The notes below the pieces were generated by a model, which ran no database searches, was not told the DNA's origin, and saw nothing but the letters and a program-made list of their open reading frames with translations. Of a stretch of 64,000 nt of DNA, positions 1 through 64,000 are shown piece after piece. The position numbers were made by a program, and so were the translations under genes. The DNA is taken from contig NZ_JAPEMT010000001.1 in assembly GCF_026342435.1 (NCBI RefSeq), positions 2,784,501 through 2,848,500 on the forward strand, given 5' to 3'. Position 1 is the stretch's first letter; each line of letters starts with the position of its first letter. The stretch is from Streptomyces sp. NBC_00237. GTDB taxonomy: Bacteria > Actinomycetota > Actinomycetes > Streptomycetales > Streptomycetaceae.

Positions 1-32
1 TCTTCGGTCCGTGCGTCGTAAGCGAAGTCCAT
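1..32 (-). CDS. Acyl-CoA dehydrogenase, N-terminal fragment (cut by window edge)
   Basis: Only the first ten codons are inside the window, reading MDFAYDARTE from an ATG at 32-30. This opening is typical of medium/long-chain FAD-dependent acyl-CoA dehydrogenases. The start lies 6 bases after the stop of the phosphotransferase gene, so the two are almost certainly cotranscribed and translationally coupled. An ACAD10/11-like phosphotransferase next to an acyl-CoA dehydrogenase is a known actinobacterial pairing, which supports the call. The rest of the gene lies outside, so catalytic residues cannot be checked. Confidence 0.7.
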   Translation of the reverse strand, partial: MDFAYDARTE

Positions 33-38
33 GGTTCC

Positions 39-1091
39 TCAGCCCTTCCGAAGGGTCGTCAGGCCGTGCTGGATGAAGACGGGGACGAGCTCGCCGATCC
101 GGTCGAAACCGGCGCCGACCGTCTGCCCGAGCGTGTAGCGGTAGTGGATGCCTTCGAGGATCACCGCGAGCTTGAACCAGGCGAACGCCGTGTACCAGTG
201 CACCGCCGACACGTCCCGCCCGGACGCCGCCGCGTACCGCGCGACGATCTCGTCCGCCGTCGGATGCCCGGCCGCCGAAGCGGTCGTGGAGATCGGGGAG
301 TCGGGCAGGTCCAGCTTCGTCCCGTACATCACGAGCAGCCCGAGGTCCGTCAACGGGTCGCCCAGCGTGGACATCTCCCAGTCCAGGATCGCCCGGATCC
401 CGTCGTCCGGGCCGCCGATCAGGACGTTGTCGAGGCGATAGTCACCATGTACGACGGTCGGCGCGGGGGAGCCGGGCAGCTCCCGCCCGAGTGCGGCGTG
501 CAGCTCGTCGATGCCCGGCAGGTCGCGGTTGCGCGAGGCGTCCAACTGCTTTCCCCAGCGCCTCAGTTGGCGGTCGAGGAAGCCGTCGGGCCGCCCGAAG
601 TCCCCGAGCCCGGCCTCCGCCGGGTCCACGGCGTGCAACTCCACCAGGGTGTCCACCAGCCCGAGCGCCGCCGCACGCGTCCGTTCGGGCCCGAGCGGAG
701 CCAGATCTTCCGCCGTCCGGTACGGGGTCCCCTCCACGAACTCCATCACGTAGAACGGCGCTCCGAGCACGGACTCGTCCTCGCACAGCAGCACCGGAGC
801 GGGCACCGGCACCGGCGTCGGATGCAGCCCGCTGATCACCCGGAACTCGCGCTTCATGTCGTGCGCCGTCGCCAGTACGTGGCCGAGCGGCGGGCGGCGC
901 ACCACCCACCGGTTCCGTCCGTCCGTGACGTCGTACGTCAGGTTGGACCGACCGCCCTCGATGAGGCGCGCGGTCAGCTCGCCGCCCGCCAGCCCCGGCC
1001 GTTCCCTGTCCAGGTACTCCCGCAGGCGCTCCGGATCGAGGCCCGGGGGCGCGGAGCCGGTCGGGGGGCCGGGTGGGGGGACGGTGCTCAT
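39..1091 (-). CDS. APH-type phosphotransferase family protein (ACAD10/11-like)
   Basis: A 350-residue protein with the aminoglycoside-phosphotransferase/choline-kinase fold. The N-lobe has an RPP...GHVLATAHDM-like segment, and the catalytic loop reads HGDYRLDNVL, followed by the metal-binding ILDWE motif and TLGDPLTDLG. In mammals and actinobacteria such domains pair with acyl-CoA dehydrogenases and are thought to phosphorylate hydroxy-acyl substrates during fatty-acid breakdown; the substrate here is inferred. I chose the ATG at 1091 because a GGAGG sits 8 bases upstream; the GTG at 1109 would place that GGAGG inside the gene. It is the first gene of a two-gene unit with the acyl-CoA dehydrogenase downstream. 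A palindromic operator candidate lies about 43 bases upstream of the start. Confidence 0.85.
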   Translation of the reverse strand: MSTVPPPGPPTGSAPPGLDPERLREYLDRERPGLAGGELTARLIEGGRSNLTYDVTDGRNRWVVRRPPLGHVLATAHDMKREFRVISGLHPTPVPVPAPVLLCEDESVLGAPFYVMEFVEGTPYRTAEDLAPLGPERTRAAALGLVDTLVELHAVDPAEAGLGDFGRPDGFLDRQLRRWGKQLDASRNRDLPGIDELHAALGRELPGSPAPTVVHGDYRLDNVLIGGPDDGIRAILDWEMSTLGDPLTDLGLLVMYGTKLDLPDSPISTTASAAGHPTADEIVARYAAASGRDVSAVHWYTAFAWFKLAVILEGIHYRYTLGQTVGAGFDRIGELVPVFIQHGLTTLRKG

Positions 1092-1133
1092 GGGCGGTAC
1101 CTCCGGCACGTGCGGCTAACGGTCCCGCCCATG

Positions 1134-1151
1134 ATGCCGACCAGTCGGTAT
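1134..1151. promoter_or_regulatory. Near-palindromic operator candidate upstream of the phosphotransferase gene
   Basis: ATGCCGACCAGTCGGTAT matches its own reverse complement at 14 of 18 positions (arms CCGAC/GTCGG around CA). It lies between the divergently placed end of the DUF202 gene and the start of the phosphotransferase-acyl-CoA dehydrogenase unit. This length and symmetry are typical of TetR-family operators controlling fatty-acid genes. Which regulator binds is unknown; the nearby TetR gene carries a different palindrome in its own promoter. Confidence 0.45.
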
Positions 1152-1198
1152 GCCGTCCACCCCCCGTTGTCCCCGCCCCGCCCCGGAAGAGGAGCCTC

Positions 1199-1558
1199 TC
1201 ACCACACCACCGCCGCCCCGAACCCCGCCAACGCCACCCCGCACCCCACCAGCACCCAAGCCCTCCCCACCCCCAGCCCCACCGGCCGCACCCGATCCAA
1301 CTCCCGCATCCGCCCATGCGCGACCACCAGAAACCCCACCCACACCAGCGCGCTCAGAGCCGCCCCGACGACCCCCACCCCCGACACCCCGTCACGCACC
1401 GCCTGCTTTCCCGCCAGCACCGCCACCACCGTCGCCGACAGCGTCGTACGCCGCCACGCCAGCCTGGTCCGTTCCGGCTGCAACCCCGGATCCCGCGCCG
1501 CCGAAGGGCCTTCCGAGGGCCCGGCCGAAGTCCCGCCCGCACTCACGCCCGCACTCAC
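1199..1558 (-). CDS. DUF202 family membrane protein (YidH-like)
   Basis: A 119-residue protein starting at GTG. After a 25-residue variable N-terminus comes the DUF202 signature GLQPERTRLAWRRT, then three hydrophobic segments (about residues 37-55, 62-78 and 99-118). DUF202 proteins are small inner-membrane proteins of unknown function. It follows another DUF202 gene with only 4 intervening bases, so the two are a tandem pair that may form a heteromer. No enzymatic residues are evident. Confidence 0.75.
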   Translation of the reverse strand: MSAGVSAGGTSAGPSEGPSAARDPGLQPERTRLAWRRTTLSATVVAVLAGKQAVRDGVSGVGVVGAALSALVWVGFLVVAHGRMRELDRVRPVGLGVGRAWVLVGCGVALAGFGAAVVW

Positions 1559-1562
1559 GGGA

Positions 1563-1955
1563 TCACCCCGCCCACCCGAACACCACGACCACCACCATCG
1601 CCACCGCGACCACCCCCACCACCAGACTCAGCACGGTCGGGAACCGCGTCACCGGCAGGTCCTCGCCCCGCCGCATCGCCCGCTCGCACCGCACCCAGTG
1701 GTTCACCGCCCGCAGCGCGCACAGCGCCCCCGCCGCCAGCAGGGCCAGCGCCATCCCGACCCGCACCCCCCACCGCAGCTCCGGCAGGAACTGGTCCACC
1801 GCGAACCCGGCCCCCACCAGTGCCAGCGCGGTGCGCACCCAGGCCAGGAAGGTCCGCTCGTTGGCCAGCGAGAACCGATAGTCCGGCGTCTCGCCCTCCT
1901 CCTGCACCCGCCGCGGCGCGACCCACAGCCGCAGGCCCTCCGACAGGCGGCTCAC
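1563..1955 (-). CDS. DUF202 family membrane protein, first of a tandem pair
   Basis: A 130-residue protein. The GTG at 1955 overlaps the TGA of the upstream NUDIX gene (GTGA, 4 bases), which is why I prefer it over a longer frame that would run back into the NUDIX gene. The segment YRFSLANERTFLAWVRTALA is the DUF202 motif, followed by three membrane segments and an internal basic loop around RCERAMRRGEDLP. The function is unknown. Overlap with NUDIX and near-contact with the second DUF202 gene indicate one transcript NUDIX-DUF202-DUF202. Confidence 0.75.
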   Translation of the reverse strand: MSRLSEGLRLWVAPRRVQEEGETPDYRFSLANERTFLAWVRTALALVGAGFAVDQFLPELRWGVRVGMALALLAAGALCALRAVNHWVRCERAMRRGEDLPVTRFPTVLSLVVGVVAVAMVVVVVFGWAG

Positions 1956-2530
1956 CGGCTCTTCAGCAGGGTGTACGCCGCCAGCCCGTCCGGAACCCAC
2001 TCCCAGCCCTCCGCGCCCGCACCGGTCCGCCGCGCCAGCTCCTCCTCCGTCAGGAAGGTGTGCCAGGCGACCTCCTCGACCTGCGGGTCCACCGGCATTT
2101 CGCACCGCACCTCGTACACCTGGCTCCACCAGCTCTGCCCGTCGGCGCCTTCGTAGAGGAACTTCAGCACCGGCGTGGGCCGCGCCAGCCCGGAGACCCC
2201 CAGCTCCTCCTCCGCCTCGCGCAGCGCCGCCGCGTCGTAGGACTCGCCCGCGCCGACCACACCGCCGACGAACATGTCGTACAGCGAGGGGTACACCAGC
2301 TTCGTCGCCGTCCGCCGGTGCACGAAGATCCGCCCCTCGGCGTCCCGCACCCGGATGAAGGTGCAGCGATGGCGAAGGCCCCGCGCGTACACCTCACCGC
2401 GCGGGGCCTGCCCTACGACCTCGTCGTTCTCGTCGACGACGTCCAGCATCTCTTCACTGGGATTGCCGGGGCTGTCGGGATTGCCGGGGCTGCCGGGGCT
2501 GCTCGGGTCACTGGGGTTCATGGTCCCCAT
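1952..2530 (-). CDS. NUDIX hydrolase
   Basis: A 192-residue NUDIX protein. The complete NUDIX box is readable: G-x5-E-x7-REAEEELGV, from GGVVGAGESYDAAALREAEE onward. The upstream GEVYARGLRHRCTFIRV segment and the late C-terminal half resemble the isopentenyl-diphosphate-isomerase/YfcD subgroup. It probably hydrolyses a nucleoside-diphosphate-linked compound; the substrate is not predictable. The N-terminus has a proline/serine/glycine repeat (DPSSPGSPGNPDSPGNPSEE). ATG at 2530 is used; ATG at 2521 is equally possible. It lies 18 bases after the SDR gene and overlaps the first DUF202 gene. Confidence 0.88.
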   Translation of the reverse strand: MGTMNPSDPSSPGSPGNPDSPGNPSEEMLDVVDENDEVVGQAPRGEVYARGLRHRCTFIRVRDAEGRIFVHRRTATKLVYPSLYDMFVGGVVGAGESYDAAALREAEEELGVSGLARPTPVLKFLYEGADGQSWWSQVYEVRCEMPVDPQVEEVAWHTFLTEEELARRTGAGAEGWEWVPDGLAAYTLLKSR

Positions 2531-2548
2531 CCAACAACAACCCGAGGA

Positions 2549-4017
<1,469 letters not shown>

Positions 4018-4027
4018 GCGACCACTG

Positions 4028-4045
4028 TAATACTGGCCATTATTA
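4028..4045. promoter_or_regulatory. Operator candidate for the adjacent TetR regulator
   Basis: TAATACTGGCCATTATTA is an 18-base palindrome with 16 matching positions, AT-rich in an otherwise very GC-rich sequence. It sits directly in front of the TetR start codon where a promoter is expected, which fits autoregulation of the TetR-SDR unit. Confidence 0.6.
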
Positions 4046-4060
4046 AATGGCAATGCCGGA

Positions 4061-4102
4061 CATTAGCTCGGGCATTAGCCCGGGCATTAGCCCGGGCATT
4101 AG
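4061..4102. repeat. 12-base tandem repeat, about 3.5 copies
   Basis: Units CATTAGCTCGGG, CATTAGCCCGGG, CATTAGCCCGGG and a partial CATTAGTGGGTC follow one another exactly. The array lies between the 3' end of the DMT transporter gene and the TetR promoter. It could be a slippage-prone minisatellite or an array of regulator half-sites; the sequence alone does not decide. Confidence 0.85.
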
Positions 4103-4132
4103 TGGGTCTGAAGCCGCTGCTCAGGTGCCATG

Positions 4133-5026
4133 TCAGCGGCTGGTGGCGAGCACCTTCTCCGCTGCCGCCTTCACCCCGCCCGGCATCGCCGGATGCCGAC
4201 TCAGCAGCACGATGCCCGCCACGATCGCCACCAGCCCCGCCGCCTCCCCGGCCAGTGCCCCCGGCGTCGTACGGAGCTGGTCGCCCAGGAAGCCGATCCC
4301 GCACGCCACTCCGGAGAGCGGCTGCGCCGCCGTGAGCGCGGGCAGCGAACCGCGCAGCGTGCCCGTCTCGAACGCGCTCTGGACCAGGACGAGCCCGACG
4401 AGACCGAGCGCCAGCACGGCGTACGGCTGCCAGCTCCCGAGCAGCGCGTCCCACCCGCCCTCGGTGAAGCGCTGCCCGCTCGCCCGGGTCAGCGCGTCCT
4501 GCAAGCCGTAGAGCAGCCCGGCCGCGAGCGCGAGGAGCGCAGGACCCGAGCTCATCCGGTACCGCTTGGCGTGCGCGGTCAACAGCAGCGCGAGGCCCAC
4601 GACGACGCCGACGACCAGCCAGTGCCGCAGCGGACCGACCCCGGCCCGCCCGCCGTGCGGCTGCCCCGCCAGCAGGAAGGCCGCCACTCCGCCCGCGAGC
4701 AGCCACAGTCCCGCCCAGCCCCGACGGCCGAGCCTGCGCCCCGTGAGCCGTCGCGACAGCGCCATGGCGAAGAGGAGGTTCGTCGCCAGCAGGGGTTCGA
4801 CCACCGACACCTCGCCGTACGACAGCGCCAGCGCGCCCAGCACCATGCCCGCCACCATGCAGCCGATCCCGGCCAGCCAGCGCGGCACCCGCACCAGGTC
4901 GAGCAGGAGCCGCAGCGACAGGAAGTCGCCGAGTGGCGCCCGTCGGGCGGCATCCTGCTGGAGTACAAAACCGAAACCAATGCAGCACGCGGCGCTCAGG
5001 GCCAGTACGAGAACGGTCAGCGACAC
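4133..5026 (-). CDS. DMT/EamA-type multidrug or metabolite transporter
   Basis: A 297-residue membrane protein with about ten hydrophobic segments, arranged as the two five-helix halves of the drug/metabolite transporter superfamily. The first half contains SYGEVSVVEPLLATNLLFAM, the second ALTAAQPLSGVACGIGF; these are the paired proline-containing helices of the fold. The substrate is unknown. It stands alone, with the TetR operon downstream in the same direction separated by the tandem repeat, and a divergent flavoprotein gene upstream. Confidence 0.8.
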   Translation of the reverse strand: MSLTVLVLALSAACCIGFGFVLQQDAARRAPLGDFLSLRLLLDLVRVPRWLAGIGCMVAGMVLGALALSYGEVSVVEPLLATNLLFAMALSRRLTGRRLGRRGWAGLWLLAGGVAAFLLAGQPHGGRAGVGPLRHWLVVGVVVGLALLLTAHAKRYRMSSGPALLALAAGLLYGLQDALTRASGQRFTEGGWDALLGSWQPYAVLALGLVGLVLVQSAFETGTLRGSLPALTAAQPLSGVACGIGFLGDQLRTTPGALAGEAAGLVAIVAGIVLLSRHPAMPGGVKAAAEKVLATSR

Positions 5027-5203
5027 CGGGGAAACCTCAAGTACGGGGGGAATCGGTGGACTTGGCCGACCATAGCGTCACACGGGGTGTGATCGCCGGA
5101 GCGGCGGGGAAGGGCGTCCTCCGTCACGGATACCCCCGGGAGGGCACCGAAAGCGGTCGGTCGAACGGTTGACTAGTTACTCCCGCGTACCGAAGATCGG
5201 GCC

Positions 5204-6976
5204 ATGGACGCCAAGGGGAACGACGCCACCGGTCACGACGTCACCGGCAGCGAGGGCACCGGCCACGACGGCACCGGCAGCGAGGGCGCGGGCCGTGACT
5301 CCGGACGTGACACCGGCCGCAGCGGCTACGACGCGGACGTCATCGTCGTCGGCGCGGGCCTCGCGGGCCTCGTCGCGACCGCCGAACTGGTCGATGCCGG
5401 GCGCAAGGTGATCCTCCTGGACCAGGAGCCCGAGCAGTCCCTCGGCGGCCAGGCCCACTGGTCCTTCGGCGGTCTCTTCCTCGTCGACTCGCCCGAACAG
5501 CGCCGGATGCGGGTCAAGGACAGCCGCGACCTCGCTCTCCAGGACTGGATGGGCACCGCCGGATTCGACCGCGACGAGGATGCCTGGCCCCGCAAGTGGG
5601 CTGAGGCGTACGTCGACTTCGCGGCGGGGGAGAAGCGCTCCTGGCTGCACCAGCAGGGCGTCCGCTTCTTCCCTGTCGTCGGCTGGGCGGAGCGCGGTGG
5701 CTACGACGCCAACGGCCACGGCAACTCCGTACCCCGCTTCCACATCACCTGGGGCACGGGTCCCGGCCTCGTGGCCCCCTTCGAGCGCAAGGTCCGCGAG
5801 GGCGTCGCCCGAGGTCTCGTCACGTTCCGCTTCCGGCACCGGGTGACCGGCCTGGAGCGTACCGGCGGAACGGTCGACACCGTCACCGGCGAGATGCTCG
5901 AACCCTCGTCCGCCGAACGCGGCACCGCCAGCAGCCGCACCGTCACCGGCGACTTCTCGCTCCGCGCCCAGGCGGTGATCGTCACCTCCGGCGGCATCGG
6001 CGGCAACCACGACCTGGTGCGCGCCCAGTGGCCCGAGCGCCTCGGCACCCCGCCCGCGCACATGCTCTCCGGCGTCCCCGCGCACGTCGACGGCCTCATG
6101 CTCGGCATCACGGAGGCGGCCGGTGCCAGCCACATCAACCGCGACCGCATGTGGCACTACACCGAGGGCATCCAGAACTGGAACCCCATCTGGGCCAGGC
6201 ACGGCATCCGCATCCTGCCCGGCCCTTCGTCGCTGTGGCTGGACGCGCGGGGGCGTCGCCTCCCCGTCCCCCTCTTCCCCGGCTTCGACACGCTCGGGAC
6301 GCTGGACCACATCATGAAGACCGGGTTCGACTACACGTGGTTCGTGCTGGACCAGCAGATCATCGGCAAGGAGTTCGCCCTCTCGGGGTCCGAGCAGAAC
6401 CCCGACCTGACGGGCAAGTCGGTCCGCGGTGTCTTCGACCGGGCCCGCGCCGCCGTCCCCGCCCCGGTGAAGGCGTTCATGGACAACGGCGCGGACTTCG
6501 TCGTCGAGAAGGACCTGGCCTCCCTCGTGCGCGGCATGAACGCCCTCACCAAGGAGCCCCTCATCGACGAGGCCGACCTGCGCGGCCAGATCGTCGCCCG
6601 GGACCGGGAGATGGCGAACCCGTTCACCAAGGACCTCCAGGTCACGGCGATCCACGGGGCCCGCAAGTACCTCGGCGACAAGCTGATCCGCACTGCGACC
6701 CCGCACCGCATCCTGGACCCGAAGGCGGGCCCGCTGATCGCCGTACGCCTGCACATCCTGACCCGCAAGTCACTCGGCGGCCTGGAGACCGACCTCTCCT
6801 CCCGCGTCCTCACCCCGGACGGCACTCCGTTGCCCGGCGTGTACGCGGCGGGAGAGGCGGCGGGCTTCGGCGGGGGAGGCGTCCACGGCTACCGCTCCCT
6901 GGAAGGCACCTTCCTGGGCGGCTGCATCTTCTCCGGCCGCGCCGCAGGCCGCGCCGCCGCACGCGAGGTCAGGTAG
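5204..6976 (+). CDS. FAD-binding dehydrogenase (ketosteroid-dehydrogenase/fumarate-reductase-like flavoprotein)
   Basis: A 590-residue flavoprotein. A 45-residue low-complexity N-terminus with a repeated TGSEGTGHD-type motif precedes the Rossmann dinucleotide-binding segment DVIVVGAGLAGL, then LLDQEPEQSLGGQAHWSFGG, which contacts FAD. The C-terminus has PGVYAAGEAAGFGGGGVHGY and LEGTFLGGCIFSGR, the second FAD-binding region of the KstD/FrdA group. Such proteins oxidise or reduce carbon-carbon double bonds next to keto groups; the substrate here is not known. It is a single gene between the divergent DMT transporter and a repeat-rich gap. Confidence 0.85.
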   Translation: MDAKGNDATGHDVTGSEGTGHDGTGSEGAGRDSGRDTGRSGYDADVIVVGAGLAGLVATAELVDAGRKVILLDQEPEQSLGGQAHWSFGGLFLVDSPEQRRMRVKDSRDLALQDWMGTAGFDRDEDAWPRKWAEAYVDFAAGEKRSWLHQQGVRFFPVVGWAERGGYDANGHGNSVPRFHITWGTGPGLVAPFERKVREGVARGLVTFRFRHRVTGLERTGGTVDTVTGEMLEPSSAERGTASSRTVTGDFSLRAQAVIVTSGGIGGNHDLVRAQWPERLGTPPAHMLSGVPAHVDGLMLGITEAAGASHINRDRMWHYTEGIQNWNPIWARHGIRILPGPSSLWLDARGRRLPVPLFPGFDTLGTLDHIMKTGFDYTWFVLDQQIIGKEFALSGSEQNPDLTGKSVRGVFDRARAAVPAPVKAFMDNGADFVVEKDLASLVRGMNALTKEPLIDEADLRGQIVARDREMANPFTKDLQVTAIHGARKYLGDKLIRTATPHRILDPKAGPLIAVRLHILTRKSLGGLETDLSSRVLTPDGTPLPGVYAAGEAAGFGGGGVHGYRSLEGTFLGGCIFSGRAAGRAAAREVR

Positions 6977-7061
6977 GCCGCGCCAGCCCAGCCCCCTCCG
7001 CCCAGCCCCCTTGGGCTCCGCCCTGCCTCGCCCCCTCGGGCGGCGCCGCCTCGCCGAGCCT

Positions 7062-7142
7062 CCTTGGGCGGCGGGGCCGCCCCCGGGGGCGGAACGGGCG
7101 GGCAAGGGGGCGGCCCCTCTCGCCCCGGGCCCACCCCGGAGC
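7062..7142. repeat. Dispersed GC-rich intergenic repeat, copy 1
   Basis: The gap 6977-7218 holds no gene. Its core, from CCTTGGGCGGCGGGGCCGCC through GGAACGGGCGGGCAAGGGGG to CCCACCCCGGAGC, recurs almost base for base at 55450-55531. Around it are degenerate units of the type CCCCTTGGGCTCCGCC. It is palindromic in part, so it could also fold and terminate transcription of the flavoprotein gene. Confidence 0.75.
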
Positions 7143-7218
7143 GCCCCCGCCCCACCCCGCTGCCGCCCCACCCCCCCCAAGGAGCCCCACCCCCACCAGG
7201 AGCCCCACCCCGGACGGG

Positions 7219-7671
7219 CTAGAACACCTCCACCACCCGGAACCTCTCCGCCACCACCATCGTCGAGTCGTCCACCACGAACCCCGGATCCCCCAGCGCC
7301 TCCCGCATCTCCTCCCCGTGCCAGAACGCCTCGTGCCCCACCCGCCACTCCGCCACCGACCCGTACCCCTCCCCCTCGTCCAGCGCGTGCTGAAGATCCA
7401 CGTCCCCCAGCCTCAGCACCCGTACCTCGGTGATCTCCAGCACCGCCACCTCCCGCCCCGCCGAGTCGATCAGCGCCGACCGCTCGCCCACCGGCGGCAA
7501 CTCCTCGTCCTCCGCCTCGTACTCGCACAGCAGGCCGGTCGTCGAGACCTTCTCCCCCGTCAGCACCGCCGCGACCAACCGGTCCCGCAGCGGCCCCGGA
7601 TATGCCAGCAAGTACGGCGGAAGCGGCATGCGTACGGGAGCGGTTCCGGCGGAATTCACGTGGTCGTCCAT
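7219..7671 (-). CDS. ASCH domain-containing protein
   Basis: A 150-residue protein. Residues about 30-145 fit the ASCH (PUA-like beta-barrel) fold: STTGLLCEYE near residue 43, ALIDSAGREVAVLEITEVRV near 65-85, and GYGSVAEWRVGHEAFW near 101-116. ASCH proteins bind RNA or nucleotides, and some hydrolyse N4-acylcytidines; no specific activity can be assigned. The gene is single, convergent with the flavoprotein gene and divergent from the next gene. Confidence 0.8.
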   Translation of the reverse strand: MDDHVNSAGTAPVRMPLPPYLLAYPGPLRDRLVAAVLTGEKVSTTGLLCEYEAEDEELPPVGERSALIDSAGREVAVLEITEVRVLRLGDVDLQHALDEGEGYGSVAEWRVGHEAFWHGEEMREALGDPGFVVDDSTMVVAERFRVVEVF

Positions 7672-7856
7672 CCGGCCACCCTAGCCACGACGGCCCCCGC
7701 CTGCCGCGATGCGCAGTCCCGCCACCCAACCGCCAAACACTCGACTCCAGTTGACTCCTCACTCCCCGCCGAACGAGCTTGACGCGGAGCCACCCGTACC
7801 GGTTTGCTGTGCGTGATCAAAAGCCTGCTCGTCGCGCGTCGTGGAGGTACCCGCGG

Positions 7857-8801
7857 ATGGCCCCTCCTCCGCCGCTTCTCCGCCGCCGCCGCGGCGAACA
7901 GCCGCCCGACCCTGCCCTCGACGACGCCGAACTCGTCGAGGTGCGCGAACAGTTGGGCCAGGGTCGCTGGACCAGGGCCCGGTCGCTGCTGGCCCGCACG
8001 GGAGACGACTGGGACCGCCGGGGCCACCGCCTCCTCGTCCTCGCCGCCCCCAAGGGCACCCTCGCCTGGGCCAAGGACTGGCTCCTCGCCGAACCCGAAA
8101 GCGCGGACGCCGCAGCCCTGTTGGCCTGCGCCGAAGTAAGCAGCGCCCTCCTCGGCAAGGGCAGCCCGGACCGCGCCCGGCAGTCCTGCCGCAAGGTCGC
8201 GGGGCTGGTCCCCGAGGACCCCACGCCCTGGCTCGCGCTGCTCCTCCTCGCCCGCCACCTCGGCACCGAGGACGAGGTCACCCAGCTGTACGACCAGGTC
8301 AGGCTGCGGCACCCCGAGCACCACCACGCCCACCACCTGATCATCGCCCGCCTCGCCGAGCGCCGCCCCGACATAGGGCAGGACCCCCTCCACGAGGTGT
8401 ACGACTTCGCCGCCTGGGCCGCCGAACAGGCCCCCGCAGACTCCCCGTTGGCCGTGCTCCCCGTCGTCGCGCACGCCGAGCGCTACCGTGCGCTCGCCGT
8501 CGCCGGACAGGTGCCGCCCGACCCGGAGTCCTCCGGGCACTGGGCGGGCCGCCGCGCCCGGCAGACCATGAAGGCCGCCTTCGACTGGTGGCTGGAGTGG
8601 GAACGCGAGGACCACCCCCGTTCGCGCGTCGACCTCAACTTCCTCGCCCACGCGAAGTTCTGCGAGGGCCGGTACGCCGAGGCCGCCGCCCTGTTCCACC
8701 GGATCGGCCCGCACCGCACGGCCGCCCCCTGGTCCTACCCCGACCGAGACTCCCACCAGGCATTCCGCGCCGCCCGAGGCGTCGTACTCGGAGACGCCTG
8801 A
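7857..8801 (+). CDS. Conserved hypothetical protein with tetratricopeptide-like helical repeats
   Basis: I do not recognise the family. From the ATG at 7857, preceded by GGAGG at 7843-7847, the protein has 314 residues; longer frames back to 7779 lack a ribosome site. It is mostly alanine/leucine-rich amphipathic helices (for example LVEVREQLGQGRWTRARSLLA and NFLAHAKFCEGRYAEAAALF) with the spacing of TPR units. The residue W(D/T)(R/P)RGHRLLVLA follows each early repeat. No signal peptide or membrane segment is seen. It precedes an amino-acid permease but 126 bases of repeats separate them. Confidence 0.7.
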   Translation: MAPPPPLLRRRRGEQPPDPALDDAELVEVREQLGQGRWTRARSLLARTGDDWDRRGHRLLVLAAPKGTLAWAKDWLLAEPESADAAALLACAEVSSALLGKGSPDRARQSCRKVAGLVPEDPTPWLALLLLARHLGTEDEVTQLYDQVRLRHPEHHHAHHLIIARLAERRPDIGQDPLHEVYDFAAWAAEQAPADSPLAVLPVVAHAERYRALAVAGQVPPDPESSGHWAGRRARQTMKAAFDWWLEWEREDHPRSRVDLNFLAHAKFCEGRYAEAAALFHRIGPHRTAAPWSYPDRDSHQAFRAARGVVLGDA

Positions 8802-8822
8802 CGCGAAGACGCCTGACCCCGA

Positions 8823-8884
8823 CGCAAGCCCGCACCACGCAAGCCCGCACCACGCAAGCCCCGCACGACGCAAGTCCAGCACCA
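8823..8884. repeat. 15-base tandem repeat, four copies
   Basis: Two exact units CGCAAGCCCGCACCA are followed by two diverged ones (CGCAAGCCCCGCACGA, CGCAAGTCCAGCACCA). They begin 21 bases after a stop codon; the intervening bases repeat GACGCCTGAC twice. The array lies between the TPR-like gene and the APC permease gene. Confidence 0.85.
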
Positions 8885-8927
8885 CCGCACCCCTCCCCGC
8901 CACACACACCGAAGGGACCACCCCGCG

Positions 8928-10508
8928 ATGGCCACGGGCAGTTCACCCACCCGCACGACCCCAGAGACGAGCAGCGGCGACGCCGGCATCAACACCTACA
9001 AGGGCGAGGAGGGCGCCCTGCGCGCCGGCCGTCTCGGTACCCTCGGCCTCCTGCTGTCCGTCCTCGCCGCCAGCGCCCCCCTCATGGTCGTCGCCGGTGT
9101 CATGCCCACGATCTTCGGCGTGATGGGAGTGGTCGGCCAGCCGCTCCTCTTCCTCATCCTGGGCGCGGTCCTGCTCCTGTTCAGCGTCGGGTACGCCGAG
9201 ATGAGCCGCCACGTCCACAACGCCGGCGCCTTCTACGCCTACATAGCCCGCGGCCTCGGCGCCACCGCCGGCGCCGGCGCCTCCCTGGTCGCCCTCGTCG
9301 CGTACAGCGCGATGCAGGTCGGCATCTTCGGCATCCTCGGGTTCGAGCTGTCGGGGATCTTCGCCAACTACCTCGGCCTCAAGATCACCTGGTGGGTCTT
9401 CGCGCTGGTCTGCGTCGTCCTCGTCGGCGTCCTCGGCTGGCTGAAGATCGACCTCAACGCCAAGGTCCTCGGCGTCCTGCTGCTCATCGAGTGCGTGCTC
9501 GTCGTCATCTTCGACGTCTCGGCCGTCGCCGAACCCGCCAAGGCCACCGGTCTCTCCTTCGCCGCGTTCGACCCCGCCACCCTCTCCGGCCCCGGCGTCG
9601 CGCTCGGCACCGCCCTCTGCTTCTCCATCGCCGCGTTCGTCGGCTTCGAGCAGGCCCCGGTGTACGCGGAGGAGACCCAGCGCCCGCACGTGATCGTCTC
9701 CCGCGTGATGTTCCTCGGCGTCGCCTACTCGGCGATCTTCCTGGCCCTCAGCTCCTGGGCCGTCAGCATCGCCGCCGGACCCGACAAGGTCGCCAAGCTG
9801 GCCACCGACCAGGGCCCCGGCATGCTCTTCACGCTCGTCGAGGAACGCCTCGGGACCACCTTCACCGACGTCCTGCACATCCTCTTCGTGACCGGCATGT
9901 TCGCCGCGCTGCTCAGCTTCCACAACGTCGTCGCCCGCTACTCCTTCGCGATGGGCCGCGAGGGCCTCCTGCCCGCCGCCTTCGGCCGTACGAACAAGGT
10001 CAGCGGCGCCCCCGCCACCGGCTCCGCCCTCCAGACGGTCGTCTCCCTGATCGTCGTCCTGGCCTTCGCGCTCACCGACGACAAGCCCGTCGACGACCCC
10101 ACCACCCCGGTGCTGCACCTGTTCACCTGGATGGGCAACGTCGGCGCGCTCGGCGTCATCCTGCTGATGGCCGTCGCGTCGTTCGCCGTGATCGCCTTCT
10201 TCGTACGGCGCGGAGCGGGCGCGGCCCAGAAGTGGCGGCTGCTCTGCTCGGGCCTCGCCGGGATCGCCCTGCTCGGCATCGCCGTGTACACCGTCAAGGA
10301 CTTCGCCATGCTGGTCGGGGCGGAGTCCGGCTCGGCCCTGAGCTGGATCCTGCCCGGCATCATCGGCGTCGCCGCGGTCGGCGGAGTGATCTACGGCGCG
10401 GTCCTCAAGGCGAAGAAGCCCGCGGTGCACGCCCGGATCGGCCTCGGCAACGAGGCGTTCCAACTGGACAAGGCCGCAGGTGCGGAGGCGGAGAGCGCAG
10501 GCCGCTGA
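8928..10508 (+). CDS. APC superfamily amino-acid permease
   Basis: A 526-residue integral membrane protein with twelve or more hydrophobic segments. The first helix region LLLSVLAASAPLMVVAGVMP and the unwound-helix motif GFEQAPVYAEET match the amino acid-polyamine-organocation family. The hydrophilic N-terminus (about 35 residues) and C-terminus are cytoplasmic. It should import an amino acid or related amine by proton symport; the substrate is unknown. A GAAGGGA ribosome site precedes the ATG, and a perfect hairpin at 10517-10546 ends the transcript. Confidence 0.85.
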   Translation: MATGSSPTRTTPETSSGDAGINTYKGEEGALRAGRLGTLGLLLSVLAASAPLMVVAGVMPTIFGVMGVVGQPLLFLILGAVLLLFSVGYAEMSRHVHNAGAFYAYIARGLGATAGAGASLVALVAYSAMQVGIFGILGFELSGIFANYLGLKITWWVFALVCVVLVGVLGWLKIDLNAKVLGVLLLIECVLVVIFDVSAVAEPAKATGLSFAAFDPATLSGPGVALGTALCFSIAAFVGFEQAPVYAEETQRPHVIVSRVMFLGVAYSAIFLALSSWAVSIAAGPDKVAKLATDQGPGMLFTLVEERLGTTFTDVLHILFVTGMFAALLSFHNVVARYSFAMGREGLLPAAFGRTNKVSGAPATGSALQTVVSLIVVLAFALTDDKPVDDPTTPVLHLFTWMGNVGALGVILLMAVASFAVIAFFVRRGAGAAQKWRLLCSGLAGIALLGIAVYTVKDFAMLVGAESGSALSWILPGIIGVAAVGGVIYGAVLKAKKPAVHARIGLGNEAFQLDKAAGAEAESAGR

Positions 10509-10516
10509 GCACTCCG

Positions 10517-10546
10517 GGGGAGGGGAGGCGCGCGCGTCCCCTCCCC
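10517..10546 (+). terminator. Hairpin terminator after the APC permease
   Basis: GGGGAGGGGA and TCCCCTCCCC form a perfect 10-base-pair stem with a 10-base loop, starting 8 bases after the permease stop codon. Confidence 0.75.
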
Positions 10547-10624
10547 GCCGGGGATTCATGACGAAAGTCTGACGAGAACGCGAGGACCTTTGCCCCCGGG
10601 CCCCGCAGATGCTCGAATCGAGGC

Positions 10625-11395
10625 GTGACCCCTCAACCACCGGACGGGACCGCCCCCTCCCCACGCCCCGACCCCGGGCCGTCCCCCGAACCCCGGGGCG
10701 CCCCCGTGGCCCGCCGCCTCGTCCTCGGCATGCTCGGCGTGGGGGCCGTGGGCGTGGCCGCCGCCCCGTACCTCCAGAACGGCATCGACTCCTTCCTCGG
10801 CGCCGCAGCGGGCAAGGACCCCACCGGCATCACCGGTCTCCTCCCCAACAGCAGTGGCTTCCGCTACTACTCCGTGGCCGCGTCGGTGCCCCGGAAGACC
10901 CCGGACACCTACCGCCTCACCGTCGACGGCCTGGTGGACCGGCCCACCGCCTACACCCTGGCCGACCTGCGCGCCCTGCCGCAGACCCGGATCGTCCGCG
11001 ACGTCCAGTGCGTCACCGGCTGGCGGGTCCCCGGGACCCCCTTCGAAGGTGTGACGCTCTCCCGGCTGCTCGACCTCGCCGGAGTCAAGGACACCGCCCG
11101 CGCGATCCGCTTCACCTGCTTCGACGGCACGTACAGCGAGAGCCTCACCCTCCCGCAGGCACGCCGCGACGACGTACTGGTGGCCCTGAGGATGCAGGAC
11201 AAGGACCTTCCCCACCAGCACGGCGGCCCGGTCCGCCTCTACGTCGCGCCCATGTACTTCTACAAGTCGGCGAAATGGCTCTCCGGCATCACCGTCACCG
11301 ACCGGGTGCGCCCCGGCTACTGGGAGGAGCTGGGCTATGACGTCGACGCCTGGGTCGGCAGGTCCAACGGACGCACCGACACCCCGACCGTCTGA
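10625..11395 (+). CDS. Molybdopterin-dependent oxidoreductase (sulfite oxidase/YedY-type), Tat-exported
   Basis: A 256-residue protein from GTG. ARRLVLGML at residues 29-37, followed by a hydrophobic stretch, looks like a twin-arginine signal or anchor. The molybdopterin domain follows, with Cys129 in DVQCVTGWRVPG as the expected molybdenum ligand and GGPVRLYVAPMYFYKSAKWL near the C-terminus. The family (as MsrP/YedY) reduces or oxidises small molecules on the outer face of the membrane using electrons from a cytochrome b partner. That partner is encoded directly downstream with overlapping reading frames, so the two probably form one complex. Confidence 0.85.
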   Translation: MTPQPPDGTAPSPRPDPGPSPEPRGAPVARRLVLGMLGVGAVGVAAAPYLQNGIDSFLGAAAGKDPTGITGLLPNSSGFRYYSVAASVPRKTPDTYRLTVDGLVDRPTAYTLADLRALPQTRIVRDVQCVTGWRVPGTPFEGVTLSRLLDLAGVKDTARAIRFTCFDGTYSESLTLPQARRDDVLVALRMQDKDLPHQHGGPVRLYVAPMYFYKSAKWLSGITVTDRVRPGYWEELGYDVDAWVGRSNGRTDTPTV

Positions 11396-11984
11396 ACTAC
11401 CCGCCCGGGTGAGCCGGTTCACCCGCGCCGAACGCCTCGTCCACCGCGCGACCGCGACCCTGACGCTCCTGTGCGTCGCCACCGCCGCCTGCCTGTACGT
11501 CCCCGCGCTCGCGGAACTCGTCGGCCGCCGGCACCTTGTCGTCACCGTCCACATCTGGACCGGCATCCTGCTCCCGGCCCCGTACCTGCTGGGCCTGGCC
11601 TCGCGCGCGTTCCGGGCCGACCTCGCGCTGCTGGCCCGCCTCACGTCGTACGACAAGGAGTGGCTGCGGGCGGTCCGCCGACGCCGCCCGGACCGCCCGG
11701 CGGGCAAGTTCAACGCGGGCCAGAAGCTCTACGCGGGGTGGATCGCGGGCGCGGCGCTCGTGATGCTCGGAACCGGCCTGCTGATGTGGTTCACGAACCT
11801 GGCACCGCTGAGCTGGCGCACGGGAGCGACCTTCGTCCACGACTGGCTCGCCCTCGCGGCGGGCGTCGTCGTCGCCGGACACCTGTGGATGGCCCTGACC
11901 CACCCGGAAGCCCGACGCGGCATGCGCACGGGCGAGGTCGACAGGGAGTGGGCCAGGGACGAACACCCCCACTGGAAGCCCTAG
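11337..11984 (+). CDS. Cytochrome b561/b6-type membrane subunit, partner of the molybdoenzyme
   Basis: A 215-residue membrane protein with four helices. Likely haem-ligating histidines are visible in each: AERLVHRATA, VVTVHIWTG, ATFVHDWLA and VAGHLWMAL, enough for two b haems. It should carry electrons between the quinone pool and the exported molybdoenzyme. ATG at 11337 has GGAGGAG seven bases upstream and overlaps the preceding gene by 59 bases; GTG at 11409 (VSRFTRAERL) is a reasonable alternative start giving 191 residues. Role inferred from the YedYZ precedent. Confidence 0.8.
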   Translation: MTSTPGSAGPTDAPTPRPSELPARVSRFTRAERLVHRATATLTLLCVATAACLYVPALAELVGRRHLVVTVHIWTGILLPAPYLLGLASRAFRADLALLARLTSYDKEWLRAVRRRRPDRPAGKFNAGQKLYAGWIAGAALVMLGTGLLMWFTNLAPLSWRTGATFVHDWLALAAGVVVAGHLWMALTHPEARRGMRTGEVDREWARDEHPHWKP

Positions 11985-12008
11985 AGCCCCATAGCCCTGG
12001 AAAAAGCC

Positions 12009-12055
12009 GTGGAGGCGTGGAGGCGTGCAGGCGTGCAGGCGTGGAGGCGTGGAGC
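12009..12055. repeat. 8-base tandem repeat, six copies
   Basis: GTGGAGGC, GTGGAGGC, GTGCAGGC, GTGCAGGC, GTGGAGGC and a partial GTGGAGC run head to tail in the 80-base gap between the convergent cytochrome b and gluconokinase genes. No terminator hairpin is obvious there. Confidence 0.9.
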
Positions 12056-12064
12056 GCTCCCGCC

Positions 12065-12568
12065 CTAGAGCCTTGCGAGCGCCCCCACCGCCCGCTCCAC
12101 GATCTCCTCCGGCGTCCCCTCCACGTCCACGGTCACCCCGTACTCGTCGTCGCCGAGCCCCTCCAGCGCCGCGAACTGCGAATCCAGCAGCGCCACCGGC
12201 ATGAAGTGGCCCTTCCGTTCCCGCATCCGCGACTCGATCAGCTCCCGCGACCCGGCCAGATGCACGAAGGCCACCCCCGGTGCCGCCTCCCGCAACCGGT
12301 CCCGGTACGCCCGCTTCAGCGCCGAGCAGCTCGCCACGCCGCCCGCCTCGCCCCGCTCCCGCGCCCAGGCCCCCACGGAATCGAGCCAGGGCCAGCGGTC
12401 CGCGTCCTCCAAGGGCACTCCGGCGGCCATCTTCGCGACGTTCGCGGCCGGGTGGAAGTCATCACCCTCCGCGTACGCGACGCTCACCCTTTCCGCCAGC
12501 AATGCCCCGATTGTGGATTTCCCCGTACCCGCAACACCCATGACAATTACCGCGTGTGAGAAATTCAT
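12065..12568 (-). CDS. gntK: Gluconokinase
   Basis: A 167-residue small P-loop kinase. Walker A is MGVAGTGKST at about residues 10-19. EGDDFHPAANVAKMAAGVPL is the gluconate-kinase signature, and GHFMPVALLDSQFAALE is the conserved C-terminal motif with the lid. It phosphorylates D-gluconate to 6-phosphogluconate for the pentose phosphate pathway. ATG at 12568 is used; longer frames enter the divergent promoter. It is divergent from a GntR regulator 64 bases away. No gluconate permease is adjacent, unlike many gnt operons. Confidence 0.9.
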   Translation of the reverse strand: MNFSHAVIVMGVAGTGKSTIGALLAERVSVAYAEGDDFHPAANVAKMAAGVPLEDADRWPWLDSVGAWARERGEAGGVASCSALKRAYRDRLREAAPGVAFVHLAGSRELIESRMRERKGHFMPVALLDSQFAALEGLGDDEYGVTVDVEGTPEEIVERAVGALARL

Positions 12569-12632
12569 CAGCGAGCCCGATCCTCTCTGTTCACTCTTGA
12601 CGCACCAGTAACAACGCCCGAGCATTCTCCGC

Positions 12633-13433
12633 ATGGTCTTGTCAGACAGCCGGACAACCCCCGGCGATGCCCCCGCGAGCGACCCCGCCGTTCCCGGCGG
12701 CGACCCGCTCGGCGACCTCGACGGGCCCGTGCCCCGACGCGTCAGCGCCACCGACGTCGTCCTCGCGCACCTGCGCACCGCCATCGAGTCCGGCGAACTG
12801 ACCGTGGGCGACAAGCTCCCCACCGAGGCGGAGCTCGGCCGGCGGTTCGCCGTCAGCCGGTCCGTCGTCCGTGAAGCCCTGCGCACCCTCCAGGCCCTCG
12901 GCCTGACGGTCTCCCGCGCGGGCAAGGGTACGTACGTCGCGTCGCAAGGGCCGAACCACAACCCGGTCTTCGGCTCGTACTCGGCCCGTGACCTGCTGGA
13001 AGTACGCCGTCACGTGGAGATCCCCGCGGCGGGGTACGCTGCTCAGCGCCGCACCCAGGACGACATCGATCACCTGTTGACACTGATCGAGAGCATGGAA
13101 CGCGAGACCGACCCCACCGCCTGGGTGGCGCTGGACACGCTCTTCCACCTCACCGTCGCCGGGGCATCGGGCAATCCCGTCTTCCAGAAGGTCATCGAAG
13201 AGATCCGGGACGCCCTCGCGCGGCAATCCAGCTTCCTGAACCAACTCGGGGACCGACGACGCCAGTCGGACACCGAGCACCGGGTCCTGGTCGAAGCGAT
13301 CGTCGAAGGGTCCGAGGGGGCAGCCGTGCACGCCATGGCCGCCCACCTCGAACGCGTCGAGACCGCCCTCAACTCGATCGTGCGCCCCGGTACCGCACAT
13401 CCCCCACACGAAGGCGAAGCGATACATGAGTGA
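12633..13433 (+). CDS. GntR/FadR family transcriptional regulator
   Basis: A 266-residue regulator. The N-terminal winged helix spans about residues 35-105, with KLPTEAELGRRFAVSRSVVREALRTLQALGL as HTH and GKGTYVAS as the wing. The C-terminal FCD all-helical effector domain follows; DTLFHLTVAGASGNPVF supplies metal-type Asp/His, and HRVLVEAI a third His. ATG at 12633 overlaps an inverted repeat, so a GTG at 12729 is a possible true start. It overlaps the permease gene by 8 bases and diverges from gntK; it could control either or both. Confidence 0.8.
   Translation: MVLSDSRTTPGDAPASDPAVPGGDPLGDLDGPVPRRVSATDVVLAHLRTAIESGELTVGDKLPTEAELGRRFAVSRSVVREALRTLQALGLTVSRAGKGTYVASQGPNHNPVFGSYSARDLLEVRRHVEIPAAGYAAQRRTQDDIDHLLTLIESMERETDPTAWVALDTLFHLTVAGASGNPVFQKVIEEIRDALARQSSFLNQLGDRRRQSDTEHRVLVEAIVEGSEGAAVHAMAAHLERVETALNSIVRPGTAHPPHEGEAIHE
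12639..12657. promoter_or_regulatory. Inverted-repeat operator candidate at the GntR start
   Basis: TTGTCAGACAGCCGGACAA contains two possible symmetries: the tight TGTC-A-GACA at 12640-12648, and TTGTC...GACAA spanning the whole site. It lies in the gntK/gntR divergent region, over the annotated GntR start codon. GntR-family sites are often such short inverted repeats. Confidence 0.4.
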
Positions 13434-14892
13434 CCGCACCCGCACTGCGGCCGTCGACACCGCCCCGCCGTCCCCGCCCTCGACGTCCCAGCACGTCGAC
13501 GCGGGTGACGAGGGTTACAGCAAGGACCTCAAGTCCCGCCACATCAACATGATCGCCATCGGCGGCGCCATCGGCACCGGCCTCTTCCTGGGCGCCGGCG
13601 GCCGGATGGCGGGCGCGGGCCCCTCCCTGGCCATCGCGTACGCCGTCTGCGGCGTCTTCGCGTTCTTCGTCGTCCGCGCCCTCGGCGAGCTGGTGCTGTA
13701 CCGGCCGTCCTCCGGCGCGTTCGTTTCCTACGCCCGTGAGTTCATGGGCGAGAAGGGCGCCTTCGCGGCGGGCTGGCTGTACTTCCTGAACTGGTCGACC
13801 ACCGCCATGGCCGACATCACGGCCGCCGCCCTGTTCGCCCAGTTCTGGTCCGCGTTCAGCGACATACCCCAGGGCGTTCTCGCCCTCGCGGCCCTGGCCG
13901 TGGTCCTCGCCGGAAACCTGATCTCGGTGAAGTACTTCGGCGAGATGGAGTTCTGGTTCGCGATCATCAAGGTCGCCGCCCTCGTGGTCTTCATGCTGAT
14001 CAGCATCTACCTGGTGGCCACCCAGACCCCGGTCGACGGCCACGTCCCCGGCTTCTCCACGATCGCCGACAACGACGGCATCTTCCCCCTGGGCATGCTG
14101 CCGATGCTGCTGGTCATCCAGGGTGTCGTCTTCGCGTACGCCTCGGTGGAACTGTGCGGCGTCGCCGCCGGCGAGACCGAGAACCCGGCGAAGATCCTGC
14201 CCAAGGCGATCAACTCGATCATGTGGCGCGTCGGCATCTTCTACGTCGGCTCGGTCGTCCTGCTCGCGCTGCTGCTGCCCTACACGGCCTACAGCGCCGA
14301 CCAGAGCCCGTTCGTCACCGTCATGGACAAGATCGGCATTCCGGGCGCCGCGAGCATCATGAACCTCGTCGTGCTCACGGCCGCCCTCTCCAGCCTGAAC
14401 TCCGGCCTGTACTCCACCGGCCGCATCCTGCGCTCGATGTCGCTCTCCGGTTCCGCCCCGAAGTTCACCGGTCTGATGAACAAGGGCCAGGTCCCCTACG
14501 GCGGCATCCTGCTCACGGCGGGCTTCGGCGCCCTCGGTGTCTGCCTCAACTTCCTCGTTCCCAAGAGCGCCTTCGAGATCGTCATCAACGTCGCCTCGAT
14601 CGGCATCCTCGGCACCTGGGCGATGATCATGATCTGCTCGCTGCTGTTCTACCGCCGCTCGAAGGAGGGCCTGGTCGAGAGGCCCTCCTACAAACTGCCC
14701 TGGGCTCCGTACACCCAGATCGTCACGCTCGTCTTCCTCGCGACCGTGGTCTTCCTGATGTGGTACGGCGGAGGCGACGGCCGCAAGACCGTCTACTGCC
14801 TTCCCGTGATCGCCGCGATGCTCGTCGGCGGCTGGTTCGTCGTACGCCGCCGGGTGAACCTCATCGCGGCGGAGCGCGCCGAGAAGTCCTGA
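13426..14892 (+). CDS. Amino acid permease, AAT family (AnsP/GabP-like)
   Basis: A 488-residue permease with twelve membrane segments. [20 protein letters not shown] near residue 35 and the [13 protein letters not shown] motif near 98 are hallmarks of the AAT branch of the APC superfamily (asparagine, GABA, aromatic amino-acid transporters). [16 protein letters not shown] near 242 is the conserved helix-6 region. It should take up an amino acid with protons; the exact substrate is uncertain. Its ATG overlaps the GntR gene (ATGAGTGA), so the regulator and permease are cotranscribed. Confidence 0.85.
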
Positions 14893-15004
14893 CCCGCACC
14901 CGTGCGCCACGGTCGGCCGTCTCCCCCCGGGGAGGCGGCCGACCGGCGTATGGTCGGACGTATTACGAGGTCAGACACCCATCGAGGTCAGGGAGAACCC
15001 CCAG

Positions 15005-16090
15005 ATGGCACAGCAGGTACGCGGAGTGATCGCCCCGGGCAAGAACGAGCCGGTCCGCGTGGAAACGATCGTGGTGCCGGACCCCGGTCCCGGTGAGGCC
15101 GTGGTGAAGATCCAGGCTTGTGGCGTCTGCCACACGGACCTCCACTACAAGCAGGGCGGCATCAACGACGACTTCCCCTTCCTCCTCGGCCACGAGGCGG
15201 CGGGCATCGTCGAGTCCGTGGGCGAAGGCGTCACCGACGTCGTCCCCGGCGACTTCGTCATCCTCAACTGGCGTGCCGTCTGCGGCCAGTGCCGCGCCTG
15301 TCTGCGCGGACGCCCCCAGTACTGTTTCGACACCCACAACGCGCGGCAGAAGATGACCCTGCTCGACGGCACCGAGCTGTCCCCGGCACTGGGCATCGGC
15401 GCCTTCGCCGAGAAGACCCTCGTCGCCGCGGGCCAGTGCACCAAGGTCGACCCCGAGGTCTCCCCGGCCGTCGCGGGCCTCCTGGGCTGCGGCGTCATGG
15501 CGGGCATCGGCGCCGCCATCAACACCGGCCAGGTCGGCCGGGGCGACTCGGTCGCCGTCATCGGCTGCGGGGGCGTGGGCGACGCCGCGATCGTCGGGGC
15601 CCGCCTCGCCGGAGCGTCGAAGATCATCGCCGTCGACATCGACGACCGCAAGCTCGCAACCGCCAAGTCCATGGGCGCCACCCACACGGTCAACTCCCGC
15701 TCCTCGGACCCCGTCGAAGCCATCCAGGCCCTCACCGGCGGGAACGGCGCCGACGTCGTCATCGAGGCCGTCGGCCGCCCGGAGACGTACAAGCAGGCTT
15801 TCTACGCCCGCGACCTCGCCGGAACGGTCGTCCTCGTCGGCGTCCCCACCCCCGAGATGCGGCTCGAACTGCCCCTCCTCGACGTCTTCGGCCGGGGCGG
15901 CGCGCTCAAGTCCTCCTGGTACGGCGACTGCCTGCCGTCCCGCGACTTCCCGATGCTGATCGACCTGCACCAGCAGGGCCGCATCGACCTCGCCGCCTTC
16001 GTCACGGAGACCATCGGCCTGGGCGACGTCGAGAAGGCGTTCGCGCGCATGCACGAGGGCGACGTCCTGCGTTCGGTGGTGACCTTCTGA
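15005..16090 (+). CDS. mscR: S-(hydroxymethyl)mycothiol dehydrogenase
   Basis: A 361-residue zinc alcohol dehydrogenase of the mycothiol-dependent formaldehyde dehydrogenase type. Catalytic zinc ligands sit in [11 protein letters not shown] and [11 protein letters not shown]; the structural zinc Cys cluster is [15 protein letters not shown]; the NAD site is [12 protein letters not shown]. It oxidises the spontaneous adduct of formaldehyde and mycothiol to S-formylmycothiol, and can act as nitrosothiol reductase. It fits the mshC gene at 30.5 kb. It is coupled to an MBL hydrolase by a TGATG stop-start overlap. Confidence 0.93.
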
Positions 16091-16719
16091 TGGCGGCCCG
16101 CATCGACCACCTCACCACCTCCGGCACGTTCTCCCTCGACGGCGGCACCTGGGACGTCGACAACAACGTCTGGATCGTCGGCGACGACACCGAGGCGATC
16201 GTCATCGACGCCGCCCACGACGCGGACGCGATCCTCACCGCCCTCGACGGCCGCACCCTGCGCGCCATCGTCTGCACCCACGCCCACAACGACCACATCG
16301 ACGCCGCCCCGGCCCTCGCCGAGGCCACCGGCGCCCCGATCCTGCTCCACGAGGACGACCTGCCCCTCTGGAAGCAGACCCACCCGGACCGCACCCCGGA
16401 CGGCACCCTCACCGACGGCCAGGAGCTGACCGTCGCGGGCACCACCCTCGCCGTCCTGCACACCCCGGGCCACGCCCCGGGCGCGGTCTGCCTCTACGCC
16501 GAAGCCCTGGCCACGGTCTTCACCGGCGACACCCTCTTCCAGGGCGGCCCGGGAGCCACCGGCCGGTCCTTCTCGCACTTCCCGACGATCGTCGACTCGA
16601 TCCGCGACCGCCTGCTGACGCTCCCCGCGGGGACCTCCGTGCGCACCGGCCACGGCGACCCCACCACCATCGGCGCGGAAGCCCCGCACCTCGACGCGTG
16701 GATCACCCGAGGCCACTGA
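16090..16719 (+). CDS. MBL-fold metallo-hydrolase, partner of mscR
   Basis: A 209-residue metallo-beta-lactamase-fold enzyme. The metal motif is THAHNDHID near residue 62, with further ligands in HTPGHAPGAV, FTGDTLF and TGHGDPT, the pattern of glyoxalase-II-like thioester hydrolases. The ATG overlaps the mscR stop by one base, so translation is coupled. A plausible role is hydrolysis of S-formylmycothiol to formate and mycothiol, completing formaldehyde detoxification; that is inference from context. The transcript ends at the hairpin at 16818-16850. Confidence 0.85.
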   Translation: MAARIDHLTTSGTFSLDGGTWDVDNNVWIVGDDTEAIVIDAAHDADAILTALDGRTLRAIVCTHAHNDHIDAAPALAEATGAPILLHEDDLPLWKQTHPDRTPDGTLTDGQELTVAGTTLAVLHTPGHAPGAVCLYAEALATVFTGDTLFQGGPGATGRSFSHFPTIVDSIRDRLLTLPAGTSVRTGHGDPTTIGAEAPHLDAWITRGH

Positions 16720-16733
16720 CGCCACCGGCGCCA

Positions 16734-16781
16734 GCGCACCCACGGCCGCTGACGGCCGCGCACCCCCGGCCGCTGACGGAA
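16734..16781. repeat. 24-base direct repeat, two copies
   Basis: GCGCACCCACGGCCGCTGACGG(CC) is followed immediately by a near-identical copy and then by GCGCACGACG. It lies 14 bases after the MBL hydrolase stop codon, another example of a short tandem repeat just downstream of a gene. Confidence 0.75.
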
Positions 16782-16817
16782 GCGCACGACGAGAGCCCCG
16801 CCGGGGGCAGGCACGAC

Positions 16818-16850
16818 GAAGGGGGCCGCCCGCACCGGGCAGCCCCCTTC
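16818..16850. terminator. Convergent terminator between the MBL hydrolase and PhnA-like genes
   Basis: GAAGGGGGC and GCCCCCTTC form a perfect 9-base-pair stem, and the loop itself contains GCCCG/CGGGC, extending the structure. Being symmetric, it can serve both converging transcripts. Confidence 0.75.
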
Positions 16851-16859
16851 CCGTACCTC

Positions 16860-17210
16860 TCAGACCTTCTTCACCAGGCTCGACTTCAGCCGCAGCGCCC
16901 CGAAGCCGTCCACCTTGCAGTCGATGTCGTGCCCGTCGACAGGCTCGATCAGCCGGATGCCGCGCACCTTGGTGCCCGCCTTGATTCCGGACGTGCTGCC
17001 CTTCACCTTGAGCGCCTTCACGACGGTCACGGCATCCCCATCGGTCAGCACGTTCCCCACGGAATCCCGTACGACCCGCTCGCCGTCCGCCTCGTCCCCC
17101 GCCTCCTGCGGCACCCACTCGTGCCCGCATTCCGGGCACACCACGAGGGCGTCCATCTCGTAGGTGTACTCACAGGAACATTTGAGGCAAGGGGGGAGGT
17201 TCTCCATCAT
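16860..17210 (-). CDS. PhnA/YjdM family zinc-ribbon protein
   Basis: A 116-residue protein starting ATGATGGAG. The N-terminal zinc ribbon has CLKC near residue 9 and CPEC near residue 26; the C-terminal half is a KOW/SH3-like beta barrel (LTDGDAVTVVKALKVKG, TKVRGIRLIEP, DCKVDGFGALRLKSSLVKKV). The family was named for phosphonate-cluster location, but has no demonstrated role in phosphonate breakdown; the function is unknown. It is monocistronic, convergent with the mscR unit, and downstream of tRNA-Leu on the same strand with a terminator between. Confidence 0.88.
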   Translation of the reverse strand: MMENLPPCLKCSCEYTYEMDALVVCPECGHEWVPQEAGDEADGERVVRDSVGNVLTDGDAVTVVKALKVKGSTSGIKAGTKVRGIRLIEPVDGHDIDCKVDGFGALRLKSSLVKKV

Positions 17211-17287
17211 TTCTTCAGGATATCGGCCTGACCCGGAAGGCTCAGCCACAGGCTTTCGCCGATCCGGGGCCGCGCTCCCGGGAACGC

Positions 17288-17318
17288 GAAAGACCCCCAG
17301 AAGCTCTGGGGGTCTTTC
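17288..17318 (-). terminator. Terminator of the tRNA-Leu gene
   Basis: GAAAGACCCCCAG and CTGGGGGTCTTTC form a perfect 13-base-pair stem with a five-base loop, starting 6 bases beyond the tRNA 3' end on the minus strand. Confidence 0.85.
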
Positions 17319-17324
17319 ACTCGG

Positions 17325-17409
17325 TGTCCGAGGGGGGACTTGAACCCCCACGCCCGATAAAGGGCACTAGCACCTCAAGCTAGCGCGTCTGCCATTCCGC
17401 CACCCGGAC
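17325..17409 (-). tRNA. tRNA-Leu(GAG)
   Basis: On the minus strand the 85-base sequence begins GTCCGGGTGGCGGAATGGCA and ends CTCGGACA. The acceptor arms GTCCGGG/CTCGGAC pair with one G-U. The anticodon arm is CTAGC-TTGAGGT-GCTAG, giving anticodon GAG (reads CUC/CUU). A long class II variable arm (TGCCCTTTATCGGGCG) and a T-arm with GTTCAAGTC confirm leucine type. CCA is not encoded. Confidence 0.95.
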
Positions 17410-17615
17410 AAGGTGTCTGTCGTTCGGGGCTGTTCTGCGCTTTCCCGTTCCGACGTGGAAAACAATACCAGGGGTTTCGAGTGCTCGATCACCACCCTCT
17501 CCGTGCCCTCCCACCTGCATGAACGGCACATTGCGGGAGAGGACCCCCCTTGGGTGCGGGAGCCGGGGGCGGGAGGATGAGAGGGACCACCAGCAACGCA
17601 GTGGGAGGAACCAGC

Positions 17616-18947
17616 GTGAGTGAGTCGAACACGACCCGGAAGGTGACCGGCGAGGACGAGGTCGTCGACCTCTGCCGGGATCTCATCCGCATCGACACCA
17701 GCAACTACGGCGACCACTCCGGGCCGGGCGAGCGCAAGGCCGCCGAGTACGTCGCCGAGAAGCTCGCGGAGGTCGGCCTGGAGCCGAAGATCTTCGAGTC
17801 GCACCAGGGGCGGGCCTCCACCGTGGCCCGCATCGAGGGCGAGGACCCGTCACGGCCCGCGCTCCTCATCCACGGCCACACCGACGTCGTACCGGCCAAC
17901 GCGGCGGACTGGACCCACGACCCGTTCTCCGGCGAGATCGCCGACGGCTGCGTGTGGGGCCGCGGCGCGGTCGACATGAAGGACATGGACGCGATGACCC
18001 TCGCGGTCGTACGGGACAGGCTGCGCAGCGGCCGCAAGCCCCCGCGCGACATCGTGCTGGCCTTCCTCGCCGACGAGGAGGCGGGCGGCACGTACGGGGC
18101 CAGGCACCTGGTCGACAAGCACCCGGACCTCTTCGAGGGCGTCACGGAGGCCATCGGCGAGGTCGGCGGCTTCTCCTTCACCGTGAACGAGAACCTGCGC
18201 CTGTATCTGGTGGAGACCGCCCAGAAGGGCATGAACTGGATGCGGCTCACCGTGGACGGCACCGCCGGCCACGGTTCCATGACCAACAAGGACAACGCCA
18301 TCACCGAGCTCTGCGAGGCGGTGGGACGGCTGGGCCGCTACGAGTGGCCGGTCAGGGTCACCAAGACCGTACGGTCCTTCCTCGACGAGCTCTCCGACGC
18401 GCTCGGCACCGAGCTCGACCCGGAGAACATGGACGAGACCCTGGCCAAGCTCGGCGGCATCGCCAAGATGGTGGGGGCCACCCTGCGCAACTCGGCCGCC
18501 CCGACCATGCTCGACGCCGGGTACAAGGTGAACGTCATCCCGGGGCAGGCCAGCGCCCACGTCGACGGCCGCTTCCTGCCCGGGTACGAGGAGGAGTTCC
18601 ACGCCGACCTCGCCCGCATCCTCGGCCCCCGGGTGAAGATCGACGAGGAGCGCTCGCACCGCGACAAGGCCCTGGAGACCGACTTCGACGGCAAGCTCGT
18701 GGACGCGATGCAGGTCGCGCTGCGTGCCGAGGACCCCATCGCCCGCGCCATCCCGTACATGCTCTCCGGCGGCACCGACGCCAAGCACTTCGACGACCTC
18801 GGCATCCGCTGCTTCGGCTTCGCGCCGCTCCAGCTGCCGCCGGAACTGGACTTCGCGGGCATGTTCCACGGGGTCGACGAGCGGGTGCCGGTCGACGGGC
18901 TGAAGTTCGGCGCACGGGTCCTGGACCGTTTCATCGACAACTGCTGA
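17616..18947 (+). CDS. M20 family metallopeptidase/dipeptidase
   Basis: A 443-residue hydrolase from GTG at 17616, preceded by GGAGG. M20 metal and catalytic motifs are clear: LLIHGHTDVVP (His88, Asp90), GRGAVDMKDM (Asp120), ADEEAGGTYG (catalytic Glu pair) and GGTDAKHFDDLG near the C-terminus. The dimerisation lid lies between (GTAGHGSMTNKDNA). It removes residues from small peptides or deacylates N-acyl amino acids with two zinc ions; no signal peptide, so cytoplasmic. A G-run hairpin right after the stop (18952-18979) may terminate it ahead of the chaplin promoter. Confidence 0.9.
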   Translation: MSESNTTRKVTGEDEVVDLCRDLIRIDTSNYGDHSGPGERKAAEYVAEKLAEVGLEPKIFESHQGRASTVARIEGEDPSRPALLIHGHTDVVPANAADWTHDPFSGEIADGCVWGRGAVDMKDMDAMTLAVVRDRLRSGRKPPRDIVLAFLADEEAGGTYGARHLVDKHPDLFEGVTEAIGEVGGFSFTVNENLRLYLVETAQKGMNWMRLTVDGTAGHGSMTNKDNAITELCEAVGRLGRYEWPVRVTKTVRSFLDELSDALGTELDPENMDETLAKLGGIAKMVGATLRNSAAPTMLDAGYKVNVIPGQASAHVDGRFLPGYEEEFHADLARILGPRVKIDEERSHRDKALETDFDGKLVDAMQVALRAEDPIARAIPYMLSGGTDAKHFDDLGIRCFGFAPLQLPPELDFAGMFHGVDERVPVDGLKFGARVLDRFIDNC

Positions 18948-19139
18948 GGCCCAGGGGGGGTGACATCTGTTGCCCCCTGTGGCGGTTGCTGAAACGTATT
19001 GCCCAGCTATTCGCCCGTACGTGCTACGTGAATGAAAAGAGTGAATGGAGTCATTGGGTCGTAGCCCAGCCGGTTTCTCTTCGTTACAGGTGATGCGGTC
19101 CGCGGCTGGGATCGCACCTTTCAACTAGGAGGAACAACA

Positions 19140-19373
19140 ATGATCAAGAAGATCGTCGCCGCTGCGGCTGCTACGGGTGGCCTCGTTCTCGCGGGTGCGG
19201 GCATGGCTGTCGCCGACTCGGGTGCCCAGGGCGCTGCGCTGCAGTCCCCCGGTGTCCTCTCGGGCAACGTCGTTCAGGCCCCGATCCACATCCCGGTGAA
19301 CGCGTGCGGCAACACGGTCTCCGTGATCGGTCTGCTGAACCCCACCTTCGGCAACACCTGCTCCAACAGCTGA
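19140..19373 (+). CDS. chpH: Short chaplin (ChpH-like)
   Basis: A 77-residue secreted hydrophobic surface protein. A Sec signal peptide runs to AVA at residues 23-25, then a single mature chaplin domain from DSGAQGAAL to the end with Cys56 and Cys74, which form the conserved disulfide. The segments SPGVLSGNVVQ and GNTVSVIGLLNP match the chaplin consensus. Short chaplins self-assemble into amyloid fibrils that lower surface tension and coat aerial hyphae. AGGAGG precedes the ATG. The neighbouring long chaplin and the sequence suggest ChpH; ChpE-type is less likely. Confidence 0.93.
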   Translation: MIKKIVAAAAATGGLVLAGAGMAVADSGAQGAALQSPGVLSGNVVQAPIHIPVNACGNTVSVIGLLNPTFGNTCSNS

Positions 19374-19413
19374 CGTTGAGCTGCACGACCCTTTGAGGGT
19401 CTGAAATTCCCGG

Positions 19414-19450
19414 GCGGCCCCGGAGTGCGCGCCATGCACTCCGGGGCCGC
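19414..19450 (+). terminator. Hairpin terminator between the chaplin genes
   Basis: GCGGCCCCGGAGTGC and GCACTCCGGGGCCGC form a perfect 15-base-pair stem with a 7-base loop, 41 bases after the short chaplin stop. A second inverted pair GCCCGCGGGC lies at 19462-19471 and 19478-19487. The two chaplin genes therefore probably have separate transcripts or unequal expression. Confidence 0.8.
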
Positions 19451-19519
19451 TTGGGCTTTCGGCCCGCGGGCAATCACGCCCGCGGGCTCTTCGGTAGGCA
19501 GAGGCAAGGAAACGATCCA

Positions 19520-20266
19520 ATGCGTCAGGTCACCAAAAAAGGTCTGATCACCATGGCGGCCGCCGGTGGCGTGCTCGCTCTGAGCGGCGGTTCCGCGCAC
19601 GCCGACTCGGGTGCGGAGGGGAACGCATCGAACTCCCCGGGCGTGCTGTCCGGCAACTCGGTGCAGATCCCCGTGCACGTCCCGGTCAACGCGTGCGGCA
19701 ACACCGTCAGCGTCGTGGGTGTCCTCAACCCCGCGCTCGGCAACGCCTGCGCCAACGAGTCCCGCCCGGCCGCGCCCGGCAAGCCCGGCCTCCCCGGGCC
19801 CGGCAAGCCCGGCACGCACACCGTGGGCGGCGCGACCGCCCACGGCGACACGAGCGATTCGCCCGGTGTCGGCTCCGGCAACAACATCAAGGTGCCGGTG
19901 CACGTCCCGGTGAACGCGTGCGGCAACGGAGTCAGCGTCATCGGGCTTCTCAACCCGGTCTTCGGCAACGACTGCGCCAACGAGTCCGGGCCCGTCACCC
20001 CGGAGAAGCCCGTCGCCCCGGTCGTGCCTCCCACCCCCGACGAGCCGCAGACGCCGGGCACGCCCGGCCAGCCGCACACCCCGGGCCAGCCGCACACCCC
20101 GGCCGTTCCGAACACCCCCGAGACGCGGAACGTCGCGCAGCCCAGGGCCATCGAGGCGCTGGCGCAGACCGGAGCCTCCGGCTCGCTCGGCACGGTGATC
20201 CCGGCGAGTGCGGGCCTGCTCCTCGCGGGCGCGATTCTCTACCGCAGGTCGCGCTCCCAGGCGTAG
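19520..20266 (+). CDS. chpC: Long chaplin with sortase anchor (ChpC-like)
   Basis: A 248-residue cell-wall-anchored chaplin. Signal peptide to about residue 28 (SAHA/DSG), chaplin domain 1 at about 29-80 (Cys59, Cys77), domain 2 at about 110-155 (Cys134, Cys152), then a proline-rich spacer with PGQPHTPGQPHTP repeats. The sorting signal is LAQTG at 214-218, a membrane segment, and a YRRSRSQA tail. Class E sortases cleave LAxTG in Streptomyces and attach long chaplins to peptidoglycan. It sits next to the short chaplin, as chpC and chpH do in S. coelicolor. Confidence 0.92.
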   Translation: MRQVTKKGLITMAAAGGVLALSGGSAHADSGAEGNASNSPGVLSGNSVQIPVHVPVNACGNTVSVVGVLNPALGNACANESRPAAPGKPGLPGPGKPGTHTVGGATAHGDTSDSPGVGSGNNIKVPVHVPVNACGNGVSVIGLLNPVFGNDCANESGPVTPEKPVAPVVPPTPDEPQTPGTPGQPHTPGQPHTPAVPNTPETRNVAQPRAIEALAQTGASGSLGTVIPASAGLLLAGAILYRRSRSQA

Positions 20267-20284
20267 TCCCGCGGCTGTACGACA

Positions 20285-20320
20285 GCGGAGCGGGGCCTGT
20301 GGTCACGGGGCCCGCTCCGC
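20285..20320 (+). terminator. Terminator after the long chaplin
   Basis: GCGGAGCGGG and CCCGCTCCGC form a perfect 10-base-pair stem, 18 bases after the chaplin stop codon. The remaining gap up to 20386 has no other visible signal. Confidence 0.7.
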
Positions 20321-20386
20321 CAGTGGACGCGCGCCCGCGAACGGCGTGCGCGACGCGCTCGCACCGTGCTCTTCAACCTGCCCGGC

Positions 20387-20575
20387 TCACCACGTGGCAC
20401 GCAGTTGACGGATGATCCGCCTGCGCAGCCGCACCCGACGACTGCCGTCGCGGCGCAGGCTCAGTCGGTCCAGCTCCCAGTGCCCGTACTCGGCGTGGTC
20501 GGTCAGTAAACGGGTCGCTTCCTTGCGGGACACCCCGCGCGGAACGTACACGTCGACAAATTCGTATTCCGGCAT
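20387..20575 (-). CDS. DUF5703 family small protein
   Basis: A 62-residue basic protein starting MPEYEFVDVYVPRGVSRKEA and ending in an arginine-rich tail RRVRLRRRIIRQLRATW. This matches the short actinobacterial DUF5703 family, which has no known function. The acidic first half and very basic C-terminus suggest nucleic-acid or ribosome contact, but that is speculation. It is divergent from the 214-residue gene with only 47 bases between them. Confidence 0.7.
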   Translation of the reverse strand: MPEYEFVDVYVPRGVSRKEATRLLTDHAEYGHWELDRLSLRRDGSRRVRLRRRIIRQLRATW

Positions 20576-20622
20576 CGCATCTATTGTGCGGGCAGAGGTC
20601 GTCTACGGATAGCGTCTGCACT

Positions 20623-21267
20623 ATGTCTGATGCCGCTCAGCCCACCGCTGCCGAGGTACGCGCCGCCGCCGAGGCGGTAAAAGCCGCGCTGGACCGCCAC
20701 CTTGAGGCGGTCGAGCGCCGTTCCGGAGACGACGACCCCGCCGTCTACGACGCCTTCAACGAACTGGCCGCAGCCGCGGAGGACTACGACGAGCTGCTCT
20801 ACGAGCGCTACGACGAGGTCACCCCCTTCGAGATCCCCAGCCCCGAGGACGCCCCGCCCGGCCACAAGGGCCCCGTCGACGCGCTCAGCGTGCTGATCCG
20901 CCGGGACTACGCCGTGGCCCAGCCGCAGCGCCTCCTCGCCCAGGCGCAGCGCCTCGCCGACCTCGACCCGGACGTCGCGTCGAACGGACTGCCCGCCTCT
21001 GCCGGAGTCGTCGGCAGCAGCGTGCAGGCCGCCCTGGGCGTCCTCTTCGGCGAGTACGAACCCGATGAAATCGCCTCCCGGCACAAGGAGTTCGGCCTGG
21101 AGGAGGGCGACTCCACCCTGTGGGTGGCCGCCGTCGAGGAACTGCCCGAGCCGGGGGAGTGGCTGGCCGCCCCCTTCGACAGCGCCGATCAGCGCGATGT
21201 CGTGTGCCGCTTCGACGTCAGCTCGGTCTTCGACGACGACGAGATGGACGACTTCGAAGAGGTCTGA
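20623..21267 (+). CDS. Conserved hypothetical acidic protein
   Basis: I do not recognise a characterised family. The 214-residue product is acidic: residues 5-75 form two long helices (TAAEVRAAAEAVKAALDRHL, FNELAAAAEDYDELLYERYD), followed by a compact alpha/beta region, LFGEYEPDEIASRHKEFGLE near 145, and an Asp/Glu-rich C-terminal tail (VFDDDEMDDFEEV). No signal peptide or membrane segment is visible. It shares its promoter region with the divergent DUF5703 gene and ends at the strong terminator 21280-21322. Confidence 0.7.
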   Translation: MSDAAQPTAAEVRAAAEAVKAALDRHLEAVERRSGDDDPAVYDAFNELAAAAEDYDELLYERYDEVTPFEIPSPEDAPPGHKGPVDALSVLIRRDYAVAQPQRLLAQAQRLADLDPDVASNGLPASAGVVGSSVQAALGVLFGEYEPDEIASRHKEFGLEEGDSTLWVAAVEELPEPGEWLAAPFDSADQRDVVCRFDVSSVFDDDEMDDFEEV

Positions 21268-21279
21268 GTCCGGTGAGGC

Positions 21280-21322
21280 ACGGCTGAGGGGGCGGACCGC
21301 ACGGGTCCGCCCCCTCAGCCGT
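21280..21322. terminator. Strong convergent terminator
   Basis: ACGGCTGAGGGGGCGGACC and its exact complement form a perfect 19-base-pair stem with a five-base loop, followed by TTT. It separates the acidic hypothetical gene from the converging RecD2-like gene. Confidence 0.9.
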
Positions 21323-21327
21323 TTCCG

Positions 21328-23841
21328 TTACGCCGTCGCCTCGACCGGCACCGGGCGCAGCAGCTCCGCCAGCCGGGTCGTGCGCGGCGGGGGCACGACC
21401 TCCGCGACGGCACGCGGCAGCGCCGCGTCGACGCCGTGCACCACGGACAGGTGCCGCTCGGCCCGCCCGAACGCCGTGTACACCCACGGCCTGCTCAGCG
21501 CCTGCGCCGCGTCGCCCGGCAGCACCACGACCACCGCGGGCCAGCGCATCCCGGCCGCCTGGTGCGCGGTCAGCGCCCACGCGTGCCGCACGCACGCCTC
21601 CACCCGCTCCTTCGGTACGACGACGGGCTCACCGGCACAGTCCAGGTGCAGCCCCTCCGCGTCCGCGCCCTTCACCGTGCCCGGAACCGTACGGCCCGGG
21701 ACCGGGACGTAGGCGATCCGGTCGCCCGCGTCGAAGCCGCCGAAGCGGCCGGGGCCGGGGTTGAGGCGCTGCTTGAGCGCCGCGTTCAGCGCCCGCGTAC
21801 CGGCCGAGCCGCCATGGCCCGGAGTGATCACCTGGGTGTGCCCGGCATCGATCCCGAAGGCGCGCGGCACCGAGTCCGCGACCAGCTGCACGGTGCGGTG
21901 CACGGCCTCGCCCGCGTCCCGTACGGGCACGATCACGACCTCCTTGCCGGGGGCCTCCACCTGGTTCAGCTCGCCGATGCCGATGCCGGAGACCAGCTCG
22001 CCGATCGGCCCCGGGTCGGGGGTGCGGGAGGCGATCTGCGGGCAGGCGCGGGCGCTCAGCACGTCAGCGAAGACCTGCCCGGCACCGGCCGACGGCAGCA
22101 CGCCCGGGTCGCCGCTGAGGACGAGGCGGGCACCGTCGGGCAGCGCCTCGACGAGCACCGCACCGGTCTCCACGTCGAGCTGGGGCGCGTCGAGCACGAC
22201 CAGCAGATCGAGGTCGAGCGCTCCGTCGCCGTCCCTGCCGGGCCCCTCGGCGCCGGACAGCAGACCGGTGAGGGTCACCGCCCAGGCGGCGTCCGTGCCC
22301 CCGGCCGCCTCGCGGGCGTGCAGGGCGGCGGCCACCCGGTCGCGGCCGTCCCCGCTGTGGGCGGCGGCGTACGCGCGCAGGCCCAGGCGGTGGGCGGCGC
22401 TCAGCAGGGCGGCGGGCTCGGCGCGGGACGCCTCGCCGCCGGTGTGGGCGACCAGGCCGTTGCCCGCCACCGCACGGATCAGGTCGCCGGCGGAGCCGGG
22501 CACCTGCTCCCACTCCCCGGCGTCCTCCACGGGGGAGTTCACCAGCCGGGCCAGGCCCTCGGCGAGGCTCTCCTCGGCCATCGCGTAACGATCGAGACCG
22601 AGCAGGGCCGGAGCGGGCTCCTCCGCCTCCTCCGGCTCCGCGGCGTCCTCGCCCTCTGCGCTCTCTTCGCCCGCTTCGTCGTACTCGGCCTCGGCCTCCT
22701 GCTCTTCCTCGGCCCCGTCCTGGAGGGGCAGGGCGACGCCCTCGGCGAGCGCGTACGCCACCGCCTCCTCGGGGTCCGGCACCGAGAGCCCGGCGAGCGC
22801 CTTGCACACCTGCTCCGTCGCGACGGCCGTGTGCCCCTTGAGGGCGGCCCGCTCCAGCAGCCAGCCGACGAGCGCGGCGGCCCGCCGCCCGTCGGCGGGC
22901 CCGCACTCCGCGCCGAGCAGCGCGCGGGCGAACCCGTCGGCCTGCTCGGGGAGCGTCCCCGGCACGGACAGCAGCTGCCAGGGGTCGGCCCGCAGCACCT
23001 GGGCGGCCTGCTCCCCGAGCACCCGGGCGACCTCGCCCGCCAGGCCGTCGGGCGCTCCGCCCGCAACCAGGACTTCCCGTACGTCCGCGACCGTCCCGGG
23101 TGCGACGGGGGCCGTCGGGGCGGGCGTCGCGGAGGTCTGCGCCGGTACGGCGGCGGGGGCGGCCGGTGCGGGGGCGACGACCGGCGCGGAACCGGCACGC
23201 GGCGGTGCGGGCGCCGGCGCGGGCTCCGGCACGAACGCGCTGGCGGGCTTCGCACCGCTTTCCACCGCCTTCACGGCGGCCATCAGGTCGGCGGCGGCGC
23301 CGCTCAGCTTGGCTCCGGCGGAGATCTCCGCCTTCGCGGCCTTGCGCTGCGCGATCTTCGCCCGCAGCTCCCGCTGCGCGGCCAACTCGGCCTCGGCCTC
23401 GGAGAGCTGGGGGACGGCGGCGGTGGCGTCACCGGCGGCGGGGGCATCGGCGGCGGTGACGTCGGCACCGTCCTCGGCGGTTTCGGCTCCGGTGTCCGTC
23501 CCGGGGGCGTCCTCCGTGTCGGCTTCGGCGTCCGAAGCCTCGGCCTCCGGTCCTGCTTCGGCCTCCGGTCCCGCCTCGGATTCGGTGCCGTCCGGGGCTT
23601 CCGCCTCCGGTGCGTCCTGCCTGCCGTCGGTCTCCGCAGCCGTAGCGGTAGCCGTAGCCGTATCCGTGTCCATCTGCTCCACCGTCCCGGTGTCCTCGTG
23701 CTCCGCGGTCGCCGAGGTCTCCGCGACCTCCGCGGCCGGTGTCGCGGTGGCTGTGTCGTCGTCCGGTGTCCCGGCCGCCGGGTCGGCGGCGGCGGGGTCG
23801 GCCGGGGGGACGGGGGTCTCCCCCCGGGGATGCGCGGTCAC
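21328..23841 (-). CDS. RecD2-like helicase-fold protein with degenerate ATPase motifs
   Basis: 837 residues from a GTG overlapping the aldo/keto reductase stop (GTGA). Residues 1-170 are alanine/acid-rich and disordered. A helix-hairpin-helix-like part follows (EVARVLGEQAAQVLRADPWQ, as in RecD2), an acidic insert (about 385-420), then the helicase core and a C-terminal UvrD-like segment (VRHAWALTAHQAAGMRWPAV). Where Walker A should read GGPGTGKT the protein has TGGEASRAEP; where Walker B should read VVDEAS it has VVLDAPQLD. The downstream RLVLSGDPGVLPSAGAG motif is kept. It is probably not an ATP-driven helicase, and may bind DNA or compete with active RecD2. Confidence 0.75.
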   Translation of the reverse strand: MTAHPRGETPVPPADPAAADPAAGTPDDDTATATPAAEVAETSATAEHEDTGTVEQMDTDTATATATAAETDGRQDAPEAEAPDGTESEAGPEAEAGPEAEASDAEADTEDAPGTDTGAETAEDGADVTAADAPAAGDATAAVPQLSEAEAELAAQRELRAKIAQRKAAKAEISAGAKLSGAAADLMAAVKAVESGAKPASAFVPEPAPAPAPPRAGSAPVVAPAPAAPAAVPAQTSATPAPTAPVAPGTVADVREVLVAGGAPDGLAGEVARVLGEQAAQVLRADPWQLLSVPGTLPEQADGFARALLGAECGPADGRRAAALVGWLLERAALKGHTAVATEQVCKALAGLSVPDPEEAVAYALAEGVALPLQDGAEEEQEAEAEYDEAGEESAEGEDAAEPEEAEEPAPALLGLDRYAMAEESLAEGLARLVNSPVEDAGEWEQVPGSAGDLIRAVAGNGLVAHTGGEASRAEPAALLSAAHRLGLRAYAAAHSGDGRDRVAAALHAREAAGGTDAAWAVTLTGLLSGAEGPGRDGDGALDLDLLVVLDAPQLDVETGAVLVEALPDGARLVLSGDPGVLPSAGAGQVFADVLSARACPQIASRTPDPGPIGELVSGIGIGELNQVEAPGKEVVIVPVRDAGEAVHRTVQLVADSVPRAFGIDAGHTQVITPGHGGSAGTRALNAALKQRLNPGPGRFGGFDAGDRIAYVPVPGRTVPGTVKGADAEGLHLDCAGEPVVVPKERVEACVRHAWALTAHQAAGMRWPAVVVVLPGDAAQALSRPWVYTAFGRAERHLSVVHGVDAALPRAVAEVVPPPRTTRLAELLRPVPVEATA

Positions 23842-24821
23842 AGCGTGCTCCAGTCCTGGTCGGGATAGCGGTGCAGAGGCGCGGACACGTCGTCCAGCGC
23901 TCGGCAGATCTCGTCAGGAAGACTAAGCGCCTCCACTGACAATGCCGCCGCGAGCTGCTGCGCGTTGCGCGGTCCGATGATCGGGGCGGCCACTCCGGGG
24001 CGGTCCCTGACCCAGGCCAGGGCCACCTGGAGCGAGGTCGTGGCGAGGCCGTCGGCGGCGATGGCCACGGCGTCGACGATGCGGTCCGCCGGGTCGTCCA
24101 GGTACGGGGCGACGAAGGGCGAGAGGTGGTCGGAGGCGCCGCGCGAGCCGGGCGGCAGGCCGTGCCGGTACTTGCCGGTCAGGACGCCCCGGCCCAGGGG
24201 TGACGAGGGCAGCAGCCCGATGCCCAGGTCCAGCGCCGCCGGAAGCACCTCGCGTTCCACGCCCCGCTGGAGCAGGGAGTATTCCATCTGGGTGCTCGCC
24301 AGCCGGGTCCGTACCCCCGGAGCCGCCAACTGCCAGGTGGCCGCCTTGGCGAGCTGCCAGCCGCAGAAGTTGGAGACCCCCGCGTAGCGGGCGCGGCCGC
24401 TGGAGACCGCGAGGTCCAGGGCCTGGAGGGTCTCGTCGAGCGGGGTGTGGGGGTCGAAGGCGTGGACCTGCCAGACGTCCACGTAGTCCGTGCCCAGCCG
24501 CTCCAGGGAGGCGTCCAGGGCGGCCAGCAGGTGGCCGCGCGAGCAGTCGAAGCGGCGGTCCGGGTCGGGCACGCTGCCCGCCTTGGTCGCGATCACCAGG
24601 TCCCGGCGCGGAATGAGCCGCTCCACGAGCTGCCCGAGTACGTACTCGGCGTCGCCGTCCCCGTACACGTCCGCGGTGTCGACGAGCGTGCCGCCCGCCT
24701 CCCAGAAGACCTTCAACAGATCGGCGGCGTCGTGCTCGTCGGTGTCCCGGCCCCAGGTGAGGGTGCCGAGCCCGATTCTCGATACGCGCAGGCCCGTGCG
24801 GCCGAGGTGCCTCTGCTCCAT
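23838..24821 (-). CDS. Aldo/keto reductase
   Basis: A 327-residue TIM-barrel NADPH oxidoreductase. The start MEQRHLGRTGLRVSRIGLG is the family signature. Catalytic tetrad members are visible: Asp in DTADVYGDG with Tyr, Lys in IATKAG, and His in VDVWQVHAFD. GPRNAQQLAAAL near the end is the cofactor phosphate-binding region. It reduces aldehydes or ketones; the substrate is unknown. Its stop overlaps the GTG of the RecD2-like gene, so both are cotranscribed from a promoter containing two DnaA-box-like repeats. Confidence 0.88.
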   Translation of the reverse strand: MEQRHLGRTGLRVSRIGLGTLTWGRDTDEHDAADLLKVFWEAGGTLVDTADVYGDGDAEYVLGQLVERLIPRRDLVIATKAGSVPDPDRRFDCSRGHLLAALDASLERLGTDYVDVWQVHAFDPHTPLDETLQALDLAVSSGRARYAGVSNFCGWQLAKAATWQLAAPGVRTRLASTQMEYSLLQRGVEREVLPAALDLGIGLLPSSPLGRGVLTGKYRHGLPPGSRGASDHLSPFVAPYLDDPADRIVDAVAIAADGLATTSLQVALAWVRDRPGVAAPIIGPRNAQQLAAALSVEALSLPDEICRALDDVSAPLHRYPDQDWSTL

Positions 24822-24862
24822 GGCCGCGAGATTACTGGTCCGGATGCCCGCTCGAAGGAGGG

Positions 24863-24919
24863 CTGTGGACAACCCGCCGCTGACACGCCGCCGGAGCCTG
24901 TGGACAACCCACCGCTGAC
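24863..24919. promoter_or_regulatory. Two direct repeats each carrying a DnaA-box sequence
   Basis: CTGTGGACAACCCGCCGCTG (24863 on) recurs with one mismatch from 24898, 35 bases later. Each copy contains TGTGGACAA (24864-24872 and 24899-24907), the exact reverse complement of the Streptomyces DnaA box TTGTCCACA. They lie between the divergent aldo/keto reductase and F420-type oxidoreductase genes. Confidence 0.65.
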
Positions 24920-24998
24920 GGATCGCGTCCCGGCGCGCTAGAGTCCGCCGCACCAGGACGTTACCGACGAGTAAGACTTTTGGGTAAGGGAGCGACGC

Positions 24999-26048
24999 AT
25001 GCGGCTCGGGATCAACCTCGGCTACTGGGGAGCGGGCATGGACGGCGACAACCTCGCCGTCGCCAAGGAGGCCGACCGGCTGGGCTACGCGGTCTGCTGG
25101 GCCGCCGAGGCGTACGGCTCGGACGCCCCCACCGTGCTCTCCTGGGTCGCCGCCCAGACCGAGCGCATCGACATCGGCTCCGCGATCATGCAGATCCCGG
25201 CCCGCCAGCCCGCCATGACGGCGATGACCGCCGCCACCCTCGACTCGCTCTCCGGCGGCCGCTTCCGGCTGGGCCTCGGCGTGTCGGGACCGCAGGTCTC
25301 CGAGGGCTGGTACGGCGTCAAGTTCGACAAGCCGCTCGCCCGCACCCGCGAGTACGTCGAGATCGTCCGCAAGGCCATGTCCCGCGAGCGCCTGTCGTAC
25401 GAAGGACAGCACTGGACCCTCCCGCTGCCGGACGGCCCCGGCAAGCCCCTCAAGCTCACCGTGCACCCCGAGCGCGAGACCATCCCGCTCTACATCGCCG
25501 CCATCGGCCCCAAGAACCTGGAGCAGACCGGCGAGATCGCCGACGGCGCGCTGCTGATCTTCCCCTCCGCCGAGCACCTGGAGGAGACCGCCGTCGCCCC
25601 GCTGCGCGCGGGCCGCGAGAAGGCCGGGAAGACCATGGAGGGCTTCGACGTCTGCCCGACCCTGCCGCTCGCCGTCGGCGACGACGTGAACGCCCTGGCC
25701 GACATGTTCCGCCCGTACACCGCCCTGTACGTCGGCGGCATGGGCAGCCGCAAGCAGAACTTCTACAACAGCCTCGCCCAGCGCATGGGTTACGAGAAGG
25801 AAGCCGCCGAGATCCAGGACAAGTACCTGGGCGGCGACAAGAACGGCGCTGCCGCCGCCGTGCCGCACCGGCTCATCGACCAGACGACGCTGCTCGGCCC
25901 GGTCGAGCGGATCGCCGAGCGGATGCAGGCGTACGCCGCCGCCGGAGTCACCACGCTGACGCTGGCCCCCGCAGGGTTCACGCTCGACGAGCGGATCACC
26001 GCACTGCGGGCGGGCACCGAGGCCCTGGAACGCGCCGGACTGGCCTAG
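24999..26048 (+). CDS. LLM class F420-dependent oxidoreductase
   Basis: A 349-residue luciferase-like TIM-barrel protein. MRLGINLGYWGAG at the start, AVCWAAEAYGSDAPTVLSWV near 30-50, TLDSLSGGRFRLGLGVSGPQ near 78-97 and IYIAAIGPKNL-type residues near 170 are the motifs of the F420-dependent subgroup (compare actinobacterial homologues of methylenetetrahydromethanopterin reductase). It probably uses reduced F420 to reduce an unknown substrate. GTAAGGGAG precedes the ATG. It is monocistronic with a hairpin after the stop. Confidence 0.85.
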   Translation: MRLGINLGYWGAGMDGDNLAVAKEADRLGYAVCWAAEAYGSDAPTVLSWVAAQTERIDIGSAIMQIPARQPAMTAMTAATLDSLSGGRFRLGLGVSGPQVSEGWYGVKFDKPLARTREYVEIVRKAMSRERLSYEGQHWTLPLPDGPGKPLKLTVHPERETIPLYIAAIGPKNLEQTGEIADGALLIFPSAEHLEETAVAPLRAGREKAGKTMEGFDVCPTLPLAVGDDVNALADMFRPYTALYVGGMGSRKQNFYNSLAQRMGYEKEAAEIQDKYLGGDKNGAAAAVPHRLIDQTTLLGPVERIAERMQAYAAAGVTTLTLAPAGFTLDERITALRAGTEALERAGLA

Positions 26049-26070
26049 CCAGTAAGGGAGTTGAAGTCCG

Positions 26071-26111
26071 CGGCCGTGGTGGGGGCTCGGGGGTCTTCCC
26101 CGCCACGGCCG
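26071..26111 (+). terminator. Terminator after the F420-type oxidoreductase
   Basis: CGGCCGTGG and CCACGGCCG form a perfect 9-base-pair stem with a 23-base loop, 22 bases after the stop codon. The long loop makes it moderately convincing. Confidence 0.5.
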
Positions 26112-26213
26112 TCACGGAGCACAACGCGCCAGCGGCCGGTCGGTTACGCCCCGCGAAGGGATTGCACGCTCCCTCATGCGGGCGACTTGTCCGTCATACC
26201 TGTTGCCTCCTGG

Positions 26214-26264
26214 TCCGCACCGCACTTCACTCGTCTCAGCGAGTGCGATGGAGTGCGGTGCGGA
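26214..26264. promoter_or_regulatory. Large two-part inverted repeat upstream of the ferritin-like gene
   Basis: TCCGCACCGCACT pairs perfectly with AGTGCGGTGCGGA (13 bases), and inside it CACTCG pairs with CGAGTG (6 bases) around a 6-base loop. The structure ends 25 bases before the ribosome-binding site of the ferritin-like gene. It could be a cruciform operator or an RNA stem in the leader. Confidence 0.65.
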
Positions 26265-26301
26265 CAGGCGCGCGCGTGACACGCGCATGGAGGTGGCAGT
26301 G

Positions 26302-27072
26302 ATGCTCTCTGCTCGGTCTCTCTTCCAGGAGATCATCGACAACGACGACACGTTCCAGCTGTTCTGCTCGGTGGCGGCCAGCGGAGAGTCCCAGGGCGGC
26401 TGGGAGAACGGCCGGATCGCCGCCCTCGTCCCCGACACCATGCGCGACCTCGCCCCCAAGATCACCCGGCACGGCGCCGACGAGGACAAGCACGGACGCC
26501 TCTTCCGCGCGCTGCTGAGCAAGCGCAACCTCGAAGAGATCGACGTGCCCCTCGCCCTCGACTACACGCTCCTCCTGGAGCACGCGGGCATCGGCCTCGC
26601 GCACAGCAGGCTGCGCGCGGACACGACCCTCACCGAGGAGGACATCGTCGTCTACCTCTCGCACAGCCGCGTCACCGAACAGCGGGCCGCCGACCAGATG
26701 GACATGCTCGTCACCTACTTCGGCGACCACCCCGAGGCGGGCAAGCCGATCAGGATGATCTGCCACGACGAGGAGAACCACCTCGCCTACTGCCACGAGG
26801 AGTTGCTGCGCCTCGCCGCCCTCGGCCACGGCCGCACCATCCAGCGCGTCCTGCGCGCGTGCGTACGCGTGGAGATCGGCGTCTACCGCGACGTCAGCCT
26901 CGCCGTCATGGGCCGCATGGGCGCCCTCCTCGGCTGGCCCCGCCCCAAGTCGCTGCTGCTCGCCGCGGGCATCCACGCCCTGTACCTGTACGAACGCCTC
27001 GTCGGCTGGCGCAAGATGGTCACCCTGACGATGCCCGAGCGCAGGGGAGCGATGGACGGCCCGGGGGTGTGA
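26302..27072 (+). CDS. Ferritin-like domain protein
   Basis: A 256-residue helical protein starting MLSARSLFQEIID, with GGAGG eight bases before the ATG. Carboxylate-histidine motifs typical of di-iron four-helix bundles are visible: ADEDKHGRLF near residue 54 and CHDEENHLAYCHEE near 153-166, each with ExxH spacing. The C-terminus (KSLLLAAGIHALYLYERLVGWR) is hydrophobic. The family includes iron oxidases and hydroxylases; the substrate is unknown. It overlaps a tandem repeat at its 3' end, and is preceded by a striking inverted repeat that may regulate it. Confidence 0.75.
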   Translation: MLSARSLFQEIIDNDDTFQLFCSVAASGESQGGWENGRIAALVPDTMRDLAPKITRHGADEDKHGRLFRALLSKRNLEEIDVPLALDYTLLLEHAGIGLAHSRLRADTTLTEEDIVVYLSHSRVTEQRAADQMDMLVTYFGDHPEAGKPIRMICHDEENHLAYCHEELLRLAALGHGRTIQRVLRACVRVEIGVYRDVSLAVMGRMGALLGWPRPKSLLLAAGIHALYLYERLVGWRKMVTLTMPERRGAMDGPGV

Positions 27073-27124
27073 GAGGGCCTCTCACGGGTGTGAGGGGGCC
27101 TCTCCGGGTGCGAGGGGGTCTCAC
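27066..27124. repeat. About 20-base tandem repeat, three copies
   Basis: GGTGTGAGAGGGCCTCTCAC, GGTGTGAGGGGGCCTCTCC and GGTGCGAGGGGGTCTCAC follow in series across the gap between the convergent ferritin-like and CorA genes. The array touches both stop codons. Each unit is itself partly palindromic (GAGAGG/CCTCTC), so it may also terminate transcription. Confidence 0.8.
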
Positions 27125-28116
27125 AGCCAGCCGCGCCGTTTGAACAGCCGGTACAGGCCCACTTCCGCGAGCACCATCACGACCAGCACGGCGTAGTACC
27201 CCCACTCCCACTTCAGCTCCGGCATGTTGTCGAAGTTCATGCCGTAGACGCCCGCGACCATCGTCGGAACGGCCGCCATCGCCGCCCACGCCGAGATCTT
27301 CCGCATGTCGTCGTTCTGCCGTACGCCCATCTGGGCAAGGTGCGCCGACAGGATGTCCGACAGCAGCCGGTCCAGGCCGTCCACCTGCTCGTTCACCCGG
27401 GTCAGGTGGTCGCTGACGTCCCGGAAGAAGGGCTGCGCCTCGTCGTGCACGAACGGCAGCCCCGGGCTCGAAAGACGCAGCATCGGCTGCGTCAGCGGCC
27501 CGCTCGCCCGCCGGAACTCCAGCACCTGCCGCTTGAAGGTGTAGATGCGTCCCGCGGTGCCCTTCGAACTGCTGCCGCCCTGCGGGGAGAAGACCTCCGC
27601 CTCCAGCTCCTCCAGGTCGGTCTGGAGCTCCGCCGCGACCTCCAGGTAGTGGTCCACGACGACGTCACTGATCGCGTACAGCACCGACGTCGGCCCGTGC
27701 GCCAGCAGATGCGGACTGGACTCCATGCGCTTGCGCACCGCCGCCAGCGGGGTGCTCGCGCCGTGCCGCACGGTCACCACGAAGGAGTCGCCGACGAAGA
27801 CCATCAGCTCGTCCGTGCTGACGGTGTCGCTCTCCGGCTCGTACACGACCGGCTTCAGTACGGCGAACAGGGAGTCCTCGTACACCTCCAGCTTCGGCCG
27901 CTGATGCGCCGAAAGGGAGTCCTCCACGGCCAGCGGATGCAGCCCGAACTCGGAGGTGACCAGGCCGAACTCCTTCTCCGTGGGCTCGTGCAGCCCGATC
28001 CACAGGAACGCGTCCCCGGTGGCCCGCGCCTCGGCGAGCGCGTCGGAGAGGTCGGAGGGGCCCTCGGTGCGGTGGCCCTCGCGGTAGATGGCGCAGTCGA
28101 CGATCACGGCGTGCAT
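27121..28116 (-). CDS. CorA family magnesium/cobalt transporter
   Basis: A 331-residue protein. The cytoplasmic alpha/beta N-domain is followed by a long stalk helix (DHLTRVNEQVDGLDRLLSDI) and two C-terminal membrane helices; the pore signature YGMNFDNMPE (GMN) lies between them. The tail RLFKRRGWL is the basic end typical of the family. It forms pentamers and imports Mg2+ or Co2+ (or exports them in some actinobacteria). ATG at 28116 gives MHAVIVDCAIY. It is convergent with the ferritin-like gene and divergent from the phosphatase gene. Confidence 0.92.
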   Translation of the reverse strand: MHAVIVDCAIYREGHRTEGPSDLSDALAEARATGDAFLWIGLHEPTEKEFGLVTSEFGLHPLAVEDSLSAHQRPKLEVYEDSLFAVLKPVVYEPESDTVSTDELMVFVGDSFVVTVRHGASTPLAAVRKRMESSPHLLAHGPTSVLYAISDVVVDHYLEVAAELQTDLEELEAEVFSPQGGSSSKGTAGRIYTFKRQVLEFRRASGPLTQPMLRLSSPGLPFVHDEAQPFFRDVSDHLTRVNEQVDGLDRLLSDILSAHLAQMGVRQNDDMRKISAWAAMAAVPTMVAGVYGMNFDNMPELKWEWGYYAVLVVMVLAEVGLYRLFKRRGWL

Positions 28117-28169
28117 TCTCCCGGTGTACGGAGCCCGGCGCACCTGTGGGCGCCCGTCGGCCTAGGCTG

Positions 28170-28880
28170 ATGCGCATGGCCACGCTGATCCTCGTACGGC
28201 ACGGACGTTCCACCGCCAACACCGCCGGGCTGCTCGCCGGGCGCACTCCCGGGGTCGCCCTCGACGAGCGCGGCGCCGAGCAGGCCGCCGCGCTGCCCGG
28301 GCGCCTCGCCGCACTGCCCCTCGCCGCCGCCGTCACCAGTCCCCTCCAGCGCTGCAACGAGACGCTGCGCCCTCTCCTGGAGGCCCGCCCCGAGCTCCCC
28401 CTGCACACCGAGGAACGCATCAACGAGTGCGACTACGGCGACTGGTCGGGGCGCAAGCTCGGCGAACTCAACGACCATCCCCTGATGGAGGTCGTGCAAC
28501 GGCACGCCTCCTCCGCCGCCTTCCCCGGAGGCGAGTCGATGCGCACCATGCAGGCGCGCGCCGTCGACGCCGTACGCGACTGGAACGAGCGCATCGACGC
28601 CGAGCACGGCCCCGACGCCCTCTACGTGATGTGCTCGCACGGCGACATCATCAAGTCCCTCGTCGCGGACGCGCTCGGCATGCATCTCGACCTCTTCCAG
28701 CGCATTCACGTCGATCCGTGTTCCCTGACGGTGATCCGTTACACCAGGCTGCGGCCCTTCGTCGTACGACTCGGCGACACCGGCGACCTCTCCGGCCTGG
28801 CTCCCGTACCCGGCGACGCGAGCACCAGCACAGGCGACAGCGGCGACGCAGCGGTGGGAGGCGGAGCGGGAGCAGCGTGA
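28170..28880 (+). CDS. Histidine phosphatase family protein (MSMEG_4193 type)
   Basis: A 236-residue phosphoglycerate-mutase-fold phosphatase. LVRHGRS at residues 8-14 carries the phospho-accepting His11; INECDYGDWSGRKLGEL near 85-100 and the second His in YVMCSHGDIIKSL complete the active site. The C-terminal 25 residues are low-complexity. The TIGRFAM family named for MSMEG_4193 sits beside DUF3090 and SCO1664-type genes in actinobacteria, exactly as here. Its natural substrate is unknown. ATG at 28170 or 28176 is equally possible. Confidence 0.85.
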   Translation: MRMATLILVRHGRSTANTAGLLAGRTPGVALDERGAEQAAALPGRLAALPLAAAVTSPLQRCNETLRPLLEARPELPLHTEERINECDYGDWSGRKLGELNDHPLMEVVQRHASSAAFPGGESMRTMQARAVDAVRDWNERIDAEHGPDALYVMCSHGDIIKSLVADALGMHLDLFQRIHVDPCSLTVIRYTRLRPFVVRLGDTGDLSGLAPVPGDASTSTGDSGDAAVGGGAGAA

Positions 28881-29017
28881 TCGCCGCGCACAGTAGGGTG
28901 GTCGCGCCGTAAACCCTTTACGTCAACCCTTGTCCGTCAACCGCTTGCGTCAGCCGTTCGCGTCAGCCTTCGCGGCGCCTGACATCCCCAGCCCCCCGAG
29001 CCCATGGAGATCAGGAC

Positions 29018-29608
29018 GTGTCCCGTCAGGTGTTCCTCTACGACCCGCCGGAGCGTTTCGTGGCCGGTACGGTCGGGCTGCCTGGCCGCCGTACCTTCTT
29101 CCTCCAGGCATCGGCGGCCGGTCGCGTCACCAGCGTCTCCCTGGAGAAGACTCAGGTGGAGGCCCTGGCCGAACGCATCGACGAACTCCTCGACGAGGTC
29201 GTGCGCCGCACCGGCGGCAACGCCCCCGTCCCGGCGGTCGCCCCCGCCGACGTGCACGACACCGCACCCCTGGACGCCCCCGTCGAGGAGGAGTTCCGGG
29301 TCGGCACCATGGCGCTCGCCTGGGACGGCGAGGACCAGCGGATGATCGTCGAGGCGCAGGCCCTCGTCGAGCTGGACGTCGACACCGACGAGGACCTCGC
29401 CGAGGCCGAGGAGCGCATGCTCCAGGACGAGGAGAACGGCCCGCCCATGCTGCGCGTGCGCCTCAGCGGCGCACAGGCCCGAGCCTTCGCCAAGCGCGCC
29501 CTGGACGTCGTCAACGCGGGCCGCCCGCCGTGCCCGCTGTGCAGCCTGCCGCTCGACCCGGAGGGACACGTATGCCCGCGCCAGAACGGATACCGGCGGG
29601 GCCTGTGA
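29018..29608 (+). CDS. DUF3090 family protein
   Basis: A 196-residue protein from GTG. MSRQVFLYDPPERFVAGTVG at the start and AFAKRALDVVNAGRPPCPLC near the end are the family hallmarks. Cys172, Cys175, His184 and Cys186 (CPLC...HVC) look like a zinc-binding knuckle. The core is alpha/beta with an acidic helix (EDLAEAEERMLQDEE). No function is known. It lies between the histidine phosphatase and the SCO1664-family gene and overlaps the latter by 37 bases, so the two are certainly cotranscribed. Confidence 0.85.
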   Translation: MSRQVFLYDPPERFVAGTVGLPGRRTFFLQASAAGRVTSVSLEKTQVEALAERIDELLDEVVRRTGGNAPVPAVAPADVHDTAPLDAPVEEEFRVGTMALAWDGEDQRMIVEAQALVELDVDTDEDLAEAEERMLQDEENGPPMLRVRLSGAQARAFAKRALDVVNAGRPPCPLCSLPLDPEGHVCPRQNGYRRGL

Positions 29609-30399
29609 CGGACCTGACGACCCTCCTCGCCAAGGGGGAGCTCAAGGTACTCGGCCAGGTCCGGGAGGCATCCAACGCGGTCCTGTACTGCGAGATCACC
29701 TACGAGGGCGAGACCGCTGCCTGCGTCTACAAGCCGGTCGCGGGCGAGCAGCCCCTGTGGGACTTCCCCGACGGCAACCTCGCCCGCCGCGAGGTCGCCT
29801 CGTACGAGATCTCCGAAGCGACCGGCTGGAGCCTGATCCCGCCGACCGTCCTGCGCGACGGACCGTACGGCGAGGGCATGTGCCAGCTCTGGATCGAGGG
29901 CGACGCCGAGGCCGGTGGTGCCCTCCTGGCCCTGGTGGAGGACGAGGAACCGGCCGACGGCTGGAAACCGGTGGTCCTCGCCGAGGTGGCGGAGGGCCGC
30001 ACCGCCCTCCTCGTCCACGCCGACGACGCCCGTCTGCGCCGCCTCTCCGTACTCGACGCGGTCATCAACAACGGCGACCGCAAGGGCGGCCACCTGCTGC
30101 CCTCGGGCGACGGCCGCCTCTACGGCATCGACCACGGGGTCTCCTTCCACGTCGAGGACAAGCTCCGCACCCTCCTGTGGGGCTGGGCGGGCGAGCCCCT
30201 GACGGCCGAGGCCACCGAGGTGCTGGACACCCTGGCCGCCGGGCTCGCCGACGGCACCCCCCTCGCCACCCGACTGGCCGAACTGATCACGGCGGCGGAG
30301 CTGGCCGCCCTGCGCGAGCGGGTGGCGTCCCTGCGCGCGTCCGGCGTCCACCCCTCCCCGAGCGGACAGTGGCCCGCGATCCCGTGGCCCCCCGTGTGA
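29572..30399 (+). CDS. SCO1664 family protein, PI3/PI4-kinase-like
   Basis: A 275-residue member of the actinobacterial family named for SCO1664, with distant similarity to phosphatidylinositol kinases. Kinase-like elements are visible: Lys54 in CVYKPVAG, Glu74 in RREVASYE, the catalytic-loop-like VINNGDRKGGHLL (Asp169, His174), and YGIDHGVSF (Asp187) in place of DFG. It may phosphorylate a lipid, inositol compound or protein; none has been shown. ATG at 29572 has GGAGGG seven bases upstream; GTG at 29605, overlapping the DUF3090 stop as GTGA, is the alternative. mshC follows about 100 bases later. Confidence 0.85.
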   Translation: MPAPERIPAGPVTDLTTLLAKGELKVLGQVREASNAVLYCEITYEGETAACVYKPVAGEQPLWDFPDGNLARREVASYEISEATGWSLIPPTVLRDGPYGEGMCQLWIEGDAEAGGALLALVEDEEPADGWKPVVLAEVAEGRTALLVHADDARLRRLSVLDAVINNGDRKGGHLLPSGDGRLYGIDHGVSFHVEDKLRTLLWGWAGEPLTAEATEVLDTLAAGLADGTPLATRLAELITAAELAALRERVASLRASGVHPSPSGQWPAIPWPPV

Positions 30400-30463
30400 G
30401 CGCCTGCCTCATGGGCACAGGACTGCGCAAGACGGCGTAATCGGTCAAGATCCCGGTCCGGTT

Positions 30464-30490
30464 CGTAACCGGAACATGCGTCCGGTTACG
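30464..30490. promoter_or_regulatory. 27-base perfect palindrome in front of mshC
   Basis: CGTAACCGGA and TCCGGTTACG are exact complements around a 7-base spacer, ending 8 bases before the mshC ATG. A second CCGGTT/AACCGG pair overlaps the left arm. It occupies the expected ribosome-binding region, so it may be an operator or an RNA stem that limits translation. Confidence 0.65.
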
Positions 30491-30498
30491 CTCGTGGC

Positions 30499-31728
30499 AT
30501 GCATGCCTGGCCCGCTTCTGAGGTCCCCGCCCTGCCCGGCAAGGGCCGCGACCTCCAGATCCACGACACCGCGACCAACGGGTTGATCACCCTCGACCCC
30601 GGTCCCGTCGCCCGTATCTACGTGTGCGGCATCACGCCGTACGACGCGACCCACATGGGTCACGCGGCGACCTACAACGCGTTCGACCTCGTGCAACGCG
30701 TGTGGCTCGACACCAAGAGGCAGGTCCACTACGTCCAGAACGTGACGGACGTCGACGACCCGCTCCTGGAGCGCGCGATCCGCGACGGCATCGACTGGAC
30801 CGGTCTCGCCGAGCGTGAGACCGCCCTGTTCCGCGAGGACATGACCGCCCTGCGCATGCTGCCCCCGCAGCAGTACGTGGGTGCGGTCGAGGCCATCCCG
30901 GGCATCGTGCCCCTGGTGGAACGCCTCCGCGACGCGGGCGCCGCCTACGACCTCGAAGGCGACATCTACTTCTCCGTCGCCGCCGACCCGCACTTCGGCG
31001 GGGTCTCCGGGCTCGACGCGGAGGCGATGCGCCTGCTCTCCGCCGAACGCGGCGGCGACCCGGACCGCCCCGGCAAGAAGAACCCTCTCGACCCGATGCT
31101 GTGGATGGCCGCCCGCGAGGGCGAGCCGAGCTGGGACGGGGCCTCGCTGGGCCCCGGCCGGCCCGGCTGGCACATCGAGTGCGTGGCCATCGCCCTGGAA
31201 CACCTGGGCATGGGCTTCGACGTGCAGGGCGGCGGCTCCGACCTCGCCTTCCCGCACCACGAGATGGGCGCATCGCACGCCCAGGCCCTGACCGGCGAGC
31301 ACCCCTTCGCGAAGGCGTACGTGCACGCGGGCATGGTCGCTCTCGACGGCCAGAAGATGTCCAAGTCGCGCGGCAACCTGGTCTTCGTCTCCACCCTCCG
31401 CCGCGATGGCGTCGACCCCGCCGCGATCCGCCTCGCCCTCCTCTCCCACCACTACCGCGCCGACTGGGAGTGGACCGACCAGGTCCTCGCGGACGCGGTG
31501 GCCCGACTGGGCCGCTGGCGCGCGGCGGTCTCCCGCCCGGACGGTCCGTCGGCGGACGCGCTCGTGGAGTCGATGCGGGAGGCTCTCGCGAACGACCTGG
31601 ACGCCCCGGCCGCCCTCGCGGCGGTGGACCGCTGGGCGGAGCTCCAGACCTCGTCCGGCGGCACGGAGGAAGGCGCTCCCGGCGTCGTCTCGCGTGCGGT
31701 GGACGCGCTGCTGGGCGTGGCCCTGTAG
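30499..31728 (+). CDS. mshC: Cysteine:GlcN-Ins ligase, mycothiol biosynthesis
   Basis: A 409-residue class I aminoacyl-tRNA-synthetase-like ligase. Start [14 protein letters not shown] is characteristic. The HIGH equivalent THMGHA is at 51-56, KMSKS at 286-290. Cys43, Cys228 and a His in [10 protein letters not shown] are positioned as zinc ligands. It joins L-cysteine to 1D-myo-inositol 2-amino-2-deoxyglucopyranoside using ATP, the penultimate step of mycothiol synthesis. It is shorter than CysRS and lacks the anticodon domain, which separates it from cysS. It follows the phosphatase-DUF3090-SCO1664 set as in other streptomycetes. Confidence 0.95.
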
Positions 31729-31843
31729 CGGACAGCGGTACGGGTGCGGGCCGGGTCCTCTTCGGGGGCCCGGCCCGCACCGCGTTGGGCGGGCGAGGGG
31801 GCCGGACGGGCCCGGAGCCCGAGGGGGAAGCTCTGCCCCGCCC

Positions 31844-31915
31844 TGAGGCCCACGACCGGAAGCCCACGCCCCGGAGCCCACGCCCGGAAGCCCCCGCCCG
31901 GAAGTCCACGAGTCG
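31844..31915. repeat. Imperfect 14-15-base tandem repeat
   Basis: About five units of the type GAAGCCCACGCCCCG follow each other with small changes. They lie in the 237-base gap between mshC and the GH31 gene, which otherwise shows only GC-rich sequence. Confidence 0.7.
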
Positions 31916-31965
31916 GATGCGCGAGTCCATGGGCAGGCCGCCCCCTCGCCCGCTACACACGCGGA

Positions 31966-34900
31966 ATGAGATCCTCAACTCGCCTCAGAGCAGCGGCCGT
32001 CACGGCCCTGCTGGGCCTGACGGTCGGCCTCGCCGGACCGGGCGCCGCCGCCCAGGCAGACCCTCCGCCCCCCGCCACCACCGTCGGCGACCTCACCGGC
32101 TTCGAGCCCAGCACCACGAGCGCAGCCTCGTACGACCTCCACGCGGGAAGCACCGAGGCCCGCGTCAGCTTCGTCTCCGAGGAGACCTTCCGCATCGAAC
32201 TCGCCCCCGACGGGAAGTTCACCGACCCGACCGGCAAGGACATCGTCCTGCCCCAGGGCAAGGCGCCGAGAACCCGCTGGCGCGACAGGGGCGACCGCTA
32301 CGAGCTGAGCACCGACAAGCTCACCCTCCGCGCCTACAAGGCCCCCCTCCGCTTCGCCCTCCACCGCGCCGACGGCACCCGGCTCTGGTCCGAGTCCCGG
32401 GGCATCACCTGGAGCAAGGACGAGACCGGCAAGGACACCACCACCCAGACCCTCGCCCCCCGCTCCGACGAGCAGTTCTACGGCGCGGGCATGCAGAACG
32501 GCCGGGGCAACACCTCCCACCGGGGCAAGACCGTCGAAGTGGGCGTCGACTACAACTGGAACGACGGCGGCCACCCCAACTCCGTCCCCTTCTACCTCTC
32601 CACGGCCGGTTACGGCGTCTACCGCAACACGTACGCCCCCAACACCTACGACTTCGGCACGTCCGGGCCCGCCGTCACCACCGCCGCCAAGGAGAACCGT
32701 TTCGACGCGTACTACTTCGCGGGCGACGGCAAGGACGCGGCCAAGGACGTCATCGGCCAGTACACGAAGCTCACCGGCAAGCCCTTCCTCCCGCCGGTCT
32801 ACGGCATGGAGATCGGCGACGCCGACTGCTACCTCCACAACGCCAACCGCGGCGAGCGCCGCACCCTGGACTCCCTCAAGGTCGCCGACGGCTACGTCGC
32901 CAACGACATGCCCAACGGCTGGATGCTCGTCAACGACGGCTACGGCTGCGGCTACGAGGACCTCGCCGAGACCGCCAAGGGCCTTCAGGACCGCAAGATG
33001 CAGCTCGGCCTGTGGACCGAGGACGGCATCGGCAAACTCGCCGAGCAGGTCAAGGCGGGCCAGCGCGTCGCCAAGCTGGACGTCGCCTGGGTCGGCGAGG
33101 GCTACAAGTTCGCCCTCGACGGCTGCAAGGACGCCTACCGGGGCATCGAGGACAACAGCGACGCCCGAGGCTTCACCTGGGCCCCGGAGAGCTGGGCGGG
33201 CGCCCAGCGCTGCGGTGTGCAGTGGTCCGGCGACCAGTCGGGCAGCTGGGAGTACATCCGCTGGCAGATACCCACCTACGCGGGCTCCACGATGTCCGGC
33301 CTCGCGTACACCACGGGTGACGTCGACGGGATCTTCGGCGGCAGCGCCAAGACGTACACCCGCGACCTCCAGTGGAAGATGTTCCTCGGCACGACCATGA
33401 CCATGGACGGCTGGGCCGCCAACGACAAGCAGCCCTTCCGCTACGGGGAGCCGTACACCGCCATCAACCGCGACTACCTGAAGCTCAAGGAGTCGCTGCT
33501 GCCCTACCAGTACTCCTACGCGCACGAGGCCACCCAAACCGGTGTCGGCATGGTGCGTCCGCTGGCCCTCGAATACCCGGACGACCCCAAGGCGGGCACC
33601 GACGCCGCGAAGTACGAGTTCCTGTCCGGCGAGGACTTCCTCGTCGCACCCGTCTACCAGGACAGCGCCAAGCGCGACGGGATCTACCTCCCCCGGGGCA
33701 CCTGGATCGACTACTGGACCGGCCGCACCCACGAGGGCCCGACCACCGTCGACAACTACAGCGCACCCCTCGACACCCTCCCCCTGTTCGTGAAGGCGGG
33801 CGCGACCGTGCCCCTGTGGCCGGGCATCCGCTCCTACGCCGACCGCACCGCCGAATCCCCGCTCGCCTGGGACGTCTACCCGCAGGGGAAGTCGTCCTTC
33901 ACCCTCTACGAGGACGACGGCGTCACCCGCCGGCACCGGGCGGGCGAGTACGCCACCCAGCAGGCCGACGTCGACGCACCCCGCAGGGGCGAGGGCGACG
34001 TGAGCATCCGCATCGGTACCAGCAAGGGCGACTTCCGGGGCAAGCAGGCCCAGCGCCCGTACAGCTTCACCGTGCACACCAACTCCGTCCCCGACGAGGT
34101 CGAACTCTCAGGACGCGAACTGCCTCGGCTGAAGAGCAAGCAGGCGTTCGAAACGGCCCTCCAGGGCTGGTGGTACGACCACGACACCCAAGGGGGTGTC
34201 GTCAAGGTGAAGACCGCACCGCTGCGCACCGACCGCTCCTTCACCCTGGAGCTGGAGGACACCAGCGCGGTCGGCGGCAAGGACGCACGGGCCACCGCCG
34301 TGGTGACCGCAGCACCGGGCCAGGAGCTCGGTGCGGGCGTCACCGGCACGGTCGCCGTCGACGTCACCGCGGGCAAGCGCGACGCCACCGCCGTCACCGT
34401 CGGACTGAACGCCCCCGCCGGATGGCAGGTCACCCCCGCGGCCACCGTGCCGCGCATCCCCGCGGGCACCACCAAGAGGGTCGAGGTCGCCGTCACCCCC
34501 GCCGCTGACGCCAAGGCGGGCGACACCACCCTCACCGCGGCGGCGCACTACACAGCGGCAGGGGAGCAGCGCACCGCCGTACAGCGCTTCGGCGTCTCCG
34601 TGATGCCACCGCCGCCGACCGCCGACACCTGGGCGAGCGAGCTGGTGTGGCTGACGTCGTCCAACGGCTACGGCCCGGCCGAACGCGACCGCAGCAACGG
34701 CGAGTCCGGTGCCACGGACGGAAGGATGCTCACCCTCGCCGGGAAGACGTACGACAAGGGCATCGGCACCCACGCCGACTCCGGCATCGAGGTCTACACG
34801 GGCGGCCGGTGCACCGCGTTCACCGCCGACGTCGGCATCGACGACGAGATCAACGGCTACGGCGAGGTCGCCTTCTCCGTGGAGGCCGACGGCAAGGTGC

Positions 34901-35058
34901 TGTGGACCTCGCCCAAGGTGACGGGGGCGTCCGCCACCGTCCCGGTGGACGTGAAGCTGGACGGGGCGCGGCACGTGCGCCTGAAGGTCACCGACACCAA
35001 CAACGCCAAGTCGGGCGACCACGGCGACTGGGCGGCGGCCCGCTTCACCTGCGCCTGA
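31966..35058 (+). CDS. Secreted GH31 glycoside hydrolase with C-terminal NPCBM domain
   Basis: A 1030-residue exported enzyme. Signal peptide to about residue 32 (GPGAAAQA), N-terminal galactose-mutarotase-like domain, then the GH31 (alpha/beta)8 barrel. Asp372 in AKLDVAWVG is the likely nucleophile and Asp423 in WSGDQSGSWE the acid/base. Beta domains, an NEW3 Ig-like domain (about 765-880) and a carbohydrate-binding NPCBM/NEW2 domain (about 890-1030, GIGTHADSGIEV) follow. GH31 enzymes hydrolyse alpha-glucosides, alpha-xylosides or alpha-galactosides; the substrate cannot be read here. It appears inserted between mshC and the PAC2 gene. Confidence 0.88.
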   Translation: MRSSTRLRAAAVTALLGLTVGLAGPGAAAQADPPPPATTVGDLTGFEPSTTSAASYDLHAGSTEARVSFVSEETFRIELAPDGKFTDPTGKDIVLPQGKAPRTRWRDRGDRYELSTDKLTLRAYKAPLRFALHRADGTRLWSESRGITWSKDETGKDTTTQTLAPRSDEQFYGAGMQNGRGNTSHRGKTVEVGVDYNWNDGGHPNSVPFYLSTAGYGVYRNTYAPNTYDFGTSGPAVTTAAKENRFDAYYFAGDGKDAAKDVIGQYTKLTGKPFLPPVYGMEIGDADCYLHNANRGERRTLDSLKVADGYVANDMPNGWMLVNDGYGCGYEDLAETAKGLQDRKMQLGLWTEDGIGKLAEQVKAGQRVAKLDVAWVGEGYKFALDGCKDAYRGIEDNSDARGFTWAPESWAGAQRCGVQWSGDQSGSWEYIRWQIPTYAGSTMSGLAYTTGDVDGIFGGSAKTYTRDLQWKMFLGTTMTMDGWAANDKQPFRYGEPYTAINRDYLKLKESLLPYQYSYAHEATQTGVGMVRPLALEYPDDPKAGTDAAKYEFLSGEDFLVAPVYQDSAKRDGIYLPRGTWIDYWTGRTHEGPTTVDNYSAPLDTLPLFVKAGATVPLWPGIRSYADRTAESPLAWDVYPQGKSSFTLYEDDGVTRRHRAGEYATQQADVDAPRRGEGDVSIRIGTSKGDFRGKQAQRPYSFTVHTNSVPDEVELSGRELPRLKSKQAFETALQGWWYDHDTQGGVVKVKTAPLRTDRSFTLELEDTSAVGGKDARATAVVTAAPGQELGAGVTGTVAVDVTAGKRDATAVTVGLNAPAGWQVTPAATVPRIPAGTTKRVEVAVTPAADAKAGDTTLTAAAHYTAAGEQRTAVQRFGVSVMPPPPTADTWASELVWLTSSNGYGPAERDRSNGESGATDGRMLTLAGKTYDKGIGTHADSGIEVYTGGRCTAFTADVGIDDEINGYGEVAFSVEADGKVLWTSPKVTGASATVPVDVKLDGARHVRLKVTDTNNAKSGDHGDWAAARFTCA

Positions 35059-35075
35059 CCTGCCCGCCGACCTGG

Positions 35076-35116
35076 GGCGGCACCGGGCGGGGGAGTTTCC
35101 GCCGCCCGGTGCCGCC
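35076..35116 (+). terminator. Terminator after the GH31 gene
   Basis: GGCGGCACCGGGCGG and CCGCCCGGTGCCGCC form a perfect 15-base-pair stem with an 11-base loop, 17 bases after the stop codon. It also lies at the end of the converging Q-rich gene. Confidence 0.85.
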
Positions 35117-35176
35117 GGTCTGCCGACCCTGCCTGCCACCTGGCCAGGGGGCCGTGCGGGTCGCTCGCTCACACGC

Positions 35177-35722
35177 TCACTTGGTGACGACGATCGCCTT
35201 CAGCAGGGTTGGGCTCTGGTCGTCGTAGAAGCCGATCACCCGGTGCCCGAACCCGAACGCGCGCTGCACCGCGTCGTGCACGATCTGGCTCGGGTTGACC
35301 AGCTGCCGCCAGGCACCGTCGACCAGCAGGTACAGGATCGGCGGCTGGCCCGGGAGGGGCTGCACGACGTCCCAGTACTGCGTGGCGGTGTTGCTCTTGA
35401 TGGCCTGGGACTCCAGGCCCTGCGGCTGCTGGCCGTAGCCCTGCTGGGCCTGCCCGTACTGCTGCTGGCTCTGCTGGCCCTGGCCGAGCTGCTGGAGCAG
35501 CTGCTGGTACGGCTGCTGCTGGCCGAGCTGCTGGAGCTGCTGGCCGAGGCCGCCGCCGGGCCCGTACTGCTGCCCCTGGCCCTGCTGCTGGCCGAACTGC
35601 TGCGGGGGCGGCGGCGCGGTGCTGTCGGAACCCTGCTGGCCCTGCTGCTGCCCCTGCCCGTACTGCTGCTGGCCGAAGCCCTGCCCGTACATCTGGCCCT
35701 GCGTCTGCGGGGTGGTGCTCAT
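35177..35722 (-). CDS. Prion-like Q/G-rich protein with a C-terminal domain shared with the adjacent protease
   Basis: An unrecognised 181-residue protein. Residues 1-102 contain 43 glutamines in the first 100, with Gly and Tyr in repeats such as YGQGQQQGQQ and GQQQPYQQLLQQLGQ. Residues about 114-181 form a compact domain: QYWDVVQPLPG, LYLLVDGAWRQLVNP, DAVQRAFGFGH, KAIVVTK. That domain aligns along its whole length with the C-terminus of the subtilase encoded 48 bases upstream. No signal peptide. Q/G/Y-rich segments favour phase separation or fibre formation. It could be a scaffold, adaptor or substrate of the protease; no function is known. Confidence 0.7.
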   Translation of the reverse strand: MSTTPQTQGQMYGQGFGQQQYGQGQQQGQQGSDSTAPPPPQQFGQQQGQGQQYGPGGGLGQQLQQLGQQQPYQQLLQQLGQGQQSQQQYGQAQQGYGQQPQGLESQAIKSNTATQYWDVVQPLPGQPPILYLLVDGAWRQLVNPSQIVHDAVQRAFGFGHRVIGFYDDQSPTLLKAIVVTK

Positions 35723-35770
35723 GCCGTGCCACCTTCCGTTCGTTGCGTCGTTGCTCTGTCTGGCCCGTGC

Positions 35771-37564
35771 TCAGCCGGTGACGACGAGGCCGACGATCTC
35801 CTCGTCCGAGAACCACACGCGTACGTCCGGCCGGCCCCCCGCGAAGGCGGCGTGCACCGCCTGGCGGATGTCGGGAGCCGGGTCGTTCAGGTTGCGCCAC
35901 GCACCCGCCACGAACAGCCGCAGCCGCGGCGGGAGTTCCCTGGGGTACGGGAGCAGCTCGTCCCAGTACCGTTCGGCCTGACCCGTGCCCACCGACGACG
36001 GCAGCAGCCGCATCGCCGCCGCCCGGATGTCGGGCCGGTTGCCGATCCGCTGCGAGGACGGCCTGCCCGGCGCGTCCTGCTGCGGGGAGCCCGAGGCGCG
36101 CAGCACCTCGCGGGCCCGCTGCGGATCCATCGGCGGGAGGTTCGCCGCCTTGAGGATGCCCTGGAGGCAGGCGAGCGCACCCACCACCACCGGCGACGCC
36201 GACGACGTACCGGCGAAGGTGTCGGTGTACCAGGCGATCTCCTCCGCACCGCCCTGGAGGTCGCCGGGACGGTCCCAGGAGCCACCCGTGGTGGTGGTCT
36301 CCCGGCCCCAGCCCTGGGCGTCCACGCGGGCGCCGTAGTTGGAGAACGCGAGCCGCGAGCGGTCAGGGCCGTGATCGCGGCCGTGCGTCCCGGGCGGGGG
36401 AGCGCCCGCACCCACCAGAACGGCCCCCGAGGACCCGTGCGACGGGTTGAAGGGGTTGCGCCACCGCTCCGGGAACTCGTCCGGCCTGCGCTCGTACAGG
36501 GCGTCGTCCAGGCTCTCCGCGCCGTTGCCCGCGGGCTCCACCACGAGCACCCCGCGCGAGGTCGCCCAGCGGATCGCCGCCAGGTCGTCGGGCCACCACT
36601 CCAGCGCGATGTACCCGCGCTGGTCGTCGCGCTCGGCGAAGTCGAACCGGGGCCCAGGACGGTGCAGTTCGATCAGGACGACGTCACCGGGGGAGAGGCG
36701 GGCGGCGGCCAACCGGATGGTGGCCGCGGTGCCCAGCGGGCGGAAGGACGCCGCCGCCGTGAGCGCCTGCGGGGCGATGCCGGTGATGCCGCGCTCGCCC
36801 GGGTCGCCGCCGATGACGCCCAGGACGGCGGTGCCGTGGTTGCGCCAGGCCAGGTCCTGCACGGGGGTGCCGACCACGACACCGGACAGTTTGTCCGCCA
36901 GGTCCTCGTGCCCCAACTGCCAGGCGCCCTCGATGTCGATGACCGTGACGCCCTCGCCGGACCCGCCGGGACGCGCCCACGCCCACGGCGCGTCGACACC
37001 CTCGGGTGCGGGCCGCAGATAACCCTGACGCCCGGTGAAGTCGGGGGTGACGGGAGCACCTTCTTTGAGGCGCTTGCCCTCCTCACCGCTCTGGTGCTGC
37101 GCCTCGCCGCCCTGCCGGAACGGCGACGACTGCTGCTGGTACGGGAACGACTGCCGCGGATACGACGCCGGGACCGCGCCCGGCTTCACGTACGCCGTCT
37201 CCACGCCCGGCAGCGCCGCCAGGCGTGCCGTCAGCTCGCGGGCCCGGTCCTCGCCGCCCCGGACACGGTAGTAGAGCGACAGCTCCTGCTCCTCGTGGGA
37301 GGCGGAGCCCTCGTACCGCTCCTCGTGACCGAACAGGGGCTCCAGGGCGAGCTGTTCGTCGCTGAGGAACATGTTCAGGGCCGAGACGTCGGAGCCCGCC
37401 GCCGACCTGACGCCCTCGGCGCCCGCCCGCAGCCGGGCCTCGCCGCGTGCGACGACGATCAGCTCCTGCTCGGCGTTCTGGTAGGTGAATCCCGCGCCGC
37501 CGGGTCCCGGGCCCGTGGTGCCTGGGCCCTCGCCGGGGTGTACCTGATCGGTCATCGCTTCCAC
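35771..37564 (-). CDS. S8 family serine protease (subtilase) with novel flanking domains
   Basis: 597 residues from GTG 37564 (ATG at 37555 also possible). Catalytic triad: Asp210 in VTVIDIEG, His243 in NHGTAVLG, Ser454 in AGTSSASPVV; Asn347 in EPAGNGAE serves the oxyanion hole. Residues 25-130 are an unrecognised alpha/beta domain (YQNAEQELIVVARGEARLR...), then a Q-rich linker (PYQQQSSPFRQGG). Residues 531-597 (RYWDELLPYPRE, FVAGAWRNLNDP, QAVHAAF, VGLVVTG) match the C-terminus of the downstream Q-rich protein. No signal peptide is seen, so it may act in the cytoplasm. Cotranscribed with the Q-rich gene. Confidence 0.85.
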   Translation of the reverse strand: MEAMTDQVHPGEGPGTTGPGPGGAGFTYQNAEQELIVVARGEARLRAGAEGVRSAAGSDVSALNMFLSDEQLALEPLFGHEERYEGSASHEEQELSLYYRVRGGEDRARELTARLAALPGVETAYVKPGAVPASYPRQSFPYQQQSSPFRQGGEAQHQSGEEGKRLKEGAPVTPDFTGRQGYLRPAPEGVDAPWAWARPGGSGEGVTVIDIEGAWQLGHEDLADKLSGVVVGTPVQDLAWRNHGTAVLGVIGGDPGERGITGIAPQALTAAASFRPLGTAATIRLAAARLSPGDVVLIELHRPGPRFDFAERDDQRGYIALEWWPDDLAAIRWATSRGVLVVEPAGNGAESLDDALYERRPDEFPERWRNPFNPSHGSSGAVLVGAGAPPPGTHGRDHGPDRSRLAFSNYGARVDAQGWGRETTTTGGSWDRPGDLQGGAEEIAWYTDTFAGTSSASPVVVGALACLQGILKAANLPPMDPQRAREVLRASGSPQQDAPGRPSSQRIGNRPDIRAAAMRLLPSSVGTGQAERYWDELLPYPRELPPRLRLFVAGAWRNLNDPAPDIRQAVHAAFAGGRPDVRVWFSDEEIVGLVVTG

Positions 37565-37716
37565 CGCTCCCCTCGGGTGCCGTGCGCTGCGTTGCCACTC
37601 TCAGGTGGCCCACCCTGCTACCGCCGTGCCGCTGCGTCCACACGAATCACGCCAACTGTGTTTGAACGAAAAGGGAAGGGGGCAGGTCGTCCGCTCATTC
37701 GTCGAGAGGACGTTCC

Positions 37717-38682
37717 ATGAGCGACTCCTTTGCACGTCGAAGACTCCTCACCGCGGGCGCGGGCCTGGGCGGGGCAGCACTCCTGGCCGCCGTCGGCACC
37801 GCCGCCGCAGGTGCCGCGGAGCGGGGCGGGGCCGCCCGGTGGCCCACCCGCTTCTCCCTGCCCGACGGCTTCCGCCCCGAGGGCATCGCCATCGGCGACC
37901 GCCCGTACGCCTTCTTCGGCTCGCTGGGCGACGGCTCGGTGTACGCGGCCGACCTGGCCACCGGCCGGGGCCGCGTCGTCGTGACGGGCCTCGGCGGCTC
38001 CACGGTCGGGCTGAAGACCGACGACCGGGGACGGCTGTTCCTGGCGGGCGGGGTGTCCCGGCAGATCCGGGTGGCCGACCCGCGCACCGGCCGCCACCTC
38101 GCCGTGTACGACGTGCCCGGTGCCGTCATGGTCAACGACGTGGTGCTGCACCCCACCGCCGCCTGGTTCACCGACTCCTACCGGCCCGTCCTGTACGGCG
38201 TTCCGCTCGGCCGCCACGGCAGCCTGCCCGCCGTGCGCGACCTGCGCGAACTCCCGCTGTCCGGCGACTGGGTGCAGGGCGACGACTTCACCGCCAACGG
38301 CATCGAGCGCACCCCCGACGGCCGGGCCCTGATCGTGGCCGACACCGTCGCCGACGGCGGTGCGCTGATGCGGGTCGACCCGCGCACCGGAGTCGCCCGC
38401 CGTATCGACGTCGGCGCTGCCCGCTTCCCGCACGCCGACGGCCTGCTGCTGCGCGGGCACCTCCTGTACGTCGTCCAGCAGCGGCAGAACGCGATCGACG
38501 TGGTCCGCCTGGACTCCTCCGGCACCCGGGGCACCGCCGTCACCCGGATCACCGACCCGCGCTTCCGCATCCCCACCACGGCAGCCGCCTGGGGTGACCG
38601 GATCTACCTGCCGAACGCCCGCTTCGACGTGGAGCCGACCCCGGACACGGAGTACGACGCGGTGGCGGTCCGCGCGGTCTGA
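37717..38682 (+). CDS. Tat-exported SMP-30-like beta-propeller protein
   Basis: A 321-residue protein. FARRRLLTAGAGLGGAALLA at residues 5-24 is a twin-arginine signal peptide. The mature part is built of six blade-like repeats with Gly-Asp turns (GIAIGDRPYAFFGSLGDGSV, DDRGRLFLAGGVSRQIRVAD, DVVLHPTAAWFTDSYRP, RTPDGRALIVADTVA) as in the SMP-30/gluconolactonase/strictosidine-synthase propellers. Some homologues are labelled superoxide dismutase without basis. It may be a secreted lactonase or a binding protein. GTCGAGAGGACG precedes the ATG, and it is divergent from the protease gene. Confidence 0.75.
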   Translation: MSDSFARRRLLTAGAGLGGAALLAAVGTAAAGAAERGGAARWPTRFSLPDGFRPEGIAIGDRPYAFFGSLGDGSVYAADLATGRGRVVVTGLGGSTVGLKTDDRGRLFLAGGVSRQIRVADPRTGRHLAVYDVPGAVMVNDVVLHPTAAWFTDSYRPVLYGVPLGRHGSLPAVRDLRELPLSGDWVQGDDFTANGIERTPDGRALIVADTVADGGALMRVDPRTGVARRIDVGAARFPHADGLLLRGHLLYVVQQRQNAIDVVRLDSSGTRGTAVTRITDPRFRIPTTAAAWGDRIYLPNARFDVEPTPDTEYDAVAVRAV

Positions 38683-38773
38683 CCACCGCTCGCACCGCTC
38701 GCGTCACAGCAAGCGCCGGGGCACGCGTCACGGCACGTGCAAGAGCATGCGCAGGGGCACGCGCCAGGGCACA

Positions 38774-38808
38774 CGTAAGGGGCGGCATCCAGGATGCCGC
38801 CCCTTACG
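38774..38808. terminator. Convergent terminator between the propeller and PAC2 genes
   Basis: CGTAAGGGGCGGCAT and ATGCCGCCCCTTACG form a perfect 15-base-pair stem with a five-base loop. Upstream (38690-38770) there is a degenerate GGCACGCG-type repeat and nothing else. Confidence 0.88.
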
Positions 38809-38824
38809 CACGTCCACCGTCGGA

Positions 38825-39895
38825 TCACTCCCCGGAGCCTCCCGAGCCCCCGGAGTCCGACCCTGCCGACGAGCCGTCGCCGCCGTCGTCCCCGCCACCG
38901 CCGTCCGGCCCGTCCTCCGTGCCCGTACGGGGCTTCTTCGGCGGCCTGGTCCGGCCGCCGGAGGCGTCGCGGAGGTACGCCGCCCCGCCCGTCCCCGTAT
39001 CGCCGCCTTCCGTGGCGTGACCGGGGCCGCTGCTGCCGCCGCCGGGACCCGCGCCCGGATCGCGCCGCCGCAGATACCGCTCGAACTCCCGGGCGATGGC
39101 CTCGCCGGACGCCTCCGGGAGGTCCGCGGTGTCCCGCGCCTCCTCCAGCGACTGCACGTACTCCGCGACCTCGCTGTCCTCGGCGGCCAGCTGGTCCACG
39201 CCCACCTGCCAGGCCCGCGAGTCCTCCGCCAGCTCGCCGAGCGGGATGCGCAGCCCGATGAGGTCTTCGAGACGGTTCAGCAGCGCCAGCGTCGCCTTCG
39301 GGTTCGGCGGCTGCGACACGTAGTGCGGCACCGCCGCCCACAGGCTCACCGCGGGCACCCCCGCATGCGTGCACGCCTCCTGGAGGATGCCGACGATGCC
39401 CGTGGGGCCCTCGTACCGCGTCTCCTCCAGGTCCATGGTCCGCGCCAGGTCCGGATCGGAGGTCACTCCACTGACCGGAACCGGACGGGTGTGCGGGGTG
39501 TCACCGAGCAGTGCACCCAGGATCACCACCATCTCCACACCGAGTTCGTGCGCGAAGCCCAGGATCTCGTTGCAGAACGAGCGCCACCGCATGGACGGCT
39601 CGATGCCCCGCACCAGCACCAGGTCGCGCGGCTTGTCGCCGCCGGTGCGCACCACGGAGAGCCGGGTCGTCGGCCAGGTGATCTTGCGTACGCCGTTCTC
39701 CAGAAAGACGGTCGGCCGGTTGACCTGGAAGTCGTAGTAGTCCTCGGCGTCGAGCGCCGCGAACACCTCGCCCTTCCACTCCCGGTCGAGATGGGAGACC
39801 GCCGCCGAGGCGGCGTCCCCCGCGTCGTTCCAGCCCTCGAACGCGGCCACCATGACCGGGTCGACCAGCTCGGGAACTCCGTCGAGCTCGATCAC
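38825..39895 (-). CDS. PAC2 family protein (SCO1662/ParJ-like)
   Basis: A 356-residue protein of the PAC2 (proteasome assembly chaperone 2) superfamily. Core motifs: VMVAAFEGWNDAGDAASAAV near 12-32, LVLVRGIEPSMRWRSFCNEI near 93-112, VVILGALLGDTPHTRPV near 122-138, and ALLNRLEDLIGLRIPL near 208. The C-terminal 80 residues are a disordered Gly/Ser-rich tail ending SGGSGGSGE. I recall SCO1662 next to mshC being reported as ParJ, a protein that interacts with the segregation ATPase ParA; the link for this gene is by position and family, not shown. Mycobacterial homologue Rv2125 has the same fold. Confidence 0.8.
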   Translation of the reverse strand: MIELDGVPELVDPVMVAAFEGWNDAGDAASAAVSHLDREWKGEVFAALDAEDYYDFQVNRPTVFLENGVRKITWPTTRLSVVRTGGDKPRDLVLVRGIEPSMRWRSFCNEILGFAHELGVEMVVILGALLGDTPHTRPVPVSGVTSDPDLARTMDLEETRYEGPTGIVGILQEACTHAGVPAVSLWAAVPHYVSQPPNPKATLALLNRLEDLIGLRIPLGELAEDSRAWQVGVDQLAAEDSEVAEYVQSLEEARDTADLPEASGEAIAREFERYLRRRDPGAGPGGGSSGPGHATEGGDTGTGGAAYLRDASGGRTRPPKKPRTGTEDGPDGGGGDDGGDGSSAGSDSGGSGGSGE

Positions 39896-40065
39896 CCAGC
39901 GCCTCCTTCATCCGTCTTCATACGCCCCCTACGGCGTTTCCCCGGTCCGAATCCCCCCACCTTACGCATGCGGGAAGAGTGCCCTCCGGGCACTGAATCA
40001 ATCGAAATCGGCCAGATTGGAGACGTCCGATCTTCCGTGCCGGATGCGGACGCCCCTCTCCGGCC

Positions 40066-40737
40066 CTACAGCGTCGACCGCAGCCACTGCTCCACGCTCG
40101 CGATGTGCACCGTCGCCCACGACCGCGCCGCCTCCGCGTCCCGCGCCCGCAGCGCCCCCAGGATCGCCCGGTGCTCCTGCAGGGTCCGGCTGATCGCGTC
40201 CTCCTGCGTCAGCCCCCGCCAGACCCGCGCCCGGGTGGTCGGCCCCGAAAGACCGTCGAGCAGCGAGCAGAGCACCGAGTTCCCCGACCCCCGCACGATG
40301 GTCCGGTGGAACTCCAGGTCGGCGGCGACCAGTTCCTCCACCGACGGCTCCTCGCCGAGCGCGCTGAGCTGCTCCTCCAGGGCGTCCAGCTCCTCGTCGC
40401 CGAGCAGCCCGCACGCCAGCGCCGTCGCGGCGGGCTCCAGGATCCTCCGTACGGCGAGGAACTCCAGCACCGCGCTGTCGCGGTGGAAGTCCACGACGAA
40501 GCTCACCGCCTCCAGCAGCAGCTGCGGATCGAGGCTGGTCACGTACGTGCCGTCGCCCTGCCGGACGTCCAGGATGCGGATCAGGGACAGCGCCCGTACC
40601 GCCTCGCGCAGAGAGTTGCGCGAGAGTCCCAGTTCGGCGGCGAGTTCGCTCTCCTTGGGCAGTCGGTCGCCGGGGCGCAGCGTCCCCGAGACGATCATGG
40701 CCTTGATGCGTTCGATGGCCTCGTCGGTGACGGCCAT
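40066..40737 (-). CDS. FadR/GntR family transcriptional regulator
   Basis: A 223-residue regulator from ATG at 40737, preceded by GGAGG. The winged helix spans residues 5-70 (GTLRPGDRLPKESELAAELG, SRNSLREAVRALSLIRIL, QGDGTYVTSL), followed by an FCD domain with metal-type residues in DLEFHRTIVRGSGN and LQEHRAILGAL. The start MAVTDEAIERIKAMI is typical of the FadR subgroup that controls sugar-acid or carboxylate catabolism. No catabolic operon lies beside it; neighbours are PAC2 and glpD. A small inverted repeat upstream (ACAT-N7-ATGT, 40775-40789) may be its operator. Confidence 0.85.
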   Translation of the reverse strand: MAVTDEAIERIKAMIVSGTLRPGDRLPKESELAAELGLSRNSLREAVRALSLIRILDVRQGDGTYVTSLDPQLLLEAVSFVVDFHRDSAVLEFLAVRRILEPAATALACGLLGDEELDALEEQLSALGEEPSVEELVAADLEFHRTIVRGSGNSVLCSLLDGLSGPTTRARVWRGLTQEDAISRTLQEHRAILGALRARDAEAARSWATVHIASVEQWLRSTL

Positions 40738-40842
40738 GACCCGACCTCCTCTTCCCCGCCCGGCCCACCGCCAGACATCCGACCTATGTTCGCACGGCGG
40801 GGGCGACCCCGAAGCCCATAAGGCTACGGGCGCTGACACGGC

Positions 40843-40870
40843 GGCGGGCGGACCCCCGAAGGAGCCCGCC
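40843..40870 (-). terminator. Weak terminator downstream of glpD
   Basis: GGCGGGC and GCCCGCC pair over 7 bases around a 14-base loop, 38 bases beyond the glpD stop on the minus strand. GC content alone could produce this, so confidence is modest. Confidence 0.4.
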
Positions 40871-40907
40871 CGCCACCGCCGGGCCCCCACCGGGAGCCCC
40901 GCAACAC

Positions 40908-42518
40908 CTATGCCTCGCGGCGCAGCACCCGCTCCACCTTCGCCCGTACGTCGTCCGTCGCCAGACCCCGGATCGTCAGCGTGGTCCGGCGGCGCAGCAC
41001 GTCGTCCGCCGTCTCCGCCCACTCGTGGTCGCGCGCGTACACGACCTGCGCCCAGATCTCCGGGGCGTCCGGGTGGATGCGCTCGGCCAGCGCCGGGTCG
41101 TCGGCCGCCAGACGCGCGATGTCGAAGGACAGCGACCCGTAGTGCGTGGCCAGGTGACGGGCGGTCTCCGGGGACATCCGCGGACCGGGCGTCCCGCCGT
41201 CCACGAGCAGCCGGTGCGCGACCGCGTTCGGGTTCGAGATGCCCGGCAGCGGGAGCTTCTTCGGCAGCCGCGAGATCGGCTCCATGTCCTCGCCCAGCGG
41301 GTGGCCGGGGAGCGCCGCCAGCTTGTTCATGACGGTGCGGCCGATGTGGCGGAAGGTCGTCCACTTGCCGCCCGCCACCGACAGCATGCCGCCGCGGCCC
41401 TCGGTGACGACCGTCTCGCGCTTGGCCTTCGACGTGTCGCCGGGCCCGCCCGGCAGCACCCGCAGACCCGCGAAGGAGTACGTGATCAGGTCCCGCGACA
41501 GCTGCTGGTCGCGGATCGAGAACGCGGCCTCGTCGAGGATCTGCGTGACGTCCTTGTCGTTGACCGCCACGTCCGCCGGGTCGCCCTCGTACTCCTCGTC
41601 GGTGGTGCCGAGGAGGAGCTGGTCCTCCCACGGCAGCGCGAAGGTGATCCGGTACTTGTCGATCGGGGTCGCCAGCGCGGCCCTCCACGGCGACGTCCGC
41701 TTCAGGACCAGGTGCGCGCCCTTGGAGAGACGGATCGAGGGAGCGGAGTTGGGGTCCTCCAGCTTGCGCAGGTGGTCCACCCACGGGCCGGTCGCGTTCA
41801 GCACCAGCCGGGCGTCGACACCGAACTCGGTGCCGTCCATGCGGTCCTTGAGCTCCGCGCCCGTCACCCGGCCGTGCGTGAAGCGCAGCCCCGTGACCTC
41901 GGCGTGGTTGAGGACGGTCGCCCCCGACTCGACGGCGGCGCGCACCGTCATGAGCGCCATCCGGGAGTCGTTCATCTGGTCGTCGCCGTAGACCGCGACG
42001 GCCTTCAGGTTGTCCGTACGCAGCTCCGGCACGTCCTTGGCCGCACGCGACGGCGAGATCACGTGACCGACGCCGTCGCCGAACGCGGACAGCGCCGAGT
42101 AGGCGAAGACGCCCGCGCCCAGCTTGGCCGCGCCGTGCGGACCGCCCTTGTAGACGGGCAGGTAGAAGGTCAGCGGGTTGGCCAGGTGCGGGGCCACGTC
42201 GCGCGAGACGGCACGCCGCTCGAAGTGGTTCTCCGCGACCAGCTTCACCGCGCCGGTCTGGAGGTAGCGCAGCCCTCCGTGCAGCAGCTTGGAGGAGGCC
42301 GAGGAGGTGGCGCCGGCGAAGTCACCGGCGTCCACCAGAGCCACCCGCAGCCCGGACTGAGCGGCGTGCCAGGCGGTCGAGATGCCCAGGATGCCACCGC
42401 CGATCACCAGGAGGTCGTACGTCGCCTTGGAAAGCCGCTCCCGGGTCTCGGCGCGGCTCGCGGTGGAACCGTCGTCCGGTCGCGCCCCGTGGGTCGGGCC
42501 GCTGTGCAGGGTGGTCAT
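40908..42518 (-). CDS. glpD: Aerobic glycerol-3-phosphate dehydrogenase
   Basis: A 536-residue FAD enzyme. The Rossmann motif DLLVIGGGILGISTAWHAAQ is at about residues 34-53; TSSASSKLLHGGLRYLQTGAV near 71-91 is the GlpD signature; GGKWTTFRHIGRTVMNKLAA near 380 binds FAD; the C-terminal domain follows (PETARHLATHYG...EWAETADDVLRRRTTL). It oxidises sn-glycerol 3-phosphate to dihydroxyacetone phosphate and passes electrons to the quinone pool at the membrane. Last gene of glpF-glpK-glpD, 102 bases after glpK. Confidence 0.95.
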   Translation of the reverse strand: MTTLHSGPTHGARPDDGSTASRAETRERLSKATYDLLVIGGGILGISTAWHAAQSGLRVALVDAGDFAGATSSASSKLLHGGLRYLQTGAVKLVAENHFERRAVSRDVAPHLANPLTFYLPVYKGGPHGAAKLGAGVFAYSALSAFGDGVGHVISPSRAAKDVPELRTDNLKAVAVYGDDQMNDSRMALMTVRAAVESGATVLNHAEVTGLRFTHGRVTGAELKDRMDGTEFGVDARLVLNATGPWVDHLRKLEDPNSAPSIRLSKGAHLVLKRTSPWRAALATPIDKYRITFALPWEDQLLLGTTDEEYEGDPADVAVNDKDVTQILDEAAFSIRDQQLSRDLITYSFAGLRVLPGGPGDTSKAKRETVVTEGRGGMLSVAGGKWTTFRHIGRTVMNKLAALPGHPLGEDMEPISRLPKKLPLPGISNPNAVAHRLLVDGGTPGPRMSPETARHLATHYGSLSFDIARLAADDPALAERIHPDAPEIWAQVVYARDHEWAETADDVLRRRTTLTIRGLATDDVRAKVERVLRREA

Positions 42519-42620
42519 GTCACTTGCTCCTCTTCGAAAACTCAGCTTCAGATCTTGTTCCGCGGACCGCGGCGGATCCCTGTCGATCCGCCGCGCTCAC
42601 GCCCGACCTGCGCCGATGAG

Positions 42621-44150
42621 TCAGTTCTCGTCTTCTTCGAGCCAGCCCATGGTCCGCTCGACGGCCTTGAGCCAGTTCTTGTACTCGCGGTCCCGGACGT
42701 CCGCCTCCATGCGCGGCGTCCACTCGGCGGCCCGGCGCCAGTTGGCCCGCAGCTCGTCGGTGGAGGACCAGAAGCCGACCGCGAGACCGGCCGCGTACGC
42801 GGCGCCCAGACACGTGGTCTCGGCGACCATCGGACGGACGACGGGCGCGTCCAGGAAGTCCGACAGGGTCTGCATCAGCAGGTTGTTGGAGGTCATGCCG
42901 CCGTCGACCTTGAGCGCGGTCAGCTCGACGCCCGAGTCCTTGGTCATGGCGTCGGTGATCTCACGGGTCTGCCACGCGGTCGCCTCCAGGACGGCGCGCG
43001 CGATGTGCGCCTTGGTGACGTACCGGGTGAGACCGGCGATCACACCGCGGGCGTCGGAGCGCCAGTACGGTGCGAACAGACCGGAGAACGCGGGCACGAA
43101 GTACGCACCGCCGTTGTCGTCGACGCTGGAGGCCAGCGTCTCGATCTCCGCGGCGGTCTTGATCATGCCCATCTGGTCGCGCATCCACTGCACCAGCGAA
43201 CCGGTGACCGCGATGGAGCCTTCCAGCGCGTAGACCGGCTTCTGGTCGCCGATCTGGTAGCCGACGGTCGTCAGCAACCCGTTGTAGGAGTTGACGGGCT
43301 CCTCGCCGGTGTTCATCAGCATGAACGTGCCGGTGCCGTACGTCGACTTGGCCTCGCCCTCGGAGAAGCAGGTCTGGCCGAAGAGGGCCGCCTGCTGGTC
43401 ACCGAGCGCGGAGGCGACCGGGACGCCCTGGAGCACGCCGGAGGCGGCCGTTCCGTACACCTCGGCGGACGAACGGATCTCCGGCAGGACGGCGGCCGGG
43501 ATGTCCATGGACTGCAGGATCTTGTCGTCCCACGCCATCTTGTGCAGGTTCATCAGGAGGGTGCGCGAGGCGTTGGTGACGTCGGTGACGTGGACGCCGC
43601 CGTTCACGCCGCCGGTGAGGTTCCAGATGACCCAGGAGTCCATGGTGCCGAAGAGGATGTCGCCCGCCTCGGCCTTCTCGCGCAGGCCCTCGACGTTGTC
43701 GAGGAGCCAGCGGACCTTGGGACCGGCGAAGTACGAGGCCAGCGGCAGACCGGTCTCGCGGCGGAAGCGGTCCTGGCCGACGTTGCGGCCGAGCTCCTTG
43801 CAGAGGGCGTCGGTGCGGGTGTCCTGCCAGACGATGGCGTTGTGGACGGGCTCACCGGTGTTCTTGTCCCACATCAGCGTGGTCTCGCGCTGATTGGTGA
43901 TGCCGATCGCCTTGACGTCGGCGGCGGAGATTCCCGCCTTCACGACGGCCCCGGCGACGACCTCCTGGACGTTCTCCCAGATCTCGTTGGCGTCGTGCTC
44001 CACCCAGCCCGGCTTCGGGAAGATCTGCTCGTGCTCCTTCTGGTCGACCGCGACGATGCGGCCGTCCTTGTCGAAGACGATGCAGCGGCTGGACGTGGTG
44101 CCCTGGTCGATCGCGGCGATGAAGGGGCCTGCGGTGTGTGCGTCGGTCAC
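42621..44150 (-). CDS. glpK: Glycerol kinase
   Basis: A 509-residue FGGY-family sugar kinase from GTG. The ATP/substrate motif [17 protein letters not shown] opens the protein; [20 protein letters not shown] near 84, [11 protein letters not shown]-like segment near 136, [20 protein letters not shown] near 254 and [20 protein letters not shown] near 410 are the diagnostic blocks. It phosphorylates glycerol to sn-glycerol 3-phosphate, trapping it in the cell. It lies 52 bases after glpF and is the middle gene of the glycerol operon. Confidence 0.96.
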
Positions 44151-44202
44151 GGTGTGCTCCTCGAAGTCTTGTGTCGTACGGCTCGACGGGTCGGCAGGAC
44201 GG

Positions 44203-44976
44203 TCAGGCGAAGGCGAGCTGGTAGATCCCGCCCGCGATCGCGCCGCCGAGCAGCGGGCCGACCACCGGAATCCATGCGTACCCCCAGTCCGAGCCGCCCT
44301 TGTTGGGCAGCGGGAGCAGCGCGTGCACTATGCGGGGACCGAGGTCGCGGACCGGGTTGATGGCGTACCCGGTCGGACCACCGAGGGACAGACCGATGCC
44401 GACGACGACGAACGCCGTGATCATCGCGCCCAGGACGCCCGGACCCTTGGGGCTGTCCGCGGACACGCCGGGGATCGTCGACTGGGTGAGGATCGCCAGG
44501 ACGAGCACGACGGTCGCGATGACCTCGGTGACCAGGTTCTGCACGCTGTTGCGGATCTCGGGCGAGGTGAAGAACACCCCGTGCACCTGTCCCGGGTTCG
44601 CGCTCTTCTGTCCTGCCGCCTCGGCGGAGGTCAGGTGGTCGCGGAACTGGCCCGCGTACGTCGCCCAGACCAGCAGTGCGCCGATCATCGCGCCCAGCAG
44701 CTGACCGGCGAAGTAGACCGGCAGGTCGCCCCAGGGGGTCGCGCCCTTGATCGCGAGGCCGACCGTGACGGCCGGGTTCAGGTGTGCTCCGGAGAGACCG
44801 GCGGAGATGTACGCACCGGTCAGCACCGCGAAGCCCCACCCGAAGGTGATGGCGACCCAGCCGGCGTTGAACGCCTTCGAGCGCTTGAGCGTGACGGCCG
44901 CGCAGACGCCGCCGCCCAGCAGGATGAGCACGGCGGTACCGATGGTCTCGCCGGTGAAGATGTCGAGGCTGGACAC
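44203..44976 (-). CDS. glpF: Glycerol facilitator (MIP/aquaporin family)
   Basis: A 257-residue channel with six membrane helices. The first half-helix motif is [13 protein letters not shown] (NPA at 67-69); the second is [17 protein letters not shown] rather than NPA, with the Asp-Arg typical of glycerol-conducting aquaglyceroporins. It allows glycerol to diffuse in for GlpK. GTG at 44976 follows AAGGAG. It leads the operon downstream of gylR, with an operator-like site at 45071-45089. Confidence 0.93.
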
Positions 44977-45070
44977 CCGCGACTCCTTTGTCCTTCGTCC
45001 AGGTTCAGACCCTCGATGAGGGCCCAGTCGGTGCCTGGCTTGTCCCCACTCTAACTCTTATGCCGTTAGG

Positions 45071-45089
45071 TGTTCGACAATGCCGACCG
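45071..45089. promoter_or_regulatory. GylR operator candidate in front of glpF
   Basis: TGTTCGACAATGCCGACCG matches the site in front of gylR (TGTTCG-N7-CGAACA, shared spacer CAATGC) but with an imperfect right arm. It lies 95 bases upstream of the glpF start in the 245-base gylR-glpF gap. The rest of that gap shows only GC-rich sequence. Confidence 0.6.
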
Positions 45090-45221
45090 ATGAACGGCAG
45101 TTTTCACCTCTGTTACCGGCCAGTCAAGGGTTCTGTGAGGTCCGTCCCATGCGGACACGGATCAGGGCCGGACGGCGGATCAGGGCCGGACGCGACGCCC
45201 CGCGCCCCCACCCCACCCCGC

Positions 45222-45986
45222 TCAGAACCGTCCGGCACCCAGATCCCGTGACACCGCACGCGCGCAGTCCCGTACGGCAGCCACCAGCTCGGGCTTCAAC
45301 TCGCCCCCGGGACACACCCGTTCGACCGCACCCGTGATGCCGACCGCACCCACCGGCATCCGCCGCCGGTCGTGAATGGGGGCCGCGATCGACGCCACGC
45401 CCTCCCAGGTCTCCTCCACGTCACCGGCCCAGCCGCGCGCCCGCGTGAGGTCCAGCACGTGGTCGAAGTCCTCCGTCGAGGTGAGCGTGCGCGCGGTGAA
45501 CGCCTCCCGCTCCACCCCCACCGCCTCGGCCTGCGCCACCGGGTCGTACGCGGACAGCACCTTGCCCAGCGCCGTGCTGTGCAGCGGATGCATCGCCCCC
45601 ACCTCCAGCACCTGACGGCTGTCGTCCGGGCGGAACACGTGGTGCACGATCAGCACACCCTGCTGGTGCAGCACCCCCAGATAGACGCTCTCGCCGCTGG
45701 ACCGGGCCAGGTCGTCCGTCCACACCAGGGCCCGCGCCCGCAGCTCGTGCACGTCCAGATAGCTGTTGCCCAGGCGCAGCAGCTCCGCGCCCAGCTGATA
45801 GCGGCCCGACGCCGGATCCTGCTCCACGAAGCCCTCGTGCTGGAGCGTGCGCAGAATGCCGTGCGCGGTGCCCTTGGCGAGCCCCAGGGCCGCCGCCACC
45901 TCCGTCAGGCCCAGCCGCCGCTCACCGCCGGCCAGCAGCCGCAGCATCGCCGCGGCCCGCTCCAGCGACTGGATATGGCGAGCCAT
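45222..45986 (-). CDS. gylR: IclR-family glycerol operon repressor
   Basis: A 254-residue IclR regulator. The N-terminal winged helix (about residues 1-70) has SLERAAAMLRLLAGGERRLG and LAKGTAHGILRTLQHEGFVE; the GAF-like effector domain follows with ESVYLGVLHQQGVLIVHHVF and HPLHSTALGKVLSAY. GylR represses the glycerol operon until glycerol or its phosphate binds. The ATG at 45986 follows GGAGGTGAT and gives the length I recall for S. coelicolor GylR. The gene precedes glpF in the same direction, and its own promoter holds a perfect copy of the operator. Confidence 0.92.
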   Translation of the reverse strand: MARHIQSLERAAAMLRLLAGGERRLGLTEVAAALGLAKGTAHGILRTLQHEGFVEQDPASGRYQLGAELLRLGNSYLDVHELRARALVWTDDLARSSGESVYLGVLHQQGVLIVHHVFRPDDSRQVLEVGAMHPLHSTALGKVLSAYDPVAQAEAVGVEREAFTARTLTSTEDFDHVLDLTRARGWAGDVEETWEGVASIAAPIHDRRRMPVGAVGITGAVERVCPGGELKPELVAAVRDCARAVSRDLGAGRF

Positions 45987-46038
45987 CGCCCGATCACCTC
46001 CACTGGGATTCGGCGGTCCCACTGTCGACATGTGCCGA

Positions 46039-46057
46039 TGTTCGTCAATGCCGAACA
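46039..46057. promoter_or_regulatory. GylR operator candidate in front of gylR
   Basis: TGTTCGTCAATGCCGAACA is a perfect inverted repeat TGTTCG-N7-CGAACA, 53 bases upstream of gylR. The same core recurs in front of glpF. The 281-base gap to metH holds the divergent promoters of both genes. Confidence 0.7.
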
Positions 46058-46267
46058 GTATCGGCCGTTACCGACCCCTGTCACCGGGACGTCGACCCCC
46101 GCCACCGGGACCAACGACCCGCCCCCACCTCCCCGTCCCGTACCGCACCTGTCCGCCGACCGGAACACCTGCACATTCCACGGACCGTCCCCGCTACCCT
46201 GACCCGGTGCGCCCGCCGCCTGGGCAGGTGCAAAGCCGACAGCCGTCGCAACCCTGGGAGCTCATCC

Positions 46268-49200
46268 ATGGCCTCGTTGCCGAACCCGACGCTTGACGCC
46301 CGCAGCCGAGCAGAAGCCCTCCGGGAGGCACTCGCCTCCCGTGTAGTGGTCGCCGACGGAGCGATGGGCACGATGCTCCAGGCACAGGACCCCACCCTTG
46401 AGGACTTCCAGGACCTCGAAGGCTGCAACGAGATCCTCAACCTGACGCGCCCGGACATCGTCCGCAACGTCCACAAGGAGTACTTCGCCGTCGGCGTCGA
46501 CTGCGTCGAGACCAACACCTTCGGCGCCAACCACTCCGCCGCCAACGAGTACGAGATCGCCGACCGCATCGTCGAACTCTCCGAGTCCGGCGCCCGCATC
46601 GCCCGCGAGGTCGCCGACGAGTTCACCGCCGCCGACGGCCGCCAGCGCTGGGTGCTGGGCTCCATCGGCCCCGGCACCAAGCTGCCCTCGCTGGGCCACA
46701 CCACGTACGACGTCCTGCGCGACGGCTACCAGCAGAACGCCGAGGGCCTCCTCGCGGGCGGCGCCGACGCCCTCATCGTCGAGACCACGCAGGACCTCCT
46801 CCAGACCAAGTCGTCCCTCATCGGCGCCCGCCGCGCCATGGACGCCCTCGGCCTTGAGGTCCCGCTGATCTGCTCACTCGCCTTCGAGACCACCGGCGTC
46901 ATGCTGCTGGGCTCCGAGATCGGCGCGGCCCTCACCGCCCTGGAACCCCTCGGCATCGACCTCATCGGCCTCAACTGCTCCACCGGCCCCGAGGAGATGA
47001 GCGAGCACCTGCGCTACCTGGCCCGCCACTCGCGGACCCCGCTGATGTGCATGCCGAACGCCGGTCTGCCCGTCCTGACCAAGAACGGCGCACACTTCCC
47101 GCTCGGCCCCGAGGGCCTCGCCGACGCCCAGGAAGCCTTCGTCAACGACTACGGCCTCTCCCTCATCGGCGGCTGCTGCGGCACCACCCCCGAGCACCTG
47201 CGCCAGGTCGTCGACCGCGCCCGCGGCCTGACCCCCGCCGTCCGCGACCCCCGCCCCGAGCCCGGCGCCGCCTCGCTCTACCAGACGATGCCGTTCCGCC
47301 AGGACACCTCGTACCTCGCCATCGGGGAACGTACGAACGCCAACGGATCGAAGAAGTTCCGCGAGGCCATGCTGGAGGCCCGCTGGGACGACTGCGTGGA
47401 GATGGCCCGCGACCAGATCCGCGAAGGCGCCCACATGCTCGACCTCTGCGTCGACTACGTGGGCCGCGACGGCGTCGCCGACATGAAGGAACTCGCCGGA
47501 CGCTTCGCCACCGCCTCCACCCTCCCCATCGTCCTGGACTCCACCGAACTCCCGGTGCTCCGGGCCGGACTGGAGATGCTCGGCGGCCGAGCCGTCATCA
47601 ACTCCGTCAACTACGAGGACGGCGACGGCCCCGAGTCCCGCTTCCAGCAGGTGACGAAGCTGGCCGTCGAGCACGGCGCGGCCCTCATCGCCCTCACCAT
47701 CGACGAAGAGGGCCAGGCCCGCACCGTCGAGCACAAGGTCGCCATCGCCGAGCGCCTCATCGAGGACCTGACCGGCAACTGGGGGGTGCAGGAGTCCGAC
47801 ATCCTCATCGACGTCCTCACCTTCACCATCTGCACCGGCCAGGAGGAGTCCCGGGGCGACGGCATCGCCACCATCGGCGCCATCCGCGAACTCAAGAAGC
47901 GCCACCCCGACGTCCAGACCACCCTGGGCCTGTCCAACATCTCCTTCGGCCTCAACCCGGCCGCCCGCGTCGTCCTCAACTCCGTCTTCCTCGACGAGTG
48001 CGTCAAGGCGGGCCTCGACTCCGCGATCGTCCACGCCTCCAAGATCCTGCCCATCGCCCGGCTGGAGGAGGAGCAGGTCAAGGTCGCCCTCGACCTCGTG
48101 TACGACCGCCGCTCCGAAGGCTACGACCCGCTCCAGAAGCTCATGGAGCTCTTCGACGGCGTCAACATGAAGTCCATGAAGGCCGGACGCGCCGAAGAGC
48201 TGATGGCACTCCCGCTCGACGAGCGCCTCCAGCGCCGCATCATCGACGGCGAGAAGAACGGCCTCGAAGCCGACCTCGACGAAGCCCTCCTGGGCGCGCC
48301 CGCCCTCGACATCGTCAACAACACCCTGCTCGAAGGCATGAAGGTGGTCGGCGAGCTCTTCGGCTCCGGCCAGATGCAGCTGCCGTTCGTGCTCCAGTCC
48401 GCCGAGGTCATGAAGACCGCGGTCGCCCACCTGGAGCCCCACATGGAGAAGTCCGACGACGAGGGCAAGGGCACCATCGTGCTCGCCACCGTCCGGGGCG
48501 ACGTCCACGACATCGGCAAGAACCTCGTCGACATCATCCTCTCCAACAACGGCTACAACGTCGTCAACCTCGGCATCAAGCAGCCCGTCTCCGCGATCCT
48601 GGAAGCCGCCGAAGAGCACAAGGCCGACGTCATCGGCATGTCGGGCCTCCTGGTCAAGTCCACGGTGATCATGAAGGAGAACCTGGAGGAGCTCAACCAG
48701 CGCAAGATGGCCGCCGACTTCCCCGTCATCCTCGGCGGCGCGGCCCTCACCCGTGCGTACGTCGAACAGGACCTCCACGAGATCTACGAGGGCGAAGTCC
48801 GCTACGCCCGCGACGCGTTCGAGGGCCTGCGCCTCATGGACGCCCTCATCGGCGTCAAGCGCGGCGTCCCCGGAGCCAAGCTCCCCGAGCTCAAGCAGCG
48901 CCGCGTCCCCAAGCGGGACACCCCCGTCCTGGAGGTCGAGGAACAGCCCGAGGGCCAGGTCCGCTCCGACACCTCCACCGACAACAAGATCCCCACCCCG
49001 CCGTTCTGGGGCACCCGCGTCATCAAGGGAATCCCGCTCAAGGAGTACGCCTCCTGGCTCGACGAGGGCGCCCTCTTCAAGGGCCAGTGGGGCCTGAAGG
49101 AAGCCCGCAAGGGCGGACCGACGTACGAGGAGCTGGTGGAGACCGAAGGCCGCCCGCACCTGCGCGGCTGGCTCGACAAGCTCCACACCGAGGGCCTCCT

Positions 49201-49780
49201 GGAAGCAGCAGTCGTCTACGGCTACTTCCCCTGCGTCTCCAAGGGCGACGACCTGATCCTCCTCAACGAGGACGGCTCCGAGCGCACCCGCTTCTCCTTC
49301 CCCCGCCAGCGCCGGGGCCGCCGCCTGTGCCTCGCGGACTTCTTCCGCCCCGAGGAGAGCGGCGAAGTCGACGTCGTCGGCCTCCAGGTCGTCACCGTCG
49401 GCTCCCGCATCGGCGAGGAGACCGCCAAGCTCTTCGAGGCCAACGCCTACCGCGACTACCTCGAACTCCACGGCCTCTCCGTCCAGCTCGCCGAGGCCAT
49501 GGCCGAGTACTGGCACGCCCGGGTCCGCTCCGAGCTCGGCTTCGCGGGGGAGGACCCCTCCGACGTGAAGGACATGTTCGACCTCAAGTACCGAGGCGCC
49601 CGCTTCTCGCTGGGCTACGGCGCCTGCCCCAACCTGGAGGACCGCGCCAAGATCGCCGAACTCCTGGAACCCGAGCGCATCGGCGTCCACCTCTCCGAGG
49701 AGTTCCAGCTCCACCCCGAGCAGTCCACCGACGCGATCGTCATCCACCACCCCGAGGCGAAATACTTCAACGCGCGTTAA
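46268..49780 (+). CDS. metH: Cobalamin-dependent methionine synthase
   Basis: A 1170-residue four-module enzyme. Homocysteine domain (1-320): ADGAMGTMLQAQ, with zinc Cys in LNCSTGPEEM and GGCCGTTPEH. Pterin-binding domain (about 345-620): TNANGSKKFREAM and NSVNYEDGDG. Cobalamin cap and binding domains (about 640-890): the His ligand in VRGDVHDIGKNLVDIIL. C-terminal AdoMet activation domain (about 930-1170) with RFSFPRQRRGRRLCLADFF and YGACPNLEDRAKI. It methylates homocysteine from methyltetrahydrofolate. It ends at a strong terminator. No riboswitch could be confidently identified in the 5' region. Confidence 0.96.
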   Translation: MASLPNPTLDARSRAEALREALASRVVVADGAMGTMLQAQDPTLEDFQDLEGCNEILNLTRPDIVRNVHKEYFAVGVDCVETNTFGANHSAANEYEIADRIVELSESGARIAREVADEFTAADGRQRWVLGSIGPGTKLPSLGHTTYDVLRDGYQQNAEGLLAGGADALIVETTQDLLQTKSSLIGARRAMDALGLEVPLICSLAFETTGVMLLGSEIGAALTALEPLGIDLIGLNCSTGPEEMSEHLRYLARHSRTPLMCMPNAGLPVLTKNGAHFPLGPEGLADAQEAFVNDYGLSLIGGCCGTTPEHLRQVVDRARGLTPAVRDPRPEPGAASLYQTMPFRQDTSYLAIGERTNANGSKKFREAMLEARWDDCVEMARDQIREGAHMLDLCVDYVGRDGVADMKELAGRFATASTLPIVLDSTELPVLRAGLEMLGGRAVINSVNYEDGDGPESRFQQVTKLAVEHGAALIALTIDEEGQARTVEHKVAIAERLIEDLTGNWGVQESDILIDVLTFTICTGQEESRGDGIATIGAIRELKKRHPDVQTTLGLSNISFGLNPAARVVLNSVFLDECVKAGLDSAIVHASKILPIARLEEEQVKVALDLVYDRRSEGYDPLQKLMELFDGVNMKSMKAGRAEELMALPLDERLQRRIIDGEKNGLEADLDEALLGAPALDIVNNTLLEGMKVVGELFGSGQMQLPFVLQSAEVMKTAVAHLEPHMEKSDDEGKGTIVLATVRGDVHDIGKNLVDIILSNNGYNVVNLGIKQPVSAILEAAEEHKADVIGMSGLLVKSTVIMKENLEELNQRKMAADFPVILGGAALTRAYVEQDLHEIYEGEVRYARDAFEGLRLMDALIGVKRGVPGAKLPELKQRRVPKRDTPVLEVEEQPEGQVRSDTSTDNKIPTPPFWGTRVIKGIPLKEYASWLDEGALFKGQWGLKEARKGGPTYEELVETEGRPHLRGWLDKLHTEGLLEAAVVYGYFPCVSKGDDLILLNEDGSERTRFSFPRQRRGRRLCLADFFRPEESGEVDVVGLQVVTVGSRIGEETAKLFEANAYRDYLELHGLSVQLAEAMAEYWHARVRSELGFAGEDPSDVKDMFDLKYRGARFSLGYGACPNLEDRAKIAELLEPERIGVHLSEEFQLHPEQSTDAIVIHHPEAKYFNAR

Positions 49781-49844
49781 GCGGTACGCAGGAACAAGGA
49801 ACGGCGCGTTCACCGCCCCGGACGTACACTGGTCGGCCCAGTGC

Positions 49845-49882
49845 AGGCCGGTCGCCCCTCCCACTCGGAGGGCGACCGGCCT
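49845..49882 (+). terminator. metH terminator
   Basis: AGGCCGGTCGCCC and GGGCGACCGGCCT form a perfect 13-base-pair stem with a 12-base loop followed by TCTCGT, 64 bases after metH and 26 bases before the HAD gene start. Confidence 0.85.
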
Positions 49883-49908
49883 TCTCGTCCCTCAGGAGGT
49901 GTGCCCGA

Positions 49909-50613
49909 ATGACCAGTACGGTTCCCGCGCCGATGACCAGTACGGCCGAAGGTTCCACCCTCCAGGCGGTCTTCCTGGACATGGACGGCACCCTCGTCGA
50001 CACCGAGGGCCTCTGGTGGGAGGCCGAGAGAGACGTCTTCGCCGCCCTCGGACACCAACTGGACGAATCCTGGCGGGACGTGGTCGTCGGCGGCCCCATG
50101 ACCCGCAGCGCCGGATTCCTCATCGAGTCCACCGGTGCCGACATCACCCTCCCCGAACTGACCGTCGCCCTCAACGACAGCTTCGAGGCCCGCATCACCC
50201 GCGGCGTACCCATGATGCCGGGAGCCGCCGCCCTGCTGGCCGAGCTGCGCGCACACGCCGTCCCCACGGCCCTCGTCTCGGCCTCCCACCGGCGCATCAT
50301 CGACCGCATCCTGGAATCGGTCGGCCCGCACGCCTCCTTCGACCTGACCGTCGCGGGCGACGAGATCGCCCGTACGAAGCCCCACCCCGACCCCTACCTC
50401 CACGCCGCCGGCAGCCTCGGCGCGGACCCCGCCCGCTGCGCGGTCGTCGAGGACACCGCGACCGGAGTGGCCTCCGCCGAAGCGGCGGGCTGCCGGGTCG
50501 TCGCCGTCCCCTCGGTCGCACCGATCGCCCCGGCCCAAGGGCGCGTCGTGGTCGGCTCGCTCGAAGAAGTGAACCTCGCATTTCTCCGTACGCTGTTCAC
50601 GGGAATGCACTGA
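49909..50613 (+). CDS. HAD superfamily hydrolase (beta-phosphoglucomutase-like subgroup)
   Basis: A 234-residue haloacid-dehalogenase-fold phosphatase. Motif I is VFLDMDGTLVDTEG (nucleophile Asp near residue 24), motif II TALVSASHRR, motif III KPHPDPYLHAAGSLG, motif IV VVEDTATGVASAEAAG. The small helical cap lies between motifs I and II, as in beta-phosphoglucomutase/GPP-type enzymes acting on small phosphorylated metabolites. GGAGGT precedes the ATG. Position after metH is conserved in streptomycetes as I recall, but the terminator between suggests separate expression. Confidence 0.88.
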   Translation: MTSTVPAPMTSTAEGSTLQAVFLDMDGTLVDTEGLWWEAERDVFAALGHQLDESWRDVVVGGPMTRSAGFLIESTGADITLPELTVALNDSFEARITRGVPMMPGAAALLAELRAHAVPTALVSASHRRIIDRILESVGPHASFDLTVAGDEIARTKPHPDPYLHAAGSLGADPARCAVVEDTATGVASAEAAGCRVVAVPSVAPIAPAQGRVVVGSLEEVNLAFLRTLFTGMH

Positions 50614-51059
50614 TCCGGGCACGCAGCGTGCATTGACCGGAATGCGGAAACGCAGGGGAGCGGACCGTGCGGCATGAGTGAGATTCGCTAGGAGGAATTC
50701 ACTCCTCCGTAAATGTATTCATGGGGTGAGCTTGGTCACGAGACGGCCCGCCGGTAAGGGTTCCACCACCCGAGAACCCCCGTCGGCGGGCCGTTTCGCG
50801 TGCCCTTGTGTCCGGATTCGTGGATTTGTGTACGAAAGATTCCCCGGCCCCGCCTCCACCGGAACGCCCCACCGCCGCAGGCCGAAGCGGTCGGCCCGGC
50901 GCCCCCGCACCACTAATCTCGACGCGAGAACTTCGCCGCACGCCATTGCGGTTCGGCAGCCGGCCCGGTCCGCCCGCCCCAACAAGCGGAAAAAGGCGAA
51001 GTGTTCGTACATAGCTGCATTACAGGCATTGCAGCGCCGGTCGAGGGAGAACGTCCAGG
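50614..51059. promoter_or_regulatory. 446-base leader region upstream of the binding-protein genes
   Basis: No gene was found here. Two structures stand out. GGAGGA-N6-TCCTCC (50692-50709) is a short inverted repeat. ACGGCCCGCCG (50743-50753) pairs with CGGCGGGCCGT (50784-50794), followed by TTT, resembling a terminator or attenuator. The last 150 bases are less GC-rich (AAGCGGAAAAAGGCGAAGTG), as expected for a promoter/leader of the lipoprotein gene. Confidence 0.5.
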
Positions 51060-52661
51060 ATGAACCGCAAGACTCTGGTGCTGCCGGCGATAGCCGTACT
51101 GATCACCCCCGTACTGGCCGCCTGCGGCGGCACGGACACCGCCGAAGGCGCCGGCAAGCCCATCGTCGTGGGCACCACGGACAGCTTCGTCGCCACGAAG
51201 GCCGCCCCCGCCCCCTTCGACCCGGCCCACTCCTACGACGTCGGCGCCTGGAACGTCCTGCGGCAGACCCTCCAGACCCTCATGCGCGTCCCGCGCGGCG
51301 GCGGCGAACCCGTCACCGAGGCCGCCGAGAGCTGCCAGTTCACCGACACCAAGAACACCAGCTACCGCTGCAAGCTGCGCAGCGGACTCACCTTCTCCGA
51401 CGGCAAGGCCCTCAACGCCGCCGACGTGAAGTTCTCCATCGAGCGCTCCCTGAAGATCAAGGACCGGAACGGCCCGGTCTCCCTCCTCACCAACATCGAC
51501 ATCGTCGAGGCCAAGGGCGAGAACGAGGTGGTCTTCCACCTCAAGACCCCCGACGCCACCTTCCCGTACAAGCTGGCCACCCCCGCCGCCTCCATCGTCG
51601 ACGACCAGACCTACGCCGCCGACAAGGTGCGCGCGGGCTTCGAGGTCACCGGCTCCGGACCGTACACCGTCAAGGTCGACAAGGACGGCGCGAACTTCAC
51701 CAAGGCCGTCTTCACCAAGAACCCGAAGTACAAGGGCGGCGTCACGTTCAACAACGACAAGGTCGAGATCCGCTCCTACAAGGACTCCGAGTCCATGGAG
51801 AAGGCGCTGAAGAGCGGCGAGATCGACATGATGTCGCGCACCATCACCCCCCAGCAGATCACCGACCTGTCCGGCAAGCGCGACCAGGGCATCAAGCTCG
51901 TCGAACTCCCCGGACTGGAGATCCGCTACCTCGGCTTCGACACCGAGGACCCCGCCGTCAAGAACAAGGCCGTTCGCCAGGCCATGGCCACCGTCATCGA
52001 CCGCACCGCCCTCGCCCGGGCCGTGTACGGAGACAGCGCCGAACCGCTCTACTCGATCATCCCCACGAGCATCTCCGGCCACAAGAACTCCTTCTTCAAC
52101 AAGTACACCGCGGGTGACGTGAAGAAGGCCGGGGACCTGCTGCGCGGCGCGCGCATCACCACCCCCGTCAAGCTGACCCTGACGTACACCACCGACCACT
52201 ACGGCTCCGCCACGAAGAAGGAGTTCGAGATCCTGCAGAAGCAGCTCAACGGCTCCAAGCTCTTCGACGTGACCCTCCAGGGCGTCCCGTGGAGCACCTT
52301 CAGCGAGTCGCAGAAGGCCGGAAAGTACGCCGTCTACGGCATGGGCTGGTTCCCCGACTTCACCGACGCCGACAACTACGTCGCACCGTTCCTCGACAAG
52401 TCGAACTTCCTCAACAGCCCCTACGTCAACGACCAGATCCGCACCCAGCTCATCCCGCAGTCCCGCCGCGAGCAGGACCGAGGCGCCGCCACCGGCACCT
52501 TCGAGAAGATCCAGGACATCGTCGCCGACGACGTCCCGATCCTCCCGCTCTGGCAGGGCAAGCAGTACATCGCCGCCCGCAGCGACATCACCGGCACCGA
52601 ATGGGCCGTCAACTTCGCCGCCGACCTCCAGCTCTGGGAACTCGGCCGAGGCGTCGCCTGA
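51060..52661 (+). CDS. ABC transporter substrate-binding lipoprotein (peptide/nickel family 5), copy 1
   Basis: A 533-residue exported lipoprotein. Signal MNRKTLVLPAIAVLITPVLA ends at the lipobox LAAC, with Cys as modified residue 22. The mature part is the SBP_bac_5 (DppA/OppA) fold: LRQTLQTLMRVPRGG, LRSGLTFSDGKALNAADVKF near 105-125, IRYLGFDTEDPAVKNKAVRQ near 284-303, and GMGWFPDFTDADNY near 430. It binds oligopeptides or similar ligands outside the membrane. No permease or ATPase gene is adjacent. ATG at 51060 follows GGGAGAACG. A paralogue follows 89 bases later. Confidence 0.9.
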   Translation: MNRKTLVLPAIAVLITPVLAACGGTDTAEGAGKPIVVGTTDSFVATKAAPAPFDPAHSYDVGAWNVLRQTLQTLMRVPRGGGEPVTEAAESCQFTDTKNTSYRCKLRSGLTFSDGKALNAADVKFSIERSLKIKDRNGPVSLLTNIDIVEAKGENEVVFHLKTPDATFPYKLATPAASIVDDQTYAADKVRAGFEVTGSGPYTVKVDKDGANFTKAVFTKNPKYKGGVTFNNDKVEIRSYKDSESMEKALKSGEIDMMSRTITPQQITDLSGKRDQGIKLVELPGLEIRYLGFDTEDPAVKNKAVRQAMATVIDRTALARAVYGDSAEPLYSIIPTSISGHKNSFFNKYTAGDVKKAGDLLRGARITTPVKLTLTYTTDHYGSATKKEFEILQKQLNGSKLFDVTLQGVPWSTFSESQKAGKYAVYGMGWFPDFTDADNYVAPFLDKSNFLNSPYVNDQIRTQLIPQSRREQDRGAATGTFEKIQDIVADDVPILPLWQGKQYIAARSDITGTEWAVNFAADLQLWELGRGVA

Positions 52662-52750
52662 CCCCCACCCCCACCCCCATCGCCCTTCCCGCACGACGTA
52701 CCACCGGTACGCACGCACGACCACACCCCCACGAAAGTCTGAGACACGCG

Positions 52751-54343
52751 GTGCAGATACGTAAGTGGCCGACGGCCCTCCTCACAGCAGGGCTGTCGGC
52801 CGGCCTCCTCACCGGCTGCGGAACCACCAGCAGCAGCGGTGGCGGCAGCACGAGCGGCACCGGACAGCCCGTCACCATGGGCATGTCCGACGAGATCAAG
52901 GCCACCGACCCGGCCTCCGGCTACGACCCCGGCTCCTGGCTGCTCTTCAACAACGTCTTCCAGTCCTTGCTCGCCTTCCCCAAGGGCGGCTCCGAGCCCC
53001 AGCCCGAGGCCGCCCAGAACTGCGCCTTCGACACGGGCAGCACCGTCTACCGCTGCACCCTGCGCGAGGGCCTCACCTTCAGCAACGGCAACCCGCTCAC
53101 CTCCCAGGACGTCAAGTACTCCTTCGAGCGCACCCTGAAGATCAACGACCCCGCCGGGCCGGCCGTCATGCTCTCCACCATCAAGAGCATCGACACCCCC
53201 GACGACAGCAAGGTCGTCTTCCACCTCAAGGTCCCCGACGCGACCTTCCCCAGCAAGATCGCCTCCGGCGCCGGGTCCATCGTCGACCACCGCGCCTACC
53301 CCGCAGACAAGCTCCGCACCGACGGCAAGGCCGACGGCTCCGGCCCCTACCGGCTCGACTCCTTCGGCAAGGGCCAGGCCGCCTTCACCGTCAACAACGG
53401 CTACCGAGGCACCGCCAAGATCAAGAACACCGGCATGACCCTCAAGCTCTTCCACGACGACCGCAAGGCCCTCGCGCAAGCGCTCAAGAAGGGCGACATC
53501 GACTTCGCCTACCGAGGTCTCACCGCCAAGGACACCGCCGCCACCGAAGCCGAAGCCGTCAGCGGCGACCAGCGCCTGGACCCCGTCGAAGGCAGCAGCG
53601 CCGAAGTCCACCACCTCGTCTTCAACGCCAAGGACCCCGTCGTCGGCAAGCCCGGCGTCCGCCGCGCCATCGCCTACCTCGTCGACCGCGAAGCGCTCGT
53701 CCGCGACGTCTACCAGTCGACCGCCACCCCGCTCTACTCGATCGTCCCCGCGGGCATCAACGGCCACAACACCGCCTTCTTCAACCGGTACGGCAGCCGC
53801 CCCCAGCCCGCCAAGGCCCGCGAGGCCCTGCGCGGCGAAGGCATCAAGGGCAAGGTCAAGCTCACCCTCTGGGCCACCCCCAGCCGCTACGGCCCCGCCA
53901 CCGTCGAGGAGTTCAAGACCCTCGCCAAGCAGCTCAACCGCAGCGGCCTCTTCGACGCCGACGTCAAGTCCGTCGAACAGGGCCAGTACGAGAAGGACAT
54001 CGCCGCCGGAAAGTACGGCGCCTACGTCAAGGGCTGGGTCCCCGACTACCCGGACCCGGAGAACTTCACCCAGCCGTTCTTCGGCGAGGGCAACGTGATC
54101 TCCAACAACTACGAGAACACCGAGATCACCAACAAGCTCCTCCCCGCCAGCGCGGCCGCCGCCGACCGAGGCGCCACCTCCGAGGAGTTCAACCGCCTCC
54201 AGAACCTCGTCGCCGAGGACGTCCCCCTCCTCCCGCTCTGGCAGGGCAAGCAGTACGCCGTCGCCCGGTCGAACGTCTCCGGCCTGGAGTGGACCCTCGA
54301 CACCTCGACGGTCTTCCGCTTCTGGGAGATCAGCAAGAGCTGA
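52751..54343 (+). CDS. ABC transporter substrate-binding lipoprotein (peptide family 5), copy 2
   Basis: A 530-residue paralogue of the preceding gene, starting at GTG (MQIRKWPTALLTAGLSAG). The lipobox is LLTGC, with lipidated Cys near residue 22 and a Ser/Gly linker. Shared blocks with copy 1: LREGLTFSNGNPLTSQDVKY, LVFNAKDPVVGKPGVRRAIA, PLYSIVPAGINGHNTAFFN, KGWVPDYPDPENF, and the end VPLLPLWQGKQYAVARS. Identity is moderate, so the duplication is old or diverging. It ends at two tandem hairpins. Like copy 1 it must use permeases encoded elsewhere, or act as a receptor. Confidence 0.88.
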   Translation: MQIRKWPTALLTAGLSAGLLTGCGTTSSSGGGSTSGTGQPVTMGMSDEIKATDPASGYDPGSWLLFNNVFQSLLAFPKGGSEPQPEAAQNCAFDTGSTVYRCTLREGLTFSNGNPLTSQDVKYSFERTLKINDPAGPAVMLSTIKSIDTPDDSKVVFHLKVPDATFPSKIASGAGSIVDHRAYPADKLRTDGKADGSGPYRLDSFGKGQAAFTVNNGYRGTAKIKNTGMTLKLFHDDRKALAQALKKGDIDFAYRGLTAKDTAATEAEAVSGDQRLDPVEGSSAEVHHLVFNAKDPVVGKPGVRRAIAYLVDREALVRDVYQSTATPLYSIVPAGINGHNTAFFNRYGSRPQPAKAREALRGEGIKGKVKLTLWATPSRYGPATVEEFKTLAKQLNRSGLFDADVKSVEQGQYEKDIAAGKYGAYVKGWVPDYPDPENFTQPFFGEGNVISNNYENTEITNKLLPASAAAADRGATSEEFNRLQNLVAEDVPLLPLWQGKQYAVARSNVSGLEWTLDTSTVFRFWEISKS

Positions 54344-54360
54344 GCACGCCACCCGTACGC

Positions 54361-54454
54361 CAGTGGGGCCCGCCGGAATCCTCTCCGGCGGGCCCCACTG
54401 ACGTACCGCACGGTACGAGAACGGGGCCGCGCGGAACAATTCCGCGCGGCCCCG
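54361..54454. terminator. Tandem convergent terminators
   Basis: Three perfect hairpins in a row: a 17-base-pair stem starting CAGTGGGGCCCGCCGGA (54361-54400, 6-base loop), GTACCG/CGGTAC (54403-54416), and a 15-base-pair stem CGGGGCCGCGCGGAA (54422-54454, 3-base loop). They separate the second binding-protein gene from the converging response-regulator gene. Confidence 0.92.
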
Positions 54455-54477
54455 CTCCCGTACCGCCCACGCCCCGA

Positions 54478-55149
54478 CTACTGCGCGCCCGGCCGCACCA
54501 GACCGCTCTCGTACGCGTACACCGCGGCCTGCACCCGGTCGCGCAGCCCCAGCTTCGTCAGCACATGGCCCACATGCGTCTTGACGGTCGTCTCGCTCAC
54601 GAACAGGTCCGCCGCGATCTCCGCGTTCGACAACCCGCGCGCCACCAGCTTCAGCACCTCCACCTCACGCTCGGTCAGCGTGTGCAGAGTGTCCGGCATC
54701 TCGTCCTCGCCCGACGGCAGATGATCCGCGTACTTGTCCAGCAGACGGCGCGTGATGCTCGGCGCCAGCATCGCCTCACCCGCGGCGACCACCCGGATCG
54801 CCTGCACCAACTCGTGCGCCGGAGCATCCTTCAGCAGGAACCCGCTGGCCCCCGCCCGCAGCGCCTCCACCACGTACTCGTCCAGGTCGAACGTCGTCAG
54901 CACCAGCACCTTCGCCGGACCGTCACGCCCCGGACCCGTGATCTGCCGAGTCGCCTCCACCCCGTCCATCCGCGGCATCCGGATGTCCATCAGCACCACA
55001 TCGGGCTGCAACGCCCGCACCTGATCGAGCGCCTGCAAACCGTCACCGGCCTCGCCGACGACCGCAAGGTCCTGCTCGGCCTCCAGAATCATCCGGAAAC
55101 CGGTACGCAGCAGGGGCTGGTCGTCGACCAGTAGGACGCGGATAGCCAC
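54478..55149 (-). CDS. NarL/FixJ-type response regulator, orphan
   Basis: A 223-residue regulator from GTG, with GGAG seven bases upstream. The receiver domain carries the acidic pair in LLVDDQPLLR, phosphorylation Asp in VVLMDIRMPRMDG (near residue 55), Thr in LVLTTFD and Lys in FLLKDAP. The LuxR-type HTH is LTEREVEVLKLVARGLSNAE with VSETTVKTHVGHVLTKLGLR. It should bind DNA when phosphorylated. No histidine kinase gene is adjacent on either side, so the partner is elsewhere. Upstream is a 649-base repeat-rich gap. Confidence 0.92.
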   Translation of the reverse strand: MAIRVLLVDDQPLLRTGFRMILEAEQDLAVVGEAGDGLQALDQVRALQPDVVLMDIRMPRMDGVEATRQITGPGRDGPAKVLVLTTFDLDEYVVEALRAGASGFLLKDAPAHELVQAIRVVAAGEAMLAPSITRRLLDKYADHLPSGEDEMPDTLHTLTEREVEVLKLVARGLSNAEIAADLFVSETTVKTHVGHVLTKLGLRDRVQAAVYAYESGLVRPGAQ

Positions 55150-55798
55150 AGGTACTCCTTCGCTAGACCCGCCCCATTCTGCCCTGCCCCCACTCCCGCC
55201 GACCCCGGGGCCCGCACGCGCGGACGCGCCGTGACTCGACGGGTGCCCGTGCGGGTCTGCGGACGGCCGGTCGCACAGTCCCCCGCCACCCTGAAGCCCT
55301 CTCCGCCTCCGCCGAGCCCCCTCCGCTTCCGCCGAGCCCCCTTGGACGACGGGGCCAGCCCTTCTCCGCCTCCCTCGCCCCCTTGGGCTCCGCCCCCGCC
55401 TCGCCCCCTTGGACGGCGGGGCCAGCCCCTCTCCGCTTCCGCCTCGCCCCCTTGGGCGGCGGGGCCGCCCCCCGGGGGCGGAACGGGCGGGCAAGGGGGC
55501 GGCACCCCTCGCTCCGGGCCCACCCCGGAGCACCCCCGACCAGCCCCGCCACCGGCGCACCCCTCGCAAGGGGCCCACCCCGGAGCCGCCCGCCGTTACC
55601 TCCGCCATCGGGTGCGCCGCACCCGGGTGCGCCTGCGGCGGGCTGCCCCTCCCCGCCCCTTCACCTAAAGCGCTCGCCGCGCGGCAGTCCCGGAGACGTG
55701 CGGGTGCGTGGGGGCTGGCCGCGCAGTTCCCCGCGCCCCTAACGGGCGCGTACTGGCCAGCCGCGGCGGAGCCGCACAAGGGACACGGCCCCCCGTGC
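55150..55798. repeat. 649-base intergenic region with dispersed repeats
   Basis: No gene. Bases 55300-55450 are degenerate repeats around CCCCTTGGACGGCGGGGCCAGCCC and CCGCCTCGCCCCC. Bases 55450-55531 are a second copy of the element at 7062-7142. Bases about 55580-55660 hold more short GC repeats (CACCCCGGAGC). At 55710-55750, GGGGGCTGGCCGCGCAGTTC followed by CCCGCGCCCCT is a motif I recognise as recurring in many Streptomyces intergenic regions. Confidence 0.7.
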
Positions 55799-56665
55799 CT
55801 AACGGGGAGCATCCGCCCCCGACTGCCTCGGCACCACCGGCAGCGGATACACCGGGGGAGTGCCCCCGAACTCCGGGCACACCGCCTGGTGATCACACCA
55901 CCCGCACAGCTTCGTCGGCCGAGGCCGCCATTCCCCCGTCTCCGTCGCCTCCACGATCGCCTCCCACAACGCATGCAGCTTCCGCTCCATCCGCTCCAGG
56001 TCCGCCTCGTTCGGGTCGTACGTCAGCACGTCCCCACTGCCCAGATACACCAGCTGAAGCCTGCGCGGCACGACCCGCTTCCACCGCCAGATCACCAGCG
56101 CGTAGAACTTCATCTGGAACAGCGCACCCTCCGCGTACTCCGGACGCGGCGCCTTCCCCGTCTTGTAGTCGACGATCCGCACCTCACCCGTCGGCGCGAC
56201 ATCCACCCGGTCGATCACCCCGCGCAGCCGCAGCCCCGACTCCAGCTCCGTCTCCACGAAGAGCTCCCGCTCCGCAGGCTCAAGACGCGTCGGGTCCTCC
56301 AGCGTGAACCACTTCTCGACCAGGTCCTCCGCCTGCCCCAGCCACCGCGTCAGCCGCTCACCCTCCGCGTCACCCGCGAACAGCTCCGCCAGCTCCGGCT
56401 TCGACTCCAGCAGCCGGTCCCACTGCCCCGGCACCATCGCCCGCGCCCTCGGAGCCGTCCGCTCCACCGCCGGATCGTCGAACAGCTTCTCCAGCACGGC
56501 ATGGACCAGCGTGCCCCGGGTAGCCGCCTCACTCGGCTTCTCCGGCAGCTTGTCGATCACCCGGAACCGGTACAGCAGCGGACACTGCATGAAGTCGCTC
56601 GCACGCGACGGGGACAACGACGCGGGCCGCCTCGCCGCATCCGCAGGACCGGTACTCGTATTCAT
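55799..56665 (-). CDS. Stand-alone RecB-type PD-(D/E)XK nuclease with 4Fe-4S cluster
   Basis: A 288-residue protein of the Cas4/AddB-like RecB nuclease family. Active-site residues are readable: His55 in RGTLVHAVLE, Asp152 in GVIDRVD, Asp166 and Lys168 in IVDYKTGK, and QMKFYALVIW after it. Cys28 in FMQCPLLYRF plus Cys254, Cys257 and Cys263 in CGWCDHQAVC form the expected iron-sulphur cluster. It lacks a helicase domain. The likely role is DNA end processing or repair; the actinobacterial family is uncharacterised. No CRISPR genes are nearby, so it is not Cas4 in context. Divergent from the site-2 protease. Confidence 0.88.
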   Translation of the reverse strand: MNTSTGPADAARRPASLSPSRASDFMQCPLLYRFRVIDKLPEKPSEAATRGTLVHAVLEKLFDDPAVERTAPRARAMVPGQWDRLLESKPELAELFAGDAEGERLTRWLGQAEDLVEKWFTLEDPTRLEPAERELFVETELESGLRLRGVIDRVDVAPTGEVRIVDYKTGKAPRPEYAEGALFQMKFYALVIWRWKRVVPRRLQLVYLGSGDVLTYDPNEADLERMERKLHALWEAIVEATETGEWRPRPTKLCGWCDHQAVCPEFGGTPPVYPLPVVPRQSGADAPR

Positions 56666-56854
56666 GACTCAGACCCTACGGCCCGCCACTGACAACACCC
56701 CGCCTACCATCGACGGCAGACCCCCTCGCACTGCATGATCGGGGCAATGCCCCGCACAACGGCACCAGAGCGACACAGGCTTCAACAACTGTTTACCCAG
56801 CACGACCGACAGCACAGCACCACCGACGAGACGCAAGCCCAACGAAGGGAACCC

Positions 56855-58177
56855 GTGGACGAGCGCGACGAGAGCGGCGACAGCGGACGCCCCCAACCCG
56901 GCACGGACAAAACCCGCACGGACGACTCCCGCACGGACGGCATCCGCACGGACGGCACCCGCGCCACCGGCACGGACTCCACCCCCACCGGCAAGGACAC
57001 GCAGACCCCCACCGAACGCCCCGGCAACCCCGGCGGCGGCCTCCTCATGGGCCGCCCCTTCGGCGTCCCCGTCTACGTCGCCCCCAGCTGGTTCCTCGTC
57101 GCCGCCCTCATCACCTGGGTCTTCGGCGGCCAGCTCGACCTCGTCCTGCCCGAGCTCGGCGCGGCCCGCTACCTCGTCTCGCTCTTCTTCGCCGTCGCCT
57201 TCTACGCCTCCGTACTGGTCCACGAACTCGCCCACACCGTCGCAGCCCTCCGCTTCAAACTCCCCGTACGGCGCATCCAGCTCCAGTTCTTCGGCGGCGT
57301 CTCCGAAATCGAGAAGGAGACCGAGACCCCGGGCCGCGAATTCGTCCTCGCCTTCGTCGGCCCCCTCCTCTCCCTCGCCCTCGCCGGACTCTTCTACTGG
57401 GCCATGGACCTCGTCGAAGCAGGCACCGTCCCCGGCGTCCTCCTCGCCGGCCTGATGATCTCCAACCTCATCGTCGCCGTCTTCAACCTCCTCCCCGGCC
57501 TGCCCCTCGACGGCGGACGCATGCTCCGCGCAGTCGTCTGGAAGATCACCGGCAACCCCATGACCGGCACCGTCGCCGCCGCCTGGGTCGGCCGCGCCCT
57601 CGCCGTCGCCGTCCTCATCGGCCTCCCCCTCCTCACCCACACCGGCGCCCTCGGCAACAAGACGCAAGACATCACCGGCTTCGACACCGTCCTCGACGCA
57701 CTCCTCGCCGCGATCCTCGCCGCCATCATCTGGACCGGCGCCGGAAACAGCCTCCGCATGGCCCGCCTGCGCCAGCACCTCCCCGACCTCCGCGCCCGCA
57801 CCCTCACCCGCCGCGCCGTCCCCGTCGAATCCGCCACCCCCCTCTCCGAAGCCCTCCGCCGCGCCAACGAAGCAGGCGCCCGCGCCCTCGTCGTCGTCGA
57901 CGGACACGGCACCCCCACCGCCGTCGTCCGCGAAACCGCCATCGGCAACGTCCCCGAACACCGACGCCCCTGGGTCGCCGTCAGCGGCCTCGCCGCCGAC
58001 CTCACCGACGACATGCGCATCCCCGCCGAACTCGCCGGCGAAGCCCTCCTCGACCGCCTCCGCGCAGCCCCCGCCACCGAATACCTCGTCATCGAGGACA
58101 CCGGCGAGATCTACGGAGTCCTCTCCACCGCCGACGTCGAGCGCGCCTTCGTCAAGGCCATGGCCCGCCCCCGCTAG
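56855..58177 (+). CDS. Site-2 protease family protein with CBS domains
   Basis: 440 residues from GTG at 56855 (AAGGGA upstream; an in-frame ATG at 56735 would add 40 residues). Residues 1-60 are disordered with a repeated RTDG motif. The M50 metalloprotease has HELAH at 123-127 and Asp219 in LPLDGGRML as third zinc ligand, within six membrane helices. A C-terminal CBS-pair region (about 340-440: VESATPLSEALRRANEAGAR, EYLVIEDTGEIYGVLSTADV) follows. S2P proteases cut membrane-bound regulators; CBS domains may sense adenine nucleotides. It lies upstream of trmI and arc. Confidence 0.88.
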   Translation: MDERDESGDSGRPQPGTDKTRTDDSRTDGIRTDGTRATGTDSTPTGKDTQTPTERPGNPGGGLLMGRPFGVPVYVAPSWFLVAALITWVFGGQLDLVLPELGAARYLVSLFFAVAFYASVLVHELAHTVAALRFKLPVRRIQLQFFGGVSEIEKETETPGREFVLAFVGPLLSLALAGLFYWAMDLVEAGTVPGVLLAGLMISNLIVAVFNLLPGLPLDGGRMLRAVVWKITGNPMTGTVAAAWVGRALAVAVLIGLPLLTHTGALGNKTQDITGFDTVLDALLAAILAAIIWTGAGNSLRMARLRQHLPDLRARTLTRRAVPVESATPLSEALRRANEAGARALVVVDGHGTPTAVVRETAIGNVPEHRRPWVAVSGLAADLTDDMRIPAELAGEALLDRLRAAPATEYLVIEDTGEIYGVLSTADVERAFVKAMARPR

Positions 58178-58236
58178 AGCCCCCGCCGGAAACAGGCGCG
58201 GCGAGAAGGCATCCAAACAGCCGGTAGGCTGGTCAC

Positions 58237-59145
58237 ATGTCCGAACCGACCGGTGCCGCCCGCCGACGCGGGCCCTTCAAGGTCGGGGACCAGGTCCAGC
58301 TGACTGACCCCAAGGGCCGCCACTACACGTTCACGCTCGAAGCCGGGAAGCAGTTCCACACCCACAAGGGTGCCTTCTCGCACGACGAGCTGATCGGGGC
58401 GTCCGAGGGCAGTGTTGTCCGTACCACGGGGAACGTCGCCTACCTGGCACTCCGCCCCCTGCTCCCCGACTACGTCCTGTCCATGCCCCGCGGCGCAGCC
58501 GTGGTCTACCCCAAGGACGCGGGGCAGATCCTGGCCTTCGCCGACATCTTCGCCGGCGCCCGCGTCGTCGAAGCGGGAGTGGGCTCCGGAGCGCTCAGCG
58601 CCTTCCTCCTGCGCGCCGTCGGCGACCACGGAATGCTGCACTCCTACGAGCGCCGCCAGGACTTCGCGGACATCGCCCAGGGCAACGTCGAACGCTACTT
58701 CGGCGGACCCCACCCCGCGTGGACCCTCACCGTCGGCGACCTCCAGGACAACCTCTCCGACACCGAGGTCGACCGCGTCGTACTCGACATGCTCGCCCCC
58801 TGGGAAACGCTCGAAGCCGTCTCCAAGGCGCTCGTACCCGGCGGCATCATGTGCGCCTACGTCGCCACCACCACCCAGCTCGCCAGGACCGTCGAGTCCA
58901 TCCGCGAGATCGGCTGCTTCGCCGAACCCCAGCCGTGGGAATCCATGGTCCGCAACTGGCACGTCGAGGGCCTCGCCGTCCGCCCGGACCACCGCATGAT
59001 CGGCCACACCGGCTTCCTCGTCACCGCCCGGCGCCTCGCCGACGGCGTCGAGCCCCCCATGCGCCGCCGCCGCCCCTCCAAGGGCTCCTACGGCGACGAC
59101 TACGAAGGCCCCAACAAGGAGCGCGGCAACAGCACGGAGGCGTAA
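58237..59145 (+). CDS. trmI: tRNA (adenine-58-N1)-methyltransferase
   Basis: A 302-residue Rossmann-fold methyltransferase. The N-terminal beta-domain (KVGDQVQLTDPKGRHYTFTL) and the SAM motif VVEAGVGSGALSAFLLRAVG (about 109-128), with YERRQDF and VLDMLAPWE as substrate-site blocks, match the TrmI/Gcd14 family. It methylates A58 in the T-loop of tRNA. In actinobacteria it regularly lies just upstream of the proteasomal ATPase gene, as here. It has a C-terminal basic/hydrophilic tail of about 35 residues, and ends at a perfect 18-base-pair hairpin. Confidence 0.93.
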   Translation: MSEPTGAARRRGPFKVGDQVQLTDPKGRHYTFTLEAGKQFHTHKGAFSHDELIGASEGSVVRTTGNVAYLALRPLLPDYVLSMPRGAAVVYPKDAGQILAFADIFAGARVVEAGVGSGALSAFLLRAVGDHGMLHSYERRQDFADIAQGNVERYFGGPHPAWTLTVGDLQDNLSDTEVDRVVLDMLAPWETLEAVSKALVPGGIMCAYVATTTQLARTVESIREIGCFAEPQPWESMVRNWHVEGLAVRPDHRMIGHTGFLVTARRLADGVEPPMRRRRPSKGSYGDDYEGPNKERGNSTEA

Positions 59146-59175
59146 AAACCACCCGGCAGGCCGCCCCAACAGACC

Positions 59176-59225
59176 GGCGCCGCCGTCCAGTTCCCGGACC
59201 GACACGAGAACTGGACGGCGGCGCC
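59176..59225 (+). terminator. trmI terminator
   Basis: GGCGCCGCCGTCCAGTTC pairs perfectly (18 base pairs) with GAACTGGACGGCGGCGCC around a 14-base loop, followed by TTT, 30 bases after the stop codon. Confidence 0.92.
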
Positions 59226-59369
59226 TTTGCCTTGCCCCGCCCGCACTGACGGATTCTTTGTACGAAGCCCCCACCCCGGCGTTCCCTCCCACCACCCCGT
59301 GTGGCACGATTCCGGCACCCCTCCCGTCGCCGGCGCCCCTCCCGGCACAGCCCCACAGGAGACCCCCGC

Positions 59370-59936
59370 GTGCAGAACACCGCGCTCCCGGACCTCGCAC
59401 ACACCCGGCCCCGCGCGATGCACTGGCTCGCCACCGCAGCCGCCACCGCAGCGGTCGTAGCCCTGGCCGGACTGCTCCAGCCAGCACCGGCCACCGCCTC
59501 CCAGACGGCACCGCGCAACGCCCCCCAGGCCCCGGCAGCGGTCGGCCCCGCCCCCGACGCGGCAACCGCCACCTACCCCCTGACCTGCCGCGCCGGAAAA
59601 CCCGTCGTCGTCAAGAAGGCCACCGGCGACCTCGACGGCGACAAGAACCCCGAAACCGTCGCCGCCGTCCGCTGCGACAGCGGCATCGGCACGCCCGCCG
59701 GCGGAATCTACGTACTCACCCGACCGAACCGCGTCATCGCGACCCTCCTCGACCCCACCGAGAAGCAGAACGTCACCGACCTCACGATCACCGGCGAAAC
59801 CGTCACCGCGACCCTCCTCGGCTACTCCTCCGACACCGTCGCCCGCTGCTGCCCCGACACCCGGCAGCACACGACATGGAAGTGGCGGAACGGAAAGTTC
59901 CTCCGCTCCGCCACCACAGACGCCCGCAGCGTCTGA
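59370..59936 (+). CDS. Exported conserved hypothetical protein
   Basis: 188 residues from GTG at 59370, with AGGAGA eight bases upstream. Residues 20-45 form an uncleaved anchor or signal peptide (MHWLATAAATAAVVALAGLL...ATAS). After a Pro/Ala linker, the mature domain begins at YPLTCRAGKPVVVKKATGDL; DLDGDKNPETVAAVRC resembles an FG-GAP/VCBS-type calcium loop, and four Cys are present (CRAG, RCDS, RCCPDT). It is probably an extracytoplasmic beta-rich protein of unknown function. It converges on the ferredoxin gene with 25 bases between. Confidence 0.75.
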   Translation: MQNTALPDLAHTRPRAMHWLATAAATAAVVALAGLLQPAPATASQTAPRNAPQAPAAVGPAPDAATATYPLTCRAGKPVVVKKATGDLDGDKNPETVAAVRCDSGIGTPAGGIYVLTRPNRVIATLLDPTEKQNVTDLTITGETVTATLLGYSSDTVARCCPDTRQHTTWKWRNGKFLRSATTDARSV

Positions 59937-59961
59937 AAACCCCCGAGGACGCCGACGACGC

Positions 59962-60282
59962 CTACTCCGCGTCCGGCCCGAACACCTCGACCCTGTCCGA
60001 AACCCGACGCACATGAATGCAGTCGCCCGGGCACTCCTTCGCCGAGTCCACCACGTCCTGCAACAACGGCAACGGGACCGGCGTCGTCGCACCGGGCGAC
60101 TGCAGCAACTCGTCGTCACCACTCTTCACATACGCGAGCCCGTCGATGTCGAGCTCGAAAACCTCCGGCGCGTACTGCGCACAGATCCCGTCGCCGGTGC
60201 AGAGGTCCTGGTCGATCCACACCTCAAGAGGGTCCCCGACCTGGGCACCGTCTGCGGTGGGAGCCTCTTCCTGCACGGTCAT
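59962..60282 (-). CDS. Ferredoxin, single [3Fe-4S]/[4Fe-4S] cluster
   Basis: A 106-residue acidic ferredoxin. Cys28 and Cys34 in LCTGDGICAQ, and Cys84 and Cys88 in ECPGDCIHV, give the C-x5-C...C pattern of actinobacterial 3Fe-4S or 4Fe-4S ferredoxins. Residues 55-75 are an insertion relative to P450-partner ferredoxins. It carries electrons to an oxidoreductase not encoded here. The ATG at 60282 follows AGGAG. It is divergent from arc; a GTGTTGAACAC palindrome (60335-60345) lies in the shared 243-base promoter region. Confidence 0.88.
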   Translation of the reverse strand: MTVQEEAPTADGAQVGDPLEVWIDQDLCTGDGICAQYAPEVFELDIDGLAYVKSGDDELLQSPGATTPVPLPLLQDVVDSAKECPGDCIHVRRVSDRVEVFGPDAE

Positions 60283-60525
60283 ATCTCCTGCCGTTCCCTG
60301 CGCGGTATGCACCAATTGAAGCCAGCCCTGACGGGTGTTGAACACTTCGACGATACAACCGCCCGCTTTCCGATGTTGCTGGGTGGGTATCCCCCCAGTG
60401 TGAGGGAGTACGCAAGGGTGAAGATCAGACACTCCGCGATCCTGTTTGTGATCTAGGGGTTTCAACCAGCACCCACCCAGGTAGGGTCAGGAAGCGTCCA
60501 GCTCCCCTTGGAGGAGGTGAGGACC

Positions 60526-62292
60526 GTGGCAGCCCACGACGACGACATCAACCGCGGCATCCGGCCCGCGCGAGGGTCCGAGGACCCCGCCGGACAGGTT
60601 GCCTATCTAGAGCAGGAAATCGCCGTCCTGCGACGCAAGCTCGCCGACTCTCCGCGTCACACGAGGATTCTCGAAGAGCGGATCGTCGAGCTGCAGACCA
60701 ACCTGGCAGGCGTGTCCGCCCAGAACGAGCGGCTCGCCAACACACTCCGCGAGGCCCGCGACCAGATCGTGGCCCTCAAAGAAGAAGTGGACCGGCTCGC
60801 ACAGCCGCCGGCCGGCTTCGGAGTGTTCCTGGAAGCCAACGAGGACGGCACGGCCGACATCTTCACCGGGGGCCGCAAACTCCGGGTGAACGTCAGCCCC
60901 GGCGTCGAGCTCGAAGAGCTCCGACGCGGCCAGGAAGTAATGCTCAACGAAGCACTCAACGTGGTCGAAGCCATGGAGTTCGAGCGCGCCGGGGACATCG
61001 TCACCCTCAAGGAAATCCTTGAGGACGGCGAACGCGCCCTGGTCACCGGGCACACCGACGAGGAACGGGTGGTCAGGCTCGCCGAGCCGCTGCTGGACGT
61101 CACCATCCGCCCCGGCGATGCCCTGCTCCTCGAACCCCGCTCCGGCTACGTCTACGAAATCATCCCCAAGAGCGAGGTCGAGGACCTCGTCCTCGAAGAG
61201 GTACCGGACGTCGACTACGAGAAGATCGGCGGCCTGGGCGACCAGATCGAACTGATCCGAGACGCCGTCGAACTCCCCTACCTCTACCCCGACCTCTTCA
61301 AGGAGCACGAACTGCGGCCACCGAAGGGCATCCTGCTCTACGGCCCGCCCGGCTGCGGCAAGACCCTCATCGCCAAGGCCGTCGCCAACTCCCTTGCCAA
61401 GAAGGTCGCCGAAGTCACCGGCCAGCCCCAGGGGAAGTCCTACTTCCTCAACATCAAGGGCCCCGAACTCCTCAACAAGTACGTCGGCGAGACCGAGCGC
61501 CACATCCGGCTCGTCTTCCAACGCGCACGCGAAAAGGCCAGCGAGGGAACCCCCGTCATCGTCTTCTTCGACGAGATGGAATCCCTCTTCCGCACCCGCG
61601 GATCCGGCGTCAGCTCGGACGTGGAGAACACCATCGTCCCCCAGCTGCTCGCCGAGATCGACGGCGTGGAAGGGCTGGAGAACGTCATCGTCATCGGCGC
61701 CTCCAACCGCGAAGACATGATCGACCCCGCGATCCTGCGACCCGGACGACTCGACGTCAAAATCAAGATCGAACGCCCCGACGCCGAAGCCGCCAAGGAC
61801 ATCTTCGCCAAGTACCTCAAGGCGACCCTGCCCCTGCACGCCGACGACCTCGCGGAGCACACCGGCTCCAAGGACGTCGCCGTACACAGCATGATCCAAA
61901 CCGTCGTCGAGCAGATGTACGCCGAAACCGAGGAAAACCGCTTCCTCGAAGTCACGTACGCCAACGGCGACAAGGAAGTCCTCTACTTCAAGGACTTCAA
62001 CTCCGGCGCGATGATCCAGAACATCGTCGACCGGGCCAAGAAAATGGCGATCAAGGCATTCCTCGACCACAACCAGAAGGGCCTCAGGATCGCCCACCTG
62101 ATCCAGGCGTGCGTGGACGAGTTCAAGGAGAACGAGGACCTGCCCAACACCACCAACCCCGACGACTGGGCCCGCATCTCCGGCAAGAAGGGCGAACGGA
62201 TCGTGTTCATCCGCACGCTCGTCACCGGAAAGCAGGGCGCAGACACCGGACGCTCCATCGACACGGTGGCAAACACCGGTCAGTACCTGTAA
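60526..62292 (+). CDS. arc: Proteasome-associated AAA+ ATPase ARC/Mpa
   Basis: 588 residues from GTG at 60526, preceded by GGAGGAGGTGAGG. An N-terminal coiled coil (about 25-90) captures Pup; tandem OB domains follow (about 95-225). The AAA+ module has Walker A GPPGCGKT at 273-280, Walker [11 protein letters not shown] and an ASNRED sensor region. The C-terminal QYL is the penultimate-Tyr motif that docks into the 20S proteasome. It unfolds pupylated proteins for degradation. The length equals the S. coelicolor ARC I recall. dop lies downstream after a hairpin. Confidence 0.96.
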
Positions 62293-62301
62293 TACGCAAC
62301 C

Positions 62302-62345
62302 CGGCTGCGGATACCAGCGGACACCCCGCCCGGTATCCGCAGCCG
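62302..62345 (+). terminator. Hairpin between arc and dop
   Basis: CGGCTGCGGATACC and GGTATCCGCAGCCG form a perfect 14-base-pair stem with a 16-base loop, 10 bases after the arc stop. No T-run follows. A small TGGCG-TAC-CGCCA inverted repeat lies at 62450-62462, in the remaining 220 bases before dop. Confidence 0.7.
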
Positions 62346-62565
62346 ACGCATTCCCCCACCGCTCCCACAACTTCACAGCCAATGTGGAAGCCATTGTGGA
62401 GCAAACACGCAATCGATCTCCCCACCAGCGCAAAGGCGTTCTAGGCTCTTGGCGTACCGCCACCGCCGGTCGCACAGTGCGGGGACGGACACCGCACACG
62501 TACCCCAGACAGCGGTACATGAGCACCGCCCCAGGACGGGGGCGGCGCCGGGCAAGGAGGGCCGC

Positions 62566-64000
62566 ATGACCGTACGTCGAGTAATGGGCATCGAGACGGA
62601 ATACGGGATCTCCGTCCCCGGCCACCCCAACGCCAATGCCATGCTCACCTCGTCCCAGATCGTCAACGCCTACGCGGCCGCGATGCACAGGGCGCGCCGC
62701 GCCCGCTGGGACTTCGAAGAAGAGAACCCCCTGCGCGACGCCCGGGGCTTCGACCTCGCCCGCGAAGCAGCAGACTCCAGCCAGCTCACCGACGAGGACA
62801 TCGGCCTCGCCAACGTCATCCTGACGAACGGCGCACGGCTCTACGTCGACCACGCACACCCCGAGTACAGCTCCCCGGAGATCACCAACCCGATGGACGC
62901 CGTCCTCTGGGACAAGGCGGGCGAGCGCATCATGGCCGAGGCCGCCGAACGCGCCGCCCAACTCCCCGGCGCCCAGCCGATCCTGCTCTACAAGAACAAC
63001 ACCGACAACAAGGGCGCCTCCTACGGCACGCACGAGAACTACCTGATGAAGCGGGAGACCCCCTTCTCGGACATCGTGCGCCACCTCACCCCGTTCTTCG
63101 TCTCCCGCCAGGTCATCACCGGAGCGGGACGCGTCGGCATCGGCCAGGACGGACACGAACACGGCTTCCAGATCAGCCAGCGAGCCGACTACTTCGAGGT
63201 CGAAGTGGGCCTGGAGACCACCCTCAAGCGCCCCATCATCAACACCCGCGACGAACCCCACTCCGACGCCGAGAAGTACCGCAGGCTGCACGTCATCATC
63301 GGAGACGCCAACCTCTCCGAGATCTCGACGTACCTGAAGCTCGGCACGACGGCTCTGGTCCTGTCGATGATCGAGGACGGCTTCATCAACGTCGACCTCG
63401 CCGTCGACCAGCCCGTGCGCACTCTCCACCAGGTCTCCCACGACCCCGACCTCCAGCACCTGGTCACACTGCGCAGCGGCCGGTCACTGACCGCCGTGCA
63501 GCTCCAGATGGAGTACTTCGAGCTCGCCAGGAAGTACGTGGAGGAGAGGTTCGGGGCGGACGCCGACGACCAGACCAAGGACGTCCTCACTCGGTGGGAG
63601 GACGTGCTGAACCGCCTGGAGAACGACCCGATGAGCCTGTCCGGGGAACTGGACTGGATCGCCAAGCGGGAGCTCCTGGAGGGCTACCGCCGACGCGACA
63701 ACCTCGACTGGGACGCGGCCAGGCTCCACCTGGTCGACCTCCAGTACGCGGACGTACGGCCCGACAAGGGCCTGTACAACCGCCTGGCGGCCCGCGGCAG
63801 GATGAAGCGGCTGCTGGACGAGGACGCGGTCACCAGGTCCGAGACGAAGCCCCCCGAGGACACCAGGGCGTACTTCCGCGGCCGCTGCCTGGAGCAGTAC
63901 GCGGACGACGTCGCGGCGGCCTCCTGGGACTCGGTCATCTTCGACCTGCCGGGGCGCGACTCGCTCCAGCGGGTCCCGACCCTGGAACCGCTGCGGGGCA
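62566..64000 (+). CDS. dop: Pup deamidase/depupylase Dop (3' end beyond window)
   Basis: The first 478 codons are present; the family is about 500 residues, so only the tail is missing. It begins [20 protein letters not shown], with AAGGAGG before the ATG. The start, GIETEYG metal/ATP motif, the [20 protein letters not shown] segment near 140-160 and [20 protein letters not shown] near 205 are those of Dop; PafA begins differently (FGLENEYG). Dop deamidates the C-terminal glutamine of Pup and removes Pup from substrates. It belongs with arc and presumably pup-prcB-prcA downstream. Confidence 0.95.

What the first reader, a model, noticed from the sequence alone, without database searches (positions are those of the whole stretch)
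35177..37564. Protease and prion-like protein that share a C-terminal domain
Two adjacent minus-strand genes, 48 bases apart, encode an S8 protease with intact triad (Asp210, His243, Ser454) and a Q/G/Y-rich protein (43 Gln in the first 100 residues). Their last ~68 residues align end to end: YWD...P.P, L.L.V.GAWR.L..P, AV..AF, VVT near the terminus. The protease also has a Q-rich linker and an unrecognised N-terminal domain, and lacks a signal peptide. A common module on an enzyme and a condensate-prone partner suggests recruitment of the protease to an assembly, or a protease-substrate/adaptor pair. I know of no described system with this layout.
Basis: partly seen in the sequence, partly recalled or inferred. 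Interest (0 to 1): 0.8.

Follow-up and report, generated by a model that had tools for sequence, protein, structure and literature searches.

The report
Protease and glutamine-rich partner sharing tail
Some soil bacteria (Streptomyces) carry a two-gene unit in which a protein-cutting enzyme and a glutamine-rich, sticky-looking protein end in the same small folded domain, which suggests an undescribed way of tethering a protease to a scaffold; this is inferred from sequence and has not been tested in the lab.

Summary
Window 35177-37555 (minus strand) is a two-gene unit in a Streptomyces genome: a leaderless S8 protease P and a Gln-rich protein Q. Their last ~72 residues are homologous (hhalign probability 98, E 6e-14). 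The tail folds confidently as an OB-fold (pLDDT 91) and matches no Pfam, PHROG or PDB sequence.

Q lies directly after P in 32 of 37 Streptomyces genomes and in all of the 80 best-matching loci. In an independent sample of 247 Streptomycetales genomes the tail occurs exactly twice, on P and Q, in 29 of the 30 genomes that clearly have it, and on nothing else. The pair sits at one syntenic site. Four tailed proteases without Q carry more changes at otherwise invariant sites, and one has lost its catalytic Asp. Q's 44% Gln, uncharged composition and one motif are kept in 112 of 112 copies.

Best explanation: the OB tails co-assemble, so that Q scaffolds or holds the protease. This is inferred. 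I found no tail-tail coevolution, and condensation is untested. Corrections: the protease starts at ATG 37555; its Q-rich linker is local to this species group; the N-terminal domain is probably a subtilase prodomain (weak evidence).

The parts
35771..37555 (-). Protease gene P: S8 (subtilisin-family) peptidase, 594 aa, no signal peptide, OB-fold tail
   Evidence: ATG start at 37555 supported by homologues beginning MTDQ/MSEQ
37166..37474 (-). N-terminal prodomain-like region of P (residues ~28-130), ending ...AYVKPGAVPA
   Evidence: Conserved in tailed and tail-less relatives; secreted relative L203 has it after a signal-like peptide and matches Pfam Peptidase_S8_N weakly, E 0.012, below cut-off. 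Inferred.
37049..37165 (-). Variable linker between prodomain and catalytic domain (Q-rich only in this species group)
   Evidence: linker 12-47 aa, mean 4% Gln over the family
35990..37048 (-). S8 catalytic domain; Asp207 codon 36937-36935, His240 36838-36836, Ser451 36205-36203
   Evidence: Pfam PF00082; triad and Asn344 conservation
35774..35989 (-). C-terminal tail of P (72 aa), homologous to the tail of Q; OB-fold by homology
   Evidence: as conserved as the catalytic domain
35177..35722 (-). Q-rich gene, 181 aa, 48 bp after the protease stop codon
   Evidence: adjacent in 32 of 37 genomes and 80 of 80 loci
35429..35722 (-). Low-complexity Gln/Gly/Pro/Phe/Tyr region of Q, almost free of charge
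   Evidence: 80 loci: Q 44%, G 14%, P 8%; one Lys in 112 low-complexity regions
35483..35536 (-). Conserved motif LQQLGQQQPYQQLLQQLG inside the low-complexity region
   Evidence: Present in 112 of 112 Q proteins
35180..35401 (-). C-terminal OB-fold tail of Q (five strands, helix between strands 3 and 4)
   Evidence: AlphaFold2 mean pLDDT 90.7, strand order E-E-E-H-E-E; Foldseek matches are mostly OB-fold proteins
37650..37680 (-). Conserved upstream element; dyad CAACTNGNTTT-S-AAANCNAGTTG in many relatives, only the right half intact here
   Evidence: single copy per genome in 4 of 6 genomes searched. Regulator unknown.

Best explanation
A dedicated effector-plus-scaffold pair. P is a leaderless, probably cytoplasmic S8 protease made as a zymogen (N-terminal prodomain) that carries an OB-fold tail. 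Q is its partner: the same OB tail joined to a long uncharged Gln/Gly/Pro-rich region with aromatic residues. The tails most likely co-assemble into mixed oligomers, as OB-folds often do. Several Q chains then surround each protease, and their low-complexity arms gather it into a condensate or fibre that concentrates it, stores it, or holds it inactive until a signal. Shown: tail homology, OB-fold model, linkage, exclusivity of the tail to these two genes, constraint on Q composition and motif, and relaxed constraint on proteases without Q. Inferred: tail-tail binding, condensation, zymogen control, and the stimulus.
For: Tail homology. Confident OB-fold, a fold that commonly oligomerises (general knowledge). 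Strict pairing: 32 of 37 genomes, 29 of 30 in an independent order-wide sample with exactly two tails per genome, 80 of 80 named loci, always protease first and Q second, 12-161 bp apart, between a PAC2 gene and mshC. No Q without P was seen. Four tailed proteases without Q show 6, 17, 35 and 40 changes at sites at least 99% conserved, against a median of 0 and a maximum of 6 in 116 with Q; one has Asp207 to Ala. No second tail exists elsewhere in those genomes. Q composition and the LQQLGQQQPF-type motif are conserved in 112 of 112 while length varies. The SSB protein is a precedent for OB-fold plus disordered linker driving condensation in bacteria (titles and abstracts PMC12143593, PMC11947617).
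Against: No complex could be modelled: only two single-chain jobs were allowed, and the protease model failed (pLDDT 38). P-tail and Q-tail distances show little coupling beyond the catalytic domain (partial r 0.13), and Q-tail subtypes switch about 7 times on the P tree without a matching switch in the P tail, as if the P tail need not match the Q tail closely. Two Q-less proteases form a basal clade at another locus and may never have had Q, so their divergence need not mean decay; the other two are sisters, so the decay signal rests on about two independent cases.
Confidence: 0.42

Rival explanations
1. The two tails do not bind each other but recognise the same third ligand (a glycan, nucleic acid or protein), bringing protease and Q separately to one target. 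The OB tail works as a binding module, like the lectin modules of related proteases.
For: Tail-less relatives carry other targeting modules: a DUF346 propeller (L202) and a neighbouring RicinB/I66-like trefoil gene (L082). Among listed matches the highest TM-scores are glycan-binding B subunits of AB5 proteins (TM up to 0.65 by target length, E 0.08-0.3). No tail-tail coevolution.
Against: The fold matches are not significant (none at E <= 0.001). Nucleic-acid binding is unlikely for W-type Q tails (mean net charge -3.2) and P tails (-1.4). A tail found on exactly two adjacent genes and nowhere else suggests a dedicated pair more than a general binding module.
Confidence: 0.25
2. Q is the dedicated substrate, decoy or inhibitor of P: the shared tail docks it on the protease, which cleaves or is occupied by the Gln-rich arm.
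For: Same operon and shared docking domain; P is under less constraint when Q is missing; a tail-less relative (L082) sits next to an I66-inhibitor-like trefoil gene (weak: E 0.038, below cut-off).
Against: The low-complexity region keeps composition rather than any fixed cleavage-site sequence beyond one motif. Q tails evolve about four times faster than P tails (0.45 against 0.12 mean distance), unusual for a tight inhibitor. Loss of a dedicated inhibitor should be more harmful than decay of the enzyme.
Confidence: 0.15
3. The pair is a stored cytoplasmic defence effector released on lysis or grazing; the tails act as a binding and oligomerising part and Q as its carrier.
For: No signal peptide; relatives joined to lectin-type modules; variable presence in about 15% of Streptomyces species; superficial likeness to the subtilase-plus-OB layout of AB5-type proteins.
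Against: Single conserved chromosomal site with vertical inheritance rather than mobile islands; no PADLOC match; nothing ties it to predators, phages or delivery machinery; sequence search of the protease finds alkaline proteases and intracellular subtilisins in the PDB list, not SubA.
Confidence: 0.12

Closest known systems
Peptidase family S8 (subtilases), including leaderless actinobacterial relatives
   Same: Catalytic Asp/His/Ser and oxyanion Asn; prodomain-like N-terminus; a relative with 52% identity lacks the tail
   Different: C-terminal OB-fold tail and obligate-looking Gln-rich partner gene, found only in Streptomyces
[quoted passage not shown]
   Same: OB-fold joined to a Gln/Gly-rich prion-like region; SSB is the notable prion-like family in bacteria (PMC6400439) and condenses (PMC12143593, PMC11947617)
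   Different: Order of domains reversed; no sequence match to SSB; tail neutral to acidic; protease partner
AB5-type proteins, subtilase cytotoxin SubAB in particular
   Same: A subtilase combined with an OB-fold domain; fold-level resemblance of the tail to B subunits (not significant)
   Different: No signal peptide, tail fused to the protease, Gln-rich partner, catalytic domain not closest to SubA
Effector-associated-domain and amyloid-signalling modules (PMC7159879, PMC8195603)
   Same: A homotypic domain shared by an effector (often a peptidase) and its neighbour-encoded partner
   Different: No NTPase, STAND or vWA-MoxR component next to the pair; tail is an OB-fold, not a death-fold, EAD or amyloid motif
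Type VII secretion mycosins
   Same: S8 peptidase of actinobacteria; weak NCBIfam match
   Different: 24 bits against a cut-off of 279; no signal peptide or membrane anchor; no ESX genes among the neighbours examined

Membership tests
Peptidase family S8 | Profile match above the curated cut-off | tested here: met
   PF00082 29.2 bits, cut-off 21.8
Peptidase family S8 | Asp/His/Ser triad and oxyanion Asn | tested here: met
   Asp207, His240, Ser451, Asn344; conserved in 120-121 of 121
Peptidase family S8 | N-terminal prodomain (I9 or S8_N) | tested here: inconclusive
   Only a distant relative matches PF16361, E 0.012, below cut-off; structure model failed
T7SS mycosin | NCBIfam equivalog score | tested here: not met
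   24.1 bits against 278.75
AB5 / SubAB | B-subunit OB-fold | tested here: inconclusive
   OB-fold modelled; matches to B subunits E 0.08-0.3, TM up to 0.65 by target length
AB5 / SubAB | Secreted subunits with signal peptides | tested here: not met
   No hydrophobic N-terminal segment in P or Q
AB5 / SubAB | Separate pentameric B subunit | not testable with these tools
   Oligomeric state cannot be measured or modelled here
SSB | SSB sequence profile | tested here: not met
   No Pfam match for either tail
SSB | Basic ssDNA-binding OB surface | tested here: not met
   Net charge, used as a proxy: W-type Q tails -3.2, F-type +1.4, P tails -1.4
Effector-associated / amyloid-signalling modules | Same domain on effector and neighbouring partner | tested here: met
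Effector-associated / amyloid-signalling modules | NTPase or STAND regulator in the locus | tested here: not met
   Conserved neighbours are mshC, PAC2, SMP30-like, glpD, glpK
Bacterial prion-like proteins | Gln-rich low-complexity composition | tested here: met
   44% Gln over 80 homologues
Bacterial prion-like proteins | Self-propagating aggregation or condensation | not testable with these tools
   Needs an experiment

The most novel reading that the evidence does not exclude
A bacterial signalling or storage device in which a protease and a prion-like scaffold co-assemble through a common OB-fold tail, so that condensation of the scaffold switches proteolysis on or off. This would be a new class of regulated intracellular protease, with the partner gene born by duplication of the protease's own tail.
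Probability: 0.3. Interest if true: 0.88.

Novelty: new variant of a known kind. Interest (0 to 1): 0.68.

Why it matters
Prion-like and Gln-rich proteins are little studied in high-GC actinobacteria, and functional partners of such proteins are rarely obvious from the genome. Here the partner is fixed by operon, by a shared domain found on no other protein in the genomes searched, and by decay of the protease when the partner is missing. If the tails co-assemble, this gives a compact, genetically accessible case of a protease controlled by a low-complexity scaffold in a multicellular bacterium. It would allow a direct test of whether compositional conservation of a Gln-rich region serves condensation.

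Tried and rejected
Family libraries: Pfam, NCBIfam, PADLOC and PHROGs gave nothing for Q or the tails; PDB sequence search with the tail profile gave nothing. Other weak tail hits in the own genome (L003, L004) are unrelated frames or an alpha/beta hydrolase. Structure of the full protease failed through a shallow alignment, so the prodomain assignment rests on weak evidence. Mirror-tree and label tests for tail-tail coevolution were negative. A search for the upstream dyad elsewhere found only the one site per genome. Consensus promoter and terminator scans were empty. Nucleic-acid binding by the tail was considered and downgraded on charge. The literature searches found no description of the pair; two surveys of bacterial prion-like proteins do not mention Streptomyces in their main text. 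A genus search at n=400 failed on the server and was rerun at 250.

Full report
WHAT IS THERE. The window lies in a 9.2-Mb, 10-contig genome (70.6% G+C in the window). Its nearest named relative at this locus is Streptomyces spiroverticillatus, 91% identical in the protease. On the minus strand a protease gene (P) is followed after 48 bp by a Gln-rich gene (Q). Homologues place the start of P at ATG 37555, so the protein has 594 residues and the triad is Asp207/His240/Ser451. P matches Peptidase_S8 above the Pfam cut-off. Neither protein has a signal-peptide-like hydrophobic stretch. Q has 52 Gln in 181 residues, 43 of them in the first 100.

THE SHARED TAIL IS REAL. Profiles built from 34 P tails and 32 Q tails align with probability 98.2, E 6e-14, 34% identity over 64 columns. 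Each profile finds all tails of the other set. The Q tail, modelled with 65 relatives from both sets, folds confidently (mean pLDDT 90.7) as three strands, a helix and two strands. That is the strand order of an OB-fold, and most of the top Foldseek matches are OB-fold proteins (eIF5A, telomere and SSB proteins, aminoacyl-tRNA synthetase anticodon domains, B subunits of AB5 proteins), although none is significant. The tail is therefore assigned to a fold, not to a family. Pfam, PHROGs, NCBIfam and PDB sequences hold no relative.

THE PAIR IS A UNIT. A search of 247 Streptomyces genomes found P in 37; Q stands directly 3' in 32. A separate tail-profile search of 247 Streptomycetales genomes found 30 with a clear hit: 29 had exactly two (P and Q) and one had P only; Q was never seen alone and the tail never on a third protein. 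All were in one genus of eight. In the GTDB contig scan, all of the 80 best-matching loci are Streptomyces and all carry P then Q and nothing else with a tail; these 80 were chosen as best matches, so they are not an unbiased sample. The pair sits at one place, between a PAC2-family gene and mshC. Its intergenic gap and the length of Q vary, its order does not.

WHAT SELECTION KEEPS. In 80 homologues the region before the tail is 44% Gln, 14% Gly and 8% Pro, with hardly any charge. Phe and Tyr make up about 6%, and one Lys occurs in all 112 low-complexity regions together. Length varies from 79 to 182 residues, but a motif of the LQQLGQQQPFQQLLQQLG type is present in 112 of 112, and most begin MSTTPQ. 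This is constraint on composition and on one short motif. The P tail is as conserved as the catalytic domain (mean distance 0.12 against 0.14); the Q tail is much less so (0.45).

PROTEASES WITHOUT Q. Four tailed proteases lack Q (L024, L071, L025, L206), and no second tail is found elsewhere in their genomes. At sites at least 99% conserved they carry 6, 17, 35 and 40 changes, against a median of 0 and a maximum of 6 in 116 proteases with Q; L025 has lost the catalytic Asp. A fifth genome (G192) keeps only a C-terminal fragment at the usual site. L024 and L071 are sisters that lost Q; L025 and L206 are sisters at the base of the tree, at a different locus, and may never have had Q. The signal is thus about two independent events and is suggestive, not proof. 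It allows the scenario that the tail arose on P first and Q was born by copying it.

THE WIDER FAMILY. Relatives without the tail exist in other actinobacteria: G682, G495, G668, G531 and, within Streptomyces, G251. They keep the N-terminal and catalytic domains or the catalytic domain alone, and some carry other modules: a DUF346 propeller in L202 and a neighbouring RicinB/I66-like trefoil gene in L082. One (L203) has a signal-like peptide in front of the same N-terminal domain, and that domain matches Pfam Peptidase_S8_N weakly (E 0.012, below cut-off). I read the N-terminal domain as a subtilase prodomain, which would make P a zymogen; this is inference.

HOW IT MOST LIKELY WORKS. A domain confined to two adjacent genes, one an enzyme and one an uncharged Gln-rich protein, is most simply an assembly module. 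OB-folds often oligomerise, and bacterial SSB shows that an OB-fold with a disordered linker can condense (PMC12143593, PMC11947617). I propose that P and Q co-assemble by their tails and that Q concentrates or holds the protease. Against this, distance correlation beyond the catalytic domain is small (partial r 0.13), and Q-tail subtypes change about seven times on the P tree without a P-tail counterpart. No complex could be modelled. Rivals are a common third ligand, Q as substrate or inhibitor, and a stored defence effector.

COMPARISON AND NOVELTY. P is an S8 peptidase by profile match and triad. The pair is not a mycosin, not an SSB, not an AB5 protein (no signal peptide; non-significant fold match) and not an NTPase-linked effector module. 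It works most like homotypic effector-partner modules but fails their defining context. I rate it a new variant of a known kind, with a categorically new device as the novel reading. Papers held here do not describe it; subscription journals are largely missing from that library.

Noticed in passing
window 37650-37680; L114-L193 upstream of the protease: A conserved upstream block with a dyad (CAACTNGNTTT-S-AAANCNAGTTG in many species) about 100 bp before the protease start; a single site per genome in 4 of 6 genomes searched, so probably a dedicated operator or promoter.
   Followed up: partly
window 38825-39895 (-): PAC2-family gene beside the pair, conserved in 80 of 80 loci. From PAC2 membership and the mshC neighbourhood it is probably parJ (SCO1662), a regulator of ParA in sporulation (PMC4255298); no functional link to the pair is shown.
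   Followed up: partly
L202:5373-7955: A tail-less relative of the protease (G495) ends in DUF346 propeller repeats (lectin-like), showing that this protease family swaps C-terminal modules.
   Followed up: partly
L082:6896-9017: A tail-less relative (G251) is followed by a small RicinB / Inhibitor_I66-like trefoil gene, possibly its inhibitor or targeting partner.
   Followed up: partly
L025:5959-9632; L206:4630-8446: Basal Q-less clade: the protease lies behind an MreB-like gene and, in L025, a TerB gene, and in front of a gene that looks like a type III polyketide synthase; L025 has lost the catalytic Asp.
   Followed up: partly
Q tails of L114-L193: Two Q-tail subtypes (YWD...WR and YID...FR), about 7 switches on the protease tree, suggesting replacement of Q between lineages; the subtypes differ in net charge (-3.2 against +1.4).
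   Followed up: yes
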